From positions 1 through 63,042 of the forward strand of contig CANUDF010000003.1 of the NCBI GenBank assembly GCA_947857085.1: 63,042 bases of DNA, given 5' to 3'. Under the pieces are notes generated by a model that saw only the letters and a list, made by a program, of their open reading frames with translations, made no database searches and had not been told where the DNA came from. The stretch is from Candidatus Gastranaerophilales bacterium (GTDB taxonomy: Bacteria > Cyanobacteriota > Vampirovibrionia > Gastranaerophilales > Gastranaerophilaceae). Positions 1 to 63,042 of the stretch are shown piece after piece (the first letter of the stretch is position 1; the number at the start of each line of letters is the position of its first letter). Both the position numbers and the translations under genes were made by a program.

Positions 1-9
1 CCCCCCCCC
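1..9. repeat. Homopolymer tract, at least 9 C (G on the minus coding strand)
   Basis: Nine C residues at the window edge; the true length is unknown because the run may continue to the left. It lies inside the truncated leader gene and is one of only four G/C runs of nine or more in the window. Confidence 0.85.
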
Positions 10-46
10 TGCTAGCAAAGTAGTGATAGTGCATATTTGCGCCCAT
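1..46 (-). CDS. N-terminal leader of a poly-G tract gene, cut by the window edge
   Basis: A start codon at 46-44 on the minus strand follows a good ribosome site (GGAGG, 54-58) and a promoter (81-109). It reads MGANMHYHYFASR and then enters a run of G on the coding strand that reaches base 1. The layout, a short leader followed by a G run, matches the prepilin genes at 14337 and 38358, so this is probably another prepilin of that class. The pilin part lies outside the window, so the identity is inferred. A contig ending in such a run would not be surprising. Confidence 0.5.
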   Translation of the reverse strand, partial: MGANMHYHYFASRGG

Positions 47-80
47 TCTTAAATCCTCCATAATAATTGTGTACTTTCTT

Positions 81-109
81 ATTATACCAGTTTTATTAAT
101 TGGAGGCAA
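81..109 (-). promoter_or_regulatory. Sigma70-type promoter for the left-edge leader gene
   Basis: On the minus strand TTGCCT (109-104), a 17-base spacer and TATAAT (86-81) lie upstream of the ATG at 46. Both boxes and the spacing are near consensus. Confidence 0.6.
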
Positions 110-123
110 GAGGGAACAATTAA

Positions 124-264
124 TTATTTGTTGACGGTCAAGATAATTTCAGCCAGACGTCCGCCTTTTTTGGAATCAAAACGGATTTCCTTTTTTGTTT
201 CTTCCGGCTTGAAATCGTTTTTCTGATAATTAATTAAATATTTCATAAATTCTGGACTGAACAT
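124..264 (-). CDS. Small protein of unknown function, 46 aa
   Basis: The ATG at 264 is preceded by AGGAGT at good spacing and opens a 46-codon frame ending in TAA at 126-124. The product starts MFSPEFMKYL, is charged and lysine-rich in the middle (EETKKEIRF), and ends ILTVNK. There is no signal peptide or membrane segment, and I do not recognise a family. The ribosome site and clean frame argue that it is real. It lies upstream of, and in the same direction as, the left-edge leader gene. Confidence 0.5.
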   Translation of the reverse strand: MFSPEFMKYLINYQKNDFKPEETKKEIRFDSKKGGRLAEIILTVNK

Positions 265-374
265 AATACTCCTAGCACACATAATTTTAATCTACACATA
301 TATATTAAAACACCAGAAATTTAATAATTGCCAAATCTTAAAAAAATTTTTACATTTATATTAATAAATTTTAA

Positions 375-394
375 TGTTATAATACTTTCAGGAG
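375..394 (+). promoter_or_regulatory. Extended -10 promoter and ribosome site for sdaAB
   Basis: TGTTATAAT (375-383) is an extended -10 box. AGGAG (390-394) lies 9 bases before the ATG at 404. No good -35 box is seen at 17 bases, which is usual for extended -10 promoters. Confidence 0.55.
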
Positions 395-403
395 ATTTTA
401 CAA

Positions 404-1072
404 ATGAAGCAGACATCTATATTCGATATAATTTCGCCTATAATGATTGGCCCCTCAAGTTCTCACACAGCAGGAGCAGTTAGGTTAGGGCTTTTAGCTA
501 AAAACATTTACGGCGAAACTCCTAAAAAAGTTACATTTAAATTGTATAATTCATACGCACAAACCGGAAAGGGACATGGTACGGAAAAAGGCTTATTAGC
601 AGGTGTTCTCGGCTTAAGAGTTGATGATAGAAGAATAAAAAACATTTTTGAAGATGAAATCTCTAAAAATATCAATTATAAATTTGAGTATTATGAAGAT
701 TTTAAAAAACACCCTAATGCCGTTGATTTTATATTCGAAAACGGACGTACTATGAAAATTTACGGGGAATCAGTCGGGGCAGGCGAAGTCGCTGTAAGAA
801 AGATTGACGGCTTTTCAGTAAAACTTACGGGCAAATTTAACACATTAATGATTGTATATGAAGATATTCCCGGTATGATTTCGCATGTTACCTCATTAAT
901 TCAGGCAAAGAACATTAATATTGCATCTTTACACTGTGACAGATATGCAAAAGGCGAGGAAGCTTCAATGTGTATTTGTATTGACGGTGATTTAGATAAT
1001 GATGTTATTGATGCCGTAAAATCAATGGATAAAGTTTATTTTGTAAGTTATATAAAGAAATTGGAAGATTAA
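404..1072 (+). CDS. sdaAB: L-serine dehydratase, iron-sulfur-dependent, beta subunit
   Basis: This is the small subunit of the oxygen-sensitive [4Fe-4S] L-serine deaminase, which converts serine to pyruvate and ammonia. The family motif PSSSHTAG is at residues 17-24, and the last roughly 75 residues form an ACT domain (IPGMISHVTSLIQ), probably a serine-sensing regulatory site. At 222 aa the length is normal for the split-subunit enzyme. The stop codon is directly followed by the ATG of the alpha subunit, so the two are co-translated. The ribosome site AGGAG and an extended -10 box precede the start. Serine deamination fits a fermenting organism. Confidence 0.93.
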   Translation: MKQTSIFDIISPIMIGPSSSHTAGAVRLGLLAKNIYGETPKKVTFKLYNSYAQTGKGHGTEKGLLAGVLGLRVDDRRIKNIFEDEISKNINYKFEYYEDFKKHPNAVDFIFENGRTMKIYGESVGAGEVAVRKIDGFSVKLTGKFNTLMIVYEDIPGMISHVTSLIQAKNINIASLHCDRYAKGEEASMCICIDGDLDNDVIDAVKSMDKVYFVSYIKKLED

Positions 1073-1960
1073 ATGGAAACTAAAGGTATAAATACTTTTG
1101 AGCAATTATTAGAAACCTGTAATGCACGTGGAAAACGTATCTGGCAGGTTGCACAGGCTTATGAATCGGAATGGTGCGAAGTTCCTGTTAATTTGGTTAG
1201 AAAATGTGCAATGGAAAGTCTTCAAGCAATGAAAGAAGCAATAAGAACAGGTCTTCAATCAACCGAAATGTCAATGAGCGGTATGTGTGGAAATGATTGT
1301 GATAAACTTCAGAAACGTTTTGCTCAAAGGCCTGCGGTGTTTGGTAAAACATTTGAAAAAATTACAACTTATGCACTGGCAACAAGCGAAGAAAATATCA
1401 GAATGGGGAAAATTGTTGCCTGTCCGACTGCCGGTTCTTGCGGAATTGTTCCGTCTGTAATTATAGCAGTATCCGAAGATTTTAATATCTCCGAAGAACG
1501 GCAGGTAAATGCTTTGATTACAGCAGGTGAGATAGGAAGAATTATCTCAGCAAAAGTTTCTCTTGCAGGTGCTGTTGCGGGATGTCAGGCTGAATGCGGT
1601 GCCGCTGCTGCTATGGCGGCCGGTGCGGTTACACAACTTCTTGGCGGAACCCCGAAACAGGTTTTAAATGCTGTTGCTTTGGCCTTAAAAAATATTCTCG
1701 GGCTGACCTGCGATCCTGTTTGCGGTCTGGTTGAAGTTCCCTGTGTTAAACGTAATCCTTTTATGGCTATAATTGCTATGACTGCTTGCGAACTTGCTCT
1801 TTCTGATATTGAATCTAAAATTCCGGTTGACGAAGTTGTTGATGCTATGGACCAAACAGGTCAATTAATGTCGCCGGCATTAAAAGAAAGTTCTCTTGGC
1901 GGGCTTGCCAGAACAAAAACAGCCGTTGAACTTCAAGCTAAAATTTTTAATTGTAAATAA
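1073..1960 (+). CDS. sdaAA: L-serine dehydratase, iron-sulfur-dependent, alpha subunit
   Basis: This is the catalytic subunit that carries the [4Fe-4S] cluster. The conserved cysteines are visible at 171 and 175 (AGCQAECG), 213 and 217 (CDPVCG) and 224 (VPC), with the glycine-rich segment CPTAGSCGIVPS at 117-128. At 295 aa it is full length. It starts with no gap after sdaAB; its ribosome site (GGAAG) lies inside the end of sdaAB. The two subunits form the heteromeric enzyme that feeds pyruvate from serine. Confidence 0.93.
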   Translation: METKGINTFEQLLETCNARGKRIWQVAQAYESEWCEVPVNLVRKCAMESLQAMKEAIRTGLQSTEMSMSGMCGNDCDKLQKRFAQRPAVFGKTFEKITTYALATSEENIRMGKIVACPTAGSCGIVPSVIIAVSEDFNISEERQVNALITAGEIGRIISAKVSLAGAVAGCQAECGAAAAMAAGAVTQLLGGTPKQVLNAVALALKNILGLTCDPVCGLVEVPCVKRNPFMAIIAMTACELALSDIESKIPVDEVVDAMDQTGQLMSPALKESSLGGLARTKTAVELQAKIFNCK

Positions 1961-2054
1961 ATGTAACAAACTTTTTGGATTTTATCAATTCCTCATTAAT
2001 TAAATACTTTATATATATAAGATATATTGATATCTAAAAACGAGGAGTATAATT

Positions 2055-2264
2055 ATGAGTGAAAGAATTGAAGCAACAAAACCTATTGGTCAGGATTATA
2101 ATAAAGCTCAAGCTTTAGATAAATTTGATAATGAAAAGAAAATTAAGCAGACATCAATTTTCACGCCGTCATATAATAATATAGCATTTGCTCCGCAAGG
2201 CGGAATCGGTCAATTATTAAACGGCACTGGAAGTCAACCGTCTCAAACTGCGGTTCAAGCCTAA
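2055..2264 (+). CDS. Small protein of unknown function, 69 aa
   Basis: An ATG with a strong ribosome site (CGAGGAG) opens a 69-codon frame. The product is polar and probably disordered: a lysine-rich first half (KFDNEKKIKQ), then a stretch with SYNNIAFAPQGGIGQ and a Ser/Gln/Thr-rich tail. No signal peptide, membrane segment or known domain is seen. It stands alone between sdaAA and coaX. The NxxFAxxG stretch loosely resembles short phenylalanine motifs near the N-termini of other unknown proteins here (35259, 52573 minus). Confidence 0.55.
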   Translation: MSERIEATKPIGQDYNKAQALDKFDNEKKIKQTSIFTPSYNNIAFAPQGGIGQLLNGTGSQPSQTAVQA

Positions 2265-2287
2265 TTTTACAAAAAAGTTTGTTTGAT

Positions 2288-2319
2288 ATAAGATAGTCTC
2301 AGTAAAGGGACTATCTTAT
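2288..2319 (+). promoter_or_regulatory. Stem-loop holding the coaX ribosome site in its loop
   Basis: ATAAGATAGTC (2288-2298) and GACTATCTTAT (2309-2319) form a perfect 11-bp stem. The 10-base loop holds AAAGG, the only Shine-Dalgarno-like sequence before the coaX ATG at 2321. No U tract follows, so a terminator for the upstream small gene is possible but weak. A role in coaX translation is inferred. Confidence 0.5.
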
Positions 2320-2320
2320 T

Positions 2321-3100
2321 ATGTTATTAACCTCTGATATAGGAAATACTAATATTACTCTGGGACTTTTTGACAACGAAGCTCTCGTAGAAGAATTTAG
2401 ATTGGCTTCTGATAAAGATTTATCATTAGAGGAGTATGAGGTCCTTTTAAAATCGTTATTTAAGGATTTTTCAATTGACGGCTGCATTGTAGGTTCAGTA
2501 GTTGAAGAGCTGAATAATAAATTTATGAAAGCAATAAAAAATGTTTTTGGTATTGAACCTGTTTTTCTTACAAACGATATAAACACAGGTGTAAAAATCA
2601 AAACGGATTTTCCTGAGGAAGTCGGTGCTGATAGAATTGCTAATGCAGCAGGGGCTTATGTTTTATATAAAAAGCCGACAATTGTTGTAGATTTTGGCAC
2701 CGCAACTACATTTGATATAATAAATGCTGACGGCGAATTTATAGGGGGCGTTATTGCTCCTGGTATTAATCTGCAAATGAAAGTTTTGAATAAATTTACT
2801 TCAAAACTGCCGAGAATTGATGTGGCTATTTCAAGAAAGGCAATTGGTCATAATACAACTGATGCAATTTTATCGGGCGTTATTAGAGGTGCCGCTTGTA
2901 TGATTGACGGTCTTGTTGAACAATGTGAAGAAGAATTGGGGCAAAAAGCTGTTCTTGTTGCTACAGGCGGTTATTCCGGTTTGATTGCTAATTATCTTAA
3001 AAGGCCTTTTGATTATATTAATCCAACCCTTACCCTTGAAGGATTGAGACACCTTTATAACTTAAATGTTGTAAGTGAATTGCAGAAAGTTGCCCATTAA
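2321..3100 (+). CDS. coaX: Type III pantothenate kinase
   Basis: It phosphorylates pantothenate with ATP, the first step of coenzyme A synthesis. The ASKHA-fold motifs are present: DIGNTNI at 6-12 (catalytic Asp6), GADR at 102-105 and DFGTATTFD at 124-132. At 259 aa the length is typical. The start codon follows a stem-loop directly. The last 39 bases overlap the end of rex on the opposite strand, so the two genes converge without a terminator. Confidence 0.93.
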   Translation: MLLTSDIGNTNITLGLFDNEALVEEFRLASDKDLSLEEYEVLLKSLFKDFSIDGCIVGSVVEELNNKFMKAIKNVFGIEPVFLTNDINTGVKIKTDFPEEVGADRIANAAGAYVLYKKPTIVVDFGTATTFDIINADGEFIGGVIAPGINLQMKVLNKFTSKLPRIDVAISRKAIGHNTTDAILSGVIRGAACMIDGLVEQCEEELGQKAVLVATGGYSGLIANYLKRPFDYINPTLTLEGLRHLYNLNVVSELQKVAH

Positions 3101-3679
3101 GTTTTCGTTCCATACCTGAACTTCTTTAGGAACACTCAAAACTGTAGGAGTAAAGTTCCAAATATACTTTATGTTAGCAGCAACCAGAAAGTCTGCTGTT
3201 TTTTGCGCATATTTGCCCGGAACTGTTAAGATGGCTATATCAACATTGTTTTTTCTTGCCAGATTAGGCAGTTTTTCGACATCCAAAACTAAAAGTTTCC
3301 CGTTGATAGTAGTGCCTATTTTTTTTCTGTCATTATCAAATAGTGCAATTATGTTTAGGCCGTAATTTGTAAAATTGTCATATTTTGCAAGCGCCATTCC
3401 CAGATTTCCTGCACCTACTATAAAAGCTTTCTTTGTTTTAGAAAATCCAAGAGTTGTTTCAATTGATTTTTTAAGTTCTGCTATTATATAGCCTATTCTG
3501 GATTTGCCGGAATTATTTAAGATACTTATATCTTTTCGCACCTGAGAGTCATCAATATTTAGCAGCGAAGCTATTTGTCCGCTGGAAATATATGTTTCAC
3601 CGCTGTTTAAATAATCCTGTAAAATACAATGATATAAGGTTAAACGGTTAATTACTTTATCAGAAATTTTTTTCTCCAT
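3062..3679 (-). CDS. rex: Redox-sensing transcriptional repressor Rex
   Basis: Rex senses the NADH/NAD+ ratio and represses fermentation and respiration genes. The product has an N-terminal winged helix (about 1-75, with SGQIASLLNIDDSQVRKD) and a Rossmann fold with GAGNLG at 89-94. I chose the ATG at 3679 because MEKKISDKVI matches a normal Rex start and gives 205 aa; a start further upstream would add 38 unrelated residues and read through a terminator. An extended -10 box ends 6 bases before this ATG, so the transcript is probably leaderless. Confidence 0.92.
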   Translation of the reverse strand: MEKKISDKVINRLTLYHCILQDYLNSGETYISSGQIASLLNIDDSQVRKDISILNNSGKSRIGYIIAELKKSIETTLGFSKTKKAFIVGAGNLGMALAKYDNFTNYGLNIIALFDNDRKKIGTTINGKLLVLDVEKLPNLARKNNVDIAILTVPGKYAQKTADFLVAANIKYIWNFTPTVLSVPKEVQVWNENLMGNFLQFTYNI

Positions 3680-3685
3680 ATTAAC

Positions 3686-3694
3686 ATTATAGCA
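3686..3694 (-). promoter_or_regulatory. Extended -10 promoter of rex, leaderless type
   Basis: TGCTATAAT on the minus strand ends 6 bases before the rex ATG at 3679, and no Shine-Dalgarno sequence fits in between. Transcription would begin at or within a base or two of the start codon. Confidence 0.6.
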
Positions 3695-3697
3695 CAT

Positions 3698-3729
3698 AAA
3701 AACACGAGGACTTAATATCCTCGTGTTTT
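3698..3729 (-). terminator. Intrinsic terminator after the prepilin at 3759-4520
   Basis: AAAACACGAGGA and TCCTCGTGTTTT form a perfect 12-bp stem around a 7-base loop, flanked by A and T runs. It separates the prepilin gene from rex on the same strand. Confidence 0.8.
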
Positions 3730-3758
3730 GGGGTTTGCTGTAAAATTTTATGATTACT

Positions 3759-4520
3759 TTATTTGCCGAACAATACTGATCTAGCTGCATCATTACCCGG
3801 TTCTACTGTTTGTCCGTATAGGAACACAGGATAAATATCTGTTATACCTGAAGCTTCAACCTGACATGCTCCGCTTGTAGTTCCATTAGGGGTACCGGTA
3901 CCGCCTTCAATACCCTGTGTACATGCAATAGGTGAGTTCGGGTTAGTTGCACCATTTACATCGATAAACCCAATACAGGAGTCATTTTTTGCAGAACAAT
4001 TAGCTGCTTTACCATTATATGCAAATGCTGTACCATCTGCAAATGCAAACACTGACCAATCGGCTTCTGTTAAAGTAATTTCTTTGTTGTAATCAATTTC
4101 GGTTCCTTCGGCAGTACATCCGTCTATCTCATCTACGTCATCAGCAGTACAGGTGTAGTTGCTGATAGTAAATTCAAGCTTTGCAGGAAATTCGTAAGTA
4201 TCTGTAATGTTTGTTGCAGACTGCATTCTGTTTCTTAGAATGTAAGACATTGTTTTTGATGTTGTACCGTCTGCATCTGCCCCTTTTGCACTGTCCGGCT
4301 CTGCAACTAATGAAGTCAAGTCATAGTCTTCAAGTGCTACATTCATTAGAATTGCCTGATTTAAAGTAGAGAGAGCTTTTTTGTATGCTGTTTTAAACTG
4401 TGCTCCGTTTGTGTTTGAAATCAATGTAGGAATAGTCATTGCCGCAACTACACCGATAATACCCAGAGTAATTAATACTTCGGCCAGAGTAAATCCTTGT
4501 CGTCTCATCATGTTTTTCAC
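3759..4520 (-). CDS. Type IV prepilin-like protein with intact short leader
   Basis: The N-terminus MKNMMRRQG then FTLAEVLITLGIIG is a prepilin leader with cleavage after Gly9, Phe at +1 and Glu at +5, followed by the long hydrophobic helix. The rest (253 aa in all) is a variable periplasmic domain with several cysteines (CTADDVDEIDGC, CSAKNDSC, CTQG). It would be cleaved by PilD and built into a type IV pilus or pseudopilus. No homopolymer interrupts the leader, unlike the genes at 14337, 38358 and 59312. A terminator follows. Confidence 0.88.
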   Translation of the reverse strand: MKNMMRRQGFTLAEVLITLGIIGVVAAMTIPTLISNTNGAQFKTAYKKALSTLNQAILMNVALEDYDLTSLVAEPDSAKGADADGTTSKTMSYILRNRMQSATNITDTYEFPAKLEFTISNYTCTADDVDEIDGCTAEGTEIDYNKEITLTEADWSVFAFADGTAFAYNGKAANCSAKNDSCIGFIDVNGATNPNSPIACTQGIEGGTGTPNGTTSGACQVEASGITDIYPVFLYGQTVEPGNDAARSVLFGK

Positions 4521-4620
4521 CTTTCGTTTATCTCCTAAATCTGCATCCCAAAATTAGGTATAAAATATTTATACCCAGTGACTAATTCTTTATAACTATA
4601 TGTAAAGAAAAATTAATACT

Positions 4621-4645
4621 TTAGAATTAGTTTTTCTAATTCTAA
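4621..4645 (-). terminator. Intrinsic terminator of the pdxJ operon
   Basis: TTAGAATTAG and CTAATTCTAA form a perfect 10-bp stem with a 5-base loop just after the stop codon of the 4646-4960 gene. The stem is AT-rich, so its strength is uncertain. Confidence 0.55.
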
Positions 4646-4960
4646 TTAATTATTTTTACGATTTTCTTCTTGTTTTAAAAAGTCGCAAAGCTGCTCCAAA
4701 CGCTTATCTTCCATTGCATCAATTAGTTCTTGAATATCTTTTATTTTGTTGAGAGCAAATCCTGTTTCAGCGATTAATACACAATCGTTGCAGAGTCTGT
4801 AACCACTGTATTCTATTGAACCGGCAAGTGATTTTTCCTGACCGCAGCAGTCGCATTCAAACATTTCATGTTCCAGAGAAGGGTCTTCTTCAAGGTCATC
4901 AATCACCATTTGGGCAGCGATTTCCTGCATTTCTTTTACAATTTCTTCTTCTGACTTCAT
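4646..4960 (-). CDS. Small zinc-ribbon-like protein, 104 aa, downstream of pdxJ
   Basis: A cytosolic acidic protein with an N-terminal charged helix and a central pair of cysteine knuckles (CDCCGQ and CNDC, about 20 residues apart) that looks like a zinc ribbon, then a helical tail. Its start overlaps the pdxJ stop (TAATG), so it is translationally coupled to pdxJ. I do not recognise the family, and no link to vitamin B6 synthesis is shown by the sequence. A stem-loop follows the stop codon. Confidence 0.65.
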   Translation of the reverse strand: MKSEEEIVKEMQEIAAQMVIDDLEEDPSLEHEMFECDCCGQEKSLAGSIEYSGYRLCNDCVLIAETGFALNKIKDIQELIDAMEDKRLEQLCDFLKQEENRKNN

Positions 4961-5670
4961 TATTTCACCAAATCTTTCATTTCTTTAACAGCTTCCGGAA
5001 GTCCGATAAATATGGCACGTGAGATAATACTATGACCAATATTTAATTCATATAAACCCGGTATTTCGTGCATTCTGTAAACATTGTCGTAGTTAAGACC
5101 ATGTCCGGCATTAACTTTCAGACCGAGTGATTGCGCAAGTGCGGCTGAGTTTTTAAGTTTTAAAAATTCAGTTTCTTCTTCAATTGTTCCGAATTTTTCG
5201 GAATATTGGCCGGTGTGCATTTCAATAAATTGAGCGCCTGTTTTTGCGGAGGCTTGAACCTGATCTTCTGTCGGGTCTATAAATAAGCTTACCAAAATTC
5301 CCGCATCAACTAGCGGTTTCACAAATGTGGTAACTTTTTCAAGCTGACCTGCAACATCAAGTCCGCCCTCGGTTGTTACTTCCTGTCTTTTTTCAGGAAC
5401 AAGACAGACTGAGTGAGGTTTGATTTCAAGCGCTATTTTCTGCATTTCATCGGTAACCGCCATTTCTAAATTCAGGTTTGTTTTAAGTGTCTGAATTAAT
5501 GTTTTGACGTCGCTGTCTTTAATATGTCTTCTGTCTTCTCTTAAGTGTGTTGTAATGGATGTTGCACCGTTAAGTTCGCAGATTTCAGCTGCTTTTATTG
5601 TATCGGGTTCAACTCCTCCTCTTGCATTTCTTAATGTGGCAACGTGATCTATATTTACGCCTAGTAACAT
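4960..5670 (-). CDS. pdxJ: Pyridoxine 5'-phosphate synthase
   Basis: It condenses 1-deoxy-D-xylulose 5-phosphate with 3-amino-2-oxopropyl phosphate to give pyridoxine 5'-phosphate, the last ring-forming step of the DXP-dependent vitamin B6 route. The TIM-barrel signatures are clear: [16 protein letters not shown] at the start, [17 protein letters not shown] and [12 protein letters not shown] near the end. At 236 aa it is full length. It is the first gene of a two-gene operon with the zinc-ribbon protein. The DXP route agrees with a proteobacterial or cyanobacterial type of B6 synthesis. Confidence 0.95.
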
Positions 5671-5680
5671 TTCTCTCCTT

Positions 5681-5836
5681 TTATTCTTCTTTTAGTTTTT
5701 TAATCTTAATCCCATCGGCTTCAATTTCAAGTGACACCTTATCTAATACAGGATTGATTCCAAATCCTTCAAGTATAGATTTTGGTATAATTAAACCCCA
5801 GCTGTTGCCTATATTGCGAAGTTTTTTAATAATCAT
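5681..5836 (-). CDS. AbrB/MazE-type antitoxin-like DNA-binding protein, 51 aa
   Basis: [27 protein letters not shown] is a swapped-hairpin AbrB/SpoVT fold, typical of small antitoxins and transition-state regulators. The start at 5836 has AGGAG upstream and gives 51 aa; a longer frame upstream reads through the operator and is rejected. It is divergent from the 5931 gene across a perfect 40-bp palindrome, which it may bind. No MazF- or PemK-like toxin is adjacent. Confidence 0.7.
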
Positions 5837-5874
5837 TGTTATTACTCCTGTTGCTATTATTATAAAGCAAATAC

Positions 5875-5920
5875 TTGACTTTTTGTAGCTACCTATGTTA
5901 TAACATAGGTAGCTACAAAA
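5875..5920 (+). promoter_or_regulatory. Perfect 40-bp palindromic operator over a promoter
   Basis: Bases 5881-5920 are a perfect palindrome with no loop (half-site TTTTGTAGCTACCTATGTTA). TTGACT (5875-5880), a 17-base spacer and TTATAA (5898-5903) form a plus-strand promoter whose -10 box is the centre of the palindrome. A dimeric or tetrameric repressor bound here would block transcription of the 5931 gene and probably of the divergent AbrB-like gene. Confidence 0.75.
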
Positions 5921-5930
5921 GGGAGATATT

Positions 5931-6125
5931 ATGAATAAAAGCAAGCACAGTTTTGATGAAAGATTTGAAATAATAACAGATGGTGTCAATATTTTGTATG
6001 TTTATTTACATCTGTTAAAAGGCTATACAGAAATGGAAGGCACAAGCAATAATGAGGTTGCAATAATAGATATATTTATGGACAACATTATTGAAGAAAT
6101 TGATAAAATTTCCAGCTGCGTTTAG
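5931..6125 (+). CDS. Unknown 64-aa protein divergent from the AbrB-like gene
   Basis: The ATG at 5931 has GGGAG upstream and lies 10 bases after the palindromic operator. The product is small and acidic in its second half (IDIFMDNIIEEIDKI), probably helical, without a signal peptide. I do not recognise a family. Divergence from an antitoxin-like gene across a shared operator raises the possibility of a toxin or co-regulator, but nothing in the sequence proves it. The stop codon overlaps the stop of murT (TTAG, 6122-6125). Confidence 0.55.
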   Translation: MNKSKHSFDERFEIITDGVNILYVYLHLLKGYTEMEGTSNNEVAIIDIFMDNIIEEIDKISSCV

Positions 6126-7450
6126 TATTTACTTATTTTTAACAAAGCCGTGTATGACGGCAGAATTGTTATTTTTTCGTCGCTTTTAATTGAACCTGTA
6201 ACAAATTTAATTGCTTTTTTTACATCGGGTTCAACTATAATTTTTTCTTTAGGAAGCCCTGCATATTTAAGTCTTGCGGCCATGTCATACGCTCTTATGC
6301 CTGAAGTTACAACAAGCTTTTGTGCATTTTTTAACTGTTCAAAATCACTGTCCCAGAGCCATGAGATATCTCTACCGTCTGCATAATCATCATTTATTGC
6401 AATAATTATATTTGAATTTAAATCGACTGTTTTTAATACTTCACTTGCACCGGCAGGGTTTTTAATCAACTGTATAAGTGTCTTGTGTCCGTTTATAATT
6501 CTTGTTTCAGTTCGTCCGAAAATTGAGTGAAAGCTGTTCAGTGCATTTTGGATTTTTTCCTGAGTTAAACCGTTTTCAAATGCTGTAGTAATCGCGGCCA
6601 GAGCATTATAGGCATTGTACAGGCCTACAAGGTTTACTTTAAACTCAAATGTTATTCCGTTATGTTCAACTGATAATATTGAATAATCATCAAATATTTT
6701 TACCTTTGCGGAATAATCACATTTCTCACGCTTATAACCGCATTTTTCGCAGTAATAATGTCCTTGTTGTGCATAAAACCTGTTTGTGTATTTTAACGGT
6801 TCCCCGCATATACAATTAAATACTTCTTGCGGGGCGTTAGATTCATCTTTGTATCTGCAATTATATTCAATCTCATCAAACCCATAATATACAGCCGGAT
6901 TGTTTTTTGCAAAAGAAGCTACAATCGGGTCATCCGCATTCAAAATAAGTTTTAAATCAGGATTTTTGGCAATTGCTTCCTGAATAATTTTTGCAGTGAA
7001 ATCAAGTTCTCCGTATCTGTCTAACTGGTCGCGGAAAAGGTTTGTCACTACAAGGAAATCGCCTTTTACAAAATCATAAACTTTTGTAAGGTAAGCTTCA
7101 TCTGTTTCAATTACCGCATAATCAAATTTTTTAAAAGGGCTTATATCAATGGCAAATACGTTTGCTATTCCTGTGAGCATGTTTGCACCTTTCAGGTTAT
7201 GAACAACTTTTTTACCGGCGTTTCCCAGAATATGTGCGATAAGCCCTGAAGTTGTTGTTTTACCGTTTGTTCCGGTTATATTTATAAATTTATGTTTTAT
7301 ATATTTTCTGGAAAAAGAAAGAAAATCGGGACATATTTTCAGTGCAATGTATCCTGCATAAGAAGTTCCCGGTTTTTTCAAAAGCTTAAGCCCGAGAAAT
7401 GCAGCTTTTGCACTAAATAATGCTGTATAAAATTTTAATGTTTTAATCAT
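6122..7450 (-). CDS. murT: MurT-like Mur ligase (lipid II isoglutaminyl synthase subunit family)
   Basis: A Mur-ligase central domain with the ATP motif GTNGKTTT at 60-67 is followed by a four-cysteine zinc ribbon inserted near the middle (CICG and CEKCGY) and a C-terminal DUF1727 domain, the MurT layout. At 442 aa the length matches. MurT with the glutaminase GatD amidates D-glutamate of the peptidoglycan stem. No gatD is found in this window, so either it lies elsewhere or this protein acts differently. Amidation by MurT/GatD is best known from Gram-positives. Confidence 0.82.
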   Translation of the reverse strand: MIKTLKFYTALFSAKAAFLGLKLLKKPGTSYAGYIALKICPDFLSFSRKYIKHKFINITGTNGKTTTSGLIAHILGNAGKKVVHNLKGANMLTGIANVFAIDISPFKKFDYAVIETDEAYLTKVYDFVKGDFLVVTNLFRDQLDRYGELDFTAKIIQEAIAKNPDLKLILNADDPIVASFAKNNPAVYYGFDEIEYNCRYKDESNAPQEVFNCICGEPLKYTNRFYAQQGHYYCEKCGYKREKCDYSAKVKIFDDYSILSVEHNGITFEFKVNLVGLYNAYNALAAITTAFENGLTQEKIQNALNSFHSIFGRTETRIINGHKTLIQLIKNPAGASEVLKTVDLNSNIIIAINDDYADGRDISWLWDSDFEQLKNAQKLVVTSGIRAYDMAARLKYAGLPKEKIIVEPDVKKAIKFVTGSIKSDEKITILPSYTALLKISKY

Positions 7451-7503
7451 AAATAGTCCTATGAGTGTATTCCAATTTAATAGAATTTATTCTATACTTC
7501 AAA

Positions 7504-7509
7504 TATAAT
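7504..7509 (+). promoter_or_regulatory. -10 box before the 7531 gene
   Basis: TATAAT lies 21 bases before the ATG at 7531. It supports that start over the GTG at 7465, which lies upstream of this box. No clear -35 box. Confidence 0.4.
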
Positions 7510-7530
7510 ACAAAAGTAAGAATTATAAAA

Positions 7531-7896
7531 ATGTATTTTTTTATTGCAATAATTTTAATAGCGGAATTGATAGTCGCAATCAACGTAATTTGTCTGATAA
7601 ACAAACTGGACAAAAAAGCTTTAATTTTAAACGAACAGGTTTTGAACGTACGTCCTAAAATGCACTCAGCTTTATCTTCTTTGAAAGACGGTGTTGAAAA
7701 ACTGGTATTAGGTGTGCATGGTTTGTGTAAATATGCCGAGCTGAAAAAACGCGAGTATGCACTTATTATTGCAAGAAATATTTTGTTATACTTACTATTG
7801 TTTACTTTAAAAGGAAAAAGCAAAAAATGTGTTTCCGCAATGCAGCTTGCAGTAGTTTTAAAAGACTGCTGGGATAAAGGAACTTCTTGTAATTAA
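7531..7896 (+). CDS. Membrane-anchored protein of unknown function
   Basis: From the ATG at 7531 the product begins with a transmembrane segment (FIAIILIAELIVAINVICLI). It continues with a basic helical region and a second hydrophobic stretch (ARNILLYLLLF), ending in a short tail with two cysteines, about 121 aa in all. It leads a run of envelope-type genes (YtxH, DUF948, YtxH) in the same direction. A start at 7465 would add 22 residues. I do not recognise the family. Confidence 0.6.
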   Translation: MYFFIAIILIAELIVAINVICLINKLDKKALILNEQVLNVRPKMHSALSSLKDGVEKLVLGVHGLCKYAELKKREYALIIARNILLYLLLFTLKGKSKKCVSAMQLAVVLKDCWDKGTSCN

Positions 7897-7945
7897 TAAA
7901 AAAATATGTTATGATAACTGAACAAAAGAAAGTCGAGGTCACGAG

Positions 7946-8257
7946 ATGAGTAAAAATAAATCATTTATGTTTGGTATGGGGCTTATAGCAGGTGTAATCG
8001 GCGGTGTAATCGCAGGTGTTCTTTATGCTCCGAAACCCGGTGAAGAATCAAGACGCGAGTTGAAAGAAGCTGCTTGCAAATTGTATGAAGAAAATTCACC
8101 TGCAATTTCAGAAGCTAAAAAACAGGCGCTTGAATCAGTTGATCTAATGAGATATAAACTTGAAAGACAATTGAGAAAGTTTAGCAATATGCTGAAAAAC
8201 AGAAAGCTTCGCAAAGCAAAAGAGCTTGAAGACGGCGAAACTGAATTCACTTACTAA
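7946..8257 (+). CDS. YtxH domain protein
   Basis: The N-terminus MSKNKSFMFGMGLIAGVIGGVIAGVLYAP is a glycine-rich membrane segment followed by the YtxH signature KPGEESRRELK, then a basic coiled helix. At 103 aa it is a small inner-membrane protein of a family often tied to stress and envelope upkeep, with no known reaction. The ribosome site is weak (GAGGTCACGAGATG). The next two genes are of related architecture, including a second YtxH protein at 8706. Confidence 0.8.
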   Translation: MSKNKSFMFGMGLIAGVIGGVIAGVLYAPKPGEESRRELKEAACKLYEENSPAISEAKKQALESVDLMRYKLERQLRKFSNMLKNRKLRKAKELEDGETEFTY

Positions 8258-8276
8258 CTTATAAGGAAAATTAATT

Positions 8277-8636
8277 ATGGACTTTTCACAAATAGCATTA
8301 AATCAGGGGCTTACATTTCTGGCATGGGTAACAAGTGTTGTATTGATTGTTGTTGCCGGTTTTCTGGTAAAACTATTGATAGACCTGTCAAAATTGTCAA
8401 AAAATCTAAACGAGACCTCTGTAATGCTTAATACAGAACTAAAACCGACTTTAAAAGAGTTGAATGAAACGCTTCACACTATAAATGAGCTTGTAAAAAG
8501 CACCGATAAAGGTGTTGACAGCGTTAAAACTATAATAGAGAGAGTTATAGGCAAAACAAAACTTTTATCAGAATCAATATTTGGCGGATTTTTAAAGGGG
8601 TTTGTTTCAATGCTCGGGTTATTTTCTAAAAAATAG
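8277..8636 (+). CDS. DUF948-like membrane protein
   Basis: One N-terminal transmembrane helix (FLAWVTSVVLIVVAGFLVKLLI) leads into a helical region with regular Leu/Thr/Asn spacing (LNTELKPTLKELNETLHTINEL), the pattern of DUF948 proteins, which resemble the stalks of membrane sensor proteins. 119 aa. It is 19 bases after the YtxH gene and has AAGGA upstream, so it is co-transcribed. YtxH and DUF948 genes are commonly paired in other bacteria. Molecular function unknown. Confidence 0.7.
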   Translation: MDFSQIALNQGLTFLAWVTSVVLIVVAGFLVKLLIDLSKLSKNLNETSVMLNTELKPTLKELNETLHTINELVKSTDKGVDSVKTIIERVIGKTKLLSESIFGGFLKGFVSMLGLFSKK

Positions 8637-8705
8637 CCGTTTTTGGGGATTGAAAAATTTCCGATTACCGTAAAATATAAATGAACAAGAAAAGGAGTAA
8701 AATAT

Positions 8706-8975
8706 ATGTCAGCAACAAGATTTTTAGCAGGTTTCATAGTAGGCGGTGCAATAGGTGCCATAACAGGTATTTTGCTGGCGCCAAAATCAGGTGAAGAAAC
8801 CCGCGCAATGCTAGCCGATTCAGCAAAAGAAGCAATGAGAAAGGCAGATGAAACAGTAAAAGAAATTCAATCAAAAGCCGATGATGTTGTTTCAGATTTG
8901 CAGAAAAAAGGTGATGAGATTAAAGATAAGCTTCAGAATTTGATTAATCAGCAAAAACAGGAAGCTGAAGTTTAA
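8706..8975 (+). CDS. YtxH domain protein, second copy
   Basis: MSATRFLAGFIVGGAIGAITGILLAP and the SGEETRAML motif are typical YtxH, followed by an alanine/lysine-rich amphipathic helix (KADETVKEIQSKADDVVSDLQKK by pattern). 89 aa. It is a paralogue of the 7946 product and shares the GxLxAPKxGEExR core. AAGGAG is upstream. A strong hairpin follows the gene. Confidence 0.8.
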   Translation: MSATRFLAGFIVGGAIGAITGILLAPKSGEETRAMLADSAKEAMRKADETVKEIQSKADDVVSDLQKKGDEIKDKLQNLINQQKQEAEV

Positions 8976-8992
8976 ACTTTTTATTATGCTAA

Positions 8993-9018
8993 GGAGAGGG
9001 CGCTTCTGCGCCCTCTCC
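8993..9018 (+). terminator. Strong GC hairpin after the YtxH cluster
   Basis: GGAGAGGGCGC and GCGCCCTCTCC form a perfect 11-bp stem with a TTCT loop. No clean U run follows, so termination may be inefficient. The stem core resembles the GGGAGAGGGG palindrome at 58002-58026, so it may be a dispersed repeat. Confidence 0.6.
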
Positions 9019-9092
9019 AGCTGTTAATATTTATTTCAATTTAATGTTGGCTATAGTTATAGGCACAATCTTAATTGCCTGCTTTGTTAATT

Positions 9093-9434
9093 TTATTTAT
9101 TCAAAGCATCATTAAGCGCTTTTTCAAGTGTAGCGATTTTTGCTTCCAAAACCTCAACTCTTGATGTACTTGATGAATTGGTTATAGAACTTTTTTCAAG
9201 CTCTCTTTTGTAGGCATTAAGTTTTTCTTTTTGTGTAAAATAAAATTGACCAACCCAGAGTATTCCGGTAAATAAGCCTGTAAATAAAACGATTAAAGTG
9301 TAAATTGCAAAATTTGTGTTTTGCATTCCCGCTTTCCATAAATTCAGGCTGAGCGGTGTGTCAGCGTTAAGAATGCCTGTACAAATTATGCACAATACTG
9401 CTAAAAATCCTATTATATTTAAAAGTGTTCTCAT
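9093..9434 (-). CDS. LapA-like (DUF1049) membrane protein
   Basis: Two hydrophobic segments (residues about 5-24 and 42-64) are followed by a coiled-coil tail (KLNAYKRELEKS, VEVLEAKIATLEKAL). This is the layout of the LapA/YciS family linked to lipopolysaccharide assembly. 113 aa. The start overlaps the stop of the rluD-like gene (TAATG) and AGGAG precedes it, so it is the last gene of the four-gene minus-strand set. Family assignment is by architecture and is moderate. Confidence 0.6.
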   Translation of the reverse strand: MRTLLNIIGFLAVLCIICTGILNADTPLSLNLWKAGMQNTNFAIYTLIVLFTGLFTGILWVGQFYFTQKEKLNAYKRELEKSSITNSSSTSRVEVLEAKIATLEKALNDALNK

Positions 9435-10354
9435 TAATTTCTCCTGTTTCTGTAATAAGTTAAAACCTTGTTTAATTTTTCATCAGGTTCAATTTCCAAT
9501 TCTATTATCTCACCTGTGACGGGTTTTGTAAACCTTAAATAATATGATTGCAAAACCTGTTCTTCTGTCTTAACCCTGCCTTCTCCGGCGCCGTAAAGCG
9601 TGTCATTGTAAACCGGATGTTTCATATAACTTGTATGAACTCTTATTTGGTGAGTTCTTCCTGTTACAAGGGTTAATTCAACGTAAGTTGCCTCTTTAAA
9701 CCTTTCAAGCACTTTTAGAATTGTAATGCTTTCTTTACCGCCGTCTTTAACCGGCACAACTGCCATCTTGTGCGGTTGTTTGGGGTGCCTGCCGATAGGA
9801 AACTCTATTCTGTCCGAGTCTCCGTTGTAATTTCCTTTTAAAACAGCCCTGTATTTTTTTGTAATCGCACGGTCTTTTATCTGCTGCGACAAAAATTCAT
9901 GCGCCAAGTTATTTTTTGCAACCATTAAAAGTCCGGAAGTATTTCTGTCCAGCCTGTGAAGAATTCCGCGTCTAAATTCGCCGTTAATATCAGAAAGATT
10001 ACTTCCATATTTAAATAACAGTGCATTAACTAAAGTGTTTGTACGTTCAATTGATGTAGGATGTGTAAGCATTCCGGAGGGTTTGTTTACAACTAGCATG
10101 TTTTCATCTTCGTAAACAATTTCGAGCGGAATATTCTGCGGCTCAATTTTTATTTCTTCATCTTCTAATTTATCAAATTCGACTTTGTCTCCGATTTTTA
10201 ATGTATAGGCAGGCTTTTTCTCTAATCCGTTTACCAGAACTTTGCCGTCCTTTATAAAACCCTGGATTTTAGAACGTGAAATATCCGAAAACATTCCTGA
10301 AAGGTAGTTGTCTAAACGTATATTCTCATCATTTTCATCAATAAAAATTATCAT
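9434..10354 (-). CDS. rluD: RluA/RluD-family rRNA pseudouridine synthase
   Basis: An S4 RNA-binding domain (about 1-75, DNYLSGMFSDISRSKIQGFI) precedes the catalytic domain with the HRLDRNTSGLLMVAKN motif, whose Asp is the catalytic residue that isomerises uridine. It also has GRTHQIRVH. At 306 aa it is of RluD size. It overlaps the lspA stop by 4 bases (ATGA), as in many bacteria where lspA and rluD are adjacent. The target is probably 23S rRNA, but RluC, RluD and other targets cannot be told apart from the sequence alone. Confidence 0.9.
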   Translation of the reverse strand: MIIFIDENDENIRLDNYLSGMFSDISRSKIQGFIKDGKVLVNGLEKKPAYTLKIGDKVEFDKLEDEEIKIEPQNIPLEIVYEDENMLVVNKPSGMLTHPTSIERTNTLVNALLFKYGSNLSDINGEFRRGILHRLDRNTSGLLMVAKNNLAHEFLSQQIKDRAITKKYRAVLKGNYNGDSDRIEFPIGRHPKQPHKMAVVPVKDGGKESITILKVLERFKEATYVELTLVTGRTHQIRVHTSYMKHPVYNDTLYGAGEGRVKTEEQVLQSYYLRFTKPVTGEIIELEIEPDEKLNKVLTYYRNRRN

Positions 10355-10815
10355 AATTTCTTTTTAAGCAGAATTATTATTATAATTGCAATTACACTTA
10401 AGTTTATAAATATATCGGAAATATTAAATACTGGAAAATCAACAAAGTTAAGCTGTATATAATCTCTCACAAATCCGAGAGCTATTCTTTCATGAAGATT
10501 TCCGCCTATACCTGCGCTTAACATTGCCAGAAAAAATAGTGTTTTCATTGATATTGTTGAAATATGTTTTATTATGTAAGCAACAATTGCACATATTGCT
10601 ACAACAGATACAATTATAAGAAGTTCTCTTGAATCTTTTAAGATACTGAATGCAGCACCGGTATTTTCTATATAATTAAGAGATAAAACTTCATTTGAGT
10701 AGGAAAAACCATGCAGAAGCTTTGTTACTATAAAGTCTGAAAAATAAAGAGTAACAAATACCAGAAAAGCAAAACATATGGAAAAATAAAAATATTTACT
10801 AATCTTTTTCTGCAT
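10351..10815 (-). CDS. lspA: Lipoprotein signal peptidase (signal peptidase II)
   Basis: This inner-membrane aspartyl protease cleaves prolipoprotein signal peptides. Four hydrophobic segments and the conserved pieces NYIENTGAAFSIL, GGNLHERI, VRDYIQL and FNISDIFI are present; the two catalytic aspartates are in VRDY and ISD. I chose the ATG at 10815, with GAGG 8 bases upstream; in-frame ATGs at 10827 and 10836 are less well supported. The gene overlaps the end of the upstream secreted-protein gene and the start of rluD. Confidence 0.93.
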   Translation of the reverse strand: MQKKISKYFYFSICFAFLVFVTLYFSDFIVTKLLHGFSYSNEVLSLNYIENTGAAFSILKDSRELLIIVSVVAICAIVAYIIKHISTISMKTLFFLAMLSAGIGGNLHERIALGFVRDYIQLNFVDFPVFNISDIFINLSVIAIIIIILLKKKL

Positions 10816-11689
10816 CTTTAACCTCATTTTCAACATTTACACGTGTCATGATAAAAGCTATTCCGGCAAGGTAAACACGGATTTTGCCGACGCCTGCCGA
10901 TTCAGATTTGGAAAGTCCTACGGATGCAACATTAAACTCGTTTTTTCCGTCGTTATTTGCGTAAAACATTCTCTCAAGGATATTATCGTCCGGAAGTTTT
11001 CTAAAAATTTCTTCTGATTTTTCCTGAGGATATGTTATGACGTCTCGTCCTATAGAAGCTATAACAAAAGCATTTTCAGGCAAATCTATGTTTAAGGTCG
11101 AAGTATAATATTCTCCGGGTTTTACTTTCTCAGGAGACTTTAATTCCATGTTAATAAATCTTGTGTCTCCATATTTTAAATAGGACTTTTCGTTATTTAC
11201 TTTTTCACTGCAAATTAACCATTTCCCGTCAACTTTTTTAAGGTAATATGTACCGTTTGAATATGAATGAAGTTCGCCGAAGATTTGAACACCTTCTGCA
11301 ATTTGTGTTGATGTTGCAAGAGATGTTTCGTAAACATCGGCAGAAGCTTTGTCTTTGTCAACATTAATATTCTTAATATCTATAGTATAAACAATATCAG
11401 GATAAGATTCCCAGGTCTCTTTTATTAAAGAAAAATAAACGTCTTTAGTAAATCCGTCGGCACTTTTAAAGTCAGGAGCATATAGAGTAGAAAGTCCTTT
11501 ATAATTGTATTTAGAGGCAAATTTGTTTTGTTTTTCAAGGACTTTTCTAATATCTTTTTCAGCACGTTTGTCCTGATAATTTTGAATGAACTCGGCTTTT
11601 TTTTCTGAAAAATAACCGGCTTGTGCTGGTAAATAAACATTTCCGGCAGTTAATAATCCTAAAATTAATATGAATAGTAATTTCTTCAT
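10799..11689 (-). CDS. Secreted protein with NTF2-like domain, unknown function
   Basis: A signal peptide (MKKLLFILILGLLTAGNVYLPAQA) leads into a 270-residue exported protein. Residues about 40-160 look like an NTF2/SnoaL-like domain (a helix with FASKYNYKGLSTLYAPDF, then paired beta strands), followed by a second beta-rich domain. It is the first gene of a set with lspA, rluD and lapA. The -10 box at 11702-11697 ends 7 bases before the ATG with no Shine-Dalgarno sequence, so the mRNA may be leaderless. Function is not recognised. Confidence 0.7.
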   Translation of the reverse strand: MKKLLFILILGLLTAGNVYLPAQAGYFSEKKAEFIQNYQDKRAEKDIRKVLEKQNKFASKYNYKGLSTLYAPDFKSADGFTKDVYFSLIKETWESYPDIVYTIDIKNINVDKDKASADVYETSLATSTQIAEGVQIFGELHSYSNGTYYLKKVDGKWLICSEKVNNEKSYLKYGDTRFINMELKSPEKVKPGEYYTSTLNIDLPENAFVIASIGRDVITYPQEKSEEIFRKLPDDNILERMFYANNDGKNEFNVASVGLSKSESAGVGKIRVYLAGIAFIMTRVNVENEVKDAEKD

Positions 11690-11696
11690 AGCAATA

Positions 11697-11725
11697 ATTA
11701 TATGATAAAAGTTTCAAAATAGTAA
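11697..11725 (-). promoter_or_regulatory. Promoter of the secreted-protein/lspA set, leaderless type
   Basis: TTACTA (11725-11720), a 17-base spacer and TATAAT (11702-11697) on the minus strand. Only 7 bases separate the -10 box from the ATG at 11689. Confidence 0.55.
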
Positions 11726-11796
11726 TAATGTAAAGAAATAATTTTGAAAAAGGGCTTTCTTCATGCTAGGATTTTTTTAACAGGGAGAGAAAAAGA

Positions 11797-14271
11797 ATGA
11801 AAGAAAGTTATTTTCCACAGGAAATAGAAAAAAAATGGCAGAAAATCTGGGATGAAACAGATGCCTTTAAAACATATAATAACAGTGACAAACCAAAATA
11901 TTATGCTTTGTCCATGTTTCCGTATCCGTCAGGAAAACTCCATATGGGACATGTCAGAAACTATACAATTACAGATGTAATTGCGAGATTTAAAAAAGCT
12001 CAAGGGTACAATGTGCTTCACCCGATGGGCTGGGACAGTTTCGGGCTTCCTGCGGAAAATGCTGCAATGAAACATGGTGCTGACCCTGAAACATGGACTG
12101 ATGAAAATATTGCATATATGACCAAACAGCTTAAAATGCTCGGCTTGTCTTATGATTGGGACAGAGAAGTTACTACTTGCAAGCCCGATTATTATAAATG
12201 GACACAATGGCTTTTTCTTCAATTGTATAAAAAAGGCTTGGCATATAAAAAAGAAGCTGCCGTTAACTGGTGTGAAAACTGTGCAACAGTCCTTGCAAAC
12301 GAACAGGTTATTGACGGCAAATGCTGGAGATGCGACGGCGTTGTAGAAAAGAAATACCTTTCACAGTGGTTTTTAAAAATAACAGATTACGCGGATGTTT
12401 TGTTGAATGATTTGGACAAACTTCCGGGCTGGGGCGATAACGTTAAAACTATGCAGGCAAACTGGATAGGAAAATCCCACGGCGCGATTTTAAAATTTAA
12501 AGTCGTTGAAAAAGATATGGAAATTCCTGTATATACAACCAGACCTGATACGGCTTACGGTATTACTTACCTTGTTGTCGCACCTGAGTACAAGGATATT
12601 GAAGCCTTAACAACACCGGAACAAAAGGCGGCTGTTGAAGAATATCGTGCAAATGCACGTAAAATGACTGAAATAGAAAGGCTTTCAACCGACAGGGTTA
12701 AAACAGGCGTTCCTCTCGGAACTCATGCAATAAATCCGTTCACAGGCGAAAAATTCCCGTTGTGGACTGCGGATTATGCTCTTGTGGAATACGGAACAGG
12801 TGCTGTAATGGCGGTTCCAACTCATGACACAAGAGACTTTGATTTTGCGAAAAAATATAACCTGCCGATGAAAGTCGTCATTCAAAATCCAGAAAAACCG
12901 TCCGACTGCAAGGATGAAGCATACACAGAATCCGGAGTTCTTGTAAATTCAGGCGAATTTAACGGAATGAGTAATGAAGACGCCAAAAAGGCTATTACGG
13001 AAAAAGTAGTAAAAGGCGGTTTCGGTGAATTTAAGACACAATACAGGCTGCGCGACTGGCTGATTTCAAGACAGCGTTACTGGGGCGCTCCTATTCCGGT
13101 TGTTTACTGTGACAAGTGCGGTATTGTGCCGGTTGATGAAAAAGACCTGCCGGTTATGCTTCCAAAAGATGTTGATTTTAAGGTTGTCGGCAAATCTCCT
13201 ATAACAACATCAAAAAGTTTTGCAGAAACAACTTGTCCTTACTGCGGCGGCCCTGCAAGACGCGAAACCGACACAATGGATACCTTTATGTGCTCAAGCT
13301 GGTATTATTTACGTTATTCTGATGCTAAAAATTCAGAAAAACCGTTTGATAAAGACTTGGTAAATAAATGGCTTCCTGTAGATCAGTATGTCGGCGGTAT
13401 TGAACACGCAATTTTACATTTGTTATATTCAAGATTTTTCACAAAAGCTCTGAGAGATTTAGGTTTGCTTGATTTTGATGAACCTTTTAAAAACCTGTTG
13501 ACTCAAGGCATGGTGTTAAAAGATGGTTCCAAAATGTCAAAATCCAAAGGCAACACAGTTGATCCTGATGAAATTTTTGAAAACTACGGGGCAGATACTG
13601 CAAGATTATTTATCCTGTCAGATTCACCTCCGGCACGTGATTTTGACTGGTCTGATGCAGGTGTTGAAGGCTGTTACAAGTTCTTAAACAGAGTTTGGAG
13701 GCTTATAGCTTCAAATTCTCAATACATCACGCTTAATTATCAGTTAAGCAATACACTTAGAAAAGACAATGATGATTTGGTTCGTATTGTTCACATGGCA
13801 ATCAAAGGAATTACAAATGATATTTCCAATGACTTCCAGTTTAATACTGTAATATCTAAATACAGAGAGCTTACAAATGCCATATATGATTGGCAGTCTA
13901 AAAAATCGCAGCCTGATGAAGAAGACAAAAATGTTTTAAGCTTTGCGATAATTGCCTTGATTAAGTTAATGTCTCCTGTAGCGGTGCATTTGACAGAAGA
14001 AGCATGGCATGAATTGGGAGCGAAAACTTCTATTCATGATGAACCTTGGCTTGAATGGGATGAAAATCTTGCAAAAGCAAGTTCAATAACTCTTGTTGTT
14101 CAGGTTAACGGAAAAGTTAAGGATAAAATAGAAGTTGACGAGGCGCTTTCCCAAGATGAACTGAAAGAAATTGCCCTTAATAGTCCGAAAATTAAAGAGT
14201 TAACAGCCGGACACGAGATTGTTAAGGTTATTGTTGTTCCGAAAAAACTGGTTAATATCGTAATAAAATAA
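11797..14271 (+). CDS. leuS: Leucyl-tRNA synthetase
   Basis: It charges tRNA-Leu. The HIGH-type motif (PYPSGKLHMGHVRNY) is near residue 50, a zinc-like cysteine set (CENC, CWRC) near 165, the CP1 editing domain in the middle (TTRPDTAYG, GTGAVMAVPTHDTRDFDFA), and KMSKSKGN near 585. The C-terminal VNGK domain is intact. At 824 aa the length is standard. The ribosome site is CAGGGAG. A hairpin terminator follows the stop immediately. Confidence 0.97.
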   Translation: MKESYFPQEIEKKWQKIWDETDAFKTYNNSDKPKYYALSMFPYPSGKLHMGHVRNYTITDVIARFKKAQGYNVLHPMGWDSFGLPAENAAMKHGADPETWTDENIAYMTKQLKMLGLSYDWDREVTTCKPDYYKWTQWLFLQLYKKGLAYKKEAAVNWCENCATVLANEQVIDGKCWRCDGVVEKKYLSQWFLKITDYADVLLNDLDKLPGWGDNVKTMQANWIGKSHGAILKFKVVEKDMEIPVYTTRPDTAYGITYLVVAPEYKDIEALTTPEQKAAVEEYRANARKMTEIERLSTDRVKTGVPLGTHAINPFTGEKFPLWTADYALVEYGTGAVMAVPTHDTRDFDFAKKYNLPMKVVIQNPEKPSDCKDEAYTESGVLVNSGEFNGMSNEDAKKAITEKVVKGGFGEFKTQYRLRDWLISRQRYWGAPIPVVYCDKCGIVPVDEKDLPVMLPKDVDFKVVGKSPITTSKSFAETTCPYCGGPARRETDTMDTFMCSSWYYLRYSDAKNSEKPFDKDLVNKWLPVDQYVGGIEHAILHLLYSRFFTKALRDLGLLDFDEPFKNLLTQGMVLKDGSKMSKSKGNTVDPDEIFENYGADTARLFILSDSPPARDFDWSDAGVEGCYKFLNRVWRLIASNSQYITLNYQLSNTLRKDNDDLVRIVHMAIKGITNDISNDFQFNTVISKYRELTNAIYDWQSKKSQPDEEDKNVLSFAIIALIKLMSPVAVHLTEEAWHELGAKTSIHDEPWLEWDENLAKASSITLVVQVNGKVKDKIEVDEALSQDELKEIALNSPKIKELTAGHEIVKVIVVPKKLVNIVIK

Positions 14272-14297
14272 AAAAGAGCCTTTATAGGCTCTTTTTT
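14271..14297 (+). terminator. Intrinsic terminator of leuS
   Basis: AAAAAGAGCC and GGCTCTTTTTT form a stem around TTTATA with a U run; typical rho-independent structure. Confidence 0.88.
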
Positions 14298-14336
14298 ATG
14301 ATATACTTAAAAAGTACAAAAAGCGAAGGAGGAAAT

Positions 14337-15193
14337 ATGAGAAAATTAATTAATGTAGGCCTCGGGGGGGGGGCAAAAAATTAACACCCTCTAAGCCAGA
14401 AGTTGCAGAAATTTCCAACTTGATTTATAATTCTAATATACAGCCTTATAAATCAAGAAAGGGAATTATGAAACATTACGGATTTACTTTAGCAGAAACA
14501 CTTATTACGTTAGGAATTATCGGAGTTATTGCGGCATTAACATTGCCAAGTGTAATGTCAAACTATAAAAACAAAACTTATGTTGCACAGCTGCAAAAGG
14601 TTTATAATCAGCTCTCCAATGCAGCTTCGCAAATAATGTTAGATGAAGAGGTGGATAATCTTGCAGATAGTTATTTATCAGAAACTGTTATAGAAGGAGA
14701 AGACAACTCTTCGGTTAAAGCTTCAGGGGCTGCAAAATTTATAAAAAAATACTTTAAAGTAACTAAAGATTGTGGATATGCAGCGGAATGGGGTGATTCT
14801 ACGGATTGTTTTGCGGAGACATATAAATCTCTGGGTAAAACAGAAACCTCATCACCGGCTATATCCTCTGGTTCATATTGTGCATCTTTAAATACAGGTG
14901 CATCTATATGTATTAATGTTATGAGTCAGGATAACAAAGAATGGGATGACCATGGATATTCTAGTGTTGCGGTTGATATAAATGGTAAAAAAGGACCAAA
15001 TATTGGAGGAAGAGACTTCTTTACATTCAGGCTGCATACCGATGGAAAATTAGGTGAGTCATATTTGCCTGATACATATCATGCCGGAGACAGATGTACT
15101 GATATGGGCTTTGGAGAAGATAATAATGCTGCTTTATATGGAGCAAATTGTTTTGATAAAATTGTAGGCAGCGGATGGTCAATGGATTATTAA
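14337..15193 (+). CDS. Type IV prepilin-like protein, leader split by a G10 tract
   Basis: An ATG at 14337 with AGGAGG upstream reads MRKLINVGLGGGAKN and stops at 14384 because the run of ten G shifts the frame. With eleven G it would read through to join the pilin frame, which contains MKHYG then FTLAETLITLGIIG. An in-frame ATG at 14468 with AAAGGG upstream gives the short leader MKHYG directly, so the pilin may also be made independently of the tract. The mature part is about 240 aa with several cysteines. It could be a phase-variable or recoded prepilin, or carry a homopolymer length error. Confidence 0.75.
14364..14373 (+). repeat. G10 homopolymer in prepilin leader
   Basis: Ten G residues after CTC. 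Eleven (or eight) would put the leader in frame with the pilin; ten leads to a stop 9 bases after the run. Confidence 0.9.
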
Positions 15194-15221
15194 AAAAAGA
15201 ACCCTTGAGGGTTCTTTTTTT
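15192..15221 (+). terminator. Intrinsic terminator after the prepilin
   Basis: AGAACCC and GGGTTCT pair around TTGA, extended by A and T runs on each side. Confidence 0.88.
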
Positions 15222-15324
15222 ATGAATATATTAATAAATCATAACATTAAGCCCTGTTGCTTATTTTGGTATTATAATAGAAATAGTAAATAGCAGATTT
15301 AAATATGAAGACAGGGACAAAAAA

Positions 15325-16695
15325 TTGAAAGAGAAATATCACTTTATTGCAATAGGCGGAATAGGAATGAGCGGGCTTGCAAAATACCTTTTGGAAAATG
15401 GTTATGAGGTATCAGGCTCTGATATTAATGACAGCAAATATATTGATAAGCTTAGAGATTTAGGTGCAAGAGTTTTTATAGGACACAGTGAAGATAATTT
15501 GCCGGAAGATTGTATTGTTGTTGCAAGTACGGCAATTAAAGAAAATAATCCGGAAATGCAAAAAGCAAGACGCTTAGGCTTAAAAGTTTACCATCGTTCT
15601 GATGTGCTTGCTAAATTGTCTCAAATGGGAAAGTTTTTTCTTGGATATTCAGGTACTCACGGCAAGACTACAACAAGCGGGCTTTCTGCATATGTATTAG
15701 AAAAGGCGGGACTTGAGCCGTCATATGTTGTAGGTGGTATAATTCCAGATATTGGTACAAATGCACATTCTCAAAACGGAAAATTTTTCTGTGCTGAGCT
15801 TGATGAAAGTGATGGTACAATCGTCAAATATTCGCCTGATATTGTTGTCGTAAATAATCTTGAAGCAGATCATCTTGATTTTTACAAAAACGGTTTGGAT
15901 TCAATTATTGAAACCTTTGATAAATTCATATCAGCTCTTAAACCTGATGTTAAAGTTTTAATAAATAACGACTGTAATGGCACTGTTAGACTATCCGGCA
16001 GAGATTTTATTACTTTCGGATTGAATGATGCAGATTATACTGCTAAAAATATTGAGTATAATGAGGATTATACAACCTTTGATATTTTGTTTAACGGTAA
16101 ATTCTTATCTGATATGAAAATCTGTCTTAAAGGTGTTCATAATGTTTACAACTCTCTGGCTGTATTTGCAAGCCTTCACCAAGCAGGTGTTGATATTGAA
16201 AGTATTAAACCTCATTTTGCTACATTTACCGGTATGGGAAGACGTTTCCAAAAGGTTTGTGAATTTAATGGTATATCTGTATATGATGATTATGCACATC
16301 ATCCTACAGAAATTAAAGCTACTCTGTCTTCTGCAAAATCATTTAAAAACAGAAATGTTATTGCAGTTTTTCAACCGCACAGATATTCAAGGTTAAGCAA
16401 TTTGTGGAATGATTTTCTGAATGCATTTGAGGGTGTAAACAGGGTTGTTGTTACTGATGTATATGCAGCTTCTGAGACGCCTATTGAAGGCATTAACTCG
16501 GAAAGGTTTGTAGAAGAACTCTCTAAAAAGTATTCTGCCGAGTATATTTCAGGCGATATGAAAGAAGTTGCTAAAACTTTATTTAAGGAATTAAAATCAG
16601 GTGATATTGTCATAGGACTTGGTGCTGGTACAATTACTAACCTTGGAAAAGAACTTTTAGAGTTAAGCAGGGAGATTATAAATGCAGGAAAATAA
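15325..16695 (+). CDS. murC: UDP-N-acetylmuramate--L-alanine ligase
   Basis: It adds L-Ala to UDP-MurNAc, the first stem-peptide step of peptidoglycan synthesis. The N-terminal Rossmann motif GGIGMSGLA is at 11-19, the ATP motif GTHGKTTT at 110-117, and the C-terminal ligase domain contains DDYAHHPTEI and QPHRYSRL. At 456 aa it is full length. The start is TTG at 15325; no in-frame ATG fits. It overlaps murB by 14 bases and heads the murC-murB-ddl-ftsQ cluster. Confidence 0.95.
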   Translation: MKEKYHFIAIGGIGMSGLAKYLLENGYEVSGSDINDSKYIDKLRDLGARVFIGHSEDNLPEDCIVVASTAIKENNPEMQKARRLGLKVYHRSDVLAKLSQMGKFFLGYSGTHGKTTTSGLSAYVLEKAGLEPSYVVGGIIPDIGTNAHSQNGKFFCAELDESDGTIVKYSPDIVVVNNLEADHLDFYKNGLDSIIETFDKFISALKPDVKVLINNDCNGTVRLSGRDFITFGLNDADYTAKNIEYNEDYTTFDILFNGKFLSDMKICLKGVHNVYNSLAVFASLHQAGVDIESIKPHFATFTGMGRRFQKVCEFNGISVYDDYAHHPTEIKATLSSAKSFKNRNVIAVFQPHRYSRLSNLWNDFLNAFEGVNRVVVTDVYAASETPIEGINSERFVEELSKKYSAEYISGDMKEVAKTLFKELKSGDIVIGLGAGTITNLGKELLELSREIINAGK

Positions 16696-17581
16696 TTTTG
16701 ATATATCTAAACTTACTTCATTTAAAGTCGGTGGGAAAGTGAACAGAATGTATTTTCCGGAATCTGTCGATGAATTTGTTCAGGTATTAAAATCCGAACC
16801 TGATGCTGTTGTTGTTGGAAATTTGTCTAATATTCTTGTTTCATCATACGGGTTCGACGGGGTTGTAATTTGTACAAAACGTATTGATGGAATTAATATT
16901 GACGGTAATATAATTACGGCAGGGGCCGGTGTTCGAGGGACAAAATTATCCAAGCTTGCAGCTGCAAATAATTTAAGCGGATTAGAATTTATGATAGCTT
17001 TTCCGGGCTCAGTTGGCGGAGAAGTTTATATGAATGCCGGTGCACACGGTCAAATGGTTGCCGATGTTTTGAAATCTGCTAAAATTTACTGTCCTGAAAG
17101 AGGCGTTATAACATTAACAAATGAAAATATGGATTTTTCATACAGGACGTCCGTTTGTCAGAAAAAGTCTTATACTATTCTGGAAGCTCAATTTGAATTG
17201 AAACCTGATACTTCTGAAAATATTCAGGAAAAAATGAATGAAAATTTGTCATTCAGACAAAATAAGCAGCCATCGTTAACATTGCCTAATTGCGGTAGTG
17301 TTTTCAAAAATCCCGAAGGTAATTCTGCAGGGCGTCTTCTTGAATCTATAGGCGCCAAACAAATGGCTGTCGGCGGCGTTCATGTTTTTGAAAAACATGC
17401 GAATTTTATTATTAACGAAGACAATGGAACATCATATGATATCTTGACTTTAATGGATAAAATGTCATCAGCGGTGGAGGATAAATACGGTATAAAACTT
17501 ATTCCGGAAGTCAAATATCTTGGTGGAAATAACGAAAAAGAGGTTGAATTATGCAGGAAATTAAAAATAGATATGATATAA
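16682..17581 (+). CDS. murB: UDP-N-acetylenolpyruvoylglucosamine reductase
   Basis: This flavoenzyme reduces UDP-GlcNAc-enolpyruvate to UDP-MurNAc. It shows SFKVGG at the start, the FAD-binding stretch (GNLSNILVS, IAFPGSVGGEVYMNAGAHG) and the catalytic region CGSVFKNPEG; the serine there is the usual proton donor. At 299 aa it is the shorter type. The ATG has AGGGAG upstream. It overlaps murC upstream and ddl downstream, so the cluster is tightly coupled. Confidence 0.95.
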   Translation: MQENNFDISKLTSFKVGGKVNRMYFPESVDEFVQVLKSEPDAVVVGNLSNILVSSYGFDGVVICTKRIDGINIDGNIITAGAGVRGTKLSKLAAANNLSGLEFMIAFPGSVGGEVYMNAGAHGQMVADVLKSAKIYCPERGVITLTNENMDFSYRTSVCQKKSYTILEAQFELKPDTSENIQEKMNENLSFRQNKQPSLTLPNCGSVFKNPEGNSAGRLLESIGAKQMAVGGVHVFEKHANFIINEDNGTSYDILTLMDKMSSAVEDKYGIKLIPEVKYLGGNNEKEVELCRKLKIDMI

Positions 17582-18501
17582 ATTCAAAAATAGCAGTATT
17601 ATCCGGCGGGTTATCTACAGAGCGTGAAATATCAATGCGTTCGGGAAAAGGCTGCTTTGAAGCCTTACAAAGACTAGGTTATAAAAATGCTGAAATAGTT
17701 GTCGTGGATAAAGATATTGCTTTGAAACTAAAAGAAGGCAAATATGATTATGCCTTTAATGCACTTCACGGAAAATATGGTGAGGACGGCTGTATTCAAG
17801 GACTTTTAGAAGTTCTGCAAATCCCATATACCGGATGCGGGGTTATGGCAAGTTCAATTTGTATGAATAAAGAATACACCAAGCGTATTTTGTCTACAAA
17901 CCCTCAAATTACAATGGCGAAATCTGCATTTGTAAGAAAAGGAGAGGACTTATTTGAAAAAACAAAAGAACTGAGTTATCCACTCTTTGTAAAGCCTGTG
18001 AGCGAAGGTTCAAGTTTTGGGATGACAAAGGTTGATAAAAAAGAAGATTTGCAAGCTGCTTACGATGTTGCTGTAAAATACAATGATGATGTCTTAATAG
18101 AGGAATTTATAGACGGGTTTTTCGTAACTGTCGGTGTTCTTGAGCGTGACGGTAAGCCTTTTGCAACAGAAATTCTTGAAATTAGACCAAAAACGGAGTG
18201 GTATGATTTTGAAGCTAAATATACAAATGGAATGTCTGAATTTATCTGTCCTGCAAATTTGTCAGAGACAGTTACAAACAATGTTAAACAGGCTGCCGTT
18301 GAGGCATTTGAAACAGCAGGATGCAGCGGTGTTTCCAGAGTTGATTTTATGATGAAGGATAATATACCTTATCTTCTGGAAATTAATACAAGTCCGGGTA
18401 TGACTTCAACAAGTGATTTACCTGCCCAGGCTGCGGCAATGCAAATAGATTACGATAATTTGGTATTACTTATTTTAAATAGTGCGGGATTAAATAAATA
18501 A
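17551..18501 (+). CDS. ddl: D-alanine--D-alanine ligase
   Basis: An ATP-grasp enzyme that joins two D-Ala residues for the peptidoglycan stem. Visible signatures are LSGGLSTEREIS near the N-terminus, HGKYGEDGCIQG, the ATP-binding KPVSEGSSFGM and LLEINTSPGMT near the C-terminus. 316 aa, typical. The ATG at 17551 (with GAGG upstream) overlaps murB by 31 bases, and the stop overlaps the next ATG (TAATG). Confidence 0.95.
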   Translation: MQEIKNRYDINSKIAVLSGGLSTEREISMRSGKGCFEALQRLGYKNAEIVVVDKDIALKLKEGKYDYAFNALHGKYGEDGCIQGLLEVLQIPYTGCGVMASSICMNKEYTKRILSTNPQITMAKSAFVRKGEDLFEKTKELSYPLFVKPVSEGSSFGMTKVDKKEDLQAAYDVAVKYNDDVLIEEFIDGFFVTVGVLERDGKPFATEILEIRPKTEWYDFEAKYTNGMSEFICPANLSETVTNNVKQAAVEAFETAGCSGVSRVDFMMKDNIPYLLEINTSPGMTSTSDLPAQAAAMQIDYDNLVLLILNSAGLNK

Positions 18502-19352
18502 TGGCAGAATATGAAGAGTTTGAAAATCCCGAAGAACTTCTGAGAAGTAAGCAGAGGGAAAGAAAGTTAAGAAAAGGCAAAAAAAAGCAGAGCTTTTTTA
18601 AAAGTGTCTTACGCTTTTTTACCGGCTGCGGTATAATATTTGCAGTTGTTTATTTTTCAAGATTAAGCGGCTGGTATCTTCCTAAGGATGCTTTTAAAAC
18701 TCTTAATCCATCATATGTGCAAATCGTTAATAATAGAGTTGTAAAAATAAATAAAATCAAAAGTGTCATGAAAGACGTACAGGTGCCTGTCCTGCCGTTG
18801 TATATGGCCGATTTAAATGACTTAAGATATAAACTTATGTCTTTAGCGCCGGTTGAAAGTGTTTATATACGCAGATATGCATTTCCTGCTAGAATTCTTA
18901 TAATAATACGTGAAGCAATGCCTGTTATTACAGTTGCACCGGATATGAATGTCCAGCCTGTGGCAGCTTTTACCAAAGAAGGACGGCTGATTACCGGTGC
19001 TGATTATCTTCCTTTGCCGGCAGAATACCGTACAATAAGAGTATTATCATATGGTAATAAGGGTGATGATTACCGAAAATGGAATGCTGATAAAATTCAT
19101 GAGCTTGAAAAAATTGCAAAATATGTTGAAACCTTTTCCCGCGAGAAAATAGAATATATTGATTTAAGAAACCCAAATGATGTCTACGTAAAAATAAACA
19201 CAGTTCTTATAAGGCTTGGACAACAGGATTCAAATATTTACGAAAGAATTAAACGTATTCCGTCAATTCTCCCGCAAATCAAAAAGGTTCAAGGAAAAGT
19301 AAAGTATATTGATTTAAGCTGGGAAAAAGTAAACTATTTAAAACTGGAGTGA
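18501..19352 (+). CDS. ftsQ: FtsQ/DivIB-like cell division protein
   Basis: A basic cytosolic tail (RSKQRERKLRKGKKK) precedes one transmembrane helix (about 35-55) and a periplasmic part that begins with a POTRA-like domain and ends in a beta domain. This is the FtsQ/DivIB layout, and its position right after ddl matches the classical division and cell wall cluster. 283 aa. Sequence similarity is weak, as is normal for FtsQ, so the call rests on architecture and context. It would link FtsL/FtsB and the septal synthase. Confidence 0.8.
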   Translation: MAEYEEFENPEELLRSKQRERKLRKGKKKQSFFKSVLRFFTGCGIIFAVVYFSRLSGWYLPKDAFKTLNPSYVQIVNNRVVKINKIKSVMKDVQVPVLPLYMADLNDLRYKLMSLAPVESVYIRRYAFPARILIIIREAMPVITVAPDMNVQPVAAFTKEGRLITGADYLPLPAEYRTIRVLSYGNKGDDYRKWNADKIHELEKIAKYVETFSREKIEYIDLRNPNDVYVKINTVLIRLGQQDSNIYERIKRIPSILPQIKKVQGKVKYIDLSWEKVNYLKLE

Positions 19353-19357
19353 ATGTA

Positions 19358-20770
19358 ATGATTACCGCAATAGCACAGATAAGATTTAAAACAGCTGATT
19401 TTGATTTTAATTTAAAACAGATTGATGAACAGGTGATAAATACTAATTGTGACCTAATAATATTTCCATCACTTGAGCTTGAAGAAACCGGCGGCAAAGA
19501 TTTGGTTTTTGATGACCGGTGCTGTAAAAAACAGATTGAATTTTATGAGAAAATTGCTGCTAGAAATTATGATAAAGCAGTTCTTATCGGAGATATTTTA
19601 ATTCATAATGGTGAAATTTATGCTTCGGATGACGGTTTTTTCGTGATTTTCGGGAAAAATATTTATGTTGATGAAATTTACAGAGATGATGTTATATGTG
19701 ATTTATATGTTCTTTCAAAAAATAAGTATTTTGTTATGAATACGTACAGAGATTTTATTGAAAGTATAAATTCCAGAAACGATTTTGTATATATTAATGC
19801 AATAGGTATGGCCGATGAAAATATTTATGCCGGCGGAAGTTTTGCAAAAAATAGTCATAATGAACTGGTTCTTCACTTGCCTTTATGTGAACCGGTTTGC
19901 AGTATTGTTGACTTTAATAGAGCTATTGAGTTTACAGAAGCACCGGAAGAAGAATTGATTTACAGAGTTACAACCTTTGCATTAAAAGAATATTGTGAAA
20001 ATACCGGATTTAAAAAGGTTGTTTTAGGTCTTTCGGGCGGAATAGACAGTGCTTTGACGGCAGTACTTGCGGCACGTGCTGTAGGGCCTGAAAATGTGCT
20101 AGGAGTTTTAATGCCCAGTATGTATTCGTCAGAAGGCAGTGTGACAGATTCTATTAAACTGGCGCAGATAATTGGTATTAAAACAGAAAAACATTCTATT
20201 ACACCTTTATTTGATAATTTTATAGATAAAATATCACATGAACTTAAACACGATTTAGCTGAAGAAAATCTTCAGGCAAGACTGCGCGGACTTATTTTAA
20301 TGTTTTTCTCAAATAGAGATAACAGACTGTTGCTTTCAACAGGCAATAAATCTGAAATTGCTATGGGATTTGGAACTCTATACGGCGATATGGCAGGCGG
20401 TTTAAATTTGATTTGCGATTTAACAAAAACAAGAGTTTATAAGCTTTGTGATTATATTAACAAGGATTATGAAATTATTCCACAGGAAATTATTGACAAG
20501 GCTCCGTCTGCCGAACTTCACCCGGGACAAAAGGATCAGGACAGATTGCCTGAGTATGCTGTTTTAGATGATATTATTGAAATGTATATAGAACAAAAAC
20601 AGCCATTTGAAAAAATTGCCGCAAAATACGGGAGTGAACTTGTTCAGGATACTATCAGAAAAATTTACAGAGCCCAGTTTAAGCGTAAACAAAGCTGTCT
20701 CGGAGTAAGGCTTACGGAGTGTTCTTTCTGTAACGGTGTGAATTTACCTGTAATGCAGAGGTTTTATTAG
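19358..20770 (+). CDS. nadE: NAD+ synthetase with a degenerate N-terminal nitrilase domain
   Basis: The C-terminal half is an intact NAD synthetase: PP-loop LGLSGGIDSALTAVLAAR, LSTGNKSEIAMGFGTLYGD, and the KQSCLGVRLTECSFC tail. It amidates deamido-NAD. The N-terminal roughly 190 residues match the fold of the glutaminase (nitrilase) domain of glutamine-dependent NadE, but the domain is shortened and the Glu-Lys-Cys triad is not visible: the usual FPE reads FPSLE, and no catalytic CED-type cysteine remains. It is probably ammonia-dependent. I chose the ATG at 19358, 8 bases after GGAG, over the GTG at 19349. Confidence 0.88.
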   Translation: MITAIAQIRFKTADFDFNLKQIDEQVINTNCDLIIFPSLELEETGGKDLVFDDRCCKKQIEFYEKIAARNYDKAVLIGDILIHNGEIYASDDGFFVIFGKNIYVDEIYRDDVICDLYVLSKNKYFVMNTYRDFIESINSRNDFVYINAIGMADENIYAGGSFAKNSHNELVLHLPLCEPVCSIVDFNRAIEFTEAPEEELIYRVTTFALKEYCENTGFKKVVLGLSGGIDSALTAVLAARAVGPENVLGVLMPSMYSSEGSVTDSIKLAQIIGIKTEKHSITPLFDNFIDKISHELKHDLAEENLQARLRGLILMFFSNRDNRLLLSTGNKSEIAMGFGTLYGDMAGGLNLICDLTKTRVYKLCDYINKDYEIIPQEIIDKAPSAELHPGQKDQDRLPEYAVLDDIIEMYIEQKQPFEKIAAKYGSELVQDTIRKIYRAQFKRKQSCLGVRLTECSFCNGVNLPVMQRFY

Positions 20771-20771
20771 T

Positions 20772-21920
20772 ATGAATTATGATGATGCAGTTAAACTTTT
20801 AACAGGTCAGGGAAAATTTCATATTGAACTTGGACTTGAGAGAATTACTGCAATTCTTGATTTGCTGGGAAACCCTCAAGATAAATTGAAATGTATTCAT
20901 GTTGCTGGAACTAATGGTAAGGGTTCAGTATGTGCTATTTTAGCCGCTGTTTTAAAAGAAGCCGGCATGAAAATAGGACTTTATACCAGTCCGCATATAT
21001 TTGAATATACAGAAAGAATTAAAATTTCCGGAGACGAAATATCAAAAGACGATTTTGCCAAATATGTCAAAAAAGTTTGTAAAACTGCCGATAAAAATAA
21101 TATTTACCTTACAGAATTTGAAATTTTAACCGCGATTATGTTTAAATACTTTGCCGATAAAAAGGTTGATGTTGTAGTTTTGGAAACAGGTTTGGGAGGA
21201 AGGTTTGATGCTACAAATGTTATAAAATCAAATCTTTGTTCTATAATTACCCACATTGATTTTGACCATACAGAAAGACTTGGCAGCACTTTATCCAAAA
21301 TTGCTTTTGAAAAAGCAGGGTTAATAAAAGAAAATTGCCCTGTTATTACTGCGGAGGGTTATGAAGTATTTAAAGATACTGCTGATAAGAAAAATGCAAT
21401 GCTTATTATGGTAGCACCATTTGAAGATACATCAAATCTCTCATTAAAAGGTTTATACCAACAGGAAAATTTATCACTTGCTCTTTCTGCAATAAGGTAT
21501 TTGTTCCCTCAAATATCCGAAACAGTTATTCAGGACGGTTTAAAGCATGTTCAGCACCCGTTTCGGTTTCAATATTTAAAAGAAAAAAATATGATAATTG
21601 ATGCGGCTCATAACCCTAACGGTATAAGAGCTCTGAAACAAAGCCTTGATTACTATTATTCTGATATGCCGAGACGCTTTGTATTCGGTTGTCTTAAAAA
21701 TAAGGATTATGCTTCTATGATAAGAGAATTATTTGATAAAAATGATGAAATTTACTTTTATCATTTTGACTATCCTAATTCAGCATCAGTAGAGGAACTT
21801 AAATCTGTCTTCCCGTATCCGTCAAATGAATTTACTGAAAAGTTTGACTACTCGGACGGAAAATTAACAATAGTATGCGGCTCTTTTTATATGATGAAAG
21901 AAGTTCTGTCAAAATTATAA
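20772..21920 (+). CDS. folC: Folylpolyglutamate synthase / dihydrofolate synthase
   Basis: A Mur-ligase-related enzyme that adds glutamate to folates. The ATP motif HVAGTNGKGSVCAIL is near residue 42, LETGLGGRFDATN near 135, the THIDFDHTERLG motif follows, and DAAHNPNG is in the C-terminal domain. At 382 aa it is somewhat short for FolC (usually 410-430), with a compact linker before the C-terminal domain. It starts one base after the nadE stop and is the last gene of the plus-strand cluster. No terminator is visible before the convergent gene at 21922. Confidence 0.9.
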   Translation: MNYDDAVKLLTGQGKFHIELGLERITAILDLLGNPQDKLKCIHVAGTNGKGSVCAILAAVLKEAGMKIGLYTSPHIFEYTERIKISGDEISKDDFAKYVKKVCKTADKNNIYLTEFEILTAIMFKYFADKKVDVVVLETGLGGRFDATNVIKSNLCSIITHIDFDHTERLGSTLSKIAFEKAGLIKENCPVITAEGYEVFKDTADKKNAMLIMVAPFEDTSNLSLKGLYQQENLSLALSAIRYLFPQISETVIQDGLKHVQHPFRFQYLKEKNMIIDAAHNPNGIRALKQSLDYYYSDMPRRFVFGCLKNKDYASMIRELFDKNDEIYFYHFDYPNSASVEELKSVFPYPSNEFTEKFDYSDGKLTIVCGSFYMMKEVLSKL

Positions 21921-21921
21921 G

Positions 21922-23478
21922 TTAATTTTCATTACCTTTTGAAACCATTTCTTCAATAAGATTATTCAATCTTGCCGGTGAAAATTTAGAACATGAATTC
22001 CAGATTAAAGTCGGCTTAGGTTCCTTAAGCGAAGGGCTTGGATAGTCGCAGTTGCAGACACCTTTTAACATGTTTGTTGAACCATCTACACTGGATGTAA
22101 AATGTGAACAGCAGTTACAAATTTTTAAAATAAATCCATAATCATCAAGTTTTGATTTTAATTCCTGTAACGCATCAATCATCCTTAAATGACCGCTTGT
22201 AGTGTATTTTTTATTTTTAAATATAAATCTTACTTTTGAAAGCTCTTTGTCAGATATAAATTCTAATTTACACGGCAAGTCACTTTTACCGGTTGATACA
22301 ACCACATCAATAGATAATTTTTCTTTTTCACTTGACACACGGCCCTCACTTATTTTTGACAAAATTTTTCGAATAGGCGGCAGATTTTTTATTATGTGGC
22401 CGGCTGAATATAATGGATATAAGCCTAATAAAATGAGTTCTTTGATGTTCAATTTTGAATTTATCAGACTTAAGCCAAAACCTGCAATTAATAGGATAAA
22501 TGTGAATAGAACAACTTTAAAATCTACAAAAAAGTAATATTTATATGAATGCTTCATCAAACCTAAATATGCGAGTACAACTACCCAGAAATTAGGTGCA
22601 ATAAGAGAAAAAACATGTTCTGTAAAAACAAAATTTCTGGTAAATATTCCCTTTAAACATTTTTTAAATAATTTTAACTTTTGAGAGATTCTGGGGCGTC
22701 TGAAAATATATTCCTCTGCATTTACAAATGTTTTAATATTTGGGTTATAGCTGCATTTAAAACCTATTTTCGATAGCAGCAGACTGTACTTAAGTTCGCT
22801 GTCTATATTCTTGAAGTCGACAGAGCCGATTTGATTAACTATATCTTTTTTTATAATAAATACGCCTGAATCTGCCTGAGAGGCAAGACCAAATAATGAA
22901 CGCGCCTGTCTTATAAAATTCATATGATATTTTTGATAGACTGCTTTTATACTGTCGATTATATCTAAATTATCGGTTAACATAAGAGTTTCACCGCTTA
23001 ATACAGAATTCTTAACAAGTGCTGAATTAACCGCAGATAAAAAGTCATTAGATATGCTTCTGTTGCCGTCAATAAAAATATATGAATCAATCCATTGGTC
23101 TTGTGCCAGCTGTTCAATTAACAAAGATACAGCCTGATCTTTTCCTAACGTTCCGTTGTCTTTAAAATTTATTACATTAACAAAACGGTTGTTATTAAAT
23201 ATTTGCTCAGAACCATCAGTACAGTTGTCTAATATTGCAAATACTTTAAAGCAATCAATAGGATAATCTTGCAGCTTTAGCTGGTTTATAAGATTTTCAA
23301 GAGTTGATTTATTATTATGTGTATAGATTACAACTGCTAAATGGTCTTTTTCTTCGTATTGTGAATACCTTTTTTCTATCTTGAAAGGTTTATCTTTAAG
23401 ATTTCTTAGTGCTAGAGCAAAAAAGTATACTGAATAAACAACTATATATATGTATAATAAATCTAAAATATATTCCAT
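21922..23478 (-). CDS. Membrane glycosyltransferase (family 2-like) with a C-terminal Cys-rich domain
   Basis: One N-terminal transmembrane segment precedes a GT2-type domain (VVIYTHNNKSTLENLINQL, then IFIDGNRSISNDFL in place of the usual DxD loop). Two or three C-terminal membrane segments follow (about 280-365). The last roughly 125 residues are unusual: a basic beta/alpha region followed by a cysteine cluster (CNCCSHF, CNCDYP, NSCSKF) that could bind metal. 518 aa in all. It may build a cell-envelope glycan; donor and acceptor are unknown. The Cys-rich tail is not part of standard GT2 enzymes. Confidence 0.7.
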   Translation of the reverse strand: MEYILDLLYIYIVVYSVYFFALALRNLKDKPFKIEKRYSQYEEKDHLAVVIYTHNNKSTLENLINQLKLQDYPIDCFKVFAILDNCTDGSEQIFNNNRFVNVINFKDNGTLGKDQAVSLLIEQLAQDQWIDSYIFIDGNRSISNDFLSAVNSALVKNSVLSGETLMLTDNLDIIDSIKAVYQKYHMNFIRQARSLFGLASQADSGVFIIKKDIVNQIGSVDFKNIDSELKYSLLLSKIGFKCSYNPNIKTFVNAEEYIFRRPRISQKLKLFKKCLKGIFTRNFVFTEHVFSLIAPNFWVVVLAYLGLMKHSYKYYFFVDFKVVLFTFILLIAGFGLSLINSKLNIKELILLGLYPLYSAGHIIKNLPPIRKILSKISEGRVSSEKEKLSIDVVVSTGKSDLPCKLEFISDKELSKVRFIFKNKKYTTSGHLRMIDALQELKSKLDDYGFILKICNCCSHFTSSVDGSTNMLKGVCNCDYPSPSLKEPKPTLIWNSCSKFSPARLNNLIEEMVSKGNEN

Positions 23479-23563
23479 GGATCTATTCCTTCCTGCTAAA
23501 CATTTTAGTTAAAACTTAGAAAAATTTCCATTACATGTAAATAAATGTTGCCTTAAATAAAAA

Positions 23564-23585
23564 AGGCGGACAGAAGTCCGCCTTA
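23564..23585 (-). terminator. Intrinsic terminator after the ycf23-like gene
   Basis: AAGGCGGAC and GTCCGCCTT form a perfect 9-bp stem with an AGAA loop, flanked by A and T runs. Confidence 0.82.
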
Positions 23586-23604
23586 ATATTATTCAATTAA
23601 GCTA

Positions 23605-24363
23605 TTAAACTAATTCTAATGTTCTTACTGCATTTTTTTCTGCTATTTGAACAAGGTTTCTGATAGTTGCCATCATTGACAATGTTGAATCCATTTTGTT
23701 TATGCATGACCCAACACCTATAGCTGAAGCCCCTGCAGCAAATGCAAACGGTGCAGTTGTCGGGTTAATGCCTGTTGCTGTCATTATAGGCATTTCAATA
23801 TTTCTTACAAGTTCAAGTGTATTGGAAATTGTAAGTTCTGCTCTTTCCATCAAACCTCTGACACCATCAGCCTGACTATCTTTTGAGAAGTGACCTTCTG
23901 TTTGGATTAAGTCAACTCCTAAAGCTTCAAGTTCTCTTGCAAGTTCAATTTGCTCAGTGATAGCAATTTCACCCGGAATAGTAACTGAGAAGAATGTTTC
24001 TCTTTCGCCCAAAAGTTCAATAGTTTCTTTTGTTAATTTTAAAACTTCTTCAGCTGTGAAAGAAATTCCTTTTTTGTATAATACGTCAAAGTTGCCTAAT
24101 TCAATTGCGTCTGCACCTAAATCAATTGCTTTTACCAATTCTTCCGGAACTATTGAAGAAACAAATAAAGGCAGTTCTGTCATTGAGCGAATTTCTTTTA
24201 CGATTTCTTCTTTGGCACAGATATCAATTGCGCTTGCACCTGAATTTTCAGCAGAAGTAACTACTTTTTTGATATTTTGAATGTCAAAATTGTCGATACC
24301 TGCGATAACTTTAACTGCTTTTTTTTCTTGTAAATGTTGTTTAAATAAATCAATTCTTGCCAT
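23605..24363 (-). CDS. ycf23: Ycf23/DUF561 family protein
   Basis: A TIM-barrel-like protein of the DUF561 family, known as Ycf23 in red-algal plastids and cyanobacteria. Recognisable pieces are KVIAGIDNFD, SSIVPEELVKAIDLGADAIELGNFD, the TEGHFSKDSQADG region, and TATGINPTTAPFAFAAGASAIGVGS. The biochemical role is not established. The ATG at 24363 has AAGGAG upstream and gives 252 aa; 12 further residues upstream are rejected. Its presence in an organism without photosynthesis genes in view is a strong lineage marker for the cyanobacterial line. Confidence 0.85.
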   Translation of the reverse strand: MARIDLFKQHLQEKKAVKVIAGIDNFDIQNIKKVVTSAENSGASAIDICAKEEIVKEIRSMTELPLFVSSIVPEELVKAIDLGADAIELGNFDVLYKKGISFTAEEVLKLTKETIELLGERETFFSVTIPGEIAITEQIELARELEALGVDLIQTEGHFSKDSQADGVRGLMERAELTISNTLELVRNIEMPIMTATGINPTTAPFAFAAGASAIGVGSCINKMDSTLSMMATIRNLVQIAEKNAVRTLELV

Positions 24364-24498
24364 AATCAAATTCTCCTTATTGTCTTCTGAATTATACATT
24401 AAAATTTTAATAATTTCAAGAACTAACCCAAAATTAATGATTTATGGGAATACGAACTTAACGGAAATTATACATAATAAATACAAAGAGGGATTGAT

Positions 24499-25167
24499 AT
24501 GCTAAAAAAAGTCTTTTATATAATTATCGCTTTTATAATGGGCTTTACGCCTGTCTTTGCCGTAACCTATGAGCCTGATGAAAGAATTAATATAACAGTT
24601 TATGAAAAAATAAACCCTGCCATTGTTGCAATAGACGCACAATTAAATGATGGAGTTTCAGCCGGTACGGGCTGTGTTGTTTCTAAAGATGGTGTAATTT
24701 TAACCGGCTCTCACGTTGTTGAAGATTGCAAAGATATTGATGTTACTATGTATAACGGCCATGTTTACAAAGCTAAAATTATAGCTAAAATGGGTAAAAA
24801 CAGAGACCTTGCACTTTTGAAAATAGAACCAAAAACACAACTGAAAACTGTTTCTTTCGGAAATTCCGAAGATGTAAAGGTTGGACAGAAAGTTCTGGCA
24901 ATTGGAAACCCATTTGGCTTTTCAGGAACTTTAACACAAGGGATAGTGTCCAGAATTGATTATGCAAAAAACAGAATTCAAACAGATGCAGCTATAAATC
25001 CCGGCTGTTCCGGAGGCCCTCTGTTAAACTCAGCCGGAGAAGTTATTGGTATTAACCAGTCAATTTATAATCCGGATAATAATATTTCAAATATAGGAAT
25101 AGGGTTTGCAATTCCTATTAATGATGCTAAAAAGTTTATCCAAAATGCAAACTTAGCCAGAAAATAA
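24499..25167 (+). CDS. Secreted trypsin-like serine protease (HtrA/DegP-type, no PDZ domain)
   Basis: A signal peptide (LKKVFYIIIAFIMGFTPVFA) is followed by a chymotrypsin-fold protease. The catalytic triad is visible: His in TGSHVVEDC, Asp in NRDLALLKI and Ser in NPGCSGGPL. At 222 aa there is room for the protease domain only; the PDZ domains of DegP and HtrA are absent. The usual GNSGGP box reads GCSGGP. It would act in the periplasm or outside the cell, possibly in protein quality control. GAGGG precedes the ATG. Confidence 0.85.
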   Translation: MLKKVFYIIIAFIMGFTPVFAVTYEPDERINITVYEKINPAIVAIDAQLNDGVSAGTGCVVSKDGVILTGSHVVEDCKDIDVTMYNGHVYKAKIIAKMGKNRDLALLKIEPKTQLKTVSFGNSEDVKVGQKVLAIGNPFGFSGTLTQGIVSRIDYAKNRIQTDAAINPGCSGGPLLNSAGEVIGINQSIYNPDNNISNIGIGFAIPINDAKKFIQNANLARK

Positions 25168-25251
25168 TAAGCCGGTGTAAAGTTATTATAAATTTTTAGT
25201 TATAAATTCTTATTTCGTGCTATATTTGTTTTATAGAATAAGGAGGAATTT

Positions 25252-26163
25252 ATGACAGAGTTTTATTACATGGATGGAAAATATGTTGAAGCTGAAAAAG
25301 CTTTTATCCCTGTAAGAACACACGCTTTTTTATACGGTACAGCTGTATTTGAAGGTATAAGAGCTTATTGGAACGAAGAAGAAAAACAATTATATGCTTT
25401 CAGGGTGCCTGAACACTATGAAAGACTTATTAGAAGCGGTAAAATTATGTATATGGAAAATCCGCATACAGTTGAAGAATACTGCAAAATTACTCAGGAA
25501 CTTTTAAAGAAAAACGGTTATAAACAAGATGCATATATGCGTCCTACTTTATACAAATCAGCACAGAAAGTTGGTCCGGGGCTTTATGATAACCCTGATT
25601 CATTTATGATTATTGTTAACAAAATGGGTGATTATATTGATACCTCTAAAGGTTTGAAAGTATGCGTTTCAAGCTGGAGAAGAAACAGCGATAATGCTAT
25701 TCCTCCAAGAGCTAAAGTTGCCGGTTCTTATGCTAATGCGGCATTAATTAAAACAGATGCTCATAATGCGGGTTTTGATGACGCTGTTGTTCTTGATGAA
25801 CAGGGAAATGTTACTGAAGGGTCTGCAATGAACTTATTCCTTGTATTCGGCAATAAGCTTGTCACAACTACTAAAGCAGATAATATTCTGGTTGGTATTA
25901 CAAGAAATACTGTTATGGAACTTGCAAAAGATTTAGGACTTGAAGTTGAAGAACGTAATGTTGACAGAACAGAACTTTATATTGCTGATGAAGCCTTCTA
26001 TTGTGGTACAGGCGCTCAAATAAGCCCTATTGTAAGCATTGATAACAGAAAACTCGGGGCAGGTGTTGTTGGACCAATTGCAAAAGAACTTCAAAATCTT
26101 TACTTTGATGTTGTAAGAGGTAAAGTTCCTAAATATAAAAAATGGTGTATGCCGGTTTACTAA
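25252..26163 (+). CDS. ilvE: Branched-chain amino acid aminotransferase (class IV PLP)
   Basis: It transfers amino groups between glutamate and the branched-chain keto acids, the last step of Leu, Ile and Val synthesis and the first of their breakdown. Class IV signatures are clear: HAFLYGTAVFEGIRAY, the lysine in PPRAKVAGSYANAAL (PLP Schiff base), EGSAMNLFLV and EAFYCGTGAQISPI. 303 aa is typical. AAGGAGG precedes the ATG. A permease gene follows 10 bases later, probably in the same transcript. Confidence 0.93.
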   Translation: MTEFYYMDGKYVEAEKAFIPVRTHAFLYGTAVFEGIRAYWNEEEKQLYAFRVPEHYERLIRSGKIMYMENPHTVEEYCKITQELLKKNGYKQDAYMRPTLYKSAQKVGPGLYDNPDSFMIIVNKMGDYIDTSKGLKVCVSSWRRNSDNAIPPRAKVAGSYANAALIKTDAHNAGFDDAVVLDEQGNVTEGSAMNLFLVFGNKLVTTTKADNILVGITRNTVMELAKDLGLEVEERNVDRTELYIADEAFYCGTGAQISPIVSIDNRKLGAGVVGPIAKELQNLYFDVVRGKVPKYKKWCMPVY

Positions 26164-26173
26164 TTGAGGTAAA

Positions 26174-26911
26174 ATGATAGATTTTTTCGGACTTTGTGTC
26201 CTAAATTTAATTAAAAGCATTAAGTATTTACTGCAAAGACAGGTGAGATTTGCGAATGTAATAAGTCAGGCTGCTGCAATAAGTTATGATTCGCTTACAA
26301 TCTCACTTGTTATTGCATTTATTTCAGCGGCTGTCATTGCAATTCAAGTATCTAAGCAATTTTTAATGTCCGGTGCAGAAACTTATATCGGCGGTACAAT
26401 TGCTATTGTAATGATTAGGGAAATCGCACCGGGATTTGTTGCTCTTGCAATCGGGGCAAGGGCCGGGACTGCCATTTCTGCCGAAATTGCAAATATGCAG
26501 GTTACATCTCAGGTTGATGCAATGAAAACGTTAAAAGTTGATCCGGTAGGTTATTATTTTACTCCAAGAATTATTGCAGCAATGGTTACGGTTCCAATGG
26601 TAGTGTTGATTGCGGAAGTTGTCGGGATTTTAGGCGGAATGTTTGTCTCATCCGCAACAATTGGTTTGCATCCTGCAAGATATATGAATTCTGTCTGGGC
26701 CTGGCTTTCAACACGTGATGTTTACATAAGCCTTTTAAAAGCTTCTGTTTTTGGTGCTTTAATTGCTCTGGTCTGTGCAACTCAAGGATATGAAACTAAA
26801 GGCGGCGCAAAAGAAGTCGGCATTTCAACTACTCAGGCTGCAATTTTGTCTACACTTTATATGTTAATAGCAGACTTTTTGATTAATTTAGTATTTTACA
26901 TAGCAAAATAG
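26174..26911 (+). CDS. mlaE: MlaE/YrbE-type lipid ABC transporter permease
   Basis: Five to six membrane segments and the family motifs REIAPGFVALAIGARAGTAISAEIANM and ATQGYETKGGAKEVG identify an MlaE permease, which moves phospholipids between the outer and inner membranes in Gram-negatives (TGD1 in chloroplasts). 245 aa. The partner ATPase (MlaF) and MCE protein (MlaD) are not adjacent, so the complex must be completed from elsewhere in the genome. It starts 10 bases after ilvE with GAGG upstream. Confidence 0.9.
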   Translation: MIDFFGLCVLNLIKSIKYLLQRQVRFANVISQAAAISYDSLTISLVIAFISAAVIAIQVSKQFLMSGAETYIGGTIAIVMIREIAPGFVALAIGARAGTAISAEIANMQVTSQVDAMKTLKVDPVGYYFTPRIIAAMVTVPMVVLIAEVVGILGGMFVSSATIGLHPARYMNSVWAWLSTRDVYISLLKASVFGALIALVCATQGYETKGGAKEVGISTTQAAILSTLYMLIADFLINLVFYIAK

Positions 26912-26915
26912 CTGA

Positions 26916-28298
26916 TTAAGCCAGATATTTTTGTATTGTATCCTTTTCAAAAACTTCAATACTATCTTTAGAGTGAATAAATATCATACAGCTTATTAGT
27001 GATTTAAGTGTTTCAAAATCTGAAAAAGCCATTTTGTTGCGCATATCTTCCATATTATTTGCAAGAAACTCCATTATAACAGTTTTACCGTCAAATACCA
27101 GTCCGGCAAAATAATCAAAAGATTCTTTTGTTTTTATACCTTCTAAATAAATTACATCTGGAGACTGAAATTCAATAAATCTTGAAGCTTTATCCATATT
27201 AAACCCGATATTTTCGTTTAATTCGCACTGATTAACGCCTTTAAGAGTATATTTGGCAATACTTTCAAGTGTCATAATGTTTTTAGAATTATCTTTAGCT
27301 GCCTCTAATAGCAGAGAGTAAATAACATGCGTTTTACCGCTTAAAGGTGAGCCGCATACAAGAATTATACCGGGCTCTTGCAAAGACTTTTTAATCAATT
27401 TTAGTTCCTTGTCCGCATCAATGATGTTATTCAAAGCTTTAGGCGGTTTATAGATTTTTAGAAAAATTCTTTCACCCATAATTGTCGGGAATGTAGAAAT
27501 ACTTGCAACAAGGGTTACGTCATCAACTTTAAAATTTAATTTACCGAGCTGCGGAACTTCTGATACAGATGGATCAAGCTCGGCTAAAGTTTTTAATTTT
27601 GCAGCAAAAGAGGATATTAATACTGACGGTATTGAACCTTTATTCACGAGTTCACCATTCTTTTTGAAGTTTACGCCAAAGCCGGTATCTTCACCTTGAA
27701 AGGTAACCTCATGTACATTTTCCATAATTGCCTGCTTTAATATAGCTCTTATTATTTTTTGAATATGATTGTCGCTTAAATCTTCGCTGTGAAGTTCATC
27801 TCTCCAGTCATATTCAATATTTGTATCTGTAAATATTTCACCTACTGTACTGTCTGTTTTATAGTATTCTTCAATCTTTTTGTAAATACTTGTTTCAGAT
27901 GAAATTACAGGTTCAATAGAGCATTCAGCACTTTCAATAATTTTGTCTATTGCAAATAAATCAAGAGGATCAGCCATTGCAACAGTTAAAGTATCTTCTA
28001 TTTTAAATAAAGGAATAATTCTGTACCTTTTAGCATCTGAGATACTTATATATTTTAAACACGCAGGGTCAAGTGAATAGTCGTCTAGATTTACATATGG
28101 AATGTGAAGTTTAGCTTCAAGAAATTTTAATAAGGTTTCTTCAGTTATAACACCTGAATTTATTAAAGCTTGGCCAATATTGATATTTTGAGCATTGGAA
28201 ATTTCTTCGGCCTGTTCAATAATCTCATATTGGACAAGTCCTGCTCTTACTAAATCATATTTAAGTTTTTCTAATGTCTTATTAGTAACTGTTTCCAT
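26916..28298 (-). CDS. Degenerate GspE/PilB-type ATPase homologue
   Basis: An N-terminal MshEN/T2SSE_N region (about 20-150: GQALINSGVITEETLLKFLEAK and MADPLDLFAIDKI by pattern) precedes a RecA-like ATPase domain. The Walker A motif GSPLSGKT is kept, but the Walker B/Asp box reads PDVIYLEGIK instead of PDxxxxGEIRD, and the His box (STLHTN) is replaced by MEFLANN. The cysteine zinc knuckle of PilB is missing. It may be a regulatory pseudo-ATPase, perhaps binding cyclic di-GMP through MshEN. 460 aa; downstream of a response regulator and a sensor kinase in one operon. Confidence 0.75.
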   Translation of the reverse strand: METVTNKTLEKLKYDLVRAGLVQYEIIEQAEEISNAQNINIGQALINSGVITEETLLKFLEAKLHIPYVNLDDYSLDPACLKYISISDAKRYRIIPLFKIEDTLTVAMADPLDLFAIDKIIESAECSIEPVISSETSIYKKIEEYYKTDSTVGEIFTDTNIEYDWRDELHSEDLSDNHIQKIIRAILKQAIMENVHEVTFQGEDTGFGVNFKKNGELVNKGSIPSVLISSFAAKLKTLAELDPSVSEVPQLGKLNFKVDDVTLVASISTFPTIMGERIFLKIYKPPKALNNIIDADKELKLIKKSLQEPGIILVCGSPLSGKTHVIYSLLLEAAKDNSKNIMTLESIAKYTLKGVNQCELNENIGFNMDKASRFIEFQSPDVIYLEGIKTKESFDYFAGLVFDGKTVIMEFLANNMEDMRNKMAFSDFETLKSLISCMIFIHSKDSIEVFEKDTIQKYLA

Positions 28299-28661
28299 TT
28301 AGTCTAAATACTCTTTAACTTTATTAACAACTTCATCTAAATCAAAAGGTTTTGTAATGTATTCGTCGGCGCCTGTTTCTTCGCCAATTAGTTTGTCTTC
28401 TTCCTGAGAACGTGCGGTTATCATTAATATTGGAATGTTTTTATATTTGTTATCATACTTTAAGAGCCGGCTGATTTTATATCCGTTAATTTTCGGCATC
28501 ATAACATCAAGAATTATTAAATCAGGGATTATTTCTTTAGCTAACTTCAACCCATCTTCACCGTTATATGCACAATAGCAGACATAATCAGCTGCTTCCA
28601 ATACAAATTTAAGACTCTCTACTATATCTTGTTCATCATCAACAATAAGAATTTTTTTCAT
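28299..28661 (-). CDS. CheY-like response regulator (receiver domain only)
   Basis: A single receiver domain of 120 aa: acidic pocket D8-D9, phosphoacceptor D52 in LIILDVMMPK, Thr in MITAR and Lys in ITKPFD. No output domain, so it acts by protein contact. I chose the ATG at 28661, which has AGGGG upstream; the longer frame adds 16 unrelated residues. It lies between a histidine kinase (upstream) and the degenerate GspE/PilB-like protein (directly downstream), which suggests that phosphorylation controls a pilus or secretion motor. Confidence 0.92.
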   Translation of the reverse strand: MKKILIVDDEQDIVESLKFVLEAADYVCYCAYNGEDGLKLAKEIIPDLIILDVMMPKINGYKISRLLKYDNKYKNIPILMITARSQEEDKLIGEETGADEYITKPFDLDEVVNKVKEYLD

Positions 28662-28734
28662 ACAATTTTCCCCTGTTAACATTATTATATCATATTTAAG
28701 CATGGGCAAGATTAATGTAACATTTCCTTAAAAT

Positions 28735-30432
28735 TTAAACTCTGCATATTTCAGATAGAATAGTTGAAACAGGAACTGCAAAATAAAATCTGGAGCCTTT
28801 TTCAAGTTCGCTGTCACACCAGATAGCACCGTTATGGGCTTCTAGTAATTGTTTTGCAATAGGAAGCCCCAGCCCGGAACCGCCGACTTTTCTTGAGAGT
28901 GAATTTTCAATCTGTGCAAACTTATCAAATGCGCGAAGCAGGTCTTTTTCAGCAATTCCTATGCCTTGATCTTCAACACAAACCACAATATATTTTCCGC
29001 TTAGTTTCTTTAAATCTTCTTTAAAACATTCATGTGCATTTATTTGTGACGCATCTGCGATATGCGAGCGGATAGTAATAGTTTTTCCCTCCGGAGTAAA
29101 TTTGATTGCATTAGAAACAAGATTTGTCAAAACCTGTTCAAGCCTTTGGGAATCAGCATAAATTTCAGGCAAATCAGCTGTTTCTTCAGCTATTAGGTTA
29201 AGACCTTTTTCTTTTGCGACACCGGAAAGTGACGATTTTACATAATCTATAACTGAATGGATATTCATATTTGCAAAATGGTAATCCATTTTTCCGGCTT
29301 CAATTTTAGAAAGGTCAAGCAAATCATTTATAATTCCTGCAAGCCGTTGGACATTTCTTTGCGCCATATTTAAAAATTTGCTGCCTGCTTCGTTAATTTC
29401 TCCGCATTTACCGCTTGACAATATATCAAGCGAATTTTTTATAGCAGTCAGGGGTGTTCTCAATTCATGTGAAACAATAGAGATAAATTCAGACTTTAAT
29501 CTTTCAAGCTTTTCAAGTTTAAGATTTGTTTCTTTAATTTCCTGATAAAGTGTTGCGCTTTTTAACGGTAAAGAAACCTGCTGTGCAATGGTTTGAAAAC
29601 AGGTTGCGTCATCTGATGAGAAAGGTGTTTCCTTAAATATTTCAATACATCCGAAAAAGTTATCCCCGAGACTTATTGGAGCAAACATATTGTCATATTG
29701 AAAAAGTGTAAATGTAAATCTGTTTGCAGGATATTTTACATTTTTGATTACCTTTAATGATTCAGTATCAATTTCAAACGGAGTCTTTTTATCTTCAAAT
29801 AAAGATTTATAATTTAAAACAGTTCTTAGCTTAATCGCACTTAAAAGTTCATCAGAAATTTCGTATAAAGAATTCAGTATTAAAACAGGCTGTTCTTCCG
29901 TACAGAATGCAAGGGTGCAGGTTAAATCAAAACTGAGTGATTTATCCATTCCCTCAATCATATAATTAACAAGTTTTTGTTTGTCTAAAGATCCTGCAAA
30001 TTGAGAACTTGTGCTGTATAAAACATTAAGTCTATATAAACTGTCCGCTAAATTTTTATTTGTATCTGAAAGCTGTTCAAGGGCGCTTTTTGTCTTTAAG
30101 TTAGCGCTGATAATTGATAGTATTAAATTTTCAGACATTTCTTCCGTCAAAAATGCATTTATATATTTTATAATATCCGGTTCAATACTACCATCTTTTA
30201 CTAAAAGTATAAACGCTGTAGAACCGGTTATGGATTTGAGTTTTTTTATTAAGTTTTTAGTGCCGGAAAATGTACTGTCAAATATAATTACATCGGGGCA
30301 ATTTATATCTATAATGCCCAAAATGGCAGCTTCATCGTAAGATGAATCGAATTCAAATGTTTTTTTATCAAAAAACGCAGAATATTGTTGAATTTTTTCT
30401 GTCCTGTCTGATACAAATAAAATTTTCCCCAT
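28735..30432 (-). CDS. Soluble sensor histidine kinase with receiver-like and GAF-like regions
   Basis: Residues 1-115 resemble a receiver domain (FVSD near 8, phosphoacceptor-like D52 in VIIFDSTF) but lack a clear lysine and threonine pattern. Residues about 140-290 look like a GAF sensor. The HisKA box SHELRTPL places the phosphorylated His at 322, and the HATPase domain has NLVSNAIKF, DQGIGI and GGSGLGLPI. 565 aa, no membrane segment, so it reads a cytosolic signal. The response regulator downstream is the likely partner. Confidence 0.9.
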   Translation of the reverse strand: MGKILFVSDRTEKIQQYSAFFDKKTFEFDSSYDEAAILGIIDINCPDVIIFDSTFSGTKNLIKKLKSITGSTAFILLVKDGSIEPDIIKYINAFLTEEMSENLILSIISANLKTKSALEQLSDTNKNLADSLYRLNVLYSTSSQFAGSLDKQKLVNYMIEGMDKSLSFDLTCTLAFCTEEQPVLILNSLYEISDELLSAIKLRTVLNYKSLFEDKKTPFEIDTESLKVIKNVKYPANRFTFTLFQYDNMFAPISLGDNFFGCIEIFKETPFSSDDATCFQTIAQQVSLPLKSATLYQEIKETNLKLEKLERLKSEFISIVSHELRTPLTAIKNSLDILSSGKCGEINEAGSKFLNMAQRNVQRLAGIINDLLDLSKIEAGKMDYHFANMNIHSVIDYVKSSLSGVAKEKGLNLIAEETADLPEIYADSQRLEQVLTNLVSNAIKFTPEGKTITIRSHIADASQINAHECFKEDLKKLSGKYIVVCVEDQGIGIAEKDLLRAFDKFAQIENSLSRKVGGSGLGLPIAKQLLEAHNGAIWCDSELEKGSRFYFAVPVSTILSEICRV

Positions 30433-30489
30433 ACTATAATGTTATCAGGGTTTTAGTTTTTTGCAAATAAGTTAAATTTGTTAAAGCAG

Positions 30490-32694
30490 CTAACTGTTTT
30501 TTCTTTTTTTAGGAGTTCGTTGTTTACCATTGTTAGGACGTTTAGGTGCTGCAGTTTGAGCTGATGTTTGGATACGTTTAACACTGTAAACATCAGGAAG
30601 AGCCTGAAGGCAGTTAATAACTTTTTTCAATGTTTCTATATTATCAAGTTCAAGACCTATTTCAATAATACCAATATTATTACGAGATTTTACGTTTGCG
30701 GTAATAATATTGGTATTATTGTCCGAAACAGCGGCAATAATATCTTTTAACAGTCCCATTTTATCTGAAGCTTCAACACGAATTGTGGTTGTATAAGTTT
30801 TGTTTGAATTGTTGCCAGCCCATTTAATGTCCATCATACGTTCAGGTTCAATATACTCAAGAGTTTTGCAATCAATTCTATGGACGGTAACTCCTTTTGA
30901 GCGAGTCACAACACCGACTATCGGTTCCCCAGGAATCGGAGAACAGCAGCGTGCAAATGAATACATCATTCCTTCAAGTCCTACAATATCTTTTTCTGAT
31001 TTCTTTTTGAATGATGAATGGAATTTTTCTTCAATGCTTTTTTCTTTTGGTTTTTGAAGCTTGTTAACAATTTTATTTAATGTTGTTTCACCGTATCCCA
31101 AAGCAGCAAACAAATCGTCTGCCGATACATAATTCATTTGTTTTGCTATTTTTTCAAACTCGCCTTGTTTTAAATATTCATCAAAAGCTGCTTTTGTAAG
31201 TTCGTGTTCCAGATGTGATTTGCCAAGTTCAAGATGTTCTTCCCTATTATTTTTCTTGAACCATTGTTTGATTTTTGAAGAAGCTTGTTTGGTAACAACA
31301 AAATTCAGCCAATCAAGGCGTGGTGCAGGTGTTTTGGACGTTAAAATTTCAACAATATCTCCGTTTACAAGTTTTGTATCAAGCTGCGCAATACGTCCGT
31401 TAACCTTTGCGCCGATTGTTTTGTGCCCGACATCACTGTGAATCCTATATGCAAAATCAACAGGAGTCGCATCTTTTGGCAAATCTAACACATCACCGTT
31501 TGGCGTAAATGCAAATACCTGATCCGAGAATAAATCTAATTTTACAGAATTTACATAGTCTTCTGCATTTGTCATTTCTTTGTCATATTCAACAAGTTTT
31601 CTCATCCATGAAAATTGCAAATCTGATGCATTATTTGCTTTTTCAGACCCTTTTTCTTTATATCTCCAGTGAGCAGCCACCCCGTATTCGGCAATTTCAT
31701 GCATTTCCCATGTTCTAATTTGGACTTCAAGCGGTTTTGAGCGTGGGCCAATAACTGATGTGTGTAGTGACTGATATAAGTTGCCTTTTGGCATGGCAAT
31801 ATAATCTTTAAATCTGCCAGGAATAGGTTTAAATTGAGAGTGAATAAGTCCTAAAACTTCATAGCATTCTTTTTCTGTATCTACTATTACACGGACAGCA
31901 GTAATATCATACAAGTCATGGAACGCAATATTCTGGCGTTTCATCTTGCAGTAAATGCTGTAATAATGCTTTGCGCGGCCTGTTATCTGAGCATTTATTC
32001 CGGCTGCTTTAACATCTTTTGATATTTTATCAATAAGCAGTTGAACTGTTTGTTCCCGTTCTGCTTTTTTCTGTGAAACCAATTGCGCAATTTCAAAATA
32101 CTTATCGGTTTCTAGATATCTTAACGATAAATCTTCAAGTTCTGCTTTGATTTTTCCCATACCTAAACGGTTGGCTAAAGGAGCAAATATATCAAGTGTT
32201 TCTCGTGCAATTTTTTTCTGCTTATTTACAGCCATAAAATTTAATGTGCGCATATTATGAAGACGGTCGGCAAGTTTTAAGAAAATAATTCTTATATCAT
32301 TTGCCATTGCAATAAAGAGCCGTCGGAAATTTTCAGCCTGTCGTTCTTCTTTGGATTTAAACTGCAATTTGCTTAATTTTGTAACCCCCTGTACGAGAGT
32401 TAAGACATCCTCACCAAAAAGATTTTTGATTTCTTCAGGTTTAGTATCCGTGTCTTCTAAAATATCGTGTAGAAAAGCTGCAATAAGGGTATGGGTATCA
32501 ACTTTTAAATCTACAAGTATTTTGGCAACTTCTACAGGGTGTATAATATAGGGCTCTTCCGAAATCCGATATTGACCCTCGTGTAATTTTTTAGCAAAAT
32601 GGTATGCTTTTTCAATCAGTTCTATATCTTCAGCATTTCGATTTTGTTCAATTAGTTTTTGTTTTATTTCTGCAAAAAGTTCTGTATCGGACAT
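30490..32694 (-). CDS. relA/spoT: RelA/SpoT-type (p)ppGpp synthetase/hydrolase
   Basis: A long RSH protein with an HD hydrolase domain (IIHPVEVAKIL, AFLHDILEDT), the synthetase domain (RFKDYIAMPKGNLYQSLHTSV, YGVAAHWRYKE), TGS domain (VFAFTPNGDVLDLPKDATPVDFAY), a conserved CCSPIPG region and a C-terminal ACT domain. It makes and degrades the stringent-response alarmone. I chose the ATG at 32694 (734 aa). A promoter (TTGAAA, 17 bases, TATCAT) ends 9 bases before it and no ribosome site is seen. The C-terminus is lysine-rich. Confidence 0.95.
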   Translation of the reverse strand: MSDTELFAEIKQKLIEQNRNAEDIELIEKAYHFAKKLHEGQYRISEEPYIIHPVEVAKILVDLKVDTHTLIAAFLHDILEDTDTKPEEIKNLFGEDVLTLVQGVTKLSKLQFKSKEERQAENFRRLFIAMANDIRIIFLKLADRLHNMRTLNFMAVNKQKKIARETLDIFAPLANRLGMGKIKAELEDLSLRYLETDKYFEIAQLVSQKKAEREQTVQLLIDKISKDVKAAGINAQITGRAKHYYSIYCKMKRQNIAFHDLYDITAVRVIVDTEKECYEVLGLIHSQFKPIPGRFKDYIAMPKGNLYQSLHTSVIGPRSKPLEVQIRTWEMHEIAEYGVAAHWRYKEKGSEKANNASDLQFSWMRKLVEYDKEMTNAEDYVNSVKLDLFSDQVFAFTPNGDVLDLPKDATPVDFAYRIHSDVGHKTIGAKVNGRIAQLDTKLVNGDIVEILTSKTPAPRLDWLNFVVTKQASSKIKQWFKKNNREEHLELGKSHLEHELTKAAFDEYLKQGEFEKIAKQMNYVSADDLFAALGYGETTLNKIVNKLQKPKEKSIEEKFHSSFKKKSEKDIVGLEGMMYSFARCCSPIPGEPIVGVVTRSKGVTVHRIDCKTLEYIEPERMMDIKWAGNNSNKTYTTTIRVEASDKMGLLKDIIAAVSDNNTNIITANVKSRNNIGIIEIGLELDNIETLKKVINCLQALPDVYSVKRIQTSAQTAAPKRPNNGKQRTPKKRKNS

Positions 32695-32703
32695 GGTATA
32701 ATA

Positions 32704-32732
32704 ATGATACAAATTTTTATTATTTTTTTCAA
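32704..32732 (-). promoter_or_regulatory. Promoter of relA/spoT, near-leaderless
   Basis: TTGAAA (32732-32727), a 17-base spacer and TATCAT (32709-32704); the ATG at 32694 is 9 bases after the -10 box and lacks a Shine-Dalgarno sequence. Confidence 0.5.
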
Positions 32733-32767
32733 GTAAAATAGAATAATTTCATTCATAAGGATTACAA

Positions 32768-33055
32768 GTGCTTAAAGAAACAAAGGAAGGACTAATATTA
32801 CAAATTAAAATATCGCCTAATTCTTCAAAAAATGAAATCATAAAAAACTGTGATAGCATAAAAGTGAAGATTACTGCATTGCCTGTTGGCGGGAAAGCAA
32901 ATAAGGCATTAATAGAATATTTGGCTAAAGAATTTAAAATTCCCAAAACAACTATTCAAATTATAAAAGGAGCTGCTAATAAAGAAAAAACAATTCTTAT
33001 AAAAGTTTTTGATGTGCAAAAGATTAAGTTTATTAAAGAAAAATTGCAAAATTAG
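32768..33055 (+). CDS. DUF167 (YggU) family protein
   Basis: A 95-residue protein with the DUF167 signatures ISPNSSKNEI and VGGKANKALIEYLAKEF, followed by IIKGAANKEKTILI. The family has an alpha/beta fold and no proven function. It starts with GTG at 32768, with AAGGA upstream. It diverges from relA/spoT across about 70 bases. Confidence 0.85.
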   Translation: MLKETKEGLILQIKISPNSSKNEIIKNCDSIKVKITALPVGGKANKALIEYLAKEFKIPKTTIQIIKGAANKEKTILIKVFDVQKIKFIKEKLQN

Positions 33056-33107
33056 CAAAAAAATTTTTGGTCTGATTTAAAATATTCATAGCAAAGGAGT
33101 TTTTAAT

Positions 33108-33698
33108 ATGAGAATTACAACAAATTATTCAATTAGTAATAAAAACTATCAGAATAATAAAATGCAAAAATGTAATAAACCCTGTTTTCAGGCAAATTTA
33201 ACAAAAGATGTTCAAGAAGTGTTAATATTCGAGGCTAAAAAAATTGGTTTGCTGGCAAAACTTAATGAGCAAATAAAAAGTCTTGCTGACTGGGGCAGCC
33301 AGAAGTCATTTATTAGCACCTGTTTTAATCCGCATAATGGAAAAACTTCATTGGCTTTGGAAAATTATCATGTGTCACGTAATTATGCCGGCGATTTAAA
33401 GGTAAATGAGAATGAAAATTTGTTGAATCAATTCTTTTCATTATCAGCAGAAAAAGTTCTGGGCGCTGAAAAAAATCTTGCAGATGCAGCTCATGAAAAT
33501 AAAATTAAAGCAATAGATGAAATTCTCAAAAATCCTAAGTATATTAAAGAAATATCAGGTGAGACCAACCCGTCTGATGAAAAACTTGCAGCATCAATTG
33601 AAAAATTGACAGAAGATGATTTGATTGATTATAGATTTCATTTGAAAGATAAAATAGTTGATAGTCTCCCGGTGCTGGACTTTGAGGTCTTATCGTAG
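33108..33698 (+). CDS. Unknown protein, 196 aa
   Basis: Start ATG with AAAGGAG upstream. The first roughly 30 residues are polar and Asn-rich, ending in CFQANLTKD, after which the protein becomes mostly helical and charged. No signal peptide or membrane segment. I do not recognise a family. The N-terminal layout (Asn-rich, then a lone Phe motif) resembles that of the 35259 and 52573 (minus) products, which may be lineage-specific proteins. The promoter of the attenuated gene follows 4 bases after its stop. Confidence 0.6.
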   Translation: MRITTNYSISNKNYQNNKMQKCNKPCFQANLTKDVQEVLIFEAKKIGLLAKLNEQIKSLADWGSQKSFISTCFNPHNGKTSLALENYHVSRNYAGDLKVNENENLLNQFFSLSAEKVLGAEKNLADAAHENKIKAIDEILKNPKYIKEISGETNPSDEKLAASIEKLTEDDLIDYRFHLKDKIVDSLPVLDFEVLS

Positions 33699-33701
33699 GG
33701 C

Positions 33702-33730
33702 TTGAAAAAATCATATAATCATGATAATAT
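33702..33730 (+). promoter_or_regulatory. Promoter of the attenuator-controlled transcript
   Basis: TTGAAA (33702-33707), a 17-base spacer and TAATAT (33725-33730), 22 bases before the leader-peptide ATG at 33753. An alternative -10 box, TATAAT at 33714-33719, lacks a -35 partner. Confidence 0.55.
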
Positions 33731-33752
33731 ATTTTAACAAAAGGAAAAGAAA

Positions 33753-33812
33753 ATGAATAAAGCGTATATAAAATTGCATCATCATAACCATAGCACCCTC
33801 GGGCAGCTATAG
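33753..33812 (+). CDS. Leader peptide with clustered His codons, 19 aa
   Basis: ATG with AAGGA 6 bases upstream opens a 19-codon frame, MNKAYIKLHHHNHSTLGQL, ending in TAG at 33810-33812. Four of five consecutive codons (33777-33791) specify His. The stop codon overlaps a stem that can switch between alternative hairpins. This is the design of his-operon leader peptides such as HisL, in which the ribosome stalls when charged tRNA-His is scarce. Confidence 0.7.
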   Translation: MNKAYIKLHHHNHSTLGQL

Positions 33813-33902
33813 AATTGATGCGGCGCTTTAAATGAAAAATTCAATTCTGAAAATAGCTTCCCGGGGATCAAACGAGAAGTTATTTTTTTCACAGAATTGG
33901 AG
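33791..33902 (+). promoter_or_regulatory. Transcription attenuator with mutually exclusive hairpins
   Basis: Four pairings can be drawn. Arms 1:2: TAGC-CCC (33791-33798) with GGG-GCTA (33801-33809). Arms 2:3 (antiterminator): AGCTATAGAATTGA (33805-33818) with TCAATTCT and ATAGCT (33841-33858). Arms 3:4 (terminator): AGCTTC (33855-33860) with GAAGTT (33876-33881), then seven T (33883-33889). In addition CAATTCTG (33842-33849) can pair with CAGAATTG (33892-33899), which touches the ribosome site GGAG (33899-33902) of the 33914 gene. The 2:3 and 3:4 pairings share bases. Confidence 0.7.
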
Positions 33903-33913
33903 AATTTAAACAT

Positions 33914-35227
33914 ATGTCAATAGTAAATATAATTTCAGCAATTGGTAATAACAATAGCATTTACCCCTTAATAGTTCGGGACTGTGGTATAGAGGTTCCG
34001 GCTAAGATTGCAATGACTTATAACCAGAATAAAGAAGATAAACGTATTGCATGGCTTGGAGCACGTGAAAGATTTATTGATGAATATGCTGTTTCAGCAG
34101 TTTGGCTTGGCGGTATTCCTTTAATTGATAAAATCGGGAATAAACTAATTAAAAAAGTTAAAAATCTAGGGCTTAACTCTGATGTAAACTTAAAACTAAT
34201 CAATGAAGAAGAAAAGTATAATAAAAATATCAAAGCCGGTAAAAAAAATCCTGAGCTAGTTCAAGGATTTGAGTATAACATCAGAAAATTTGCAGATAAA
34301 CCTGAAGCCAGAGAGGCAATTCAGGATATGTTGAACGTAAAAAATAACAAAAAACTATTTGAACGTCTGATGAATACAAAATTTATAACTTCAATAGTAG
34401 TGCCGATTGCACTAATGGGATTTGTTATTCCTAAACTGGTATTTGCTTCAACTGCAAAGAAAATGGAGAAATACAGACAGGAAAACCCACAGGCACAAAT
34501 GAATGTAGCGTTTGGAACAAAAGATTTTGAACAATTTATTCGCGGCAGAGAAAAAATGACATCGTTCCAGGGGGCTCTTACTTCGATTTTAACTAATTTT
34601 ACGACTGTACAAAAAATGGCAACGACCGACGGCGGTTATGCTGTCGGCAGAATTGTAACTGCGCGTAAGAAAAATGAAGCAATAGACTTAGGATTTAAGT
34701 TTGCAGGCATGATGTTTTTAAATTTTGTAGCTCCTCACTGGATTGATAAAGCGTTAAATAAGATTACTGATGTAAAATTAGATCCAAAAATATTTGTTAA
34801 TAAACAATTTTTGGCATCAATTAAATATAATCATCTTGTATTACCCAAAACAGATTCAGCAAAAGATTTGATTGATTTTGTAGACAATAATCCAAAGGCG
34901 TTATTTACAAAATTAGCAGGCATGTATAATAAACTAAATCTTCTCGAGAATGGTATCAGAGATCCCAGAGCATATGTTGATATAAAAGAACTTTCAAAAT
35001 TCAAAAATAATATAGAAAGATTTGCTAAACAGGCAATTGAAAGCGGCAGCGTAAAGAAATTTGCACAAAAATCATTAAAATTACGTTCAATGACCATACT
35101 TGCCAATATTGGTTTAAGCAGTTTCTTATTGGCTTATTGCCTGCCAAAAGCTCAGTTTATATTTAGGGAATGGTTTTCAGGTTCAAAACTTGAGCCAGGA
35201 CTCGTAGAAAATAATAAAAAAGTATAG
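33914..35227 (+). CDS. Unknown membrane-associated protein under His-type attenuator control
   Basis: 437 aa with hydrophobic segments near residues 155-175 (FITSIVVPIALMGFVIPKL), about 255-270 and near 400-420 (ILANIGLSSFLLAYCLP), the rest basic and helical. I do not recognise a family, and it is not a histidine-biosynthesis enzyme. The ATG at 33914 has GGAG 11 bases upstream, a long spacing that the alternative hairpins of the leader could modulate. A PTP-like phosphatase gene follows 31 bases later, probably co-transcribed. Confidence 0.65.
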   Translation: MSIVNIISAIGNNNSIYPLIVRDCGIEVPAKIAMTYNQNKEDKRIAWLGARERFIDEYAVSAVWLGGIPLIDKIGNKLIKKVKNLGLNSDVNLKLINEEEKYNKNIKAGKKNPELVQGFEYNIRKFADKPEAREAIQDMLNVKNNKKLFERLMNTKFITSIVVPIALMGFVIPKLVFASTAKKMEKYRQENPQAQMNVAFGTKDFEQFIRGREKMTSFQGALTSILTNFTTVQKMATTDGGYAVGRIVTARKKNEAIDLGFKFAGMMFLNFVAPHWIDKALNKITDVKLDPKIFVNKQFLASIKYNHLVLPKTDSAKDLIDFVDNNPKALFTKLAGMYNKLNLLENGIRDPRAYVDIKELSKFKNNIERFAKQAIESGSVKKFAQKSLKLRSMTILANIGLSSFLLAYCLPKAQFIFREWFSGSKLEPGLVENNKKV

Positions 35228-35258
35228 CAAATTTTATTTTCAGGGGTTTTATAATATT

Positions 35259-36098
35259 ATGAAAATAACTTATTTTAAACCTCATAATCTAAATTTTTCA
35301 GGGAAAATTCACACAGAAGAATTTGATGATGATTTTGAAACAAGACAGTTTGCAGACGACTGGGGCGGCAGTAAAGTCAGAGATGCACTGCGTGCACATA
35401 TTATGTCTCAGTTCCTGCCTTCATACGGGTTGGAAAATGAAAAATTAAGTAATTATGCTGAGACTCTTGATGACGTATTTATTCCTAATCTGCGAAAAAT
35501 TGGGCACGGTGCATACAGAGGTTCTTCTCTGGCTAAAAATCTGAATTATATGTCACTACTGCCAAAGTCAAATATAACAACAGTTATTGACCTTACAGGT
35601 TATGATAGTTTAAAAAAAGCCTGTGAGGATAAAAATGTTGATTATTTCCGTTACGAAGTTGCAAATAATTATTGGACTAATCCAATATTTTTAGATGATG
35701 AAGCATTGATGCAGAAAAAATATTCGGAACTGTCCGGCAGAGGTTTATGCAAAGCAGAATTTGATGACGAGATTAAAAACTATAAGTCTGAAATAAATAA
35801 TGAAAGAAGACAATTTATGAACAAATTCATAGAGTTCGTAAATGTTATAAATCAAGGATTTTTTTATATAGGATGTGATTTTGGCGAATATAGAACACCA
35901 AATATTTTAGCTTTAAATACTTATTTTAATCCGCGTAAAGGAATTCATGACGTTTTGCCAACAAATGAATTTATTCTGGAATCAATAAAAAATATGTATA
36001 AAAATCTTACTGATAATGAAAAAATAAGGCTTGGTTTTACCGAAGAATATGATAACAAGCTAAAGAAAGATTTAGAAATTAAAGCCTCCCGCAGTTAA
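35259..36098 (+). CDS. Putative tyrosine/dual-specificity phosphatase (CX5R)
   Basis: The middle reads GAYRGSSLAKNLNYMSLL and ITTVIDLTG (85-114), the strand-helix pattern of cyclin-type protein phosphatases, and the C-terminal half has the P-loop CDFGEYR, with C206 and R212 as catalytic Cys and Arg. The usual His before the Cys is Gly (IGC). 279 aa, no signal peptide; the N-terminus carries NLNFSG. AGGGG precedes the ATG. The catalytic motif is visible; the substrate is unknown. Confidence 0.65.
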   Translation: MKITYFKPHNLNFSGKIHTEEFDDDFETRQFADDWGGSKVRDALRAHIMSQFLPSYGLENEKLSNYAETLDDVFIPNLRKIGHGAYRGSSLAKNLNYMSLLPKSNITTVIDLTGYDSLKKACEDKNVDYFRYEVANNYWTNPIFLDDEALMQKKYSELSGRGLCKAEFDDEIKNYKSEINNERRQFMNKFIEFVNVINQGFFYIGCDFGEYRTPNILALNTYFNPRKGIHDVLPTNEFILESIKNMYKNLTDNEKIRLGFTEEYDNKLKKDLEIKASRS

Positions 36099-36109
36099 AC
36101 GGGAGGCTT
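36082..36109 (+). terminator. Intrinsic terminator at the end of the phosphatase gene
   Basis: AAGCCTCCCG and CGGGAGGCTT form a 10-bp stem; the stop codon of the gene lies in the loop. It could also serve the convergent UDG gene. Confidence 0.8.
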
Positions 36110-36126
36110 ATAACTGAATAATATTT

Positions 36127-36768
36127 TTAAGCTATAGCAAATTCATTATTTTCAGACATTATTCTGTCAGATAATATTGTATTTCTAATTTCCATTAAGT
36201 CCTGCTGCATCAATCTTCTTGGCGAACCTTCCTGCATAGAATGGTTTCTCAATAAATAAGACGGGTGGAAAATAGCCATAGCCTTGTATTCTTTATTATT
36301 AATGTTAACGGTAAACCAGTTCCCTCTTATTTTAGAGATTTGTACTTTTGGATCTTCCCAGAAAGATTTCAACGCAGTTGCACCGCAAAATACAATTGCT
36401 TTAGGGTTCATAATATCAATTTGTGCATGTAAAAACTTTTCGCATGCTGTTTTTTCATCATCTGTAGGCACTCTGTTTTCAGGAGGTCTGCATTTTACAG
36501 TATTAATAATATATAAATCATCTTCTCTTGAAATTCCCGCTTCGGTTAAAAATTCATCCAGAAGTTGTCCTGCACGGCCTACAAATGGTTTTCCTTCCAT
36601 ATCTTCCATTTCACCGGGTGCTTCCCCTATTAACACAATACTTGCTGTTTCGGGGTTGCCGTCTGAAAATACAACGTTGTGGCGTGTTTTAGCTAAAGCA
36701 CAACTTTTGCACGCTCTGCATTTAGACTCCACAATGTTCAGGCATTCTTTTTTCATCATCATTTTCAT
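36127..36768 (-). CDS. udg: Family 4 uracil-DNA glycosylase
   Basis: It removes uracil from DNA. Iron-sulfur ligands are seen in CRACKSC near the N-terminus and in CRPPENR with a Cys about 16 residues on. The active-site motif GEAPGE and the C-terminal HPSYLLRN are typical of family 4 (thermophile-type) enzymes. 213 aa. The ATG at 36768 follows AGGAGAG but lies inside the 3' end of the symporter gene, a 47-base overlap, so the two are coupled. Confidence 0.9.
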   Translation of the reverse strand: MKMMMKKECLNIVESKCRACKSCALAKTRHNVVFSDGNPETASIVLIGEAPGEMEDMEGKPFVGRAGQLLDEFLTEAGISREDDLYIINTVKCRPPENRVPTDDEKTACEKFLHAQIDIMNPKAIVFCGATALKSFWEDPKVQISKIRGNWFTVNINNKEYKAMAIFHPSYLLRNHSMQEGSPRRLMQQDLMEIRNTILSDRIMSENNEFAIA

Positions 36769-38236
36769 CTCTCTCCTTGTTATTGTTAAATATTATTCCA
36801 ATATTATATTTTTGGCAATATCGTTTCAATTCCTTCATAATTACATTTGATAATAAAAATACTGCAAATAAGTTCGGTACTGCCAGAAATAAAGTAAATG
36901 CGTCGGATAAATTGATTATACTTTTAAAATTCATTGCCGAACCGATAATTATGAATAAACAATATATAACCTGAAAAGTTCTCGTTGTCAATTTTGAATC
37001 TCCAAACAAGAAATTCCAGCTCTTAATTCCATAATAAGATCCGCAAAGCATAGTTGATAACACAAAACAGCTTGCCATAAAGGTTAAAAGGATTGGGAAA
37101 AACGGACAAACGCTTTCAAAAGCCTTAGAAGTTAATTCAATTCCCGCCAAACCTGTTGACTGCTGGTAAACTCCAGATACAACTATAACAAAAGCAGTTG
37201 CAGAACCTACAATTACAGTATCAACAAACGGTTGAAGCATTGCAATAAATGCCTGCGCCGCAGGTTTGCTTGTTTTTACAGCAGAAAATGCAATTGGGGC
37301 AGTTCCAAGACCTGCTTCGTTTGCAAACATGGCACGTCTGAAACCCCATAACATACATGCAAACATCCCGCCGGTTAAAGCCTGAGGTTTAAAGGCTTCT
37401 TTTATAATCAATGCAATTGTATGCGGTATTTGGCCTATGTGCATAAGGCATATTACAAAAGCTGAAAACACATATAATGTACACATTACAGGCGTTACTT
37501 TCGAGGTGAATTTACCTATAGCCTTAATCCCGCCAATTATTGTAAAGTAAGTTATGATTGCTACAATAAGCCCTAAAAGCCAGCTTTGTCCTGCAAAAAA
37601 ACTGTTTTCTCCGCCTGTAACTTCTGTTATTTGTGCAGTCATTGCATTTATCTGGAAGAGATTCCAGCCGCCAATCATTGCGAAAATACAGCATAGCGCA
37701 TAGATTTTTGAAAGATACGGAGTAAAAGGCTTAATCCACGGAGCTTTTAGTCCGCCTAAAATGTAATACATCGGACCGCCGGCAACCGTACCGTCTTTAT
37801 TTACTTTTCTGAATTTTATTCCTAAAAGCACTTCAGCAAATTTTAAAGCCATTGAGAAAAATCCTGCAATTACCATCCAGAATATTACACCCGGACCTCC
37901 GATTGAAACTGCTGCTGCAGAACCTGCAACATTCCCGATTCCTGCTGATGCTGAAATTGTGGCAGTTAGTGCCTGAAATGACGATACTTCACCTTTTTTC
38001 TTGCGTTTTATTGTATCTTCATGTTTGTATTTATTTAAAATTAAATTTAAACCGTGTTTAAAGCCCCAGATTCCAATAAATCTCATTCTGAATGTAAAAT
38101 AGAATGCCGCTATCATTAAAAGAGCTACAAGTAGTTGAACTTTAACACCATTAATTGTTACGGAGTAAAATATAATTCCTGAAATTTTGTCGGCTATAGG
38201 CGATAGCAAACTATCAATTGCACTGTCTAAATTCAT
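36722..38236 (-). CDS. Sodium:alanine/glycine symporter (AGCS family)
   Basis: About ten membrane segments and family motifs (FQALTATISASAGIGNVAGSA by pattern, GGPGVIFWM, GGPMYYILGG, MFANEAGLGTAPIAFSA) identify an AGCS transporter that takes up alanine or glycine with sodium. 504 aa. The upstream -10 box ends 6 bases before the ATG with no ribosome site, so the mRNA is probably leaderless. Serine dehydratase and alanine uptake fit amino-acid use. Confidence 0.92.
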   Translation of the reverse strand: MNLDSAIDSLLSPIADKISGIIFYSVTINGVKVQLLVALLMIAAFYFTFRMRFIGIWGFKHGLNLILNKYKHEDTIKRKKKGEVSSFQALTATISASAGIGNVAGSAAAVSIGGPGVIFWMVIAGFFSMALKFAEVLLGIKFRKVNKDGTVAGGPMYYILGGLKAPWIKPFTPYLSKIYALCCIFAMIGGWNLFQINAMTAQITEVTGGENSFFAGQSWLLGLIVAIITYFTIIGGIKAIGKFTSKVTPVMCTLYVFSAFVICLMHIGQIPHTIALIIKEAFKPQALTGGMFACMLWGFRRAMFANEAGLGTAPIAFSAVKTSKPAAQAFIAMLQPFVDTVIVGSATAFVIVVSGVYQQSTGLAGIELTSKAFESVCPFFPILLTFMASCFVLSTMLCGSYYGIKSWNFLFGDSKLTTRTFQVIYCLFIIIGSAMNFKSIINLSDAFTLFLAVPNLFAVFLLSNVIMKELKRYCQKYNIGIIFNNNKERDENDDEKRMPEHCGV

Positions 38237-38242
38237 TCTATA

Positions 38243-38271
38243 ATTATACTATAAACAAACTATTTAACAAA
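38243..38271 (-). promoter_or_regulatory. Promoter of the AGCS gene, leaderless type
   Basis: TTTGTT (38271-38266), 17 bases, TATAAT (38248-38243). Only 6 bases lie between the -10 box and the ATG at 38236. Confidence 0.6.
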
Positions 38272-38357
38272 ATCACGCTCGTTTGAGGCTTTTATATTGC
38301 ATTATTTTATTTTTTTTAATAGAATGTATATGTTAATAGATATAAGGAGTTAGGATT

Positions 38358-39826
38358 GTGAAGAAGTTTTTTGTAGAAAAATATAGACCATGTGAAACGG
38401 GGGGGGGGCAAAACTAAACTGCTCCAGGCTAGGGTTTACGCTAGCTGAAATGATGGTAGTAATGCTGATATTAACAATAGTATTAGCAGCATTTGCTCCT
38501 TTAATGACAAAAAGAAAAACAGTTGATTTAACCAGCCCATGGCGTTATGCTTCAAATAACAGCGATATATATTACGGGTTAGCTGATAGTCAGACCGCAA
38601 TGATAGGGCAAAATGAAAAGAAATCCAATGAGCCTAACGCAAAACTTACTATAAATACAAATCGGAGCAAACAGTTTCATATATTATTTAAGGATAGTGG
38701 TGTTACTCAAGGTGCTTTGTATATAGGTAACAATTTTATGCTTAATTCACGCGGACAATATACTTCTGATTTATCATCAGGAAGTAGGAATACTGCTTTT
38801 GGAAAGAGTACACTGGGCTCAATTATGAATGGAAGTTTTAATACTGCTTTGGGGGCCTATGCTTTAAGCAAAAATACTGCAGGTCAATATAACACTGCTG
38901 TTGGTGATGCAGCATTAAATAACGCAACAGCGAACTATAATACGGCAGTTGGGGCTTCTGCTCTACAAAATAATACAGGTGAATATAATGTAGGTGTGGG
39001 ATATTTGGCATTACTTAGTAGTAAGAATTCAGTAAATAATGTTGCTGTTGGTGCGATGGCATTACAAGACAATTCTGGTGGTGATAACAATGTAGCGATA
39101 GGTTATCAGGCTTGTGGAAATGTTACAGGTTCAAACAAAACTTGTATTGGTGCTAACTCAGGACCATCATATGATAATGATGCATCATATGATTCATCAA
39201 ATGTAGTATATTTGGGCACTTCAGACAGTACAGTATATATTCCAGGAAAACTTATTATTGAGGGTGAATTAACTGTTAATAACACATTCCATGCCGGTAG
39301 ACGGGATGCATACAGTATTATTGTGAATATCCCGGGGAAAAGCGGTTCAAGAAGTATAAGATTTAAAGATGCTGAACATGAAGTAAGGGAAGGTTATAAT
39401 AACTCTGCCGTTGATATGCCGTATTCTAATGATAATGTATATTATTCGGACAGACGGTTGAAAGATATAAAGGGTGAAAATAAGGACGGCTTAGAAAATA
39501 TAAGGGCACTTAAAGTATATAATTACACATTCAAAAATGATAAAGAAAAGAAACCTCAAGTAGGAGTAATGGCACAGGATTTAGAAAAAATATTTCCTGA
39601 CGCTGTAACAAAAGATGAAGAAGGTTATCTGAAAATACGAACGGATGATATTTTCTATACTCTTGTGAATGCAGTCAAACAGCTTGATAAAATTATAAAA
39701 GATGTAATTAATGATGTAAAAAGTCTTGCTGCTAAAGTAAATATTCATGATGAAGAAATAAAATATTTACAGGAGCAAAACAAAATGCTTGAAGAACGCA
39801 TAAAGGCTCTGGAATCAAAGAGTTAA
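38358..39826 (+). CDS. Prepilin/YadA-head/S74-chaperone fusion, leader split by a G10 tract
   Basis: A GTG at 38358 with AAGGAG upstream reads MKKFFVEKYRPCET, then enters ten G and stops at 38417. With eleven G it continues in frame through AKLNCSRLG to FTLAEMMVVMLILT, a prepilin cleavage site with Glu at +5. Next come repeated NTAxGxxAL units (38790-39170) like the YadA/trimeric-adhesin head. The C-terminal domain, with SDRRLK (39446) and QVGVMAQDLEKIFPDAV, is the S74 intramolecular chaperone of phage tail spikes, followed by a coiled coil. S74 domains normally trimerise the fibre and cut themselves off before the SD pair. Frame as assembled is broken. Confidence 0.78.
38399..38408 (+). repeat. 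G10 homopolymer in the adhesin-like prepilin leader
   Basis: Ten G residues. Eleven (or eight) are needed to keep the GTG at 38358 in frame with the pilin helix. The bases after the run (CAAAAC) resemble those after the tract at 14364 (CAAAAA). Confidence 0.9.
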
Positions 39827-39841
39827 GGTATGCGGAGTATT

Positions 39842-40630
39842 CTAAGCAATATTTTTAGTTAAAGGTTTAACAACCGCATTGCCGTCTTCTGCAAAGTCTT
39901 TTAATGCCTTGAATACAAACGGATGCAGGTTTCCTTTTACAACATCTTTATAGATTAATGCAAGCGCCTGCTCTTTTGTCATTGGTGCTTTGTATACACG
40001 GGGTTCAAGAAGTGCAGAGTATTTGTCTGCGGCAGATAAAATCTGAAGGTTTATGTCTGCAAAAAAGTCGTCCGGAACTTTTGGATAGCCTGTGTGGCTT
40101 GCGTTCTGGTGATGATATTTTACAAGATTAAGTGTTTTTGTGTCTATACCTGTATTTTTCAAAATTTCATAACCTAGCTCAGAATGTCTATGCATAATTG
40201 CTTTTTCTGCCTCATCAAGTTTACCGTTTTTATTTAAAACTTCTGCGGGGATTAAAACTTTACCGATATCGTGAAGATATGCCGCATCTTTTACCGCTTT
40301 TACATCTACGTGCTGTTTTAAGGCTTTTGGAAGCTGTGATATAATCCCTGCTGCTATATTTTGGGTTTCTTTTGCATGGTTTTGGGAAAGCTGCTGTAAC
40401 TCTTTCATATTCAATTTTACGGGCGCATTCATTTCTTTGAGAATTGCTTTAATTCTCGGGTTTGTCATTATTGCATTTTGAATATGGTCTTCCGTTGTAA
40501 AACGGCTGACAGAAGTGTTTTCAAATCTGTCAACGCCTGTATTGTTTCCGAATCCTAAACGGAACGGAGATATCGCCATATTTGAATTGATTGCACCCAC
40601 ACCAAGTGCTTGTTTGATGTCAATTCCCAT
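39842..40630 (-). CDS. HD-GYP-type phosphohydrolase
   Basis: A C-terminal HD domain has the metal motif AAYLHDIGKVLIP, then HRHSELGYEIL, and a GYP-like box HHQNASHTGYP, which together suggest a cyclic di-GMP phosphodiesterase of the HD-GYP class. The first roughly 70 residues are low complexity with a lone RLGFGNN motif. About 262 aa. The start is uncertain: ATG at 40630 is preferred over GTG at 40639. If active, it could lower cyclic di-GMP and so influence the pilus genes in the window. Confidence 0.72.
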   Translation of the reverse strand: MGIDIKQALGVGAINSNMAISPFRLGFGNNTGVDRFENTSVSRFTTEDHIQNAIMTNPRIKAILKEMNAPVKLNMKELQQLSQNHAKETQNIAAGIISQLPKALKQHVDVKAVKDAAYLHDIGKVLIPAEVLNKNGKLDEAEKAIMHRHSELGYEILKNTGIDTKTLNLVKYHHQNASHTGYPKVPDDFFADINLQILSAADKYSALLEPRVYKAPMTKEQALALIYKDVVKGNLHPFVFKALKDFAEDGNAVVKPLTKNIA

Positions 40631-40721
40631 TTTCCACACTAAAATAATCTACACTACTATATTTATATAAAGTTTTTTAGTCCCGTAAGATTGCATTTAC
40701 ATATGGATTTATATACAAATG

Positions 40722-40750
40722 TTAACAAAATTTTTTTGTGTTACCATAAA
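40722..40750 (+). promoter_or_regulatory. Promoter of the reductase gene, leaderless type
   Basis: TTAACA (40722-40727), 17 bases, CATAAA (40745-40750), then 6 bases to the ATG at 40757. No Shine-Dalgarno sequence. Confidence 0.45.
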
Positions 40751-40756
40751 ATTATT

Positions 40757-41695
40757 ATGAGAGATATTAAAAATGTTTTAATCTGCGGTCTTGGCGCAGT
40801 CGGCAGTATATATGCAGATAAAATCCAAAAATTTACCCCTGAAAATTTGAGAATTCTTGTTGATAAAGAAAGACTTAATCGCTATATAAAGAACCCGATT
40901 GTGTTTAACGGCAGAGAATTAAACTTTGATTATGTTTTGCCTGAAAATACTGACTTCAAAGCTGATTTAATAATCATTGCAACAAAATATGATGGTCTGA
41001 AAGATGCTGTAACAAATATCAGAAATTTTATTTCTGAAGATACAGTCATATTGTCATTATTAAACGGAGTTACATCAGAAGAAATTATTGCAAAAGAATA
41101 CGGCTGGGAAAAACTTCTGCTTTCATATTTTATAGGGCACAGCGCAATGAGGGAGGGACGATTTATAACTCAAGACGGTGTTGGAACAATAGTTTTCGGT
41201 TCCAAAACTTTTGACAAAACAAATGAAAATAGATTAAAAGAATATTTTGATAAAGCAGGGATTGATTATGAAATTCCTGATGATATTGAACATTCACTTT
41301 GGCTTAAATATATGATGAATGTAAGCACCAATCAGCCGTCTGCAATTTTGCGAATGACTTTCGGTGACATGAACGCAAATGATAAGTTTTTGAACTTTGC
41401 GAAAAAAATTATGAAAGAGGTTCAGGCGATTGCAAAAGCAGAGGGTGTTAAAAATACCGAGATAATGATTGACGAAGCTATGCATGCGCTTTCAACTATG
41501 ATTCCGGAGGGCAAAACTTCAATGTTTCAGGATGTTCTGGCACAAAGAAAAACCGAAGTTGAAATGTTTGCAGGGGCTATGATTGAATTTGGTAAAAAAC
41601 ACGGTATTCCTGTTCCTTATAATGAATTTATGTATGAAATGTTTACAATATTGCATAAGAAATTTGACAAAGCAAAGGAATTAGTTAACAAGTAA
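40757..41695 (+). CDS. panE: Ketopantoate reductase-like dehydrogenase (ApbA/PanE family)
   Basis: An N-terminal Rossmann motif, VLICGLGAVGSIYADKI, is followed by LLNGVTSEEII and the C-terminal helical domain with the LWLKYMMNVSTNQPSAI stretch, as in PanE, which reduces ketopantoate to pantoate for CoA synthesis. 312 aa from the ATG at 40757; a longer frame adds 22 residues upstream of the promoter and is rejected. Family membership is clear; the exact substrate is not. The 3' end overlaps the convergent pilin-like gene by 15 bases. Confidence 0.78.
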   Translation: MRDIKNVLICGLGAVGSIYADKIQKFTPENLRILVDKERLNRYIKNPIVFNGRELNFDYVLPENTDFKADLIIIATKYDGLKDAVTNIRNFISEDTVILSLLNGVTSEEIIAKEYGWEKLLLSYFIGHSAMREGRFITQDGVGTIVFGSKTFDKTNENRLKEYFDKAGIDYEIPDDIEHSLWLKYMMNVSTNQPSAILRMTFGDMNANDKFLNFAKKIMKEVQAIAKAEGVKNTEIMIDEAMHALSTMIPEGKTSMFQDVLAQRKTEVEMFAGAMIEFGKKHGIPVPYNEFMYEMFTILHKKFDKAKELVNK

Positions 41696-41902
41696 ATTTC
41701 TTTCATATTCAAGATTTTTTTGCTTAATATCCTGAATATTATTAATCATTTCATTTGCGTGTTCTTGTGCATCTTCAATACGGGTATGCTTAAGCTGGCC
41801 GTCTTTCATTTGAATTAAAGTCGTATTCAAAAAACCTGCTATTATAATACTTAATAACAGAAATCCAACTAATAATTCAATTACTCCAAACCCTTTTTTC
41901 AT
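41681..41902 (-). CDS. Small prepilin-like protein, 73 aa
   Basis: MKKG then FGVIELLVGFLLLSIIIAGFL is a short prepilin leader with a hydrophobic helix and Glu at +5, but the mature part is only a charged helix of about 45 residues. This resembles minor pseudopilins of the GspI/GspJ or PilV type, or a truncated one. It is the last gene of the RNase E/G operon and has no homopolymer tract. Confidence 0.6.
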   Translation of the reverse strand: MKKGFGVIELLVGFLLLSIIIAGFLNTTLIQMKDGQLKHTRIEDAQEHANEMINNIQDIKQKNLEYERNLLVN

Positions 41903-41905
41903 TTT

Positions 41906-42214
41906 CTATCTTAATTTGTTTTTTCTTATAAAAAAGTTTACTGCATCATCAACATTGTCAGGCGTTGAAAGAGAATCTTCTTTGTTAAATTTTATATATT
42001 TGCGTTCTACAAAAAATTTATTATAAAAAGAAAGTCCTGCAAAAATTAAAAATGATGATAAGGCAACCCCGCCCATTGCAAACAAAAATTTAATAGCAGT
42101 CTGCTTAATAGTTGACGCTGGAGCACAATATCCGGGCAGAGCCGTAATGATTATTACGGCTGCCGGAATTATAAATTTTATCAAAAGATTTTTATGCTTC
42201 AACTTTTGCCTCAC
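41906..42214 (-). CDS. Small membrane protein, unknown, 102 aa
   Basis: Two hydrophobic segments (IKFIIPAAVIIITALPGYC, which could be a signal anchor, and FLFAMGGVALSSFLIFAGLSF) are followed by a soluble basic tail ending VDDAVNFFIRKNKLR. It overlaps the end of the RNase E/G gene by 23 bases and precedes the small prepilin by 3 bases, so the three are one operon. No family is recognised. Confidence 0.6.
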   Translation of the reverse strand: MRQKLKHKNLLIKFIIPAAVIIITALPGYCAPASTIKQTAIKFLFAMGGVALSSFLIFAGLSFYNKFFVERKYIKFNKEDSLSTPDNVDDAVNFFIRKNKLR

Positions 42215-43931
42215 TCTTTTTAGTTCTTGGTTTTCTTGCCGCTGTACGTTTTCTTTTAGGTTTTTCTTCCTTTACCTCTATTTCTTCGACTACAGGTTTT
42301 TCCTCTGTCGTTTCAACAGCAATGGCTTCTGCAGTTTCAATAACAGGTTTGATTTCTTCGTTTGGCTTAATCACTGTTTCTGCTGTCGGAATTTCGTTTT
42401 CAACAGTTTCTTTGTTTTTATTGAATTTATTTCTTCTGTTATTGTTTTTGCGTTTGTTATCACGTTTTGCATTTTCATTATTTTGTGCAGTTTGCGAAGG
42501 ATTTTCAACCTCGATTTGAGCAATTGTCTGTTCAGCAATAACTTCCGGTGCTGCTTCCTGAGCCTGCGGCTTGTTGTTATTTTTATTCTTTTTAAAGTTA
42601 TTAGATATCGGAAGTTTTACTTTTGCTTGTTTTGCTCTGTATTCACCCTCTGCTGTCGGTGTAGCAAAGTTAAATTCATTCATGAAATAACCGCTTCCCT
42701 GACAGTGCGGGCATTTTTTTGTGAATATTTCAGAAAGTGACTGCCCCTGTCTATGTCGTGTAAGTTCAACAAGTCCGAGATCGGAAAGCTGTCCTACCTG
42801 CGGTTTAGCTTTATCAGGTTCAAGCGCAATTTCAAGTTCTTCCATAATCGCAAGCTTATCAGCGCGCGAAATCATATCAATAAAGTCAATGATTACCATA
42901 CCGCCGATGTTTCTTAAGCGGAGCTGGCGTGCAATTTCGTGAACCGCTTCGATGTTTGTTTTTAATATAGTTTCATCCTGAGTTGCAGAGCTTGTAAATT
43001 TGCCGCTGTTTACGTCAATTACGGTCAAGGCTTCTGTTTGCTGGATAAACAAATATCCGCCTGACGGCATATTAACTTTTACATTCAAGGCAGCTTTGAT
43101 TTCCTTATGAATATCCATTGCTATAAGCAGCGGCTCTGTGCCTTTGTATAAAGTTACCTGAATATTTTTGTTCATGTGCCAGTTTTGCAGAATATTTTGT
43201 ACTCTATTTAAAGCAAACGCAGTGTCTACAATAATTTCGTTTACATCATCAGTGCAGGCTTCACGAATAACTCTGTACAGCAAATCCTGATCCCTGTAAA
43301 TTAAATTTGGAGGTGTTAGGCTTTCTGCTGATGTTATGATGTTATTCCATTTTTCTAAAAGAATTTCCAAATCTTCCTGAATATCAGCTTCTGATTGGCC
43401 TTCAGCTTCTGTACGAATGATTACGCCGACGCCTACGGGTTTAATCAAATTCATTATAGCTTTAAGTCTTGCTCTTTCTTTTGAGTTTTCTATTTTTTTA
43501 CTTATGCTTACGCCCGGTTCATGAGGGATAAGTACCAAAAATCTTCCGGGTAAGCTTATTTCTGTTGTAACTCTCGGACCTTTGTGGCCTGTAGGCTCTT
43601 TTACAACCTGAACAATAAGTTTTTGTTTTGGTTTTAATTTTTCTTTTAAAGTGCCTTTGCCCATAACATCTTCTGCGTGCAAAAAGCCCATTTTGTCTGT
43701 TCCGACATTTACGAATGCTGCATCAATACTGGGCAAAATATTATCAACAGTTGCAAGGTAAACATCTCCGAGCAAGACATCCCCTCTGTGAATAAAAAAG
43801 TCGGTAACTTTTTTGTTTTCTAAAACTGCAGCAATATTGTCGCGTTCTGCAATAACAATTTTCTTTTCTACAGCAGTATTGTCGTTTTGTACCTGCTGTT
43901 TGTTACGATTGTTGTTTCTGTAATTTCCCAT
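42192..43931 (-). CDS. rng/rne: Ribonuclease E/G family protein
   Basis: This endoribonuclease matures rRNA and degrades mRNA. The S1 domain (LGDVYLATVDNILPSIDAAFVNVG by pattern) is near 55-130, the catalytic core shows IDVNSGKF and MVIIDFIDM, and the zinc-link motif CPHCQGSGY is near 405. The last roughly 150 residues are low complexity, rich in Asn, Glu, Lys and Arg, and end in an Arg/Lys-rich tail, probably a scaffold or RNA-binding region as in RNase E. 579 aa. Confidence 0.93.
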   Translation of the reverse strand: MGNYRNNNRNKQQVQNDNTAVEKKIVIAERDNIAAVLENKKVTDFFIHRGDVLLGDVYLATVDNILPSIDAAFVNVGTDKMGFLHAEDVMGKGTLKEKLKPKQKLIVQVVKEPTGHKGPRVTTEISLPGRFLVLIPHEPGVSISKKIENSKERARLKAIMNLIKPVGVGVIIRTEAEGQSEADIQEDLEILLEKWNNIITSAESLTPPNLIYRDQDLLYRVIREACTDDVNEIIVDTAFALNRVQNILQNWHMNKNIQVTLYKGTEPLLIAMDIHKEIKAALNVKVNMPSGGYLFIQQTEALTVIDVNSGKFTSSATQDETILKTNIEAVHEIARQLRLRNIGGMVIIDFIDMISRADKLAIMEELEIALEPDKAKPQVGQLSDLGLVELTRHRQGQSLSEIFTKKCPHCQGSGYFMNEFNFATPTAEGEYRAKQAKVKLPISNNFKKNKNNNKPQAQEAAPEVIAEQTIAQIEVENPSQTAQNNENAKRDNKRKNNNRRNKFNKNKETVENEIPTAETVIKPNEEIKPVIETAEAIAVETTEEKPVVEEIEVKEEKPKRKRTAARKPRTKKSEAKVEA

Positions 43932-43942
43932 AAAAAATCCTT

Positions 43943-46486
43943 CTATAACTCTTGTAAACTTTCGTCAAAAAACCGTGTTCTTGTTATATTAAACGGTATT
44001 CCTTCTGCTATTACATTCATTAAAACATCTGCTCGTAATGCCGGAATTGCAAGCTCATCGCCGCCGGTTCCCTGACCTGATTTTAACACTATAAACAGAC
44101 TGTTATCTTCGAATCTGTGTGATTTTATTGACGGTTTGATGTCTGTTTTTTTAATTAAACCTTTTTTGTTTTTCTTCTCGATATAAATTTCATCAGAAGA
44201 TAAAACTTTGTCTGTATTATACACTAATTTTTCAAAATCGTAAAGTGTTTCATCTGAAATTGATATTTTATATTCAGCCCAGCATACTGTATTGTCTATA
44301 GATTTTGCACCTTTTTCAAGTTTTACAATACTTATTATTTTTGATTGTTCCGGAAGAACTTTTTCTAACTTTAGTTGGAGTTCTTGCGTCGGGATATTAT
44401 CATAAAGCTCTATGTCGACAAATTCACAGATGCTTTCGGCAAAAAGCGGAAGCGCAACACCCATTGAGACTTTCATTGCAGGGTTAAATCCTAGTGAAAA
44501 AGCTACATTTAAGTCAGTTCTTGCCAGTGCTTTGAAAAAAGTATTCTGCCAGTCAAGGTGCGAAAAATATTTCAAAATACCTGTTTTAGTAAGCTTAATC
44601 CTGTATTTAAATGTTTCTCTTATCTGTTGATGTGCATTTGCAGGGTCAACAGGTTCAATTTTTGATAATTGTTGTGCTTTTTCACTTGCTTTGAAAGGTT
44701 TTGCCATAACTTTATGAGTTTTAAAATTCGGGCAAACCCCGCAATTGACGCACTGTTTTTCACAGGTCGGCACAATGTGAGGTGAATTTATGTCAACACA
44801 AAGTGCATTTTTGTATTCATTTTGAAGCCATTCTTTGTTTAAGCCGGTATCTATAAAATCCCACGGAAGTTCGTCATCCAAGTTGTAACTTTTTTCAGCA
44901 AGTCCTGCAAGGTCAATTCCGCATTCTTGTGCTGTTTCCTGCCATACGTTTTTGTTAAAGTATTCGCCCCAGGCGTCAAGATAACAGCCCTTTTTGTATA
45001 ATGCTTCTATATATTTGCAAAGGCTTGTATCACCCTTGGTTAAAACAGCTTCAATCTGTGAAACAAATTTTTCGTGATAATTGATTTTAACACCTTTTAA
45101 GTGAGCTGTTTTATCTTTTAAATAGTGAATATGTGCGGTAACTTCATCAAGATTCATCTGGCCGCACCATTGGAACGGCGTAAAAGGCTTCGGAACAAAT
45201 ATAGAAAGTGTACAGGTTATATCCAGCCCGTGTTTTAGTCCTTTTTCTTTTTTGATTTGTTTTGTGCGGTATTTTATTTTGCCTAAAAGTTCAGCCATTT
45301 CGTCCATATCTTCAAGTGTTTCGGTAGGAAGCCCGCAGATAAAGTAAAATTTAACTCTTGACCAGCCGTGTTCATATAAGGTTAAAACGGCATCAAGAAT
45401 TTGTTCTTCTGTAATATTTTTCTTTATAACGTCGCGCAGTCTCTGGCTTCCGGCTTCGGGCGCAAGCGTCATTGTAGATTTTCTGACGCTTTGAACAAGG
45501 TATGCAAGTTCAAGGTTAAATCCGTCAATACGCTGGCTCGGAAGCGATACGGAAACTTTTTTCTCGTTAAAATCAACTGCTAATTCTTTTATAACTTCGT
45601 TAATATTTGAATAATCATTTGAAGATAATGAAAGAAGTGAATATTCGTCATAACCTGTATTTTGAACAAGTTCTTTTGCTATTTTTATAATATCTTCAGC
45701 ACTTCTTTCCCTGACAGGGAGCGTAACGTGTCCGGGCTGGCAAAAACGGCACATACGTCCGCAGCCGCGTCTTATCTCTACAATTGCCCTGTCATGAACC
45801 GATGATGAAAAAGGTATCGGGTAAGATTTCAAAGATCTTTCATAATCAAGCTGCGCTATACGTTTTTTGACTTTCCCTCCAAAAAGCGCTGACCAGCGTC
45901 CGGAATTTTCTCCCTCAACCAATGCCTTAATTCTTTCAACACGCGGAAGCCCCTTTGTCTTTTCCAGAATTTCACATACTTCTAATATACTGTCTTCGCC
46001 GTCGCCTATCATAAATACGTCAATAAATTCAGCAACTGGAAGCGGGTCATAAGCACATGGTCCGCCTGCAATAATTATAGGGTCGCTTTCTTTTCTGTCT
46101 GAATTTTTATATGGAATTTCAGCCATTTCAAGCATTTTTAAAACAGTAGGATAAGACATTTCGTATTGAAGAGAAAATCCAACTGCATCAAATTCTTTTA
46201 TTGCTCTTTTACTTTCAAGTGCATATAAAGGTGTCGGTTTAAAATCCGGCTCAGGTGCATAAACTCTGTCCGCCATGTAATCTTTATGGCTGTTTACAAG
46301 TTCATACAATACTCTAACACCAAGATTGCTTACACCTATTTCGTATTTGTCGGGAAATGCAAATGCAAAGCGTACTTTTGCACTGTCAAAATCTTTGTTA
46401 TGCGATAAAAATTCTCCGCCGACATATTGATATGGTTTTGTACAATTATATAAAGCTTCGTGATATTTTCTAAAAAAACAGTTCAT
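43943..46486 (-). CDS. B12-binding-type radical SAM protein fused to a DUF2344 domain
   Basis: The radical SAM cluster motif RRGCGRMCRFCQPG is near residue 240, after a B12-binding-like N-terminal domain. After a C-rich middle (CEKQCVNCGVCPN), the C-terminal roughly 230 residues match the DUF2344 family (FKYRIKLTKTGILKYFSHLDW, FSLGFNPAMKVSMGVALPL). This fused protein is often found just upstream of RNase E/G, as here, where the gap is 11 bases. Its reaction is not established. 847 aa. Confidence 0.88.
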   Translation of the reverse strand: MNCFFRKYHEALYNCTKPYQYVGGEFLSHNKDFDSAKVRFAFAFPDKYEIGVSNLGVRVLYELVNSHKDYMADRVYAPEPDFKPTPLYALESKRAIKEFDAVGFSLQYEMSYPTVLKMLEMAEIPYKNSDRKESDPIIIAGGPCAYDPLPVAEFIDVFMIGDGEDSILEVCEILEKTKGLPRVERIKALVEGENSGRWSALFGGKVKKRIAQLDYERSLKSYPIPFSSSVHDRAIVEIRRGCGRMCRFCQPGHVTLPVRERSAEDIIKIAKELVQNTGYDEYSLLSLSSNDYSNINEVIKELAVDFNEKKVSVSLPSQRIDGFNLELAYLVQSVRKSTMTLAPEAGSQRLRDVIKKNITEEQILDAVLTLYEHGWSRVKFYFICGLPTETLEDMDEMAELLGKIKYRTKQIKKEKGLKHGLDITCTLSIFVPKPFTPFQWCGQMNLDEVTAHIHYLKDKTAHLKGVKINYHEKFVSQIEAVLTKGDTSLCKYIEALYKKGCYLDAWGEYFNKNVWQETAQECGIDLAGLAEKSYNLDDELPWDFIDTGLNKEWLQNEYKNALCVDINSPHIVPTCEKQCVNCGVCPNFKTHKVMAKPFKASEKAQQLSKIEPVDPANAHQQIRETFKYRIKLTKTGILKYFSHLDWQNTFFKALARTDLNVAFSLGFNPAMKVSMGVALPLFAESICEFVDIELYDNIPTQELQLKLEKVLPEQSKIISIVKLEKGAKSIDNTVCWAEYKISISDETLYDFEKLVYNTDKVLSSDEIYIEKKNKKGLIKKTDIKPSIKSHRFEDNSLFIVLKSGQGTGGDELAIPALRADVLMNVIAEGIPFNITRTRFFDESLQEL

Positions 46487-46825
46487 TTATGCTAAATCTT
46501 CCGGAAAGTATTTGTCAATTTCGATTATTGTACCGTCAAGGGTGTTTTCGTCAAATGATTTCATAAATTTGAACAAATCTTTATTTGGTACATCATAGTT
46601 GTATAAATAAGTTTCACCATCGAACTCTCTCATAACTCTTACTATGTAATGGCATTTTTCAGCGTATTTCTTTAAATGTTCGGGGTTAAACTTTTTGCCG
46701 TTAGTGTCTTTATTTATTTTTACATAACTAAATCCGGCATAGTATTTTATTTTTTCTTCTGTAGGTATTGATTTACTATGCTTTGAGAAAAGATTAATTA
46801 TTTTTTTGTTGATATCATCAGCCAT
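46487..46825 (-). CDS. Unknown cytosolic protein, 112 aa
   Basis: A small basic and aromatic-rich protein (YYAGFSYVKINKDTNGKKF by pattern) with no signal peptide or membrane segment. It stops immediately before the radical SAM gene and starts just after the 46827 gene, so it is co-transcribed in the same operon. No family recognised. Confidence 0.55.
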   Translation of the reverse strand: MADDINKKIINLFSKHSKSIPTEEKIKYYAGFSYVKINKDTNGKKFNPEHLKKYAEKCHYIVRVMREFDGETYLYNYDVPNKDLFKFMKSFDENTLDGTIIEIDKYFPEDLA

Positions 46826-46826
46826 T

Positions 46827-47117
46827 TTAAACCTGTTTTAAATATTCAATTATGTCTAAAGCTAATTGCTTTCTTATTTCAACAGGAGAATTTTTCAAAT
46901 ACTCCATAGCATGAGACACTTTAATATTTTTGTCATACCAGCGTCTCATAATATAATTGTACTGATCTTCCAGAGTCATAGGAATATCAAAATCCACATC
47001 TTTTAATCTGTCAATAATGTATTCAGCACAACGTATTTGAACTGGTTCATCTGCTTGTTCCAGCATACTTATTGCTTTACTGACCGTGACATCTAAGTCA
47101 TACCAACGCTTTTTCAT
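46827..47117 (-). CDS. Small protein made of two repeats, 96 aa
   Basis: The sequence is a tandem duplication of a roughly 38-residue unit. RRWYDKNIKVSHAMEYLKN in the second half matches KRWYDLDVTVSKAISMLEQ in the first, each followed by a VEIR/VQIR helix and an IIEYLKQV or IIDRLKDV helix. This looks like a two-repeat helical protein of unknown function. A strong promoter with a -10 box 7 bases before the ATG suggests a leaderless start for this operon, which runs to the RNase E/G and pilin-like genes. Confidence 0.6.
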   Translation of the reverse strand: MKKRWYDLDVTVSKAISMLEQADEPVQIRCAEYIIDRLKDVDFDIPMTLEDQYNYIMRRWYDKNIKVSHAMEYLKNSPVEIRKQLALDIIEYLKQV

Positions 47118-47124
47118 AGATTTA

Positions 47125-47154
47125 ATTATAATATATCATGGAAAGATAAGTCAA
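47125..47154 (-). promoter_or_regulatory. Strong promoter of the RNase E/G operon, leaderless type
   Basis: TTGACT (47154-47149), 18 bases, TATAAT (47130-47125), then 7 bases to the ATG at 47117. It lies back to back with the promoter of the 47206 gene. Confidence 0.65.
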
Positions 47155-47170
47155 CTTTATAACTAAAATT

Positions 47171-47199
47171 TTTGCTATTTCCTAAAGTCGTAATATAAT
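47171..47199 (+). promoter_or_regulatory. Promoter of the 47206 gene, leaderless type
   Basis: TTTGCT (47171-47176), 17 bases, TATAAT (47194-47199), then 6 bases to the ATG at 47206. Confidence 0.6.
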
Positions 47200-47205
47200 A
47201 TTTTT

Positions 47206-48354
47206 ATGAAGAAGATTTTTGCTTTATTTGTATCATTTATATTTTTCTTTAATACTATTGTGCTGGCGGTGGAACCTTTGCAGGGACACATTGAAGAAAC
47301 TGATGAATATAAACAGCTTCAGGAAGAATTGTTCACTGGTAAAATTGAACACCTTGACCGCAAAGATATTATAAACATGACAGTTTCGCAGGTATTAGAT
47401 ACATCTTATGCTATGGAAGGTGATGAATTTTTTGCACACGTAACATCAGATGTATACGGTGATGAGGGTGTTATTATACCTAAAGGTACTGTTGCTCACG
47501 GTAAAATTGTCCAAACAGGAGATCCTGGGAAAATGGGAAAACAAGCATGGATTGAGCTTTCGTTTGATTATCTTGTAACTCCTGACGGGCGTGAAATCCC
47601 TATCGACGGTAAAATGTCTACAAAACTTCATCCTGTTGCAGAAACTTCAAAAATTATTGCTCAAGATATCGGTTATACAGCGGCGGGTGGTGTTGTTGGG
47701 GGATTACTTGCTCTTAACTGGCTTGGATTAGAAACTGCAATACTCACTCAGGGGTACTCAATAGCCGGAGGTGCTGCAATCGGCGGTGCTGTCGGACTTG
47801 GCATGGCATTGATACGGAAAGGACATGATGTTTTAATTGCTCCCGGTGATGAAATTAAGGTAAAAATAAATTCTAAAGTGCCTCTTCCTGTATATAAAGA
47901 TGAGGCTTTGAAGCAGGAAGAACTGTTATACCCTGGGCTTGATATATTAATAACAGATGTTGAACACGAAGAAGACCCTTTCGGTGAAATGAATACAGTT
48001 ACTCTAACCGTTACTATTTCAAATATGTCGGACAAGTCCCTTTCAGGATTTGATATGGCGCTTGTTAATGATTATAATTCTTCTTTCAGACCATCTATTT
48101 TTGGTGATACCAAAATGATGTTTAAAACTATCAATCCCGGAGAGAAAGTTGCCGGCCGTGTATCTTTTTCGGTTGACAATATTCATAGAAAATACTGGCT
48201 TACTTTTTATGACAGACGTTCAGGAAAAGCAATTACAAAAATTTCTGTTGATAATGCATACCGAAAAATGTCAAAACGGGAAAAAAAGAAAAATGAAAAA
48301 CGAAGAGCCAAGAAAAATTTTAAAAAAGATGTCGATTTGTTTAATATCGAATGA
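47206..48354 (+). CDS. Secreted or membrane-associated protein, unknown, 382 aa
   Basis: A signal peptide (MKKIFALFVSFIFFFNTIVLA) precedes a beta-rich region with a DEFFAHVTSDVY and GVIIPKGTVAHGKIV segment, a glycine-rich helical stretch (GGVVGGLLALNWLG, GGAAIGGAVGLGMALI) that could insert in a membrane, a second beta domain and a strongly basic tail (KREKKKNEKRRAKKN). I do not recognise a family. The start has no ribosome site, and its -10 box ends 6 bases before the ATG. Confidence 0.6.
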   Translation: MKKIFALFVSFIFFFNTIVLAVEPLQGHIEETDEYKQLQEELFTGKIEHLDRKDIINMTVSQVLDTSYAMEGDEFFAHVTSDVYGDEGVIIPKGTVAHGKIVQTGDPGKMGKQAWIELSFDYLVTPDGREIPIDGKMSTKLHPVAETSKIIAQDIGYTAAGGVVGGLLALNWLGLETAILTQGYSIAGGAAIGGAVGLGMALIRKGHDVLIAPGDEIKVKINSKVPLPVYKDEALKQEELLYPGLDILITDVEHEEDPFGEMNTVTLTVTISNMSDKSLSGFDMALVNDYNSSFRPSIFGDTKMMFKTINPGEKVAGRVSFSVDNIHRKYWLTFYDRRSGKAITKISVDNAYRKMSKREKKKNEKRRAKKNFKKDVDLFNIE

Positions 48355-48450
48355 TTGTAAAGTTTTATATAGATGCTGATTGAAAAAGTTCTAGTCTATG
48401 TTACAATGATAGCAGTTTATAGTTAAGAAAAGGAATAAAGGGAATACTTT

Positions 48451-48795
48451 ATGGTGTGCGGGAAATTAGAAATTGATATTTTAAACTCTTTCTGGAGTTT
48501 GACAGAGCAAAATGAAGACAGGGATATTTCTATTCAGGATATTGTTGACGACCTTTCAGAAGCCGGAATTGAGCGAGCATACACAACAATTAAAACAGTA
48601 ATGGACAGATTAACTGTTAAAAGTATTCTTGTCAGATATAAAGTTGGCAAAAAATTCTTTTATAAAGCAGCGATGGATAGACGAGAAATGACTATGGAAT
48701 CTGTTAAAACTCTTGCAGAACAGTTTTTTAACGGAAGTTATATTGAAATGCTTCGTTTTATAGAACGCGAATGCAGCGAATTTTTAGTTAGATAG
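48451..48795 (+). CDS. BlaI/MecI-family transcriptional regulator
   Basis: A winged-helix domain with the pattern of penicillinase repressors: LEIDILNSFWSL, then the helix-turn-helix RAYTTIKTVMDRLTVKSILVRY, and a C-terminal dimer helix. 114 aa, the family's usual size. BlaI normally pairs with the sensor peptidase BlaR1/MecR1, but no M56 peptidase is adjacent; the next gene is a small unknown. The target promoter is not evident from the sequence. Confidence 0.8.
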   Translation: MVCGKLEIDILNSFWSLTEQNEDRDISIQDIVDDLSEAGIERAYTTIKTVMDRLTVKSILVRYKVGKKFFYKAAMDRREMTMESVKTLAEQFFNGSYIEMLRFIERECSEFLVR

Positions 48796-48798
48796 GTT

Positions 48799-49161
48799 AT
48801 GACAATAATTGAAAATAGAAAAAAAGTTGCAGGTCTGCTTCGTAAAGTAAGACTCGGTGAAATGCATGTTCGCGATGCACTTTTGCTTTTTCCTGATGAG
48901 ACAAACGATAAAAGCATAATGGCTTCATACCATGCACTTGTTCATTATGAAGCTGATGAGGATTTAAGACGGCGTGATGAATTATACCGAGATGAGCAGG
49001 ATGACTATTTGGAATTTATTTCGTATATAATGGATAGGGGTGAAAATTTGCCTGATAATATTATAAAAAGTTATGAAAAATATTATAAATCGGCAAATAT
49101 TCCGCATTCTAAAGATACAAAAGGTTTTTTAGAAAGTTTTTTCAGGTTTTTAAATATTTAA
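48799..49161 (+). CDS. Unknown acidic protein downstream of the BlaI-like gene, 120 aa
   Basis: Starts 3 bases after the regulator and is probably translated with it. The product is rich in Glu, Asp and Arg (HYEADEDLRRRDELYRDEQDD by pattern), helical, cytosolic, without cysteine clusters or membrane segments. No family is recognised. Its position suggests a partner or effector of the regulator in place of the usual BlaR sensor. Confidence 0.6.
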   Translation: MTIIENRKKVAGLLRKVRLGEMHVRDALLLFPDETNDKSIMASYHALVHYEADEDLRRRDELYRDEQDDYLEFISYIMDRGENLPDNIIKSYEKYYKSANIPHSKDTKGFLESFFRFLNI

Positions 49162-49176
49162 AAGAAAGGGACATTT

Positions 49177-50214
49177 ATGAAAAAAATACTTTTAACGTTA
49201 GTTGCTATGTTAATGTTTACGACTTCTGCGTTTGCTTTTTTTAAGAAGAATCCTGATACTGAGCTTGTTGTTATGCCGATGTTTTCAACAGAAACTCAGG
49301 ATCAAAACAAGGTTTGGGTTGGAACTTTTCAGCTTGTTTGGAATGATTTGATGGATAATGTTGTAAAAGCTCCTATAGTCTTTACCGATGGCCCGTCTAA
49401 TCTTGCAGATGAACTGAATAAGCAAGAGTTTACTAAAGCTATGCTTTCTGAGAATTCATATTATACTGCTCACGGTGTTGCGAATATGAATTTGAAAGAG
49501 CAAATTGATAAGGCATTAATGGAAAAATTCAATGAGACGAGTGATATTTTAAAAGGTATGGATTGGACAGGAAAAAATTACCTTGTCTATGCAATGCTGA
49601 AAAAAGATTTTGAATTTCTTAATGCTTTTGATGAACTTAAGAAAGAAAAATTCGGACAGCTTAGTAAAGAAAAAGTTCAATATTTCGGTATAAATGAAAA
49701 GAGCAAAAAAGGTTTAAGAGAGAATGTGAATGTTCTTTTCTATAACAATGAAAAGGATTTTGCGGTTGAAATAAGAACAAAACAAAATGACAGAGTTCTG
49801 TTATACAGAACGGATGATAACCGTGCTTTTTCAGCTATTTATGACGATATGATGAAAAAGGCTTCTGAATACACTGACAGCAGAAGATTTGGTGATGAAG
49901 ATAACCTGAAAATTCCGTTTATAAGTTTTAAAAGTAATAATGAATATCCGGAAATAGAAGGTAAAACTATTAAAGATACTGAATTAACAATTGATAAAGC
50001 TCTGCAAACAATAGACTTTAAAATGGATAACAAAGGTGTAAAACTTAAAAGCGAAGCTGCATTAATTATGAAAATGTCAATGCCTGTGCCTATTATGAGA
50101 AAACCTGCAAACTTTTATTTCGACGATACTTTTGTAATGTTTTTAATAGAAAAGGATAAACCTTATTTTGCATTAAGAGTTGCAGATGTTGTGTCATTAA
50201 ATAAGAAAAAATAA
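49177..50214 (+). CDS. Secreted protein of unknown function, 345 aa
   Basis: A signal peptide (KKILLTLVAMLMFTTSAFAFF) leads to a soluble alpha/beta protein with many Lys/Asp residues and no cysteines. Residues about 30-60 (ELVVMPMFSTETQDQNK) and the C-terminal strand pattern suggest a domain that I cannot name. AAAGGGA precedes the ATG. It lies 15 bases after the BlaI-linked pair and may belong to that operon. A hairpin follows. Confidence 0.6.
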   Translation: MKKILLTLVAMLMFTTSAFAFFKKNPDTELVVMPMFSTETQDQNKVWVGTFQLVWNDLMDNVVKAPIVFTDGPSNLADELNKQEFTKAMLSENSYYTAHGVANMNLKEQIDKALMEKFNETSDILKGMDWTGKNYLVYAMLKKDFEFLNAFDELKKEKFGQLSKEKVQYFGINEKSKKGLRENVNVLFYNNEKDFAVEIRTKQNDRVLLYRTDDNRAFSAIYDDMMKKASEYTDSRRFGDEDNLKIPFISFKSNNEYPEIEGKTIKDTELTIDKALQTIDFKMDNKGVKLKSEAALIMKMSMPVPIMRKPANFYFDDTFVMFLIEKDKPYFALRVADVVSLNKKK

Positions 50215-50227
50215 AAAACGATTAAAT

Positions 50228-50275
50228 AAATCCTCTTTATTTTTAATGTAATACTTTATAAAATAAGGAGGATTT
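50228..50275 (+). terminator. Stem-loop terminator after the 49177 gene
   Basis: AAATCCTC (50228-50235) pairs with GAGGATTT (50268-50275), extended by TATTTT with AAAATA, followed by T-rich sequence. Confidence 0.65.
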
Positions 50276-50383
50276 TTATATTAATTGTAAATTTTTGTAA
50301 GAAAAAATCTTTTTAAATATCAAAAAAGATTTTCAGAGATTTTGATATACTTGTTAGTTTTTAAAGAGAAAGGTAAGAAAACT

Positions 50384-50782
50384 ATGGCAATCAATCCAAT
50401 CAAAGTTTTAAACCGTGCAAATAAGACATTGGTTTATTCAGAAGAATTACTGAAAAATTCAGCTTCATTAAAAAGATTATCAGATACCAAAGGTAATGTT
50501 TTAATTGCTAAGTATGAACATCCAAAATTTGTAGAGCACTACTACCCGCAAATGGATAAACTAATTTTGTCAGAACCTAAACCAAGTGCAATAAGAACAC
50601 AGGTATGTGTTGGTCAAGGCGGATTTGAAAGCAATTTGTTGGATTTAAGTATAAATAAAGACGGTAAAGTCAATAGAGTTTTTGAATTTAGTGATAAATT
50701 AAATGACAAATCTTTCTTTGAATCTTTACCAGCAAAAATAAAAAGATATGTAAATATCGCAAGAAACCACATTGAAGATTAA
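50384..50782 (+). CDS. Unknown protein, 132 aa
   Basis: The ATG at 50384 has AAAGG upstream and gives 132 aa; 14 further residues upstream are rejected. The product is basic at the start (MAINPIKVLNRANKTL) and then mixed alpha/beta, with a VCVGQGGFESNLL stretch. No signal peptide. I do not recognise a family. It stands between two terminators as a single-gene unit. Confidence 0.55.
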   Translation: MAINPIKVLNRANKTLVYSEELLKNSASLKRLSDTKGNVLIAKYEHPKFVEHYYPQMDKLILSEPKPSAIRTQVCVGQGGFESNLLDLSINKDGKVNRVFEFSDKLNDKSFFESLPAKIKRYVNIARNHIED

Positions 50783-50795
50783 ACGGATTTCCAAG

Positions 50796-50834
50796 CAAAA
50801 GCCCTCCTGATTTTTTTAAATCGGAGGGCTTTTT
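50796..50834 (+). terminator. Intrinsic terminator after the 50384 gene
   Basis: AAAAGCCCTCC and GGAGGGCTTTTTT pair, with a further GATTT/AAATC inner stem and a U run. Confidence 0.88.
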
Positions 50835-50863
50835 TATAAATAAAACTTTTCCAGGAAAATAAT

Positions 50864-50874
50864 TTGTTATATAA
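50864..50874 (+). promoter_or_regulatory. Promoter of radA, leaderless type
   Basis: TATAAT (50869-50874), preceded by TG at 50864-50865, lies 7 bases before the radA ATG at 50882. No purine-rich ribosome site precedes the start and no clear -35 box is seen. Confidence 0.5.
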
Positions 50875-50881
50875 TTAATTT

Positions 50882-52255
50882 ATGGCCAAAATTAAATCAA
50901 AATGGATATGTCAGAATTGCGGGTATGAAACCGCCGGATATTTGGGAAAATGTCCTGAATGCGGCAATTGGGGCAGTTTTGTTGAAGAAATACAAAGTGC
51001 GGTAAAACCCGATACTGTTAATGCACAAGGATTTTTAAATGACGCAAAGCCTTCATTACTTTCTGAAATTCATATCGGTGAGGAAGTTCGTGTAAGTACG
51101 AATATTTCCGAGTTCGACAGAATTTTAGGCGGCGGTTTGGTTCAAGGCTCTCTTGTTTTAATAGCGGGTGACCCCGGAATAGGTAAATCGACAATCCTTT
51201 TGCAGACAAGCGGGGAATTGTGCAAAAATAACAAAAAAGTTTTATATGTTTCGGCGGAAGAAAGCGCAAGCCAGCTTAAACTAAGGGCTGAAAGATTAGA
51301 AATTAATTCAGACAGTCTTTTTATATACCCGCAGATTAATATGGAAAGTATTAGGGCTGAAATTGATAATCTTAATCCTGACGTTGTTGTGATTGATAGT
51401 ATTCAGGCAATATATTCACAAACAATTACAAGTTCTGCAGGAAGTGTTTCTCAAATTCGAGAATGCTGTAATATCTTAATGCAAATTGCTAAAAATAAAA
51501 ATATAACGGTTATTGTAATCGGGCATGTTACAAAAGATGGAAGCATTGCAGGACCGAAAGTTCTTGAACATATGGTTGATACAGTAATTTATTTTGAGGG
51601 AGACAAATATAAATCATATAGAATGCTTCGTTCTATGAAAAACCGTTTCGGAAATACATCTGAAGTAGGGATTTTTGAAATGAGCGCAAAAGGCTTGACC
51701 TGTGTTACAAATCCAAATGAACTTTTTTTGAATGAACGCTCGCAAGGTGCAATACCCGGGAGTGCAATCGTTGTTACAAATGAAGGTAGCAGACCTTTAC
51801 TTGTTGAAATTCAGGCGTTAGTCGGTACAACTCCTTATCCTACACCAAGACGTGTTACAAATGGTGTTGACACAAGCAGATTGCTGCAAATCCTTGCAGT
51901 TTTGGAAAAACGTGTCGGCTTAAACCTTTCAAAACAAGATGTTTATGTAAATGTTATGGGCGGTATTGAGGTTGATGAGCCCAGCGCGGATTTGGGAATT
52001 GCGCTTGCAGTTGCAACCTGTGCAAGAGATGTTGTTGTGGACAGCCAGACTGTTATTATCGGTGAAATCGGGTTGTCAGGAGAAATTCACCCTGTGCATA
52101 ATATTGAAAAACGCCTTAATGAAGCGGTTACATCTGGATTTAAAAAAGCCATAATTCCGTATGCTAATAGAATTCAGTACGATAAAATAGAAATCGTACC
52201 TGTCAAACGTCTTATTGATGCTATTTCCGCTTGTGTTTGCCCTGTAGAAAAGTAA
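50882..52255 (+). CDS. radA: DNA repair protein RadA (Sms)
   Basis: A RecA-like ATPase that promotes branch migration in recombination. It has the N-terminal zinc finger C10, C13, C24, C27, the Walker A box GDPGIGKST at 96-104, the RadA-specific KNRFGNTSEVG motif and a C-terminal Lon-protease-like domain (VYVNVMGGIEVDEPSADLGIALAV by pattern, without the catalytic pair). 457 aa, full length. No ribosome site precedes the ATG. Confidence 0.95.
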   Translation: MAKIKSKWICQNCGYETAGYLGKCPECGNWGSFVEEIQSAVKPDTVNAQGFLNDAKPSLLSEIHIGEEVRVSTNISEFDRILGGGLVQGSLVLIAGDPGIGKSTILLQTSGELCKNNKKVLYVSAEESASQLKLRAERLEINSDSLFIYPQINMESIRAEIDNLNPDVVVIDSIQAIYSQTITSSAGSVSQIRECCNILMQIAKNKNITVIVIGHVTKDGSIAGPKVLEHMVDTVIYFEGDKYKSYRMLRSMKNRFGNTSEVGIFEMSAKGLTCVTNPNELFLNERSQGAIPGSAIVVTNEGSRPLLVEIQALVGTTPYPTPRRVTNGVDTSRLLQILAVLEKRVGLNLSKQDVYVNVMGGIEVDEPSADLGIALAVATCARDVVVDSQTVIIGEIGLSGEIHPVHNIEKRLNEAVTSGFKKAIIPYANRIQYDKIEIVPVKRLIDAISACVCPVEK

Positions 52256-52573
52256 TTATTTCTTTTGTGCAACACCTGATGTATCTTTAACTATAAACGG
52301 CCTTACAAAAGCCCAGGTTCCGTATAAACAGGTTAATATTCCGGCTGTGTTCAAAGTGTTGCTTAACCATTTTGTATTCTTTGCCAATGCTCCCAAAGCA
52401 GTCATAGTTGTACCTGCCATAAATCCCAAATATCCTTTAAAAATAGTCCTCGGGACTACAACGGTATCATTCATATCAGCCGCATTTTTTGTATGGGTGA
52501 TAAACTTATCAGTGAATCTTTCTTTTTTATTCTCACCGAAATTTATATTATATCCAATACTTTGAACTTTCAT
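52256..52573 (-). CDS. Small membrane protein with NINFG N-terminus, 105 aa
   Basis: The start MKVQSIGYNINFGENKKERF is polar, then two hydrophobic segments follow (GYLGFMAGTTMTALGALA and TAGILTCLYGTWAFV). AAAGGAG precedes the ATG. The NINFG stretch at 9-13 resembles NLNFSG in the 35259 product and similar pieces elsewhere. No family recognised. It ends one base after the radA stop, convergent with it. Confidence 0.6.
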   Translation of the reverse strand: MKVQSIGYNINFGENKKERFTDKFITHTKNAADMNDTVVVPRTIFKGYLGFMAGTTMTALGALAKNTKWLSNTLNTAGILTCLYGTWAFVRPFIVKDTSGVAQKK

Positions 52574-52659
52574 TGATTACTCCTTTCATATATAATAACC
52601 AAAGAAAAAATTTTTTGCCATAATTAATATTTTTTTAACAATATGTGAAATTAAAACTA

Positions 52660-52702
52660 TTGATTAGTTTTTGTTTTAATGCTATAAATAGCATGTTATA
52701 GC
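52660..52702 (+). promoter_or_regulatory. gap promoter with an overlapping inverted repeat
   Basis: TTGATT (52660-52665), 17 bases and TATAAA (52683-52688, with TG upstream) form an extended -10 promoter. GCTATAA and TTATAGC (52681-52702) are an inverted repeat spaced by 8 bases over the -10 box, a plausible operator. It is not a Rex-type TTGTGA site. Confidence 0.5.
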
Positions 52703-52724
52703 TTTACAAAATAAGAAGGAGTAA

Positions 52725-53744
<1,020 letters not shown>

Positions 53745-53763
53745 TTTTAATTTAGAAAAGACA

Positions 53764-53795
53764 AAAAAAGACCTCTTTAATTAGAGGTCTTTTTT
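53764..53795 (+). terminator. Bidirectional intrinsic terminator between gap and the M16 gene
   Basis: AAAAAAGACCTCT and AGAGGTCTTTTTT pair around TTAATT; it ends where the minus-strand M16 gene stops, so it can serve both directions. Confidence 0.88.
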
Positions 53796-56592
53796 ATTTT
53801 AGTGTTTTAAAGAATTCTTCGTTTGCTTTCAATGTATTTTCTGTAGCCAGTATTGAGTAAGTCGGTTTTGTGTTAAAAATATAATTAGCCGCATTATAGA
53901 TATCATCAACAGTAATACTGTCAATGACTTTTAGAAGTTCATTAGCAGCTAATGCACCATACAGACTTGTGTTATTATCTGAAAGAGAACTATTTTTACC
54001 GGATGTCGTCTCAGTACTGCTCAAAATTGAATTCTTATAATAAAGTTTAGCATTCTTTAGTTCTTCTTCTGAAACTTTTTCATTTTTTAATTTTTGAATA
54101 TGTTTATTGAAGCCTTCAATTGATTTTTGTACGTTGTCGTAACTTATTTCATTTGTTTCAGGATTTTCGGTTGTTGTTCCTATATAAAGTTTGAACAAGC
54201 CGGAGTTATCGTAAAAATTGACATTTGAATTAACCCTGTATGCAAGCTGTTGTTTTTCTCTTAAATCATTGAAAAGTCTTGAAGAAGCATTACCTCCCAG
54301 TATGATATTTAATAATTCTACAGCAACAAAGTCTTTTATATTACCGTTTATTTTAAATTTAAAAGCTTCAATAATTTTTGCCTGATTTTTATCGTCAGTG
54401 TCTGTCAGAACTTTAGTTTCTGTGACAGGTTTAAATGTATCTTTTATAAAGGCTTTAGCGGGTTTAACTTCCGGTAATTCTTCAATTTCTTTAAAAAGTA
54501 TATGGCTTAATTCAGGTTTTTTTGCAAATGGTGCCGAAACAGTTATATGACCTTGAGATGTACTTATTATGTGATTATATAAATCCTTTACATCATCTAA
54601 AGTAACACTGTCAAGACTGTTTAAGATATCTTCTTTTGTATATCCAAAAGGAATATTATTAAAAATTTCTTTATAAAGTTTATCTTTAACCTTTTTTTCG
54701 CATTTTAATGCATTTTCTTTGATATCTTTTTTTATATAGTCCAGTGTCTCCCGGGTAAATCTCGGGTTAAGCAGCACTTCTTTAGCACTTTTTAATGCTT
54801 TTTCCATATCTTCTGCACTGAATGAAGAGATAGCAAAAAGTGTTGATTCATCGTTTATAAAATCCATTGAGATTCCGTTTTTATGTAAATCGTTTGAGTA
54901 TTCGTATGTGTCTCTATATTTGGAACCTTCTTGAAGAATTCCGTTCAATACATAAAGCGTTGCAGGCTTAATATCTTTAGACAGTTCTGTATTATACTGA
55001 ATTTCGAATACTGCATTGTTTGTTTTTATGTTGTTTGTTATAACATCGAAATTATTGTTTAAGCGGAATCTTTTAACATTTTTCGGGTTTACAGCCTGTT
55101 TTTGAATTTCTCCTCCAAATGAAATTGCATTTTTATATTGATTCATTATAGAAGCTTTATTTGCAAACTGCGGGTGAAGAACAGTTAAAGCTGTCTTATT
55201 TAAATCTAAGAATTGTTTTGCTGAATTTACCAGATCGTCCTTAGTCATATTTTTTACTATTTTTTCATAATCAGTTATCAAATTAATATTATTATTTAAT
55301 AGGCTGGTTCCAATCATATTGTTTATTGCGTATGAAACTTCAAATATTTTGGAATAACTGTTTAATAGAGCTTTTTTAATAATTTGTAAATCTTCATCAG
55401 ACGGCGGATTTGTAATAACAGAATTAATTTGCTCAAATATATTTTTCAGAACTTTTTCAGAATTTTGTTCGGTTGTTTTCGCAGAAATAAGCACTGCTTG
55501 ATTTGCATTTGGCTTTGAACTTATTTTTTCAAGCTGAATATCTGCATGAGTACCTAAATCTTTCAATTTTTTGTTAATTCTGCCAATATTATTTGCGGTT
55601 AGAAGTTCTGTCAGTGCATCTAGATATATTATTGATTTTGTATCATTATTTTTAGGCCCGTTAAATCCAAGTATAATATGTGTTGCCGTTGTTTTATCAG
55701 AGATTAAATCCTGACGTACTGTTTTATCAATAGGATTTAAATTTTCAAATTTTCTGGCATGAGAGATTTTATTTGGAGCAGAAAAATATTTTGAAATTAA
55801 TCTTATTGTATCTTCAGGTGAAACCTCTCCGGTGACAACTGTTACCATATTGGCGGGGAAATAGTTGTTATTATAATAATCAATGACGTCATCTCTTGTA
55901 AGATTTGTAATATTTTGAGTTGAACCTCCGATTAAATCTGAAGAAGAACTTTTAATATTATAGAGTTTTTTCAATGTTTCATTAGCTGTAATATTTTCGG
56001 GATAACCTAGAATCATATTGATTTCGGAATTTACAATACCTTTTTCTTTTTCAAGCATTTCAACAGCAAATCGCGGCGATTCAAGCATTGATGCATGGAT
56101 TTTAATTTTCTTTTCCAAATCATTATCATTTAGAAGGTTTGAGCTAATGTAGTAATTAGTTTCTGCAAACCCTGTTGAAGCGTTTGTTTCTGCCCCCATT
56201 TTATTAACAGTTTTGAAAAATTCACCGGCTTCCAGTCCTTCTGAACCATTAAATAAATTGTGTTCGATATAGTGGCTTATTCCTCGAAGTTTATCCGGTT
56301 CATTCATTGAGCCTGTATTTACATAAGTTTTAACAACAGTTTCTCCCTCTTTAGGGATAATAACGACTTTTTGACCGTTTGCAAGCTTATAGCAATGTGC
56401 AGTAAAGTCAAAAGGCAGTTTCAATTCTCCTGTTTTATTATAAGACATTGGAACTTTAATATTGACAGCAGGTTCTGTTACAGGCAGTTTATCTGTCTGT
56501 ATTTTTTGCTGTGGCTGGGCTGAAAAAGTCGGACTAGTCTGTAACTTCGGCTTTTTACAGTCCAAGTTTGATGTCGGATTTACTCTAAGCAT
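53794..56592 (-). CDS. M16 family zinc metallopeptidase, fused halves
   Basis: The inverted zinc motif HYIEH (H107, E110, H111) and the third ligand E190 (IVNSEI) mark a pitrilysin/insulinase-type protease. 932 aa hold two tandem M16 halves, the second inactive, as in the fused family. There is no signal peptide; the first 60 residues are Pro/Gln-rich and probably disordered, with SPTFSAQ. It would degrade peptides in the cytosol or at the membrane. The gene is a single unit after purA on the same strand. Confidence 0.9.
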   Translation of the reverse strand: MLRVNPTSNLDCKKPKLQTSPTFSAQPQQKIQTDKLPVTEPAVNIKVPMSYNKTGELKLPFDFTAHCYKLANGQKVVIIPKEGETVVKTYVNTGSMNEPDKLRGISHYIEHNLFNGSEGLEAGEFFKTVNKMGAETNASTGFAETNYYISSNLLNDNDLEKKIKIHASMLESPRFAVEMLEKEKGIVNSEINMILGYPENITANETLKKLYNIKSSSSDLIGGSTQNITNLTRDDVIDYYNNNYFPANMVTVVTGEVSPEDTIRLISKYFSAPNKISHARKFENLNPIDKTVRQDLISDKTTATHIILGFNGPKNNDTKSIIYLDALTELLTANNIGRINKKLKDLGTHADIQLEKISSKPNANQAVLISAKTTEQNSEKVLKNIFEQINSVITNPPSDEDLQIIKKALLNSYSKIFEVSYAINNMIGTSLLNNNINLITDYEKIVKNMTKDDLVNSAKQFLDLNKTALTVLHPQFANKASIMNQYKNAISFGGEIQKQAVNPKNVKRFRLNNNFDVITNNIKTNNAVFEIQYNTELSKDIKPATLYVLNGILQEGSKYRDTYEYSNDLHKNGISMDFINDESTLFAISSFSAEDMEKALKSAKEVLLNPRFTRETLDYIKKDIKENALKCEKKVKDKLYKEIFNNIPFGYTKEDILNSLDSVTLDDVKDLYNHIISTSQGHITVSAPFAKKPELSHILFKEIEELPEVKPAKAFIKDTFKPVTETKVLTDTDDKNQAKIIEAFKFKINGNIKDFVAVELLNIILGGNASSRLFNDLREKQQLAYRVNSNVNFYDNSGLFKLYIGTTTENPETNEISYDNVQKSIEGFNKHIQKLKNEKVSEEELKNAKLYYKNSILSSTETTSGKNSSLSDNNTSLYGALAANELLKVIDSITVDDIYNAANYIFNTKPTYSILATENTLKANEEFFKTLK

Positions 56593-56646
56593 GTATTCTA
56601 CCTATATGCTTATAAAAACAATTAATAATGAAAAATTGTCTTTTCA

Positions 56647-57930
56647 TTAAGAAACTTTAAATATTGTCTGTTCTCTGTCCGGTCCTACACTTACAATAGA
56701 AATAGGTGCACCGATTAATTCTTCAAGACGGGTGAGATATTTTTTGCAATTTTCCGGCAATTTTTCATAACTACGAATACCGGATACATTAACTCCCCAG
56801 CCTTTGTGGGTTTCATATACAGGTTCTAAGTATTTGTGCATAAATACATCTGTCGGGTATGCGTCATAAATCTTTCCGTTACGTTTGTCGCGGTAAGCAT
56901 AGCAGACTTTGATTTCATCAAAGGTATCAAACACATCAACTTTTGTCAGAGCAACAGATGTCAAACCGCCTACCAAAACTGCATAACGCATTGTAACAGC
57001 ATCAAACCAGCCGCAGCGTCTCGGTCTTCCTGTTGTAACACCGAATTCATGTCCGATTGATTGTATTTTTTTACCGATTTCATTATCAAGTTCGGTTACG
57101 AAAGGCCCCTCACCGACACGTGTTACATAAGCCTTTGCAACCCCGATAACTTCGTCAATCATTTTCGGACCGAAACCTGAACCTGTGCAGGCACCGCCGC
57201 CTATAGGGTTTGAACTTGTAACAAACGGATATGTGCCGTAATCAACGTCAAGCATTACGCCCTGAGCTCCTTCAAATAAAACGGAGGAACCTTGTTCTTT
57301 TGCATTTTCAAGATTTTTCTGCCAGTCAAACCAGACATATGGCTTGAAAATTTCAGCATATTTTTTACATAGTTCAAGAATTTTATCTTTTGAATATGGG
57401 GCTAGTCCGTAAACTTCAGTTAACTGCTTGTTTTTCAACGGTAAAATAATATCAAGTTTTTCGTTCAGAGTTTCTTCACTGTATAAGTCTTGGATTTTTA
57501 AGCCAATTCTTGCCATTTTATCCGTGTAGGTGGGGCCTATACCCTTTTTAGTTGTACCGATTTTACCTTTTGAAGCATTATCTTCACTGTAACCGTCAAC
57601 TTCTGTATGGTAAGGCATAGTAATTGACGCAAGCGGGCTTACTCTTAAACCTGACACATCAACACCCTGACTTAAGAGTTCATTTAATTCTTTTTCAAAA
57701 TATTCAGGCAGAATAACTGTTCCCGGACCGATTAAACAAATTTTATTTTTGTATAAAATTCCTGACGGTATAAGGTGAAACTTATATGTAGTATTGTTAG
57801 CAACTACAGTGTGACCGGCATTGCAGCCGCCTTGATATCTTATGATTAAATCAGCATCCTGTGCTAATATATCTGTAATCTTAGCTTTTCCCTCATCTCC
57901 CCATTGTGCTCCGACAACTACTCTGTTCAT
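56647..57930 (-). CDS. purA: Adenylosuccinate synthetase
   Basis: It joins IMP and aspartate using GTP in AMP synthesis. It has the GTP-loop GDEGKAK near residue 12 (the usual GDEGKGK with Ala for Gly), GGCNAGHTVV, and the substrate-binding ITTGRPRRCGWFD-type segment (GVTTGRPRRCGW). I chose the ATG at 57930 (427 aa); six further residues upstream come from a TTG. It lies downstream of a composite repeat that separates it from the prepilin at 58186. Confidence 0.95.
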   Translation of the reverse strand: MNRVVVGAQWGDEGKAKITDILAQDADLIIRYQGGCNAGHTVVANNTTYKFHLIPSGILYKNKICLIGPGTVILPEYFEKELNELLSQGVDVSGLRVSPLASITMPYHTEVDGYSEDNASKGKIGTTKKGIGPTYTDKMARIGLKIQDLYSEETLNEKLDIILPLKNKQLTEVYGLAPYSKDKILELCKKYAEIFKPYVWFDWQKNLENAKEQGSSVLFEGAQGVMLDVDYGTYPFVTSSNPIGGGACTGSGFGPKMIDEVIGVAKAYVTRVGEGPFVTELDNEIGKKIQSIGHEFGVTTGRPRRCGWFDAVTMRYAVLVGGLTSVALTKVDVFDTFDEIKVCYAYRDKRNGKIYDAYPTDVFMHKYLEPVYETHKGWGVNVSGIRSYEKLPENCKKYLTRLEELIGAPISIVSVGPDREQTIFKVS

Positions 57931-58001
57931 ATCCTTTAATCCTTTCAAAAATGGTTATTTACTTATTTATTTTAGCATAAAAAGAACAGAATAAATATAT
58001 T

Positions 58002-58026
58002 ACCCCTCTCCCATAGGGAGAGGGGT
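58002..58026. repeat. Perfect palindromic element, 11-bp arms
   Basis: ACCCCTCTCCC and GGGAGAGGGGT flank ATA. It lies in the intergenic space and resembles the hairpin at 8993-9018 in its GAGAGGG core. Such CCCTCTCCC-type palindromes are common dispersed elements in bacterial genomes. Confidence 0.7.
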
Positions 58027-58067
58027 GCCAAAGGCACGACACCATATTGAGCATGGCTTACCCCATA

Positions 58068-58175
58068 CGTCATTACGAGAAGAATGCGAGGCATTCGACG
58101 TAGTAATCGCATTGTCGTTGAAGTTTGACGGTGATGCGATTGCTACGGCCTTGTTACACTCGGCCTCGCAATGAC
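58068..58175. repeat. Imperfect long palindromic repeat (REP/MITE-like), about 108 bp
   Basis: The left arm starts CGTCATTACGAG and the right arm ends CCTCGCAATGAC; inner blocks GTAGTAATCGCA and TGCGATTGCTACGG also match in inverted order. The element folds on itself over its whole length. Sequences beginning CGTCATTGCGAG are widespread mobile-like repeats in many bacteria. It is next to the palindrome at 58002. Confidence 0.7.
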
Positions 58176-58185
58176 ATGGTCGTTA

Positions 58186-59312
58186 CTAATCCGCTAAGCA
58201 AACCGCCTGAAAGAAGTTGTGGTTACGGTTGGTGAAGTCCCGGGCCATCTCGGTAAGGCCGAAAATGTGGGCGTATACGCTGTTCGTGCCAATCTCCTCA
58301 CCAGACCAGACGTAAAAGTAGCCTGAAGCGTTTTGTGTAAATCCTAAAGAAGCGACCTTGTCGTTGTCTATTGTTAATTTACCATTTATATCTGATGTTT
58401 TGTATACGTAATTCGCAATCTTAGCTAATTGATCTAATGTCGGCATCTTATTAACACCGCCGCAAGCCTCTACCGCCCCAGCCCAATAGTCACTTTTTCC
58501 ATAAGTTGAGGAGTTCATACATTTTTTTATTCCATATTTTTTCATAAATGCTAAATCATCTGAATCTGTTGTTTCTCCCTTTGAGTCACAAGCATTCCAT
58601 ATATGTGCATCGGGTTCAAACGGTGAGGTAAAACAAGTCCCGTCAGGCAGGCAAAATCCACCTTTGACGCCAGCCAGGCTTAAAACATTTTGATTATTTC
58701 TCAAATCTTTATTAACAGTATTAGGAGCTTTAAATCCTGATGTATCATATAATATAGCCAGGCAGTCACTTCCTGTGATTCGATTTGAATAAGGGTCTTG
58801 CTTACACTCAGGATTATACGCAATAACAGCATTAACACCGTTCGCAAATTGCACCCCGACAGTCTTGGTATCCCACTCCTCCTGTCCAAAACTTTCGGAG
58901 GTTTTAATGTCAGCCATTTCAACTTCTTCTATTTCTTCATTTTCTTTACCCCAATAAACTATATCAGAGAAACAAGAAGTTATATCGTCATTTTTACAAA
59001 TTTTAGTAATTTTAAAGTGTTTAGCTAATTCATTAACAAAACTTTCGGTATCTCTGTAACCTGCAAGTGTTTGCTGGGTGTTCATAACTTTCAAAGCTTC
59101 TTCAAGTTTACGTTGAAAAACCTTATCTGCTGTATTCCAAGCACGTGTTTGATAATTTTGCACCAGTGTTGGAATAGTAAGTGCTGCAATAATCCCGATA
59201 ATCGCCAGAGTTATCAAGACTTCGGCAAGTGTGAAACCTCTAAAACCTAAGCCATGTGTGGAGCTCGGGGGGGGGTGACTGCCTGAACCGCTTTTGTAGT
59301 AATTGTTTTCAT
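58186..59312 (-). CDS. Type IV prepilin-like protein, leader split by a C9 tract
   Basis: An ATG at 59312 with AAAAGGAGG upstream reads MKTITTKAVQAVTPP and then stops at 59247 because of a C9 run on the coding strand. With ten C it would read through PPPSSTHGLGFRG to FTLAEVLITLAIIG, a prepilin site with Glu at +5. The mature part, about 345 aa, ends in a Cys-rich domain with YWAGAVEACGG and VWSGEE. It is a paralogue of the partial gene at 62293, sharing QDPYSNxITGxxCLAxLYDTSG. The two flank the etf operon. Confidence 0.78.
59267..59275 (-). repeat. Homopolymer tract, C9 on the coding strand (G9 on plus)
   Basis: Nine C on the minus strand. Ten (or seven) would keep the start at 59312 in frame with the pilin. 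Here the tract encodes proline, not glycine as in the other two genes. Confidence 0.9.
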
Positions 59313-59367
59313 AGAAATATCCTCCTTTTTTCTTTATTAAATATTATTTTTCAGGTTTTGTCAAGTT

Positions 59368-60363
59368 TTAATTTGACTTTAATATTTCTATTAATTTAGG
59401 TATAACTTCAAATACGTCAGCAACAATTCCCGTATCTGAAACATCAAAAATCGGGGCATTAGGGTCATTGTTTATACATACAATATGCTCTGAACCTGTT
59501 ATTCCTACAGTATGCTGAATTGCACCGGAAATCGCGCAGGCAATGTATAATTTAGGCGTGACGGTTTTGCCTGTCTGCCCGATTTGTATTGAATGAGGTG
59601 CATAACCCAAATCAACCGCCCCGCGGCTTGCACCGACTGTTCCTCCAATAAGCTCTGCAAATTCTTCAAGAAGATTGAACCCTTCTTCACCTTTCATTCC
59701 CTTACCGCCTGCAACTATAATTTCAGCTGAATCAAGCTCGTTTTTAATATCTTCAATTCCCTGAATAAATTCAACAAGTTCAACACGGTCTTTAAAATCT
59801 TCCGGCTTAATTAATTTATAAACAAAATCAGTATTTTTGTAATTTATATCATAAGCAGGTTTGAAAACTTTAGGTCTAACAGTTGCCATCTGCGGCTTTG
59901 TTTTACAGAGAATAGTTGCCATTAACTGTCCGCCAAAAGTTGGTCTTGTTGCGGCAAGCAAGCCTTTTTCATTTATATCCAGATCAATACAGTCCGCAGT
60001 AAGGCCTGTTCCTAATGCGGATGAAATTCTAGGAGCTAAATCTCTACCCTGATTTGTTGCGCCTATTAAGAATATATCAGGTTCAATTTCTTTTACTAAA
60101 TCTACAATTAAATTAGAATAAGTTTCTGTTGAATATTGTTCGAACTTTTCGTCTTCAAACACAAAAACTTTATCAATCCCGCTGTTTGTAAATCCCTCTT
60201 TATAATCAGGCATCATTCCGTGTTTTGTAAATAAAACAGCCATAACAGGAGCACCGTCAAGTTTATCAGCCAATTCGCGGGCTTTGTTTGCAAGTTCAAA
60301 AAACACTGTGTGAATATAACCCTGTCTTGTAACTTCTGCATATAAAAGAATTCCGTTACTCAT
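59368..60363 (-). CDS. etfA: Electron transfer flavoprotein, alpha subunit
   Basis: The alpha subunit binds FAD with its C-terminal domain: GGTVGASRGAVDLGYAPHSIQIGQTGKTV by pattern, then YIACAISGAIQH. The N-terminal half is an ETF alpha/beta fold. 331 aa. It follows etfB with an 8-base overlap. Whether this ETF is bifurcating cannot be decided from the motifs I can see. The last gene of an operon that begins with nfnA. Confidence 0.93.
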   Translation of the reverse strand: MSNGILLYAEVTRQGYIHTVFFELANKARELADKLDGAPVMAVLFTKHGMMPDYKEGFTNSGIDKVFVFEDEKFEQYSTETYSNLIVDLVKEIEPDIFLIGATNQGRDLAPRISSALGTGLTADCIDLDINEKGLLAATRPTFGGQLMATILCKTKPQMATVRPKVFKPAYDINYKNTDFVYKLIKPEDFKDRVELVEFIQGIEDIKNELDSAEIIVAGGKGMKGEEGFNLLEEFAELIGGTVGASRGAVDLGYAPHSIQIGQTGKTVTPKLYIACAISGAIQHTVGITGSEHIVCINNDPNAPIFDVSDTGIVADVFEVIPKLIEILKSN

Positions 60364-61150
60364 GAAGCACCCCGATTTCTTTCATTTTATCCAGCAAAAT
60401 TTCAGCACCTCTGCCGTTTTCAAGACAATTGTTTTTTTCTCCGTTATGTTTAACCTCCGGTCTGAAAGCTTTCGATACGTAAGTCGGCGATCCTTTTATC
60501 CCCGCATCTTCAGGTGCTAATTCCAAATCATCAAGCGTAACAGTTCTTATTTCTGTATCCTGAGCTTTTATAATGCCGTTTATTAATGCTCTTGACGGTT
60601 CAAATTCTGATTTGAGAACACAAATAAGTGCCGGTAAATTTGTTTTAACAATTTCTATCCCGTCTTCAAGAACTCTTGTTGCTGTGATTGTGTTATTTTT
60701 ACATTCAGTAATTTCTTTTACATAAGTTATTTGCGGAATGTCTAAAAGGCTGGCAATACAAGGACCTGTTTGTGCAGTATCTCCGTCAATTGCAAACTGG
60801 CCGCATAGGATTAGGTCAAAATCAGGAAGAATTTTTTTTATTGCCTGAGAAATAGTTTTTCCGGTAGCATAAGTGTCTGCACCTGCAAATTTTCTGTCAG
60901 TAATCAAAACTCCGTTATCTACACCCAGAGCTATAATTTCTCTAAGCATATCAGAAGCTTGCAGCGGACCCATTGTAAAAACAGTAATTTCAGCATTGCA
61001 TTCTTTTTTTAGTTTTAGTGCCTGTTCAACAGCATAAACATCATAAGGGTTGATAATACTTTCAACACCCTCACGCTGCATTGTATTATTTTCTGTCCAT
61101 TTAATATCCGAGGTATCTGGAACCTGTTTTACACATAAAGCTATTTTCAT
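60356..61150 (-). CDS. etfB: Electron transfer flavoprotein, beta subunit
   Basis: Characteristic start MKIALCVKQVPDT, the segment NPYDVYAVEQALKLK and the ADP/FAD-binding region GADTYATGKTI and CGQFAIDGDTAQTG. 264 aa. It pairs with etfA downstream; together they carry electrons from dehydrogenases. It overlaps the small Cys-rich gene upstream by 4 bases, so the operon is tightly packed. Confidence 0.93.
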   Translation of the reverse strand: MKIALCVKQVPDTSDIKWTENNTMQREGVESIINPYDVYAVEQALKLKKECNAEITVFTMGPLQASDMLREIIALGVDNGVLITDRKFAGADTYATGKTISQAIKKILPDFDLILCGQFAIDGDTAQTGPCIASLLDIPQITYVKEITECKNNTITATRVLEDGIEIVKTNLPALICVLKSEFEPSRALINGIIKAQDTEIRTVTLDDLELAPEDAGIKGSPTYVSKAFRPEVKHNGEKNNCLENGRGAEILLDKMKEIGVLHE

Positions 61151-61329
61151 TGATTAACCGGTTTCTTCTTACTGTTTGCTTCCATTAAAGCGTTATAACC
61201 CATTATATACATTGAACATTTTTTTACATTAGCCATATACCATGCACACTTTTCCTGTGTGCAAACCATATCAATACCGCCTGAGCCTATACTTAATAAA
61301 GGACAATAAGGAATATTATTGTTCGCCAT
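61147..61329 (-). CDS. Small cysteine-rich protein between nfnA-like and etfB genes, 60 aa
   Basis: The 60-residue product has cysteines in YCPLLSIG and in a CTQEKCAWYMANVKKC cluster, suited to bind a metal or Fe-S centre. No signal peptide. It overlaps etfB by 4 bases and starts 8 bases after the nfnA-like gene, with AGGAG upstream, so it is translated with them and could be an electron carrier or assembly factor. I do not recognise a family. Confidence 0.65.
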   Translation of the reverse strand: MANNNIPYCPLLSIGSGGIDMVCTQEKCAWYMANVKKCSMYIMGYNALMEANSKKKPVNQ

Positions 61330-61337
61330 AATTTCTC

Positions 61338-62177
61338 CTATTTTATGTTTTGTTTTAATAAATTACAATTTTCACTGCGTTTTCTTTCCTGATCCTTGTA
61401 GATACGTGTTCTGTTAATCACTTCATCAAAATCGATTTTATGCGCGTCAAAGTCAGGTCCGTCAACACAGGCAAATTTTGTTTCCCCGCCGACCGTAACA
61501 CGGCAGGCTCCGCACATTCCTGTGCCGTCTACCATAATCGGGTTCATACTTGCTTCTGTATAAATTCCTTTGCCACGTGTCATATCTGCAACAGCTCTCA
61601 TCATCGGCATAGGGCCGACAGCAATTGCATAATCAACTTTTTCCCGATTAATAATACGTTCAAGAACCTGGGTTACAAATCCTTTTTCGCCCAATGAACC
61701 GTCATCGGTTGTGATGAATAATTCATTGCAGGCGTCTTTCATCTTATCGGCCCAGAAGATTAAATCTTTGTTTCTTGCTCCCATAATCATATAAACTTTA
61801 TTGCCTGCTTCTTTGAACGCTTTTGCAATCAAATAACATGGAGCAGCACCGTAACCGCCAGCAAGACAAACTACTGTTCCGTATTTTTTAATATGTGTGG
61901 GCTGGCCTAAAGGTCCTACAATATCAACAAGCTCGTCTCCTGCATTAAGTTCTGCAAGCTTTTTGGTTGAATAGCCAACGGCCATAAATACTAAAGTCAA
62001 GATGCCTTTTTCTTTATCAAAATCAGCGATTGTCAACGGAACTCTTTCCCCGTTTTCTTCTGCTCTGAATATAATAAATTGACCTGCTTTAGCGTTTCTT
62101 ACAACATAAGGCGCGTCAATTTGAATTTCATATTGATTCGGACAAATTTCTTTTTTAGCCAGTATTTTATATCCCAT
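61338..62177 (-). CDS. nfnA: NfnA/SudB-type FAD/NAD-binding reductase subunit
   Basis: The ferredoxin-NADP reductase-like fold shows RVPLTIADFD (FAD), GPLGQP and CLAGGYGAAPCYLIAKA (NAD), and the C-terminal [2Fe-2S] set in GTGMCGACRVTVGGETKFACVDGPDFD (by pattern). 279 aa matches the alpha subunit of NfnAB, the electron-bifurcating transhydrogenase, or of related sulfide/dihydroorotate dehydrogenases. The large NfnB subunit is not next to it; instead it is followed by the Cys-rich protein and etfBA. Confidence 0.88.
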   Translation of the reverse strand: MGYKILAKKEICPNQYEIQIDAPYVVRNAKAGQFIIFRAEENGERVPLTIADFDKEKGILTLVFMAVGYSTKKLAELNAGDELVDIVGPLGQPTHIKKYGTVVCLAGGYGAAPCYLIAKAFKEAGNKVYMIMGARNKDLIFWADKMKDACNELFITTDDGSLGEKGFVTQVLERIINREKVDYAIAVGPMPMMRAVADMTRGKGIYTEASMNPIMVDGTGMCGACRVTVGGETKFACVDGPDFDAHKIDFDEVINRTRIYKDQERKRSENCNLLKQNIK

Positions 62178-62228
62178 AAATATATCCCTCTTATAAGAAG
62201 ATTATACTATAAAAGCATAAAATTGTAA

Positions 62229-62258
62229 AAGCCGGTTGAAAATATTTTCAACCGGCTT
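62229..62258 (-). terminator. Palindromic terminator after the partial prepilin
   Basis: AAGCCGGTTGAAAA and TTTTCAACCGGCTT form a perfect 14-bp stem around TA, with T-rich flanks; it separates the prepilin from the nfnA operon on the same strand. Confidence 0.82.
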
Positions 62259-62292
62259 AAATAAAATTGTGATTGTAATCACACCATTATAT

Positions 62293-63042
62293 TTAATTAC
62301 TCAAGCAAATCACGTATGAATATTTGTAGTCACGGTTATTACCTTTTTTGTCTGTCGCGTTAGGATCAAAGCCTCTTCGGTATGCCGCATCTTTACTTAG
62401 TTCTTCACCTGACCAAATAGATATTGTTGAACCTTGTGGTACTTTAAATCCAAGCTTTGCTACCTTGTCATAGTCAAGCGTTAAACCTGAACTTATCCCC
62501 TGATAAGCTCCTATTCCTGATGTATTGTATACATAGTCAGCTAACTTTGCTATCTGTGCCATGGTTGGCAGCTTGTCAACACCGTCGCAAGCTTTTACTG
62601 CTCCTGCCCAATAATCACCATCGTAATAACATTCTTTAATTCCTAAGTCTCCTTTTTGAGCCTCACAATCTGCTAAACTCATAGCGTCAGGATTGAGTGG
62701 AGCAGTAAAACAAACGCCGTCTAATTCAAACGCACAATTACTTCCGCTTAAACTTGCTACGTTTATAGAACGCAAATCTTTGTTCTGAGTGTTAGGATTT
62801 TTTAATCCAGAAGTATCATATAATAATGCTAAACAACTTGTTCCTGTTATCTGATTACTATATGGGTCTTGTCTGCAATCAGGATTATAAGCAACAATAC
62901 CTGTTGTACCGTTAGCAAATTGTAACCCAATAGTTTCAGTATCCCAATCTTTTTGGCCAAATTTACTTGCATTTTTAATATTAGCAATCTCAATTTCTTC
63001 GTTATCAGTACCCCAGTAGACTTTATCTTCAAAACAATCAGT
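62293..63042 (-). CDS. Prepilin-like protein, C-terminal part, truncated by the window edge
   Basis: The frame stays open to the right edge, so the N-terminus is missing. The visible 249 residues match the 58186-59312 product along their length: WGTDNEEIEIAN, QDPYSNQITGTSCLALLYDTSG, YWAGAVKACDGVDKLPT and IWSGEELSKDAAYRRG. The two are paralogues with a variable C-terminal domain that may be a sugar- or protein-binding fold. Whether this copy has a homopolymer leader cannot be seen. Confidence 0.8.
   Translation of the reverse strand, partial: TDCFEDKVYWGTDNEEIEIANIKNASKFGQKDWDTETIGLQFANGTTGIVAYNPDCRQDPYSNQITGTSCLALLYDTSGLKNPNTQNKDLRSINVASLSGSNCAFELDGVCFTAPLNPDAMSLADCEAQKGDLGIKECYYDGDYWAGAVKACDGVDKLPTMAQIAKLADYVYNTSGIGAYQGISSGLTLDYDKVAKLGFKVPQGSTISIWSGEELSKDAAYRRGFDPNATDKKGNNRDYKYSYVICLSN

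Follow-up and report, generated by a model that had tools for sequence, protein, structure and literature searches.

The window analysed here is a 63,042-nucleotide stretch of DNA from a Candidatus Gastranaerophilales bacterium. It was found that a start codon in this window is followed by a run of ten G residues and then by a long open frame that combines a prepilin N-terminus, beta repeats, a Peptidase_S74 domain, and a coiled coil. The features are listed below, with the basis of each assignment in brackets; where no basis is given, it is the nucleotide sequence.

38344 to 38349, plus strand: Shine-Dalgarno sequence AAGGAG, 8 nt before the GTG
38358 to 38417, plus strand: start-codon frame as assembled, GTG ... 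GGG GGG GGG CAA AAC TAA, 19 residues
38396 to 39826, plus strand: 476-codon open frame with prepilin, repeats, S74, and coiled coil (ORF translation)
38399 to 38408, plus strand: G10 tract in the leader-peptide coding region, a putative contingency tract
38432 to 38515, plus strand: prepilin cleavage/methylation motif G↓FTLAE and hydrophobic alpha1 helix, residues 11–38 (Pfam N_methyl, TIGR02532; helix at 14–35 in the model)
38783 to 39112, plus strand: NTAxGxxAL-type beta repeats, residues 128–237 (phrog_4636 match; model pLDDT 70–91)
39194 to 39271, plus strand: beta stalk preceding S74, xVYIPGKLxVxG (the stalk region of the MyRF ICA in 7dc3 aligns here, E 1.2e-9)
39446 to 39610, plus strand: Peptidase_S74/intramolecular chaperone core (PF13884; motif invariant in 25 homologues)
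39446 to 39451, plus strand: predicted self-cleavage site Ser349↓Asp350 (S74 motif)
39641 to 39820, plus strand: C-terminal coiled coil, residues 414–473 (single long helix in the model)
14364 to 14373, plus strand: second G10 tract, in the leader of another prepilin (ORF about 14420–15193), out of register
59267 to 59275, minus strand: sense-strand C9 tract, out of register, in the leader of a prepilin encoded on the minus strand

In the assembly, the frame set by GTG 38358 differs from the pilin frame, so the gene looks switched off. The former runs into the stop codon TAA at 38415–38417, directly after the G10 tract. The latter is closed upstream by TGA at 38393–38395, has no start codon between that TGA and the prepilin motif GFTLAE in the assembled sequence, and ends with TAA at 39824–39826. 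All three modules thus form one uninterrupted ORF that is not joined to a start codon as assembled. The initial annotation had spoken of a predicted read-through protein, and this wording was accurate, since the start-codon frame and the three-module frame differ. It had also considered that the pilin helix and the repeats might be separate genes; they form a single gene here and also in homologous copies without the tract. The G/C runs of the window comprise none of length 6–8 and four of length 9–10. As is typical of a contingency locus, a homopolymer of at least nine residues lies within the coding sequence of the gene, with an intact frame beyond it.

The proposed combination of a prepilin site with its helix, repeats, and an S74 domain with a coiled coil in one protein was borne out by Pfam, NCBIfam, and the open frame. 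The class III prepilin signal is present (G↓F, Glu at +5, hydrophobic helix); Pfam N_methyl matches residues 10–30 with 25.4 bits against a cut-off of 21.2, and the NCBIfam model TIGR02532 for the GFxxxE prepilin domain also scores above its cut-off. About seven N[TV]xxG units lie between residues 128 and 237. The tail-spike family phrog_4636 matches residues 169–286 (E 1.2e-22), and several other phage tail-spike/fibre families cover the repeats plus S74. Peptidase_S74 matches residues 349–403 with 57.5 bits (cut-off 22, E 1.6e-15), and all of the SDxRxK residues are kept. With a profile of 25 homologues, the PDB matches were the MyRF intramolecular chaperone 7dc3 (E 1.2e-9) and the phage tail fibre 8jov, with a weak match to the phi29 neck appendage chaperone 3gud; a phmmer search of the PDB with the single protein gave chance matches only. 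The S74 domain and the repeats are extra non-pilin modules of the kind that defines a modular pilin.

The repeats had been described as YadA-type heads. However, neither Pfam YadA_head nor the YadA anchor matches any of the 25 family members, and the best matches of the repeats are the phage tail-spike/fibre families. A YadA-type trimeric autotransporter was rejected, as Pfam detected neither the head nor the C-terminal anchor barrel and the protein ends in S74 and a coiled coil.

The AlphaFold monomer has a mean pLDDT of 62.7. Most of the protein, the S74 region included, is poorly modelled, but the repeats (residues 121–240) reach 70–91 and the C terminus forms a long helix. Poor modelling of S74 as a monomer would be expected of an intertwined trimer, although it is no proof of one. 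Foldseek found no significant fold match of the monomer model in the PDB. Against viral predictions, it found phage proteins whose annotation names this auto-processing domain, including repeat/ICA proteins, at low TM-scores.

The gene belongs to a family. There are four copies in its own genome, one of which (on contig C6) is truncated by a contig end, and all the S74 domains of this genome lie within these four pilin paralogues. Every one of the 16 genus genomes has the family, and 41 further loci, nearly all labelled Gastranaerophilales, were found when species genomes were scanned. Thus, the three-domain order, which the initial annotation had proposed to look for elsewhere, is found throughout the genus. 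In an alignment of 25 full-length homologues, FTLAE and S349-D350-x-R352-L353-K354 are invariant; mutation of the SD cleavage pair in relatives lacking an S74 fold had been envisaged, and the pair is unmutated in all 25. By a simple pattern count, the homologues have 1–23 repeats, a wide range that resembles length-variable fibres. Only a minority of them have a homopolymer tract. One homologue has, upstream of the match in locus L042 (about 2980–3033), an apparently interrupted tract, GGGAGGGG, with the start frame closed and the ORF intact.

The paralogue on contig C4 has a G10 tract in register with its start. The two genes share about 50–60% DNA identity over most of their length but about 99% over some 90 bases that run from the tract into the pilin helix (window 38398–38490 and L008). 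Since the tract-bearing leader is nearly identical between otherwise diverged paralogues, this pattern suggests gene conversion or the spread of the switch as a cassette. In another leader family, a 20-base block 3′ of the tract shows 85% identity, while its surroundings show 30–58%.

Is such a tract common in this organism? A plain scan for nine Gs on either strand found 88 distinct G/C tracts of at least nine residues in the 1.75 Mb genome, against about 0.75 expected from the dinucleotide composition. Tracts are present in 16 of 16 genus genomes, with 11 to 102 in each. Prepilin (N_methyl) loci number 93–96 in the genome analysed and 16–114 in its relatives, and the tract and prepilin counts correlate over the 16 genomes (r 0.85). 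When the neighbourhoods of the tracts were inspected, at least 61 in the genome of the window gene were found to lie between a Shine-Dalgarno sequence with a start codon and a prepilin motif. On the sense strand, G tracts as well as C tracts occur. Nine is the commonest poly-G length, followed by ten, and this distribution matches that of phase-variable Campylobacter tracts (PMC6321876). Within leader families, there are copies with 9, 10, and 11 bases in differing registers, one assembly being available per species. Control by the G tract, as proposed in the initial annotation, therefore has far stronger support than could be known from this locus, with at least 61 leader tracts of differing lengths and registers.

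From start to cleavage site, the leaders have a median length of 50 residues (range 17–168), far longer than the 7-residue leader reported for S. sanguinis PilB (PMC8179133). From what is known of pilin biology, a leader tract could switch expression while leaving the mature protein unaltered, because prepilin peptidase removes the leader. Translated fragments of dispersed repeats also occur in prepilin leaders (e.g., CHCERPTGASQSH and ILNLFQDL; L009, L018, and loci of G003 and G010); they are apparently tolerated there because the leader is cut off.

Several other observations were made around the tracts. Of 96 prepilin leaders, 70 have a CTCC/CCTC stretch 3–26 nt 3′ of the G tract, whereas 5 and 7 show one in control intervals; this strong enrichment is partly due to shared ancestry. 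The stretch, e.g., at window 14374–14400, is complementary to poly-G and to the Shine-Dalgarno sequence. In L036 and L038 on contig C7, the G10 tracts fall within non-pilin ORFs or at their ends, and in L036 a long upstream frame of 273 codons continues through the tract. In many contigs of this genome, a tract lies no more than about 50 bases from the contig end (e.g., C31, C44, C45, C69, C75, C76, and window 1–9), which would be expected if the assembly is broken by repeats in the leaders or by polymorphism in length.

Most of the leader tracts are out of register in the assemblies. In the genome of the window gene, this holds for 54 of 61 (44 in the main out-of-register class and 10 in the other), with 7 in register, and three relatives (G003, G004, and G010) are similar. 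Among 114 classified tracts from six genomes, four of which supply nearly all, 13 are in register and the others form two out-of-register classes of 80 and 21. The out-of-register share is above two thirds (p 1.3e-7), with the leaders related by descent. The larger class also holds the majority in 10 of the 12 leader-sequence clusters of the genome analysed. The out-of-register loci have intact pilin ORFs, of 203–463 codons where the stop codon is in view; it follows that these genes are expressed occasionally or were switched not long ago.

The 80/21/13 asymmetry is unlike free random switching. It may be that the tracts serve chiefly for programmed slippage, either a ribosomal −1 shift or polymerase slippage, which would give a low constitutive pilin level from a conserved out-of-register arrangement with no switch in the DNA. 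The dominance of one class fits this, as does the fact that the dominant register is the one that a −1 slip would join, and the class dominates among G9 (48 of 53), G10 (13 of 25), and C9 (18 of 19) leaders, and also in four species. However, most members of a second leader family, the MGANTHYHYFAS type, have the other register and would not be joined by a −1 slip, and in-register copies with other tract lengths occur in the same leader families (L113, L138, L180, L182, and L206). The leaders also share descent, so the counts are not independent. Folding gives the mRNA around the tracts no more stable a structure than shuffled sequences have (mean z −0.2), and a hairpin controlling the tract was rejected on the same folding energies. 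I consider programmed slippage unlikely: the leader family in the other register and the in-register members with different tract lengths favour switching, which leaves the asymmetry itself unexplained.

It is more improbable still that the assemblies systematically call G/C homopolymers one base too short, so that in-register genes look out of register. The excess class is indeed the one expected from the loss of one base, but the pattern is also seen in assemblies with SPAdes- or MEGAHIT-style contig names, which probably derive from short-read data. In addition, tracts of 10, 11, 12, and 15 were called, some G10 tracts such as that of the C4 paralogue were called in frame, and the leader family in the other register would need a different error.

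Almost no credence can be given to the idea that the gene is a captured phage tail fibre or a broken, non-functional prophage remnant with a pilin-like N-terminus by chance: its repeats and S74 do best match phage tail-spike/fibre families, but its flanking genes are of a housekeeping kind with none from phage (a Na:alanine symporter, an HD-domain protein, and ApbA-like and UDG-like genes), a viral sequence collection searched with the gene gave no match, and the pilin motif and S74 are kept together in the genus with invariant catalytic residues.

Thus, the gene probably encodes a phase-variable modular minor pilin, located at the pilus tip, that displays an S74-matured trimeric fibre and belongs to a genus-wide pilin phasome. 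This reading builds on the domain order, the intact motifs, the register, the conservation of the family, the genome-wide placement of the tracts, and the pilus genes. The genome has one prepilin peptidase (A24_N) and four loci for ATPases of the T2SSE family, one of them inside the window and bearing an MshEN domain; therefore, a type IV pilus is probably available. Anchoring by the pilin helix, as originally proposed, is supported by these genes together with the N_methyl motif. The prepilin peptidase would remove the long leader with its G tract, so that the glycines encoded by the tract would be absent from the mature protein, which would then be inserted by its pilin helix. The repeat shaft may trimerize with the assistance of the S74 chaperone, and the C-terminal chaperone and coiled coil would be lost by self-cleavage at Ser349↓Asp350. 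The resulting fibre, putatively adhesive, would be presented on the pilus, probably at its tip. A change in the length of the G tract would turn the gene on or off, as one part of a genus-wide prepilin repertoire under like control. Since most of the tract genes are out of register in the assembled consensus, each cell probably displays a small, changing subset of pilins.

There are precedents for the parts. Among the modular type IV pilins listed by Raynaud et al. (2021, PMC8179133), the architecture IPR012902-IPR030392 shares with the window gene a pilin N-terminus followed by an S74 domain, so the suggestion of a new adhesin class was too strong; what stands of the initial annotation is the domain order, the pilin anchor, the S74 motif, and the control by the G tract, and what falls is the YadA head and the new class. 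In the passages of that paper on this architecture, S74 is read as a possible, unstudied peptidase function, and no repeat shaft, trimer, or role of phase variation is proposed. The Bdellovibrio MAT fibres are a precedent for an S74-matured adhesive fibre: they are described as trimeric fibres used for recognition, and the S74 serine is required for their cleavage (PMC10769870). Like the fibre proposed here, they are encoded by the cell, are built as beta trimers, and have a self-cleaving S74 (SDxxxK) at their end. They differ in having a signal peptide and a beta-rich N-terminal domain of ~130 aa instead of a pilin helix, and, unlike for the window gene, the account of these fibres there mentions no homopolymer tract (PMC10769870). 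The trimeric minor pilins CofB and TcpB have been modelled at the pilus tip, and the homotrimeric CofB is a precedent for a trimeric tip fibre, although their distal domains are other ones, without S74 (PMC7248040). Switching by poly-G/C is well known: in Neisseria (pilC) and Campylobacter, genes for pili or the cell surface are switched by coding tracts of about 9–20 residues (PMC5953494, PMC6321876). Here, in contrast, it is the prepilin genes themselves, dozens of them, that carry tracts in their leaders. Phage tail spikes with an intramolecular chaperone, of the endosialidase or phi29 gp12 type, share S74 and a repeat shaft with the window gene, which differs in being pilin-anchored and chromosomal in a non-phage context. 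I know of no phase variation in CofB or TcpB, and of no earlier homopolymer phasome in the phylum.

Gastranaerophilales are uncultured, non-photosynthetic relatives of the cyanobacteria whose interaction with the host is little known. Full-text searches of open-licence papers found no phase variation in this group, nor any description of the present combination or of leader-tract control over prepilins on this scale. Each component (a modular pilin, an S74 fibre, a homopolymer contingency locus) is known, and the greater surprise is the pilin phasome across the genome; such a leader-tract repertoire is apparently undescribed so far. One may go further, tentatively and with less confidence than for the phase-variable tip pilin itself, and imagine a bank of some 16–114 prepilin genes per genome, many of them actively held out of frame behind leader tracts, from which rare slippage in DNA, transcription, or translation frees one or a few at a time. 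This would be a stochastic system of pilin identity with its switch in a disposable leader and with leader cassettes copied between genes. The catalogued but unstudied architecture of a pilin with S74 gains a functional reading, as a trimeric, self-maturing tip fibre instead of a protease borne on a pilus. If true, a leader-switched pilin repertoire this large would be among the larger homopolymer phasomes.
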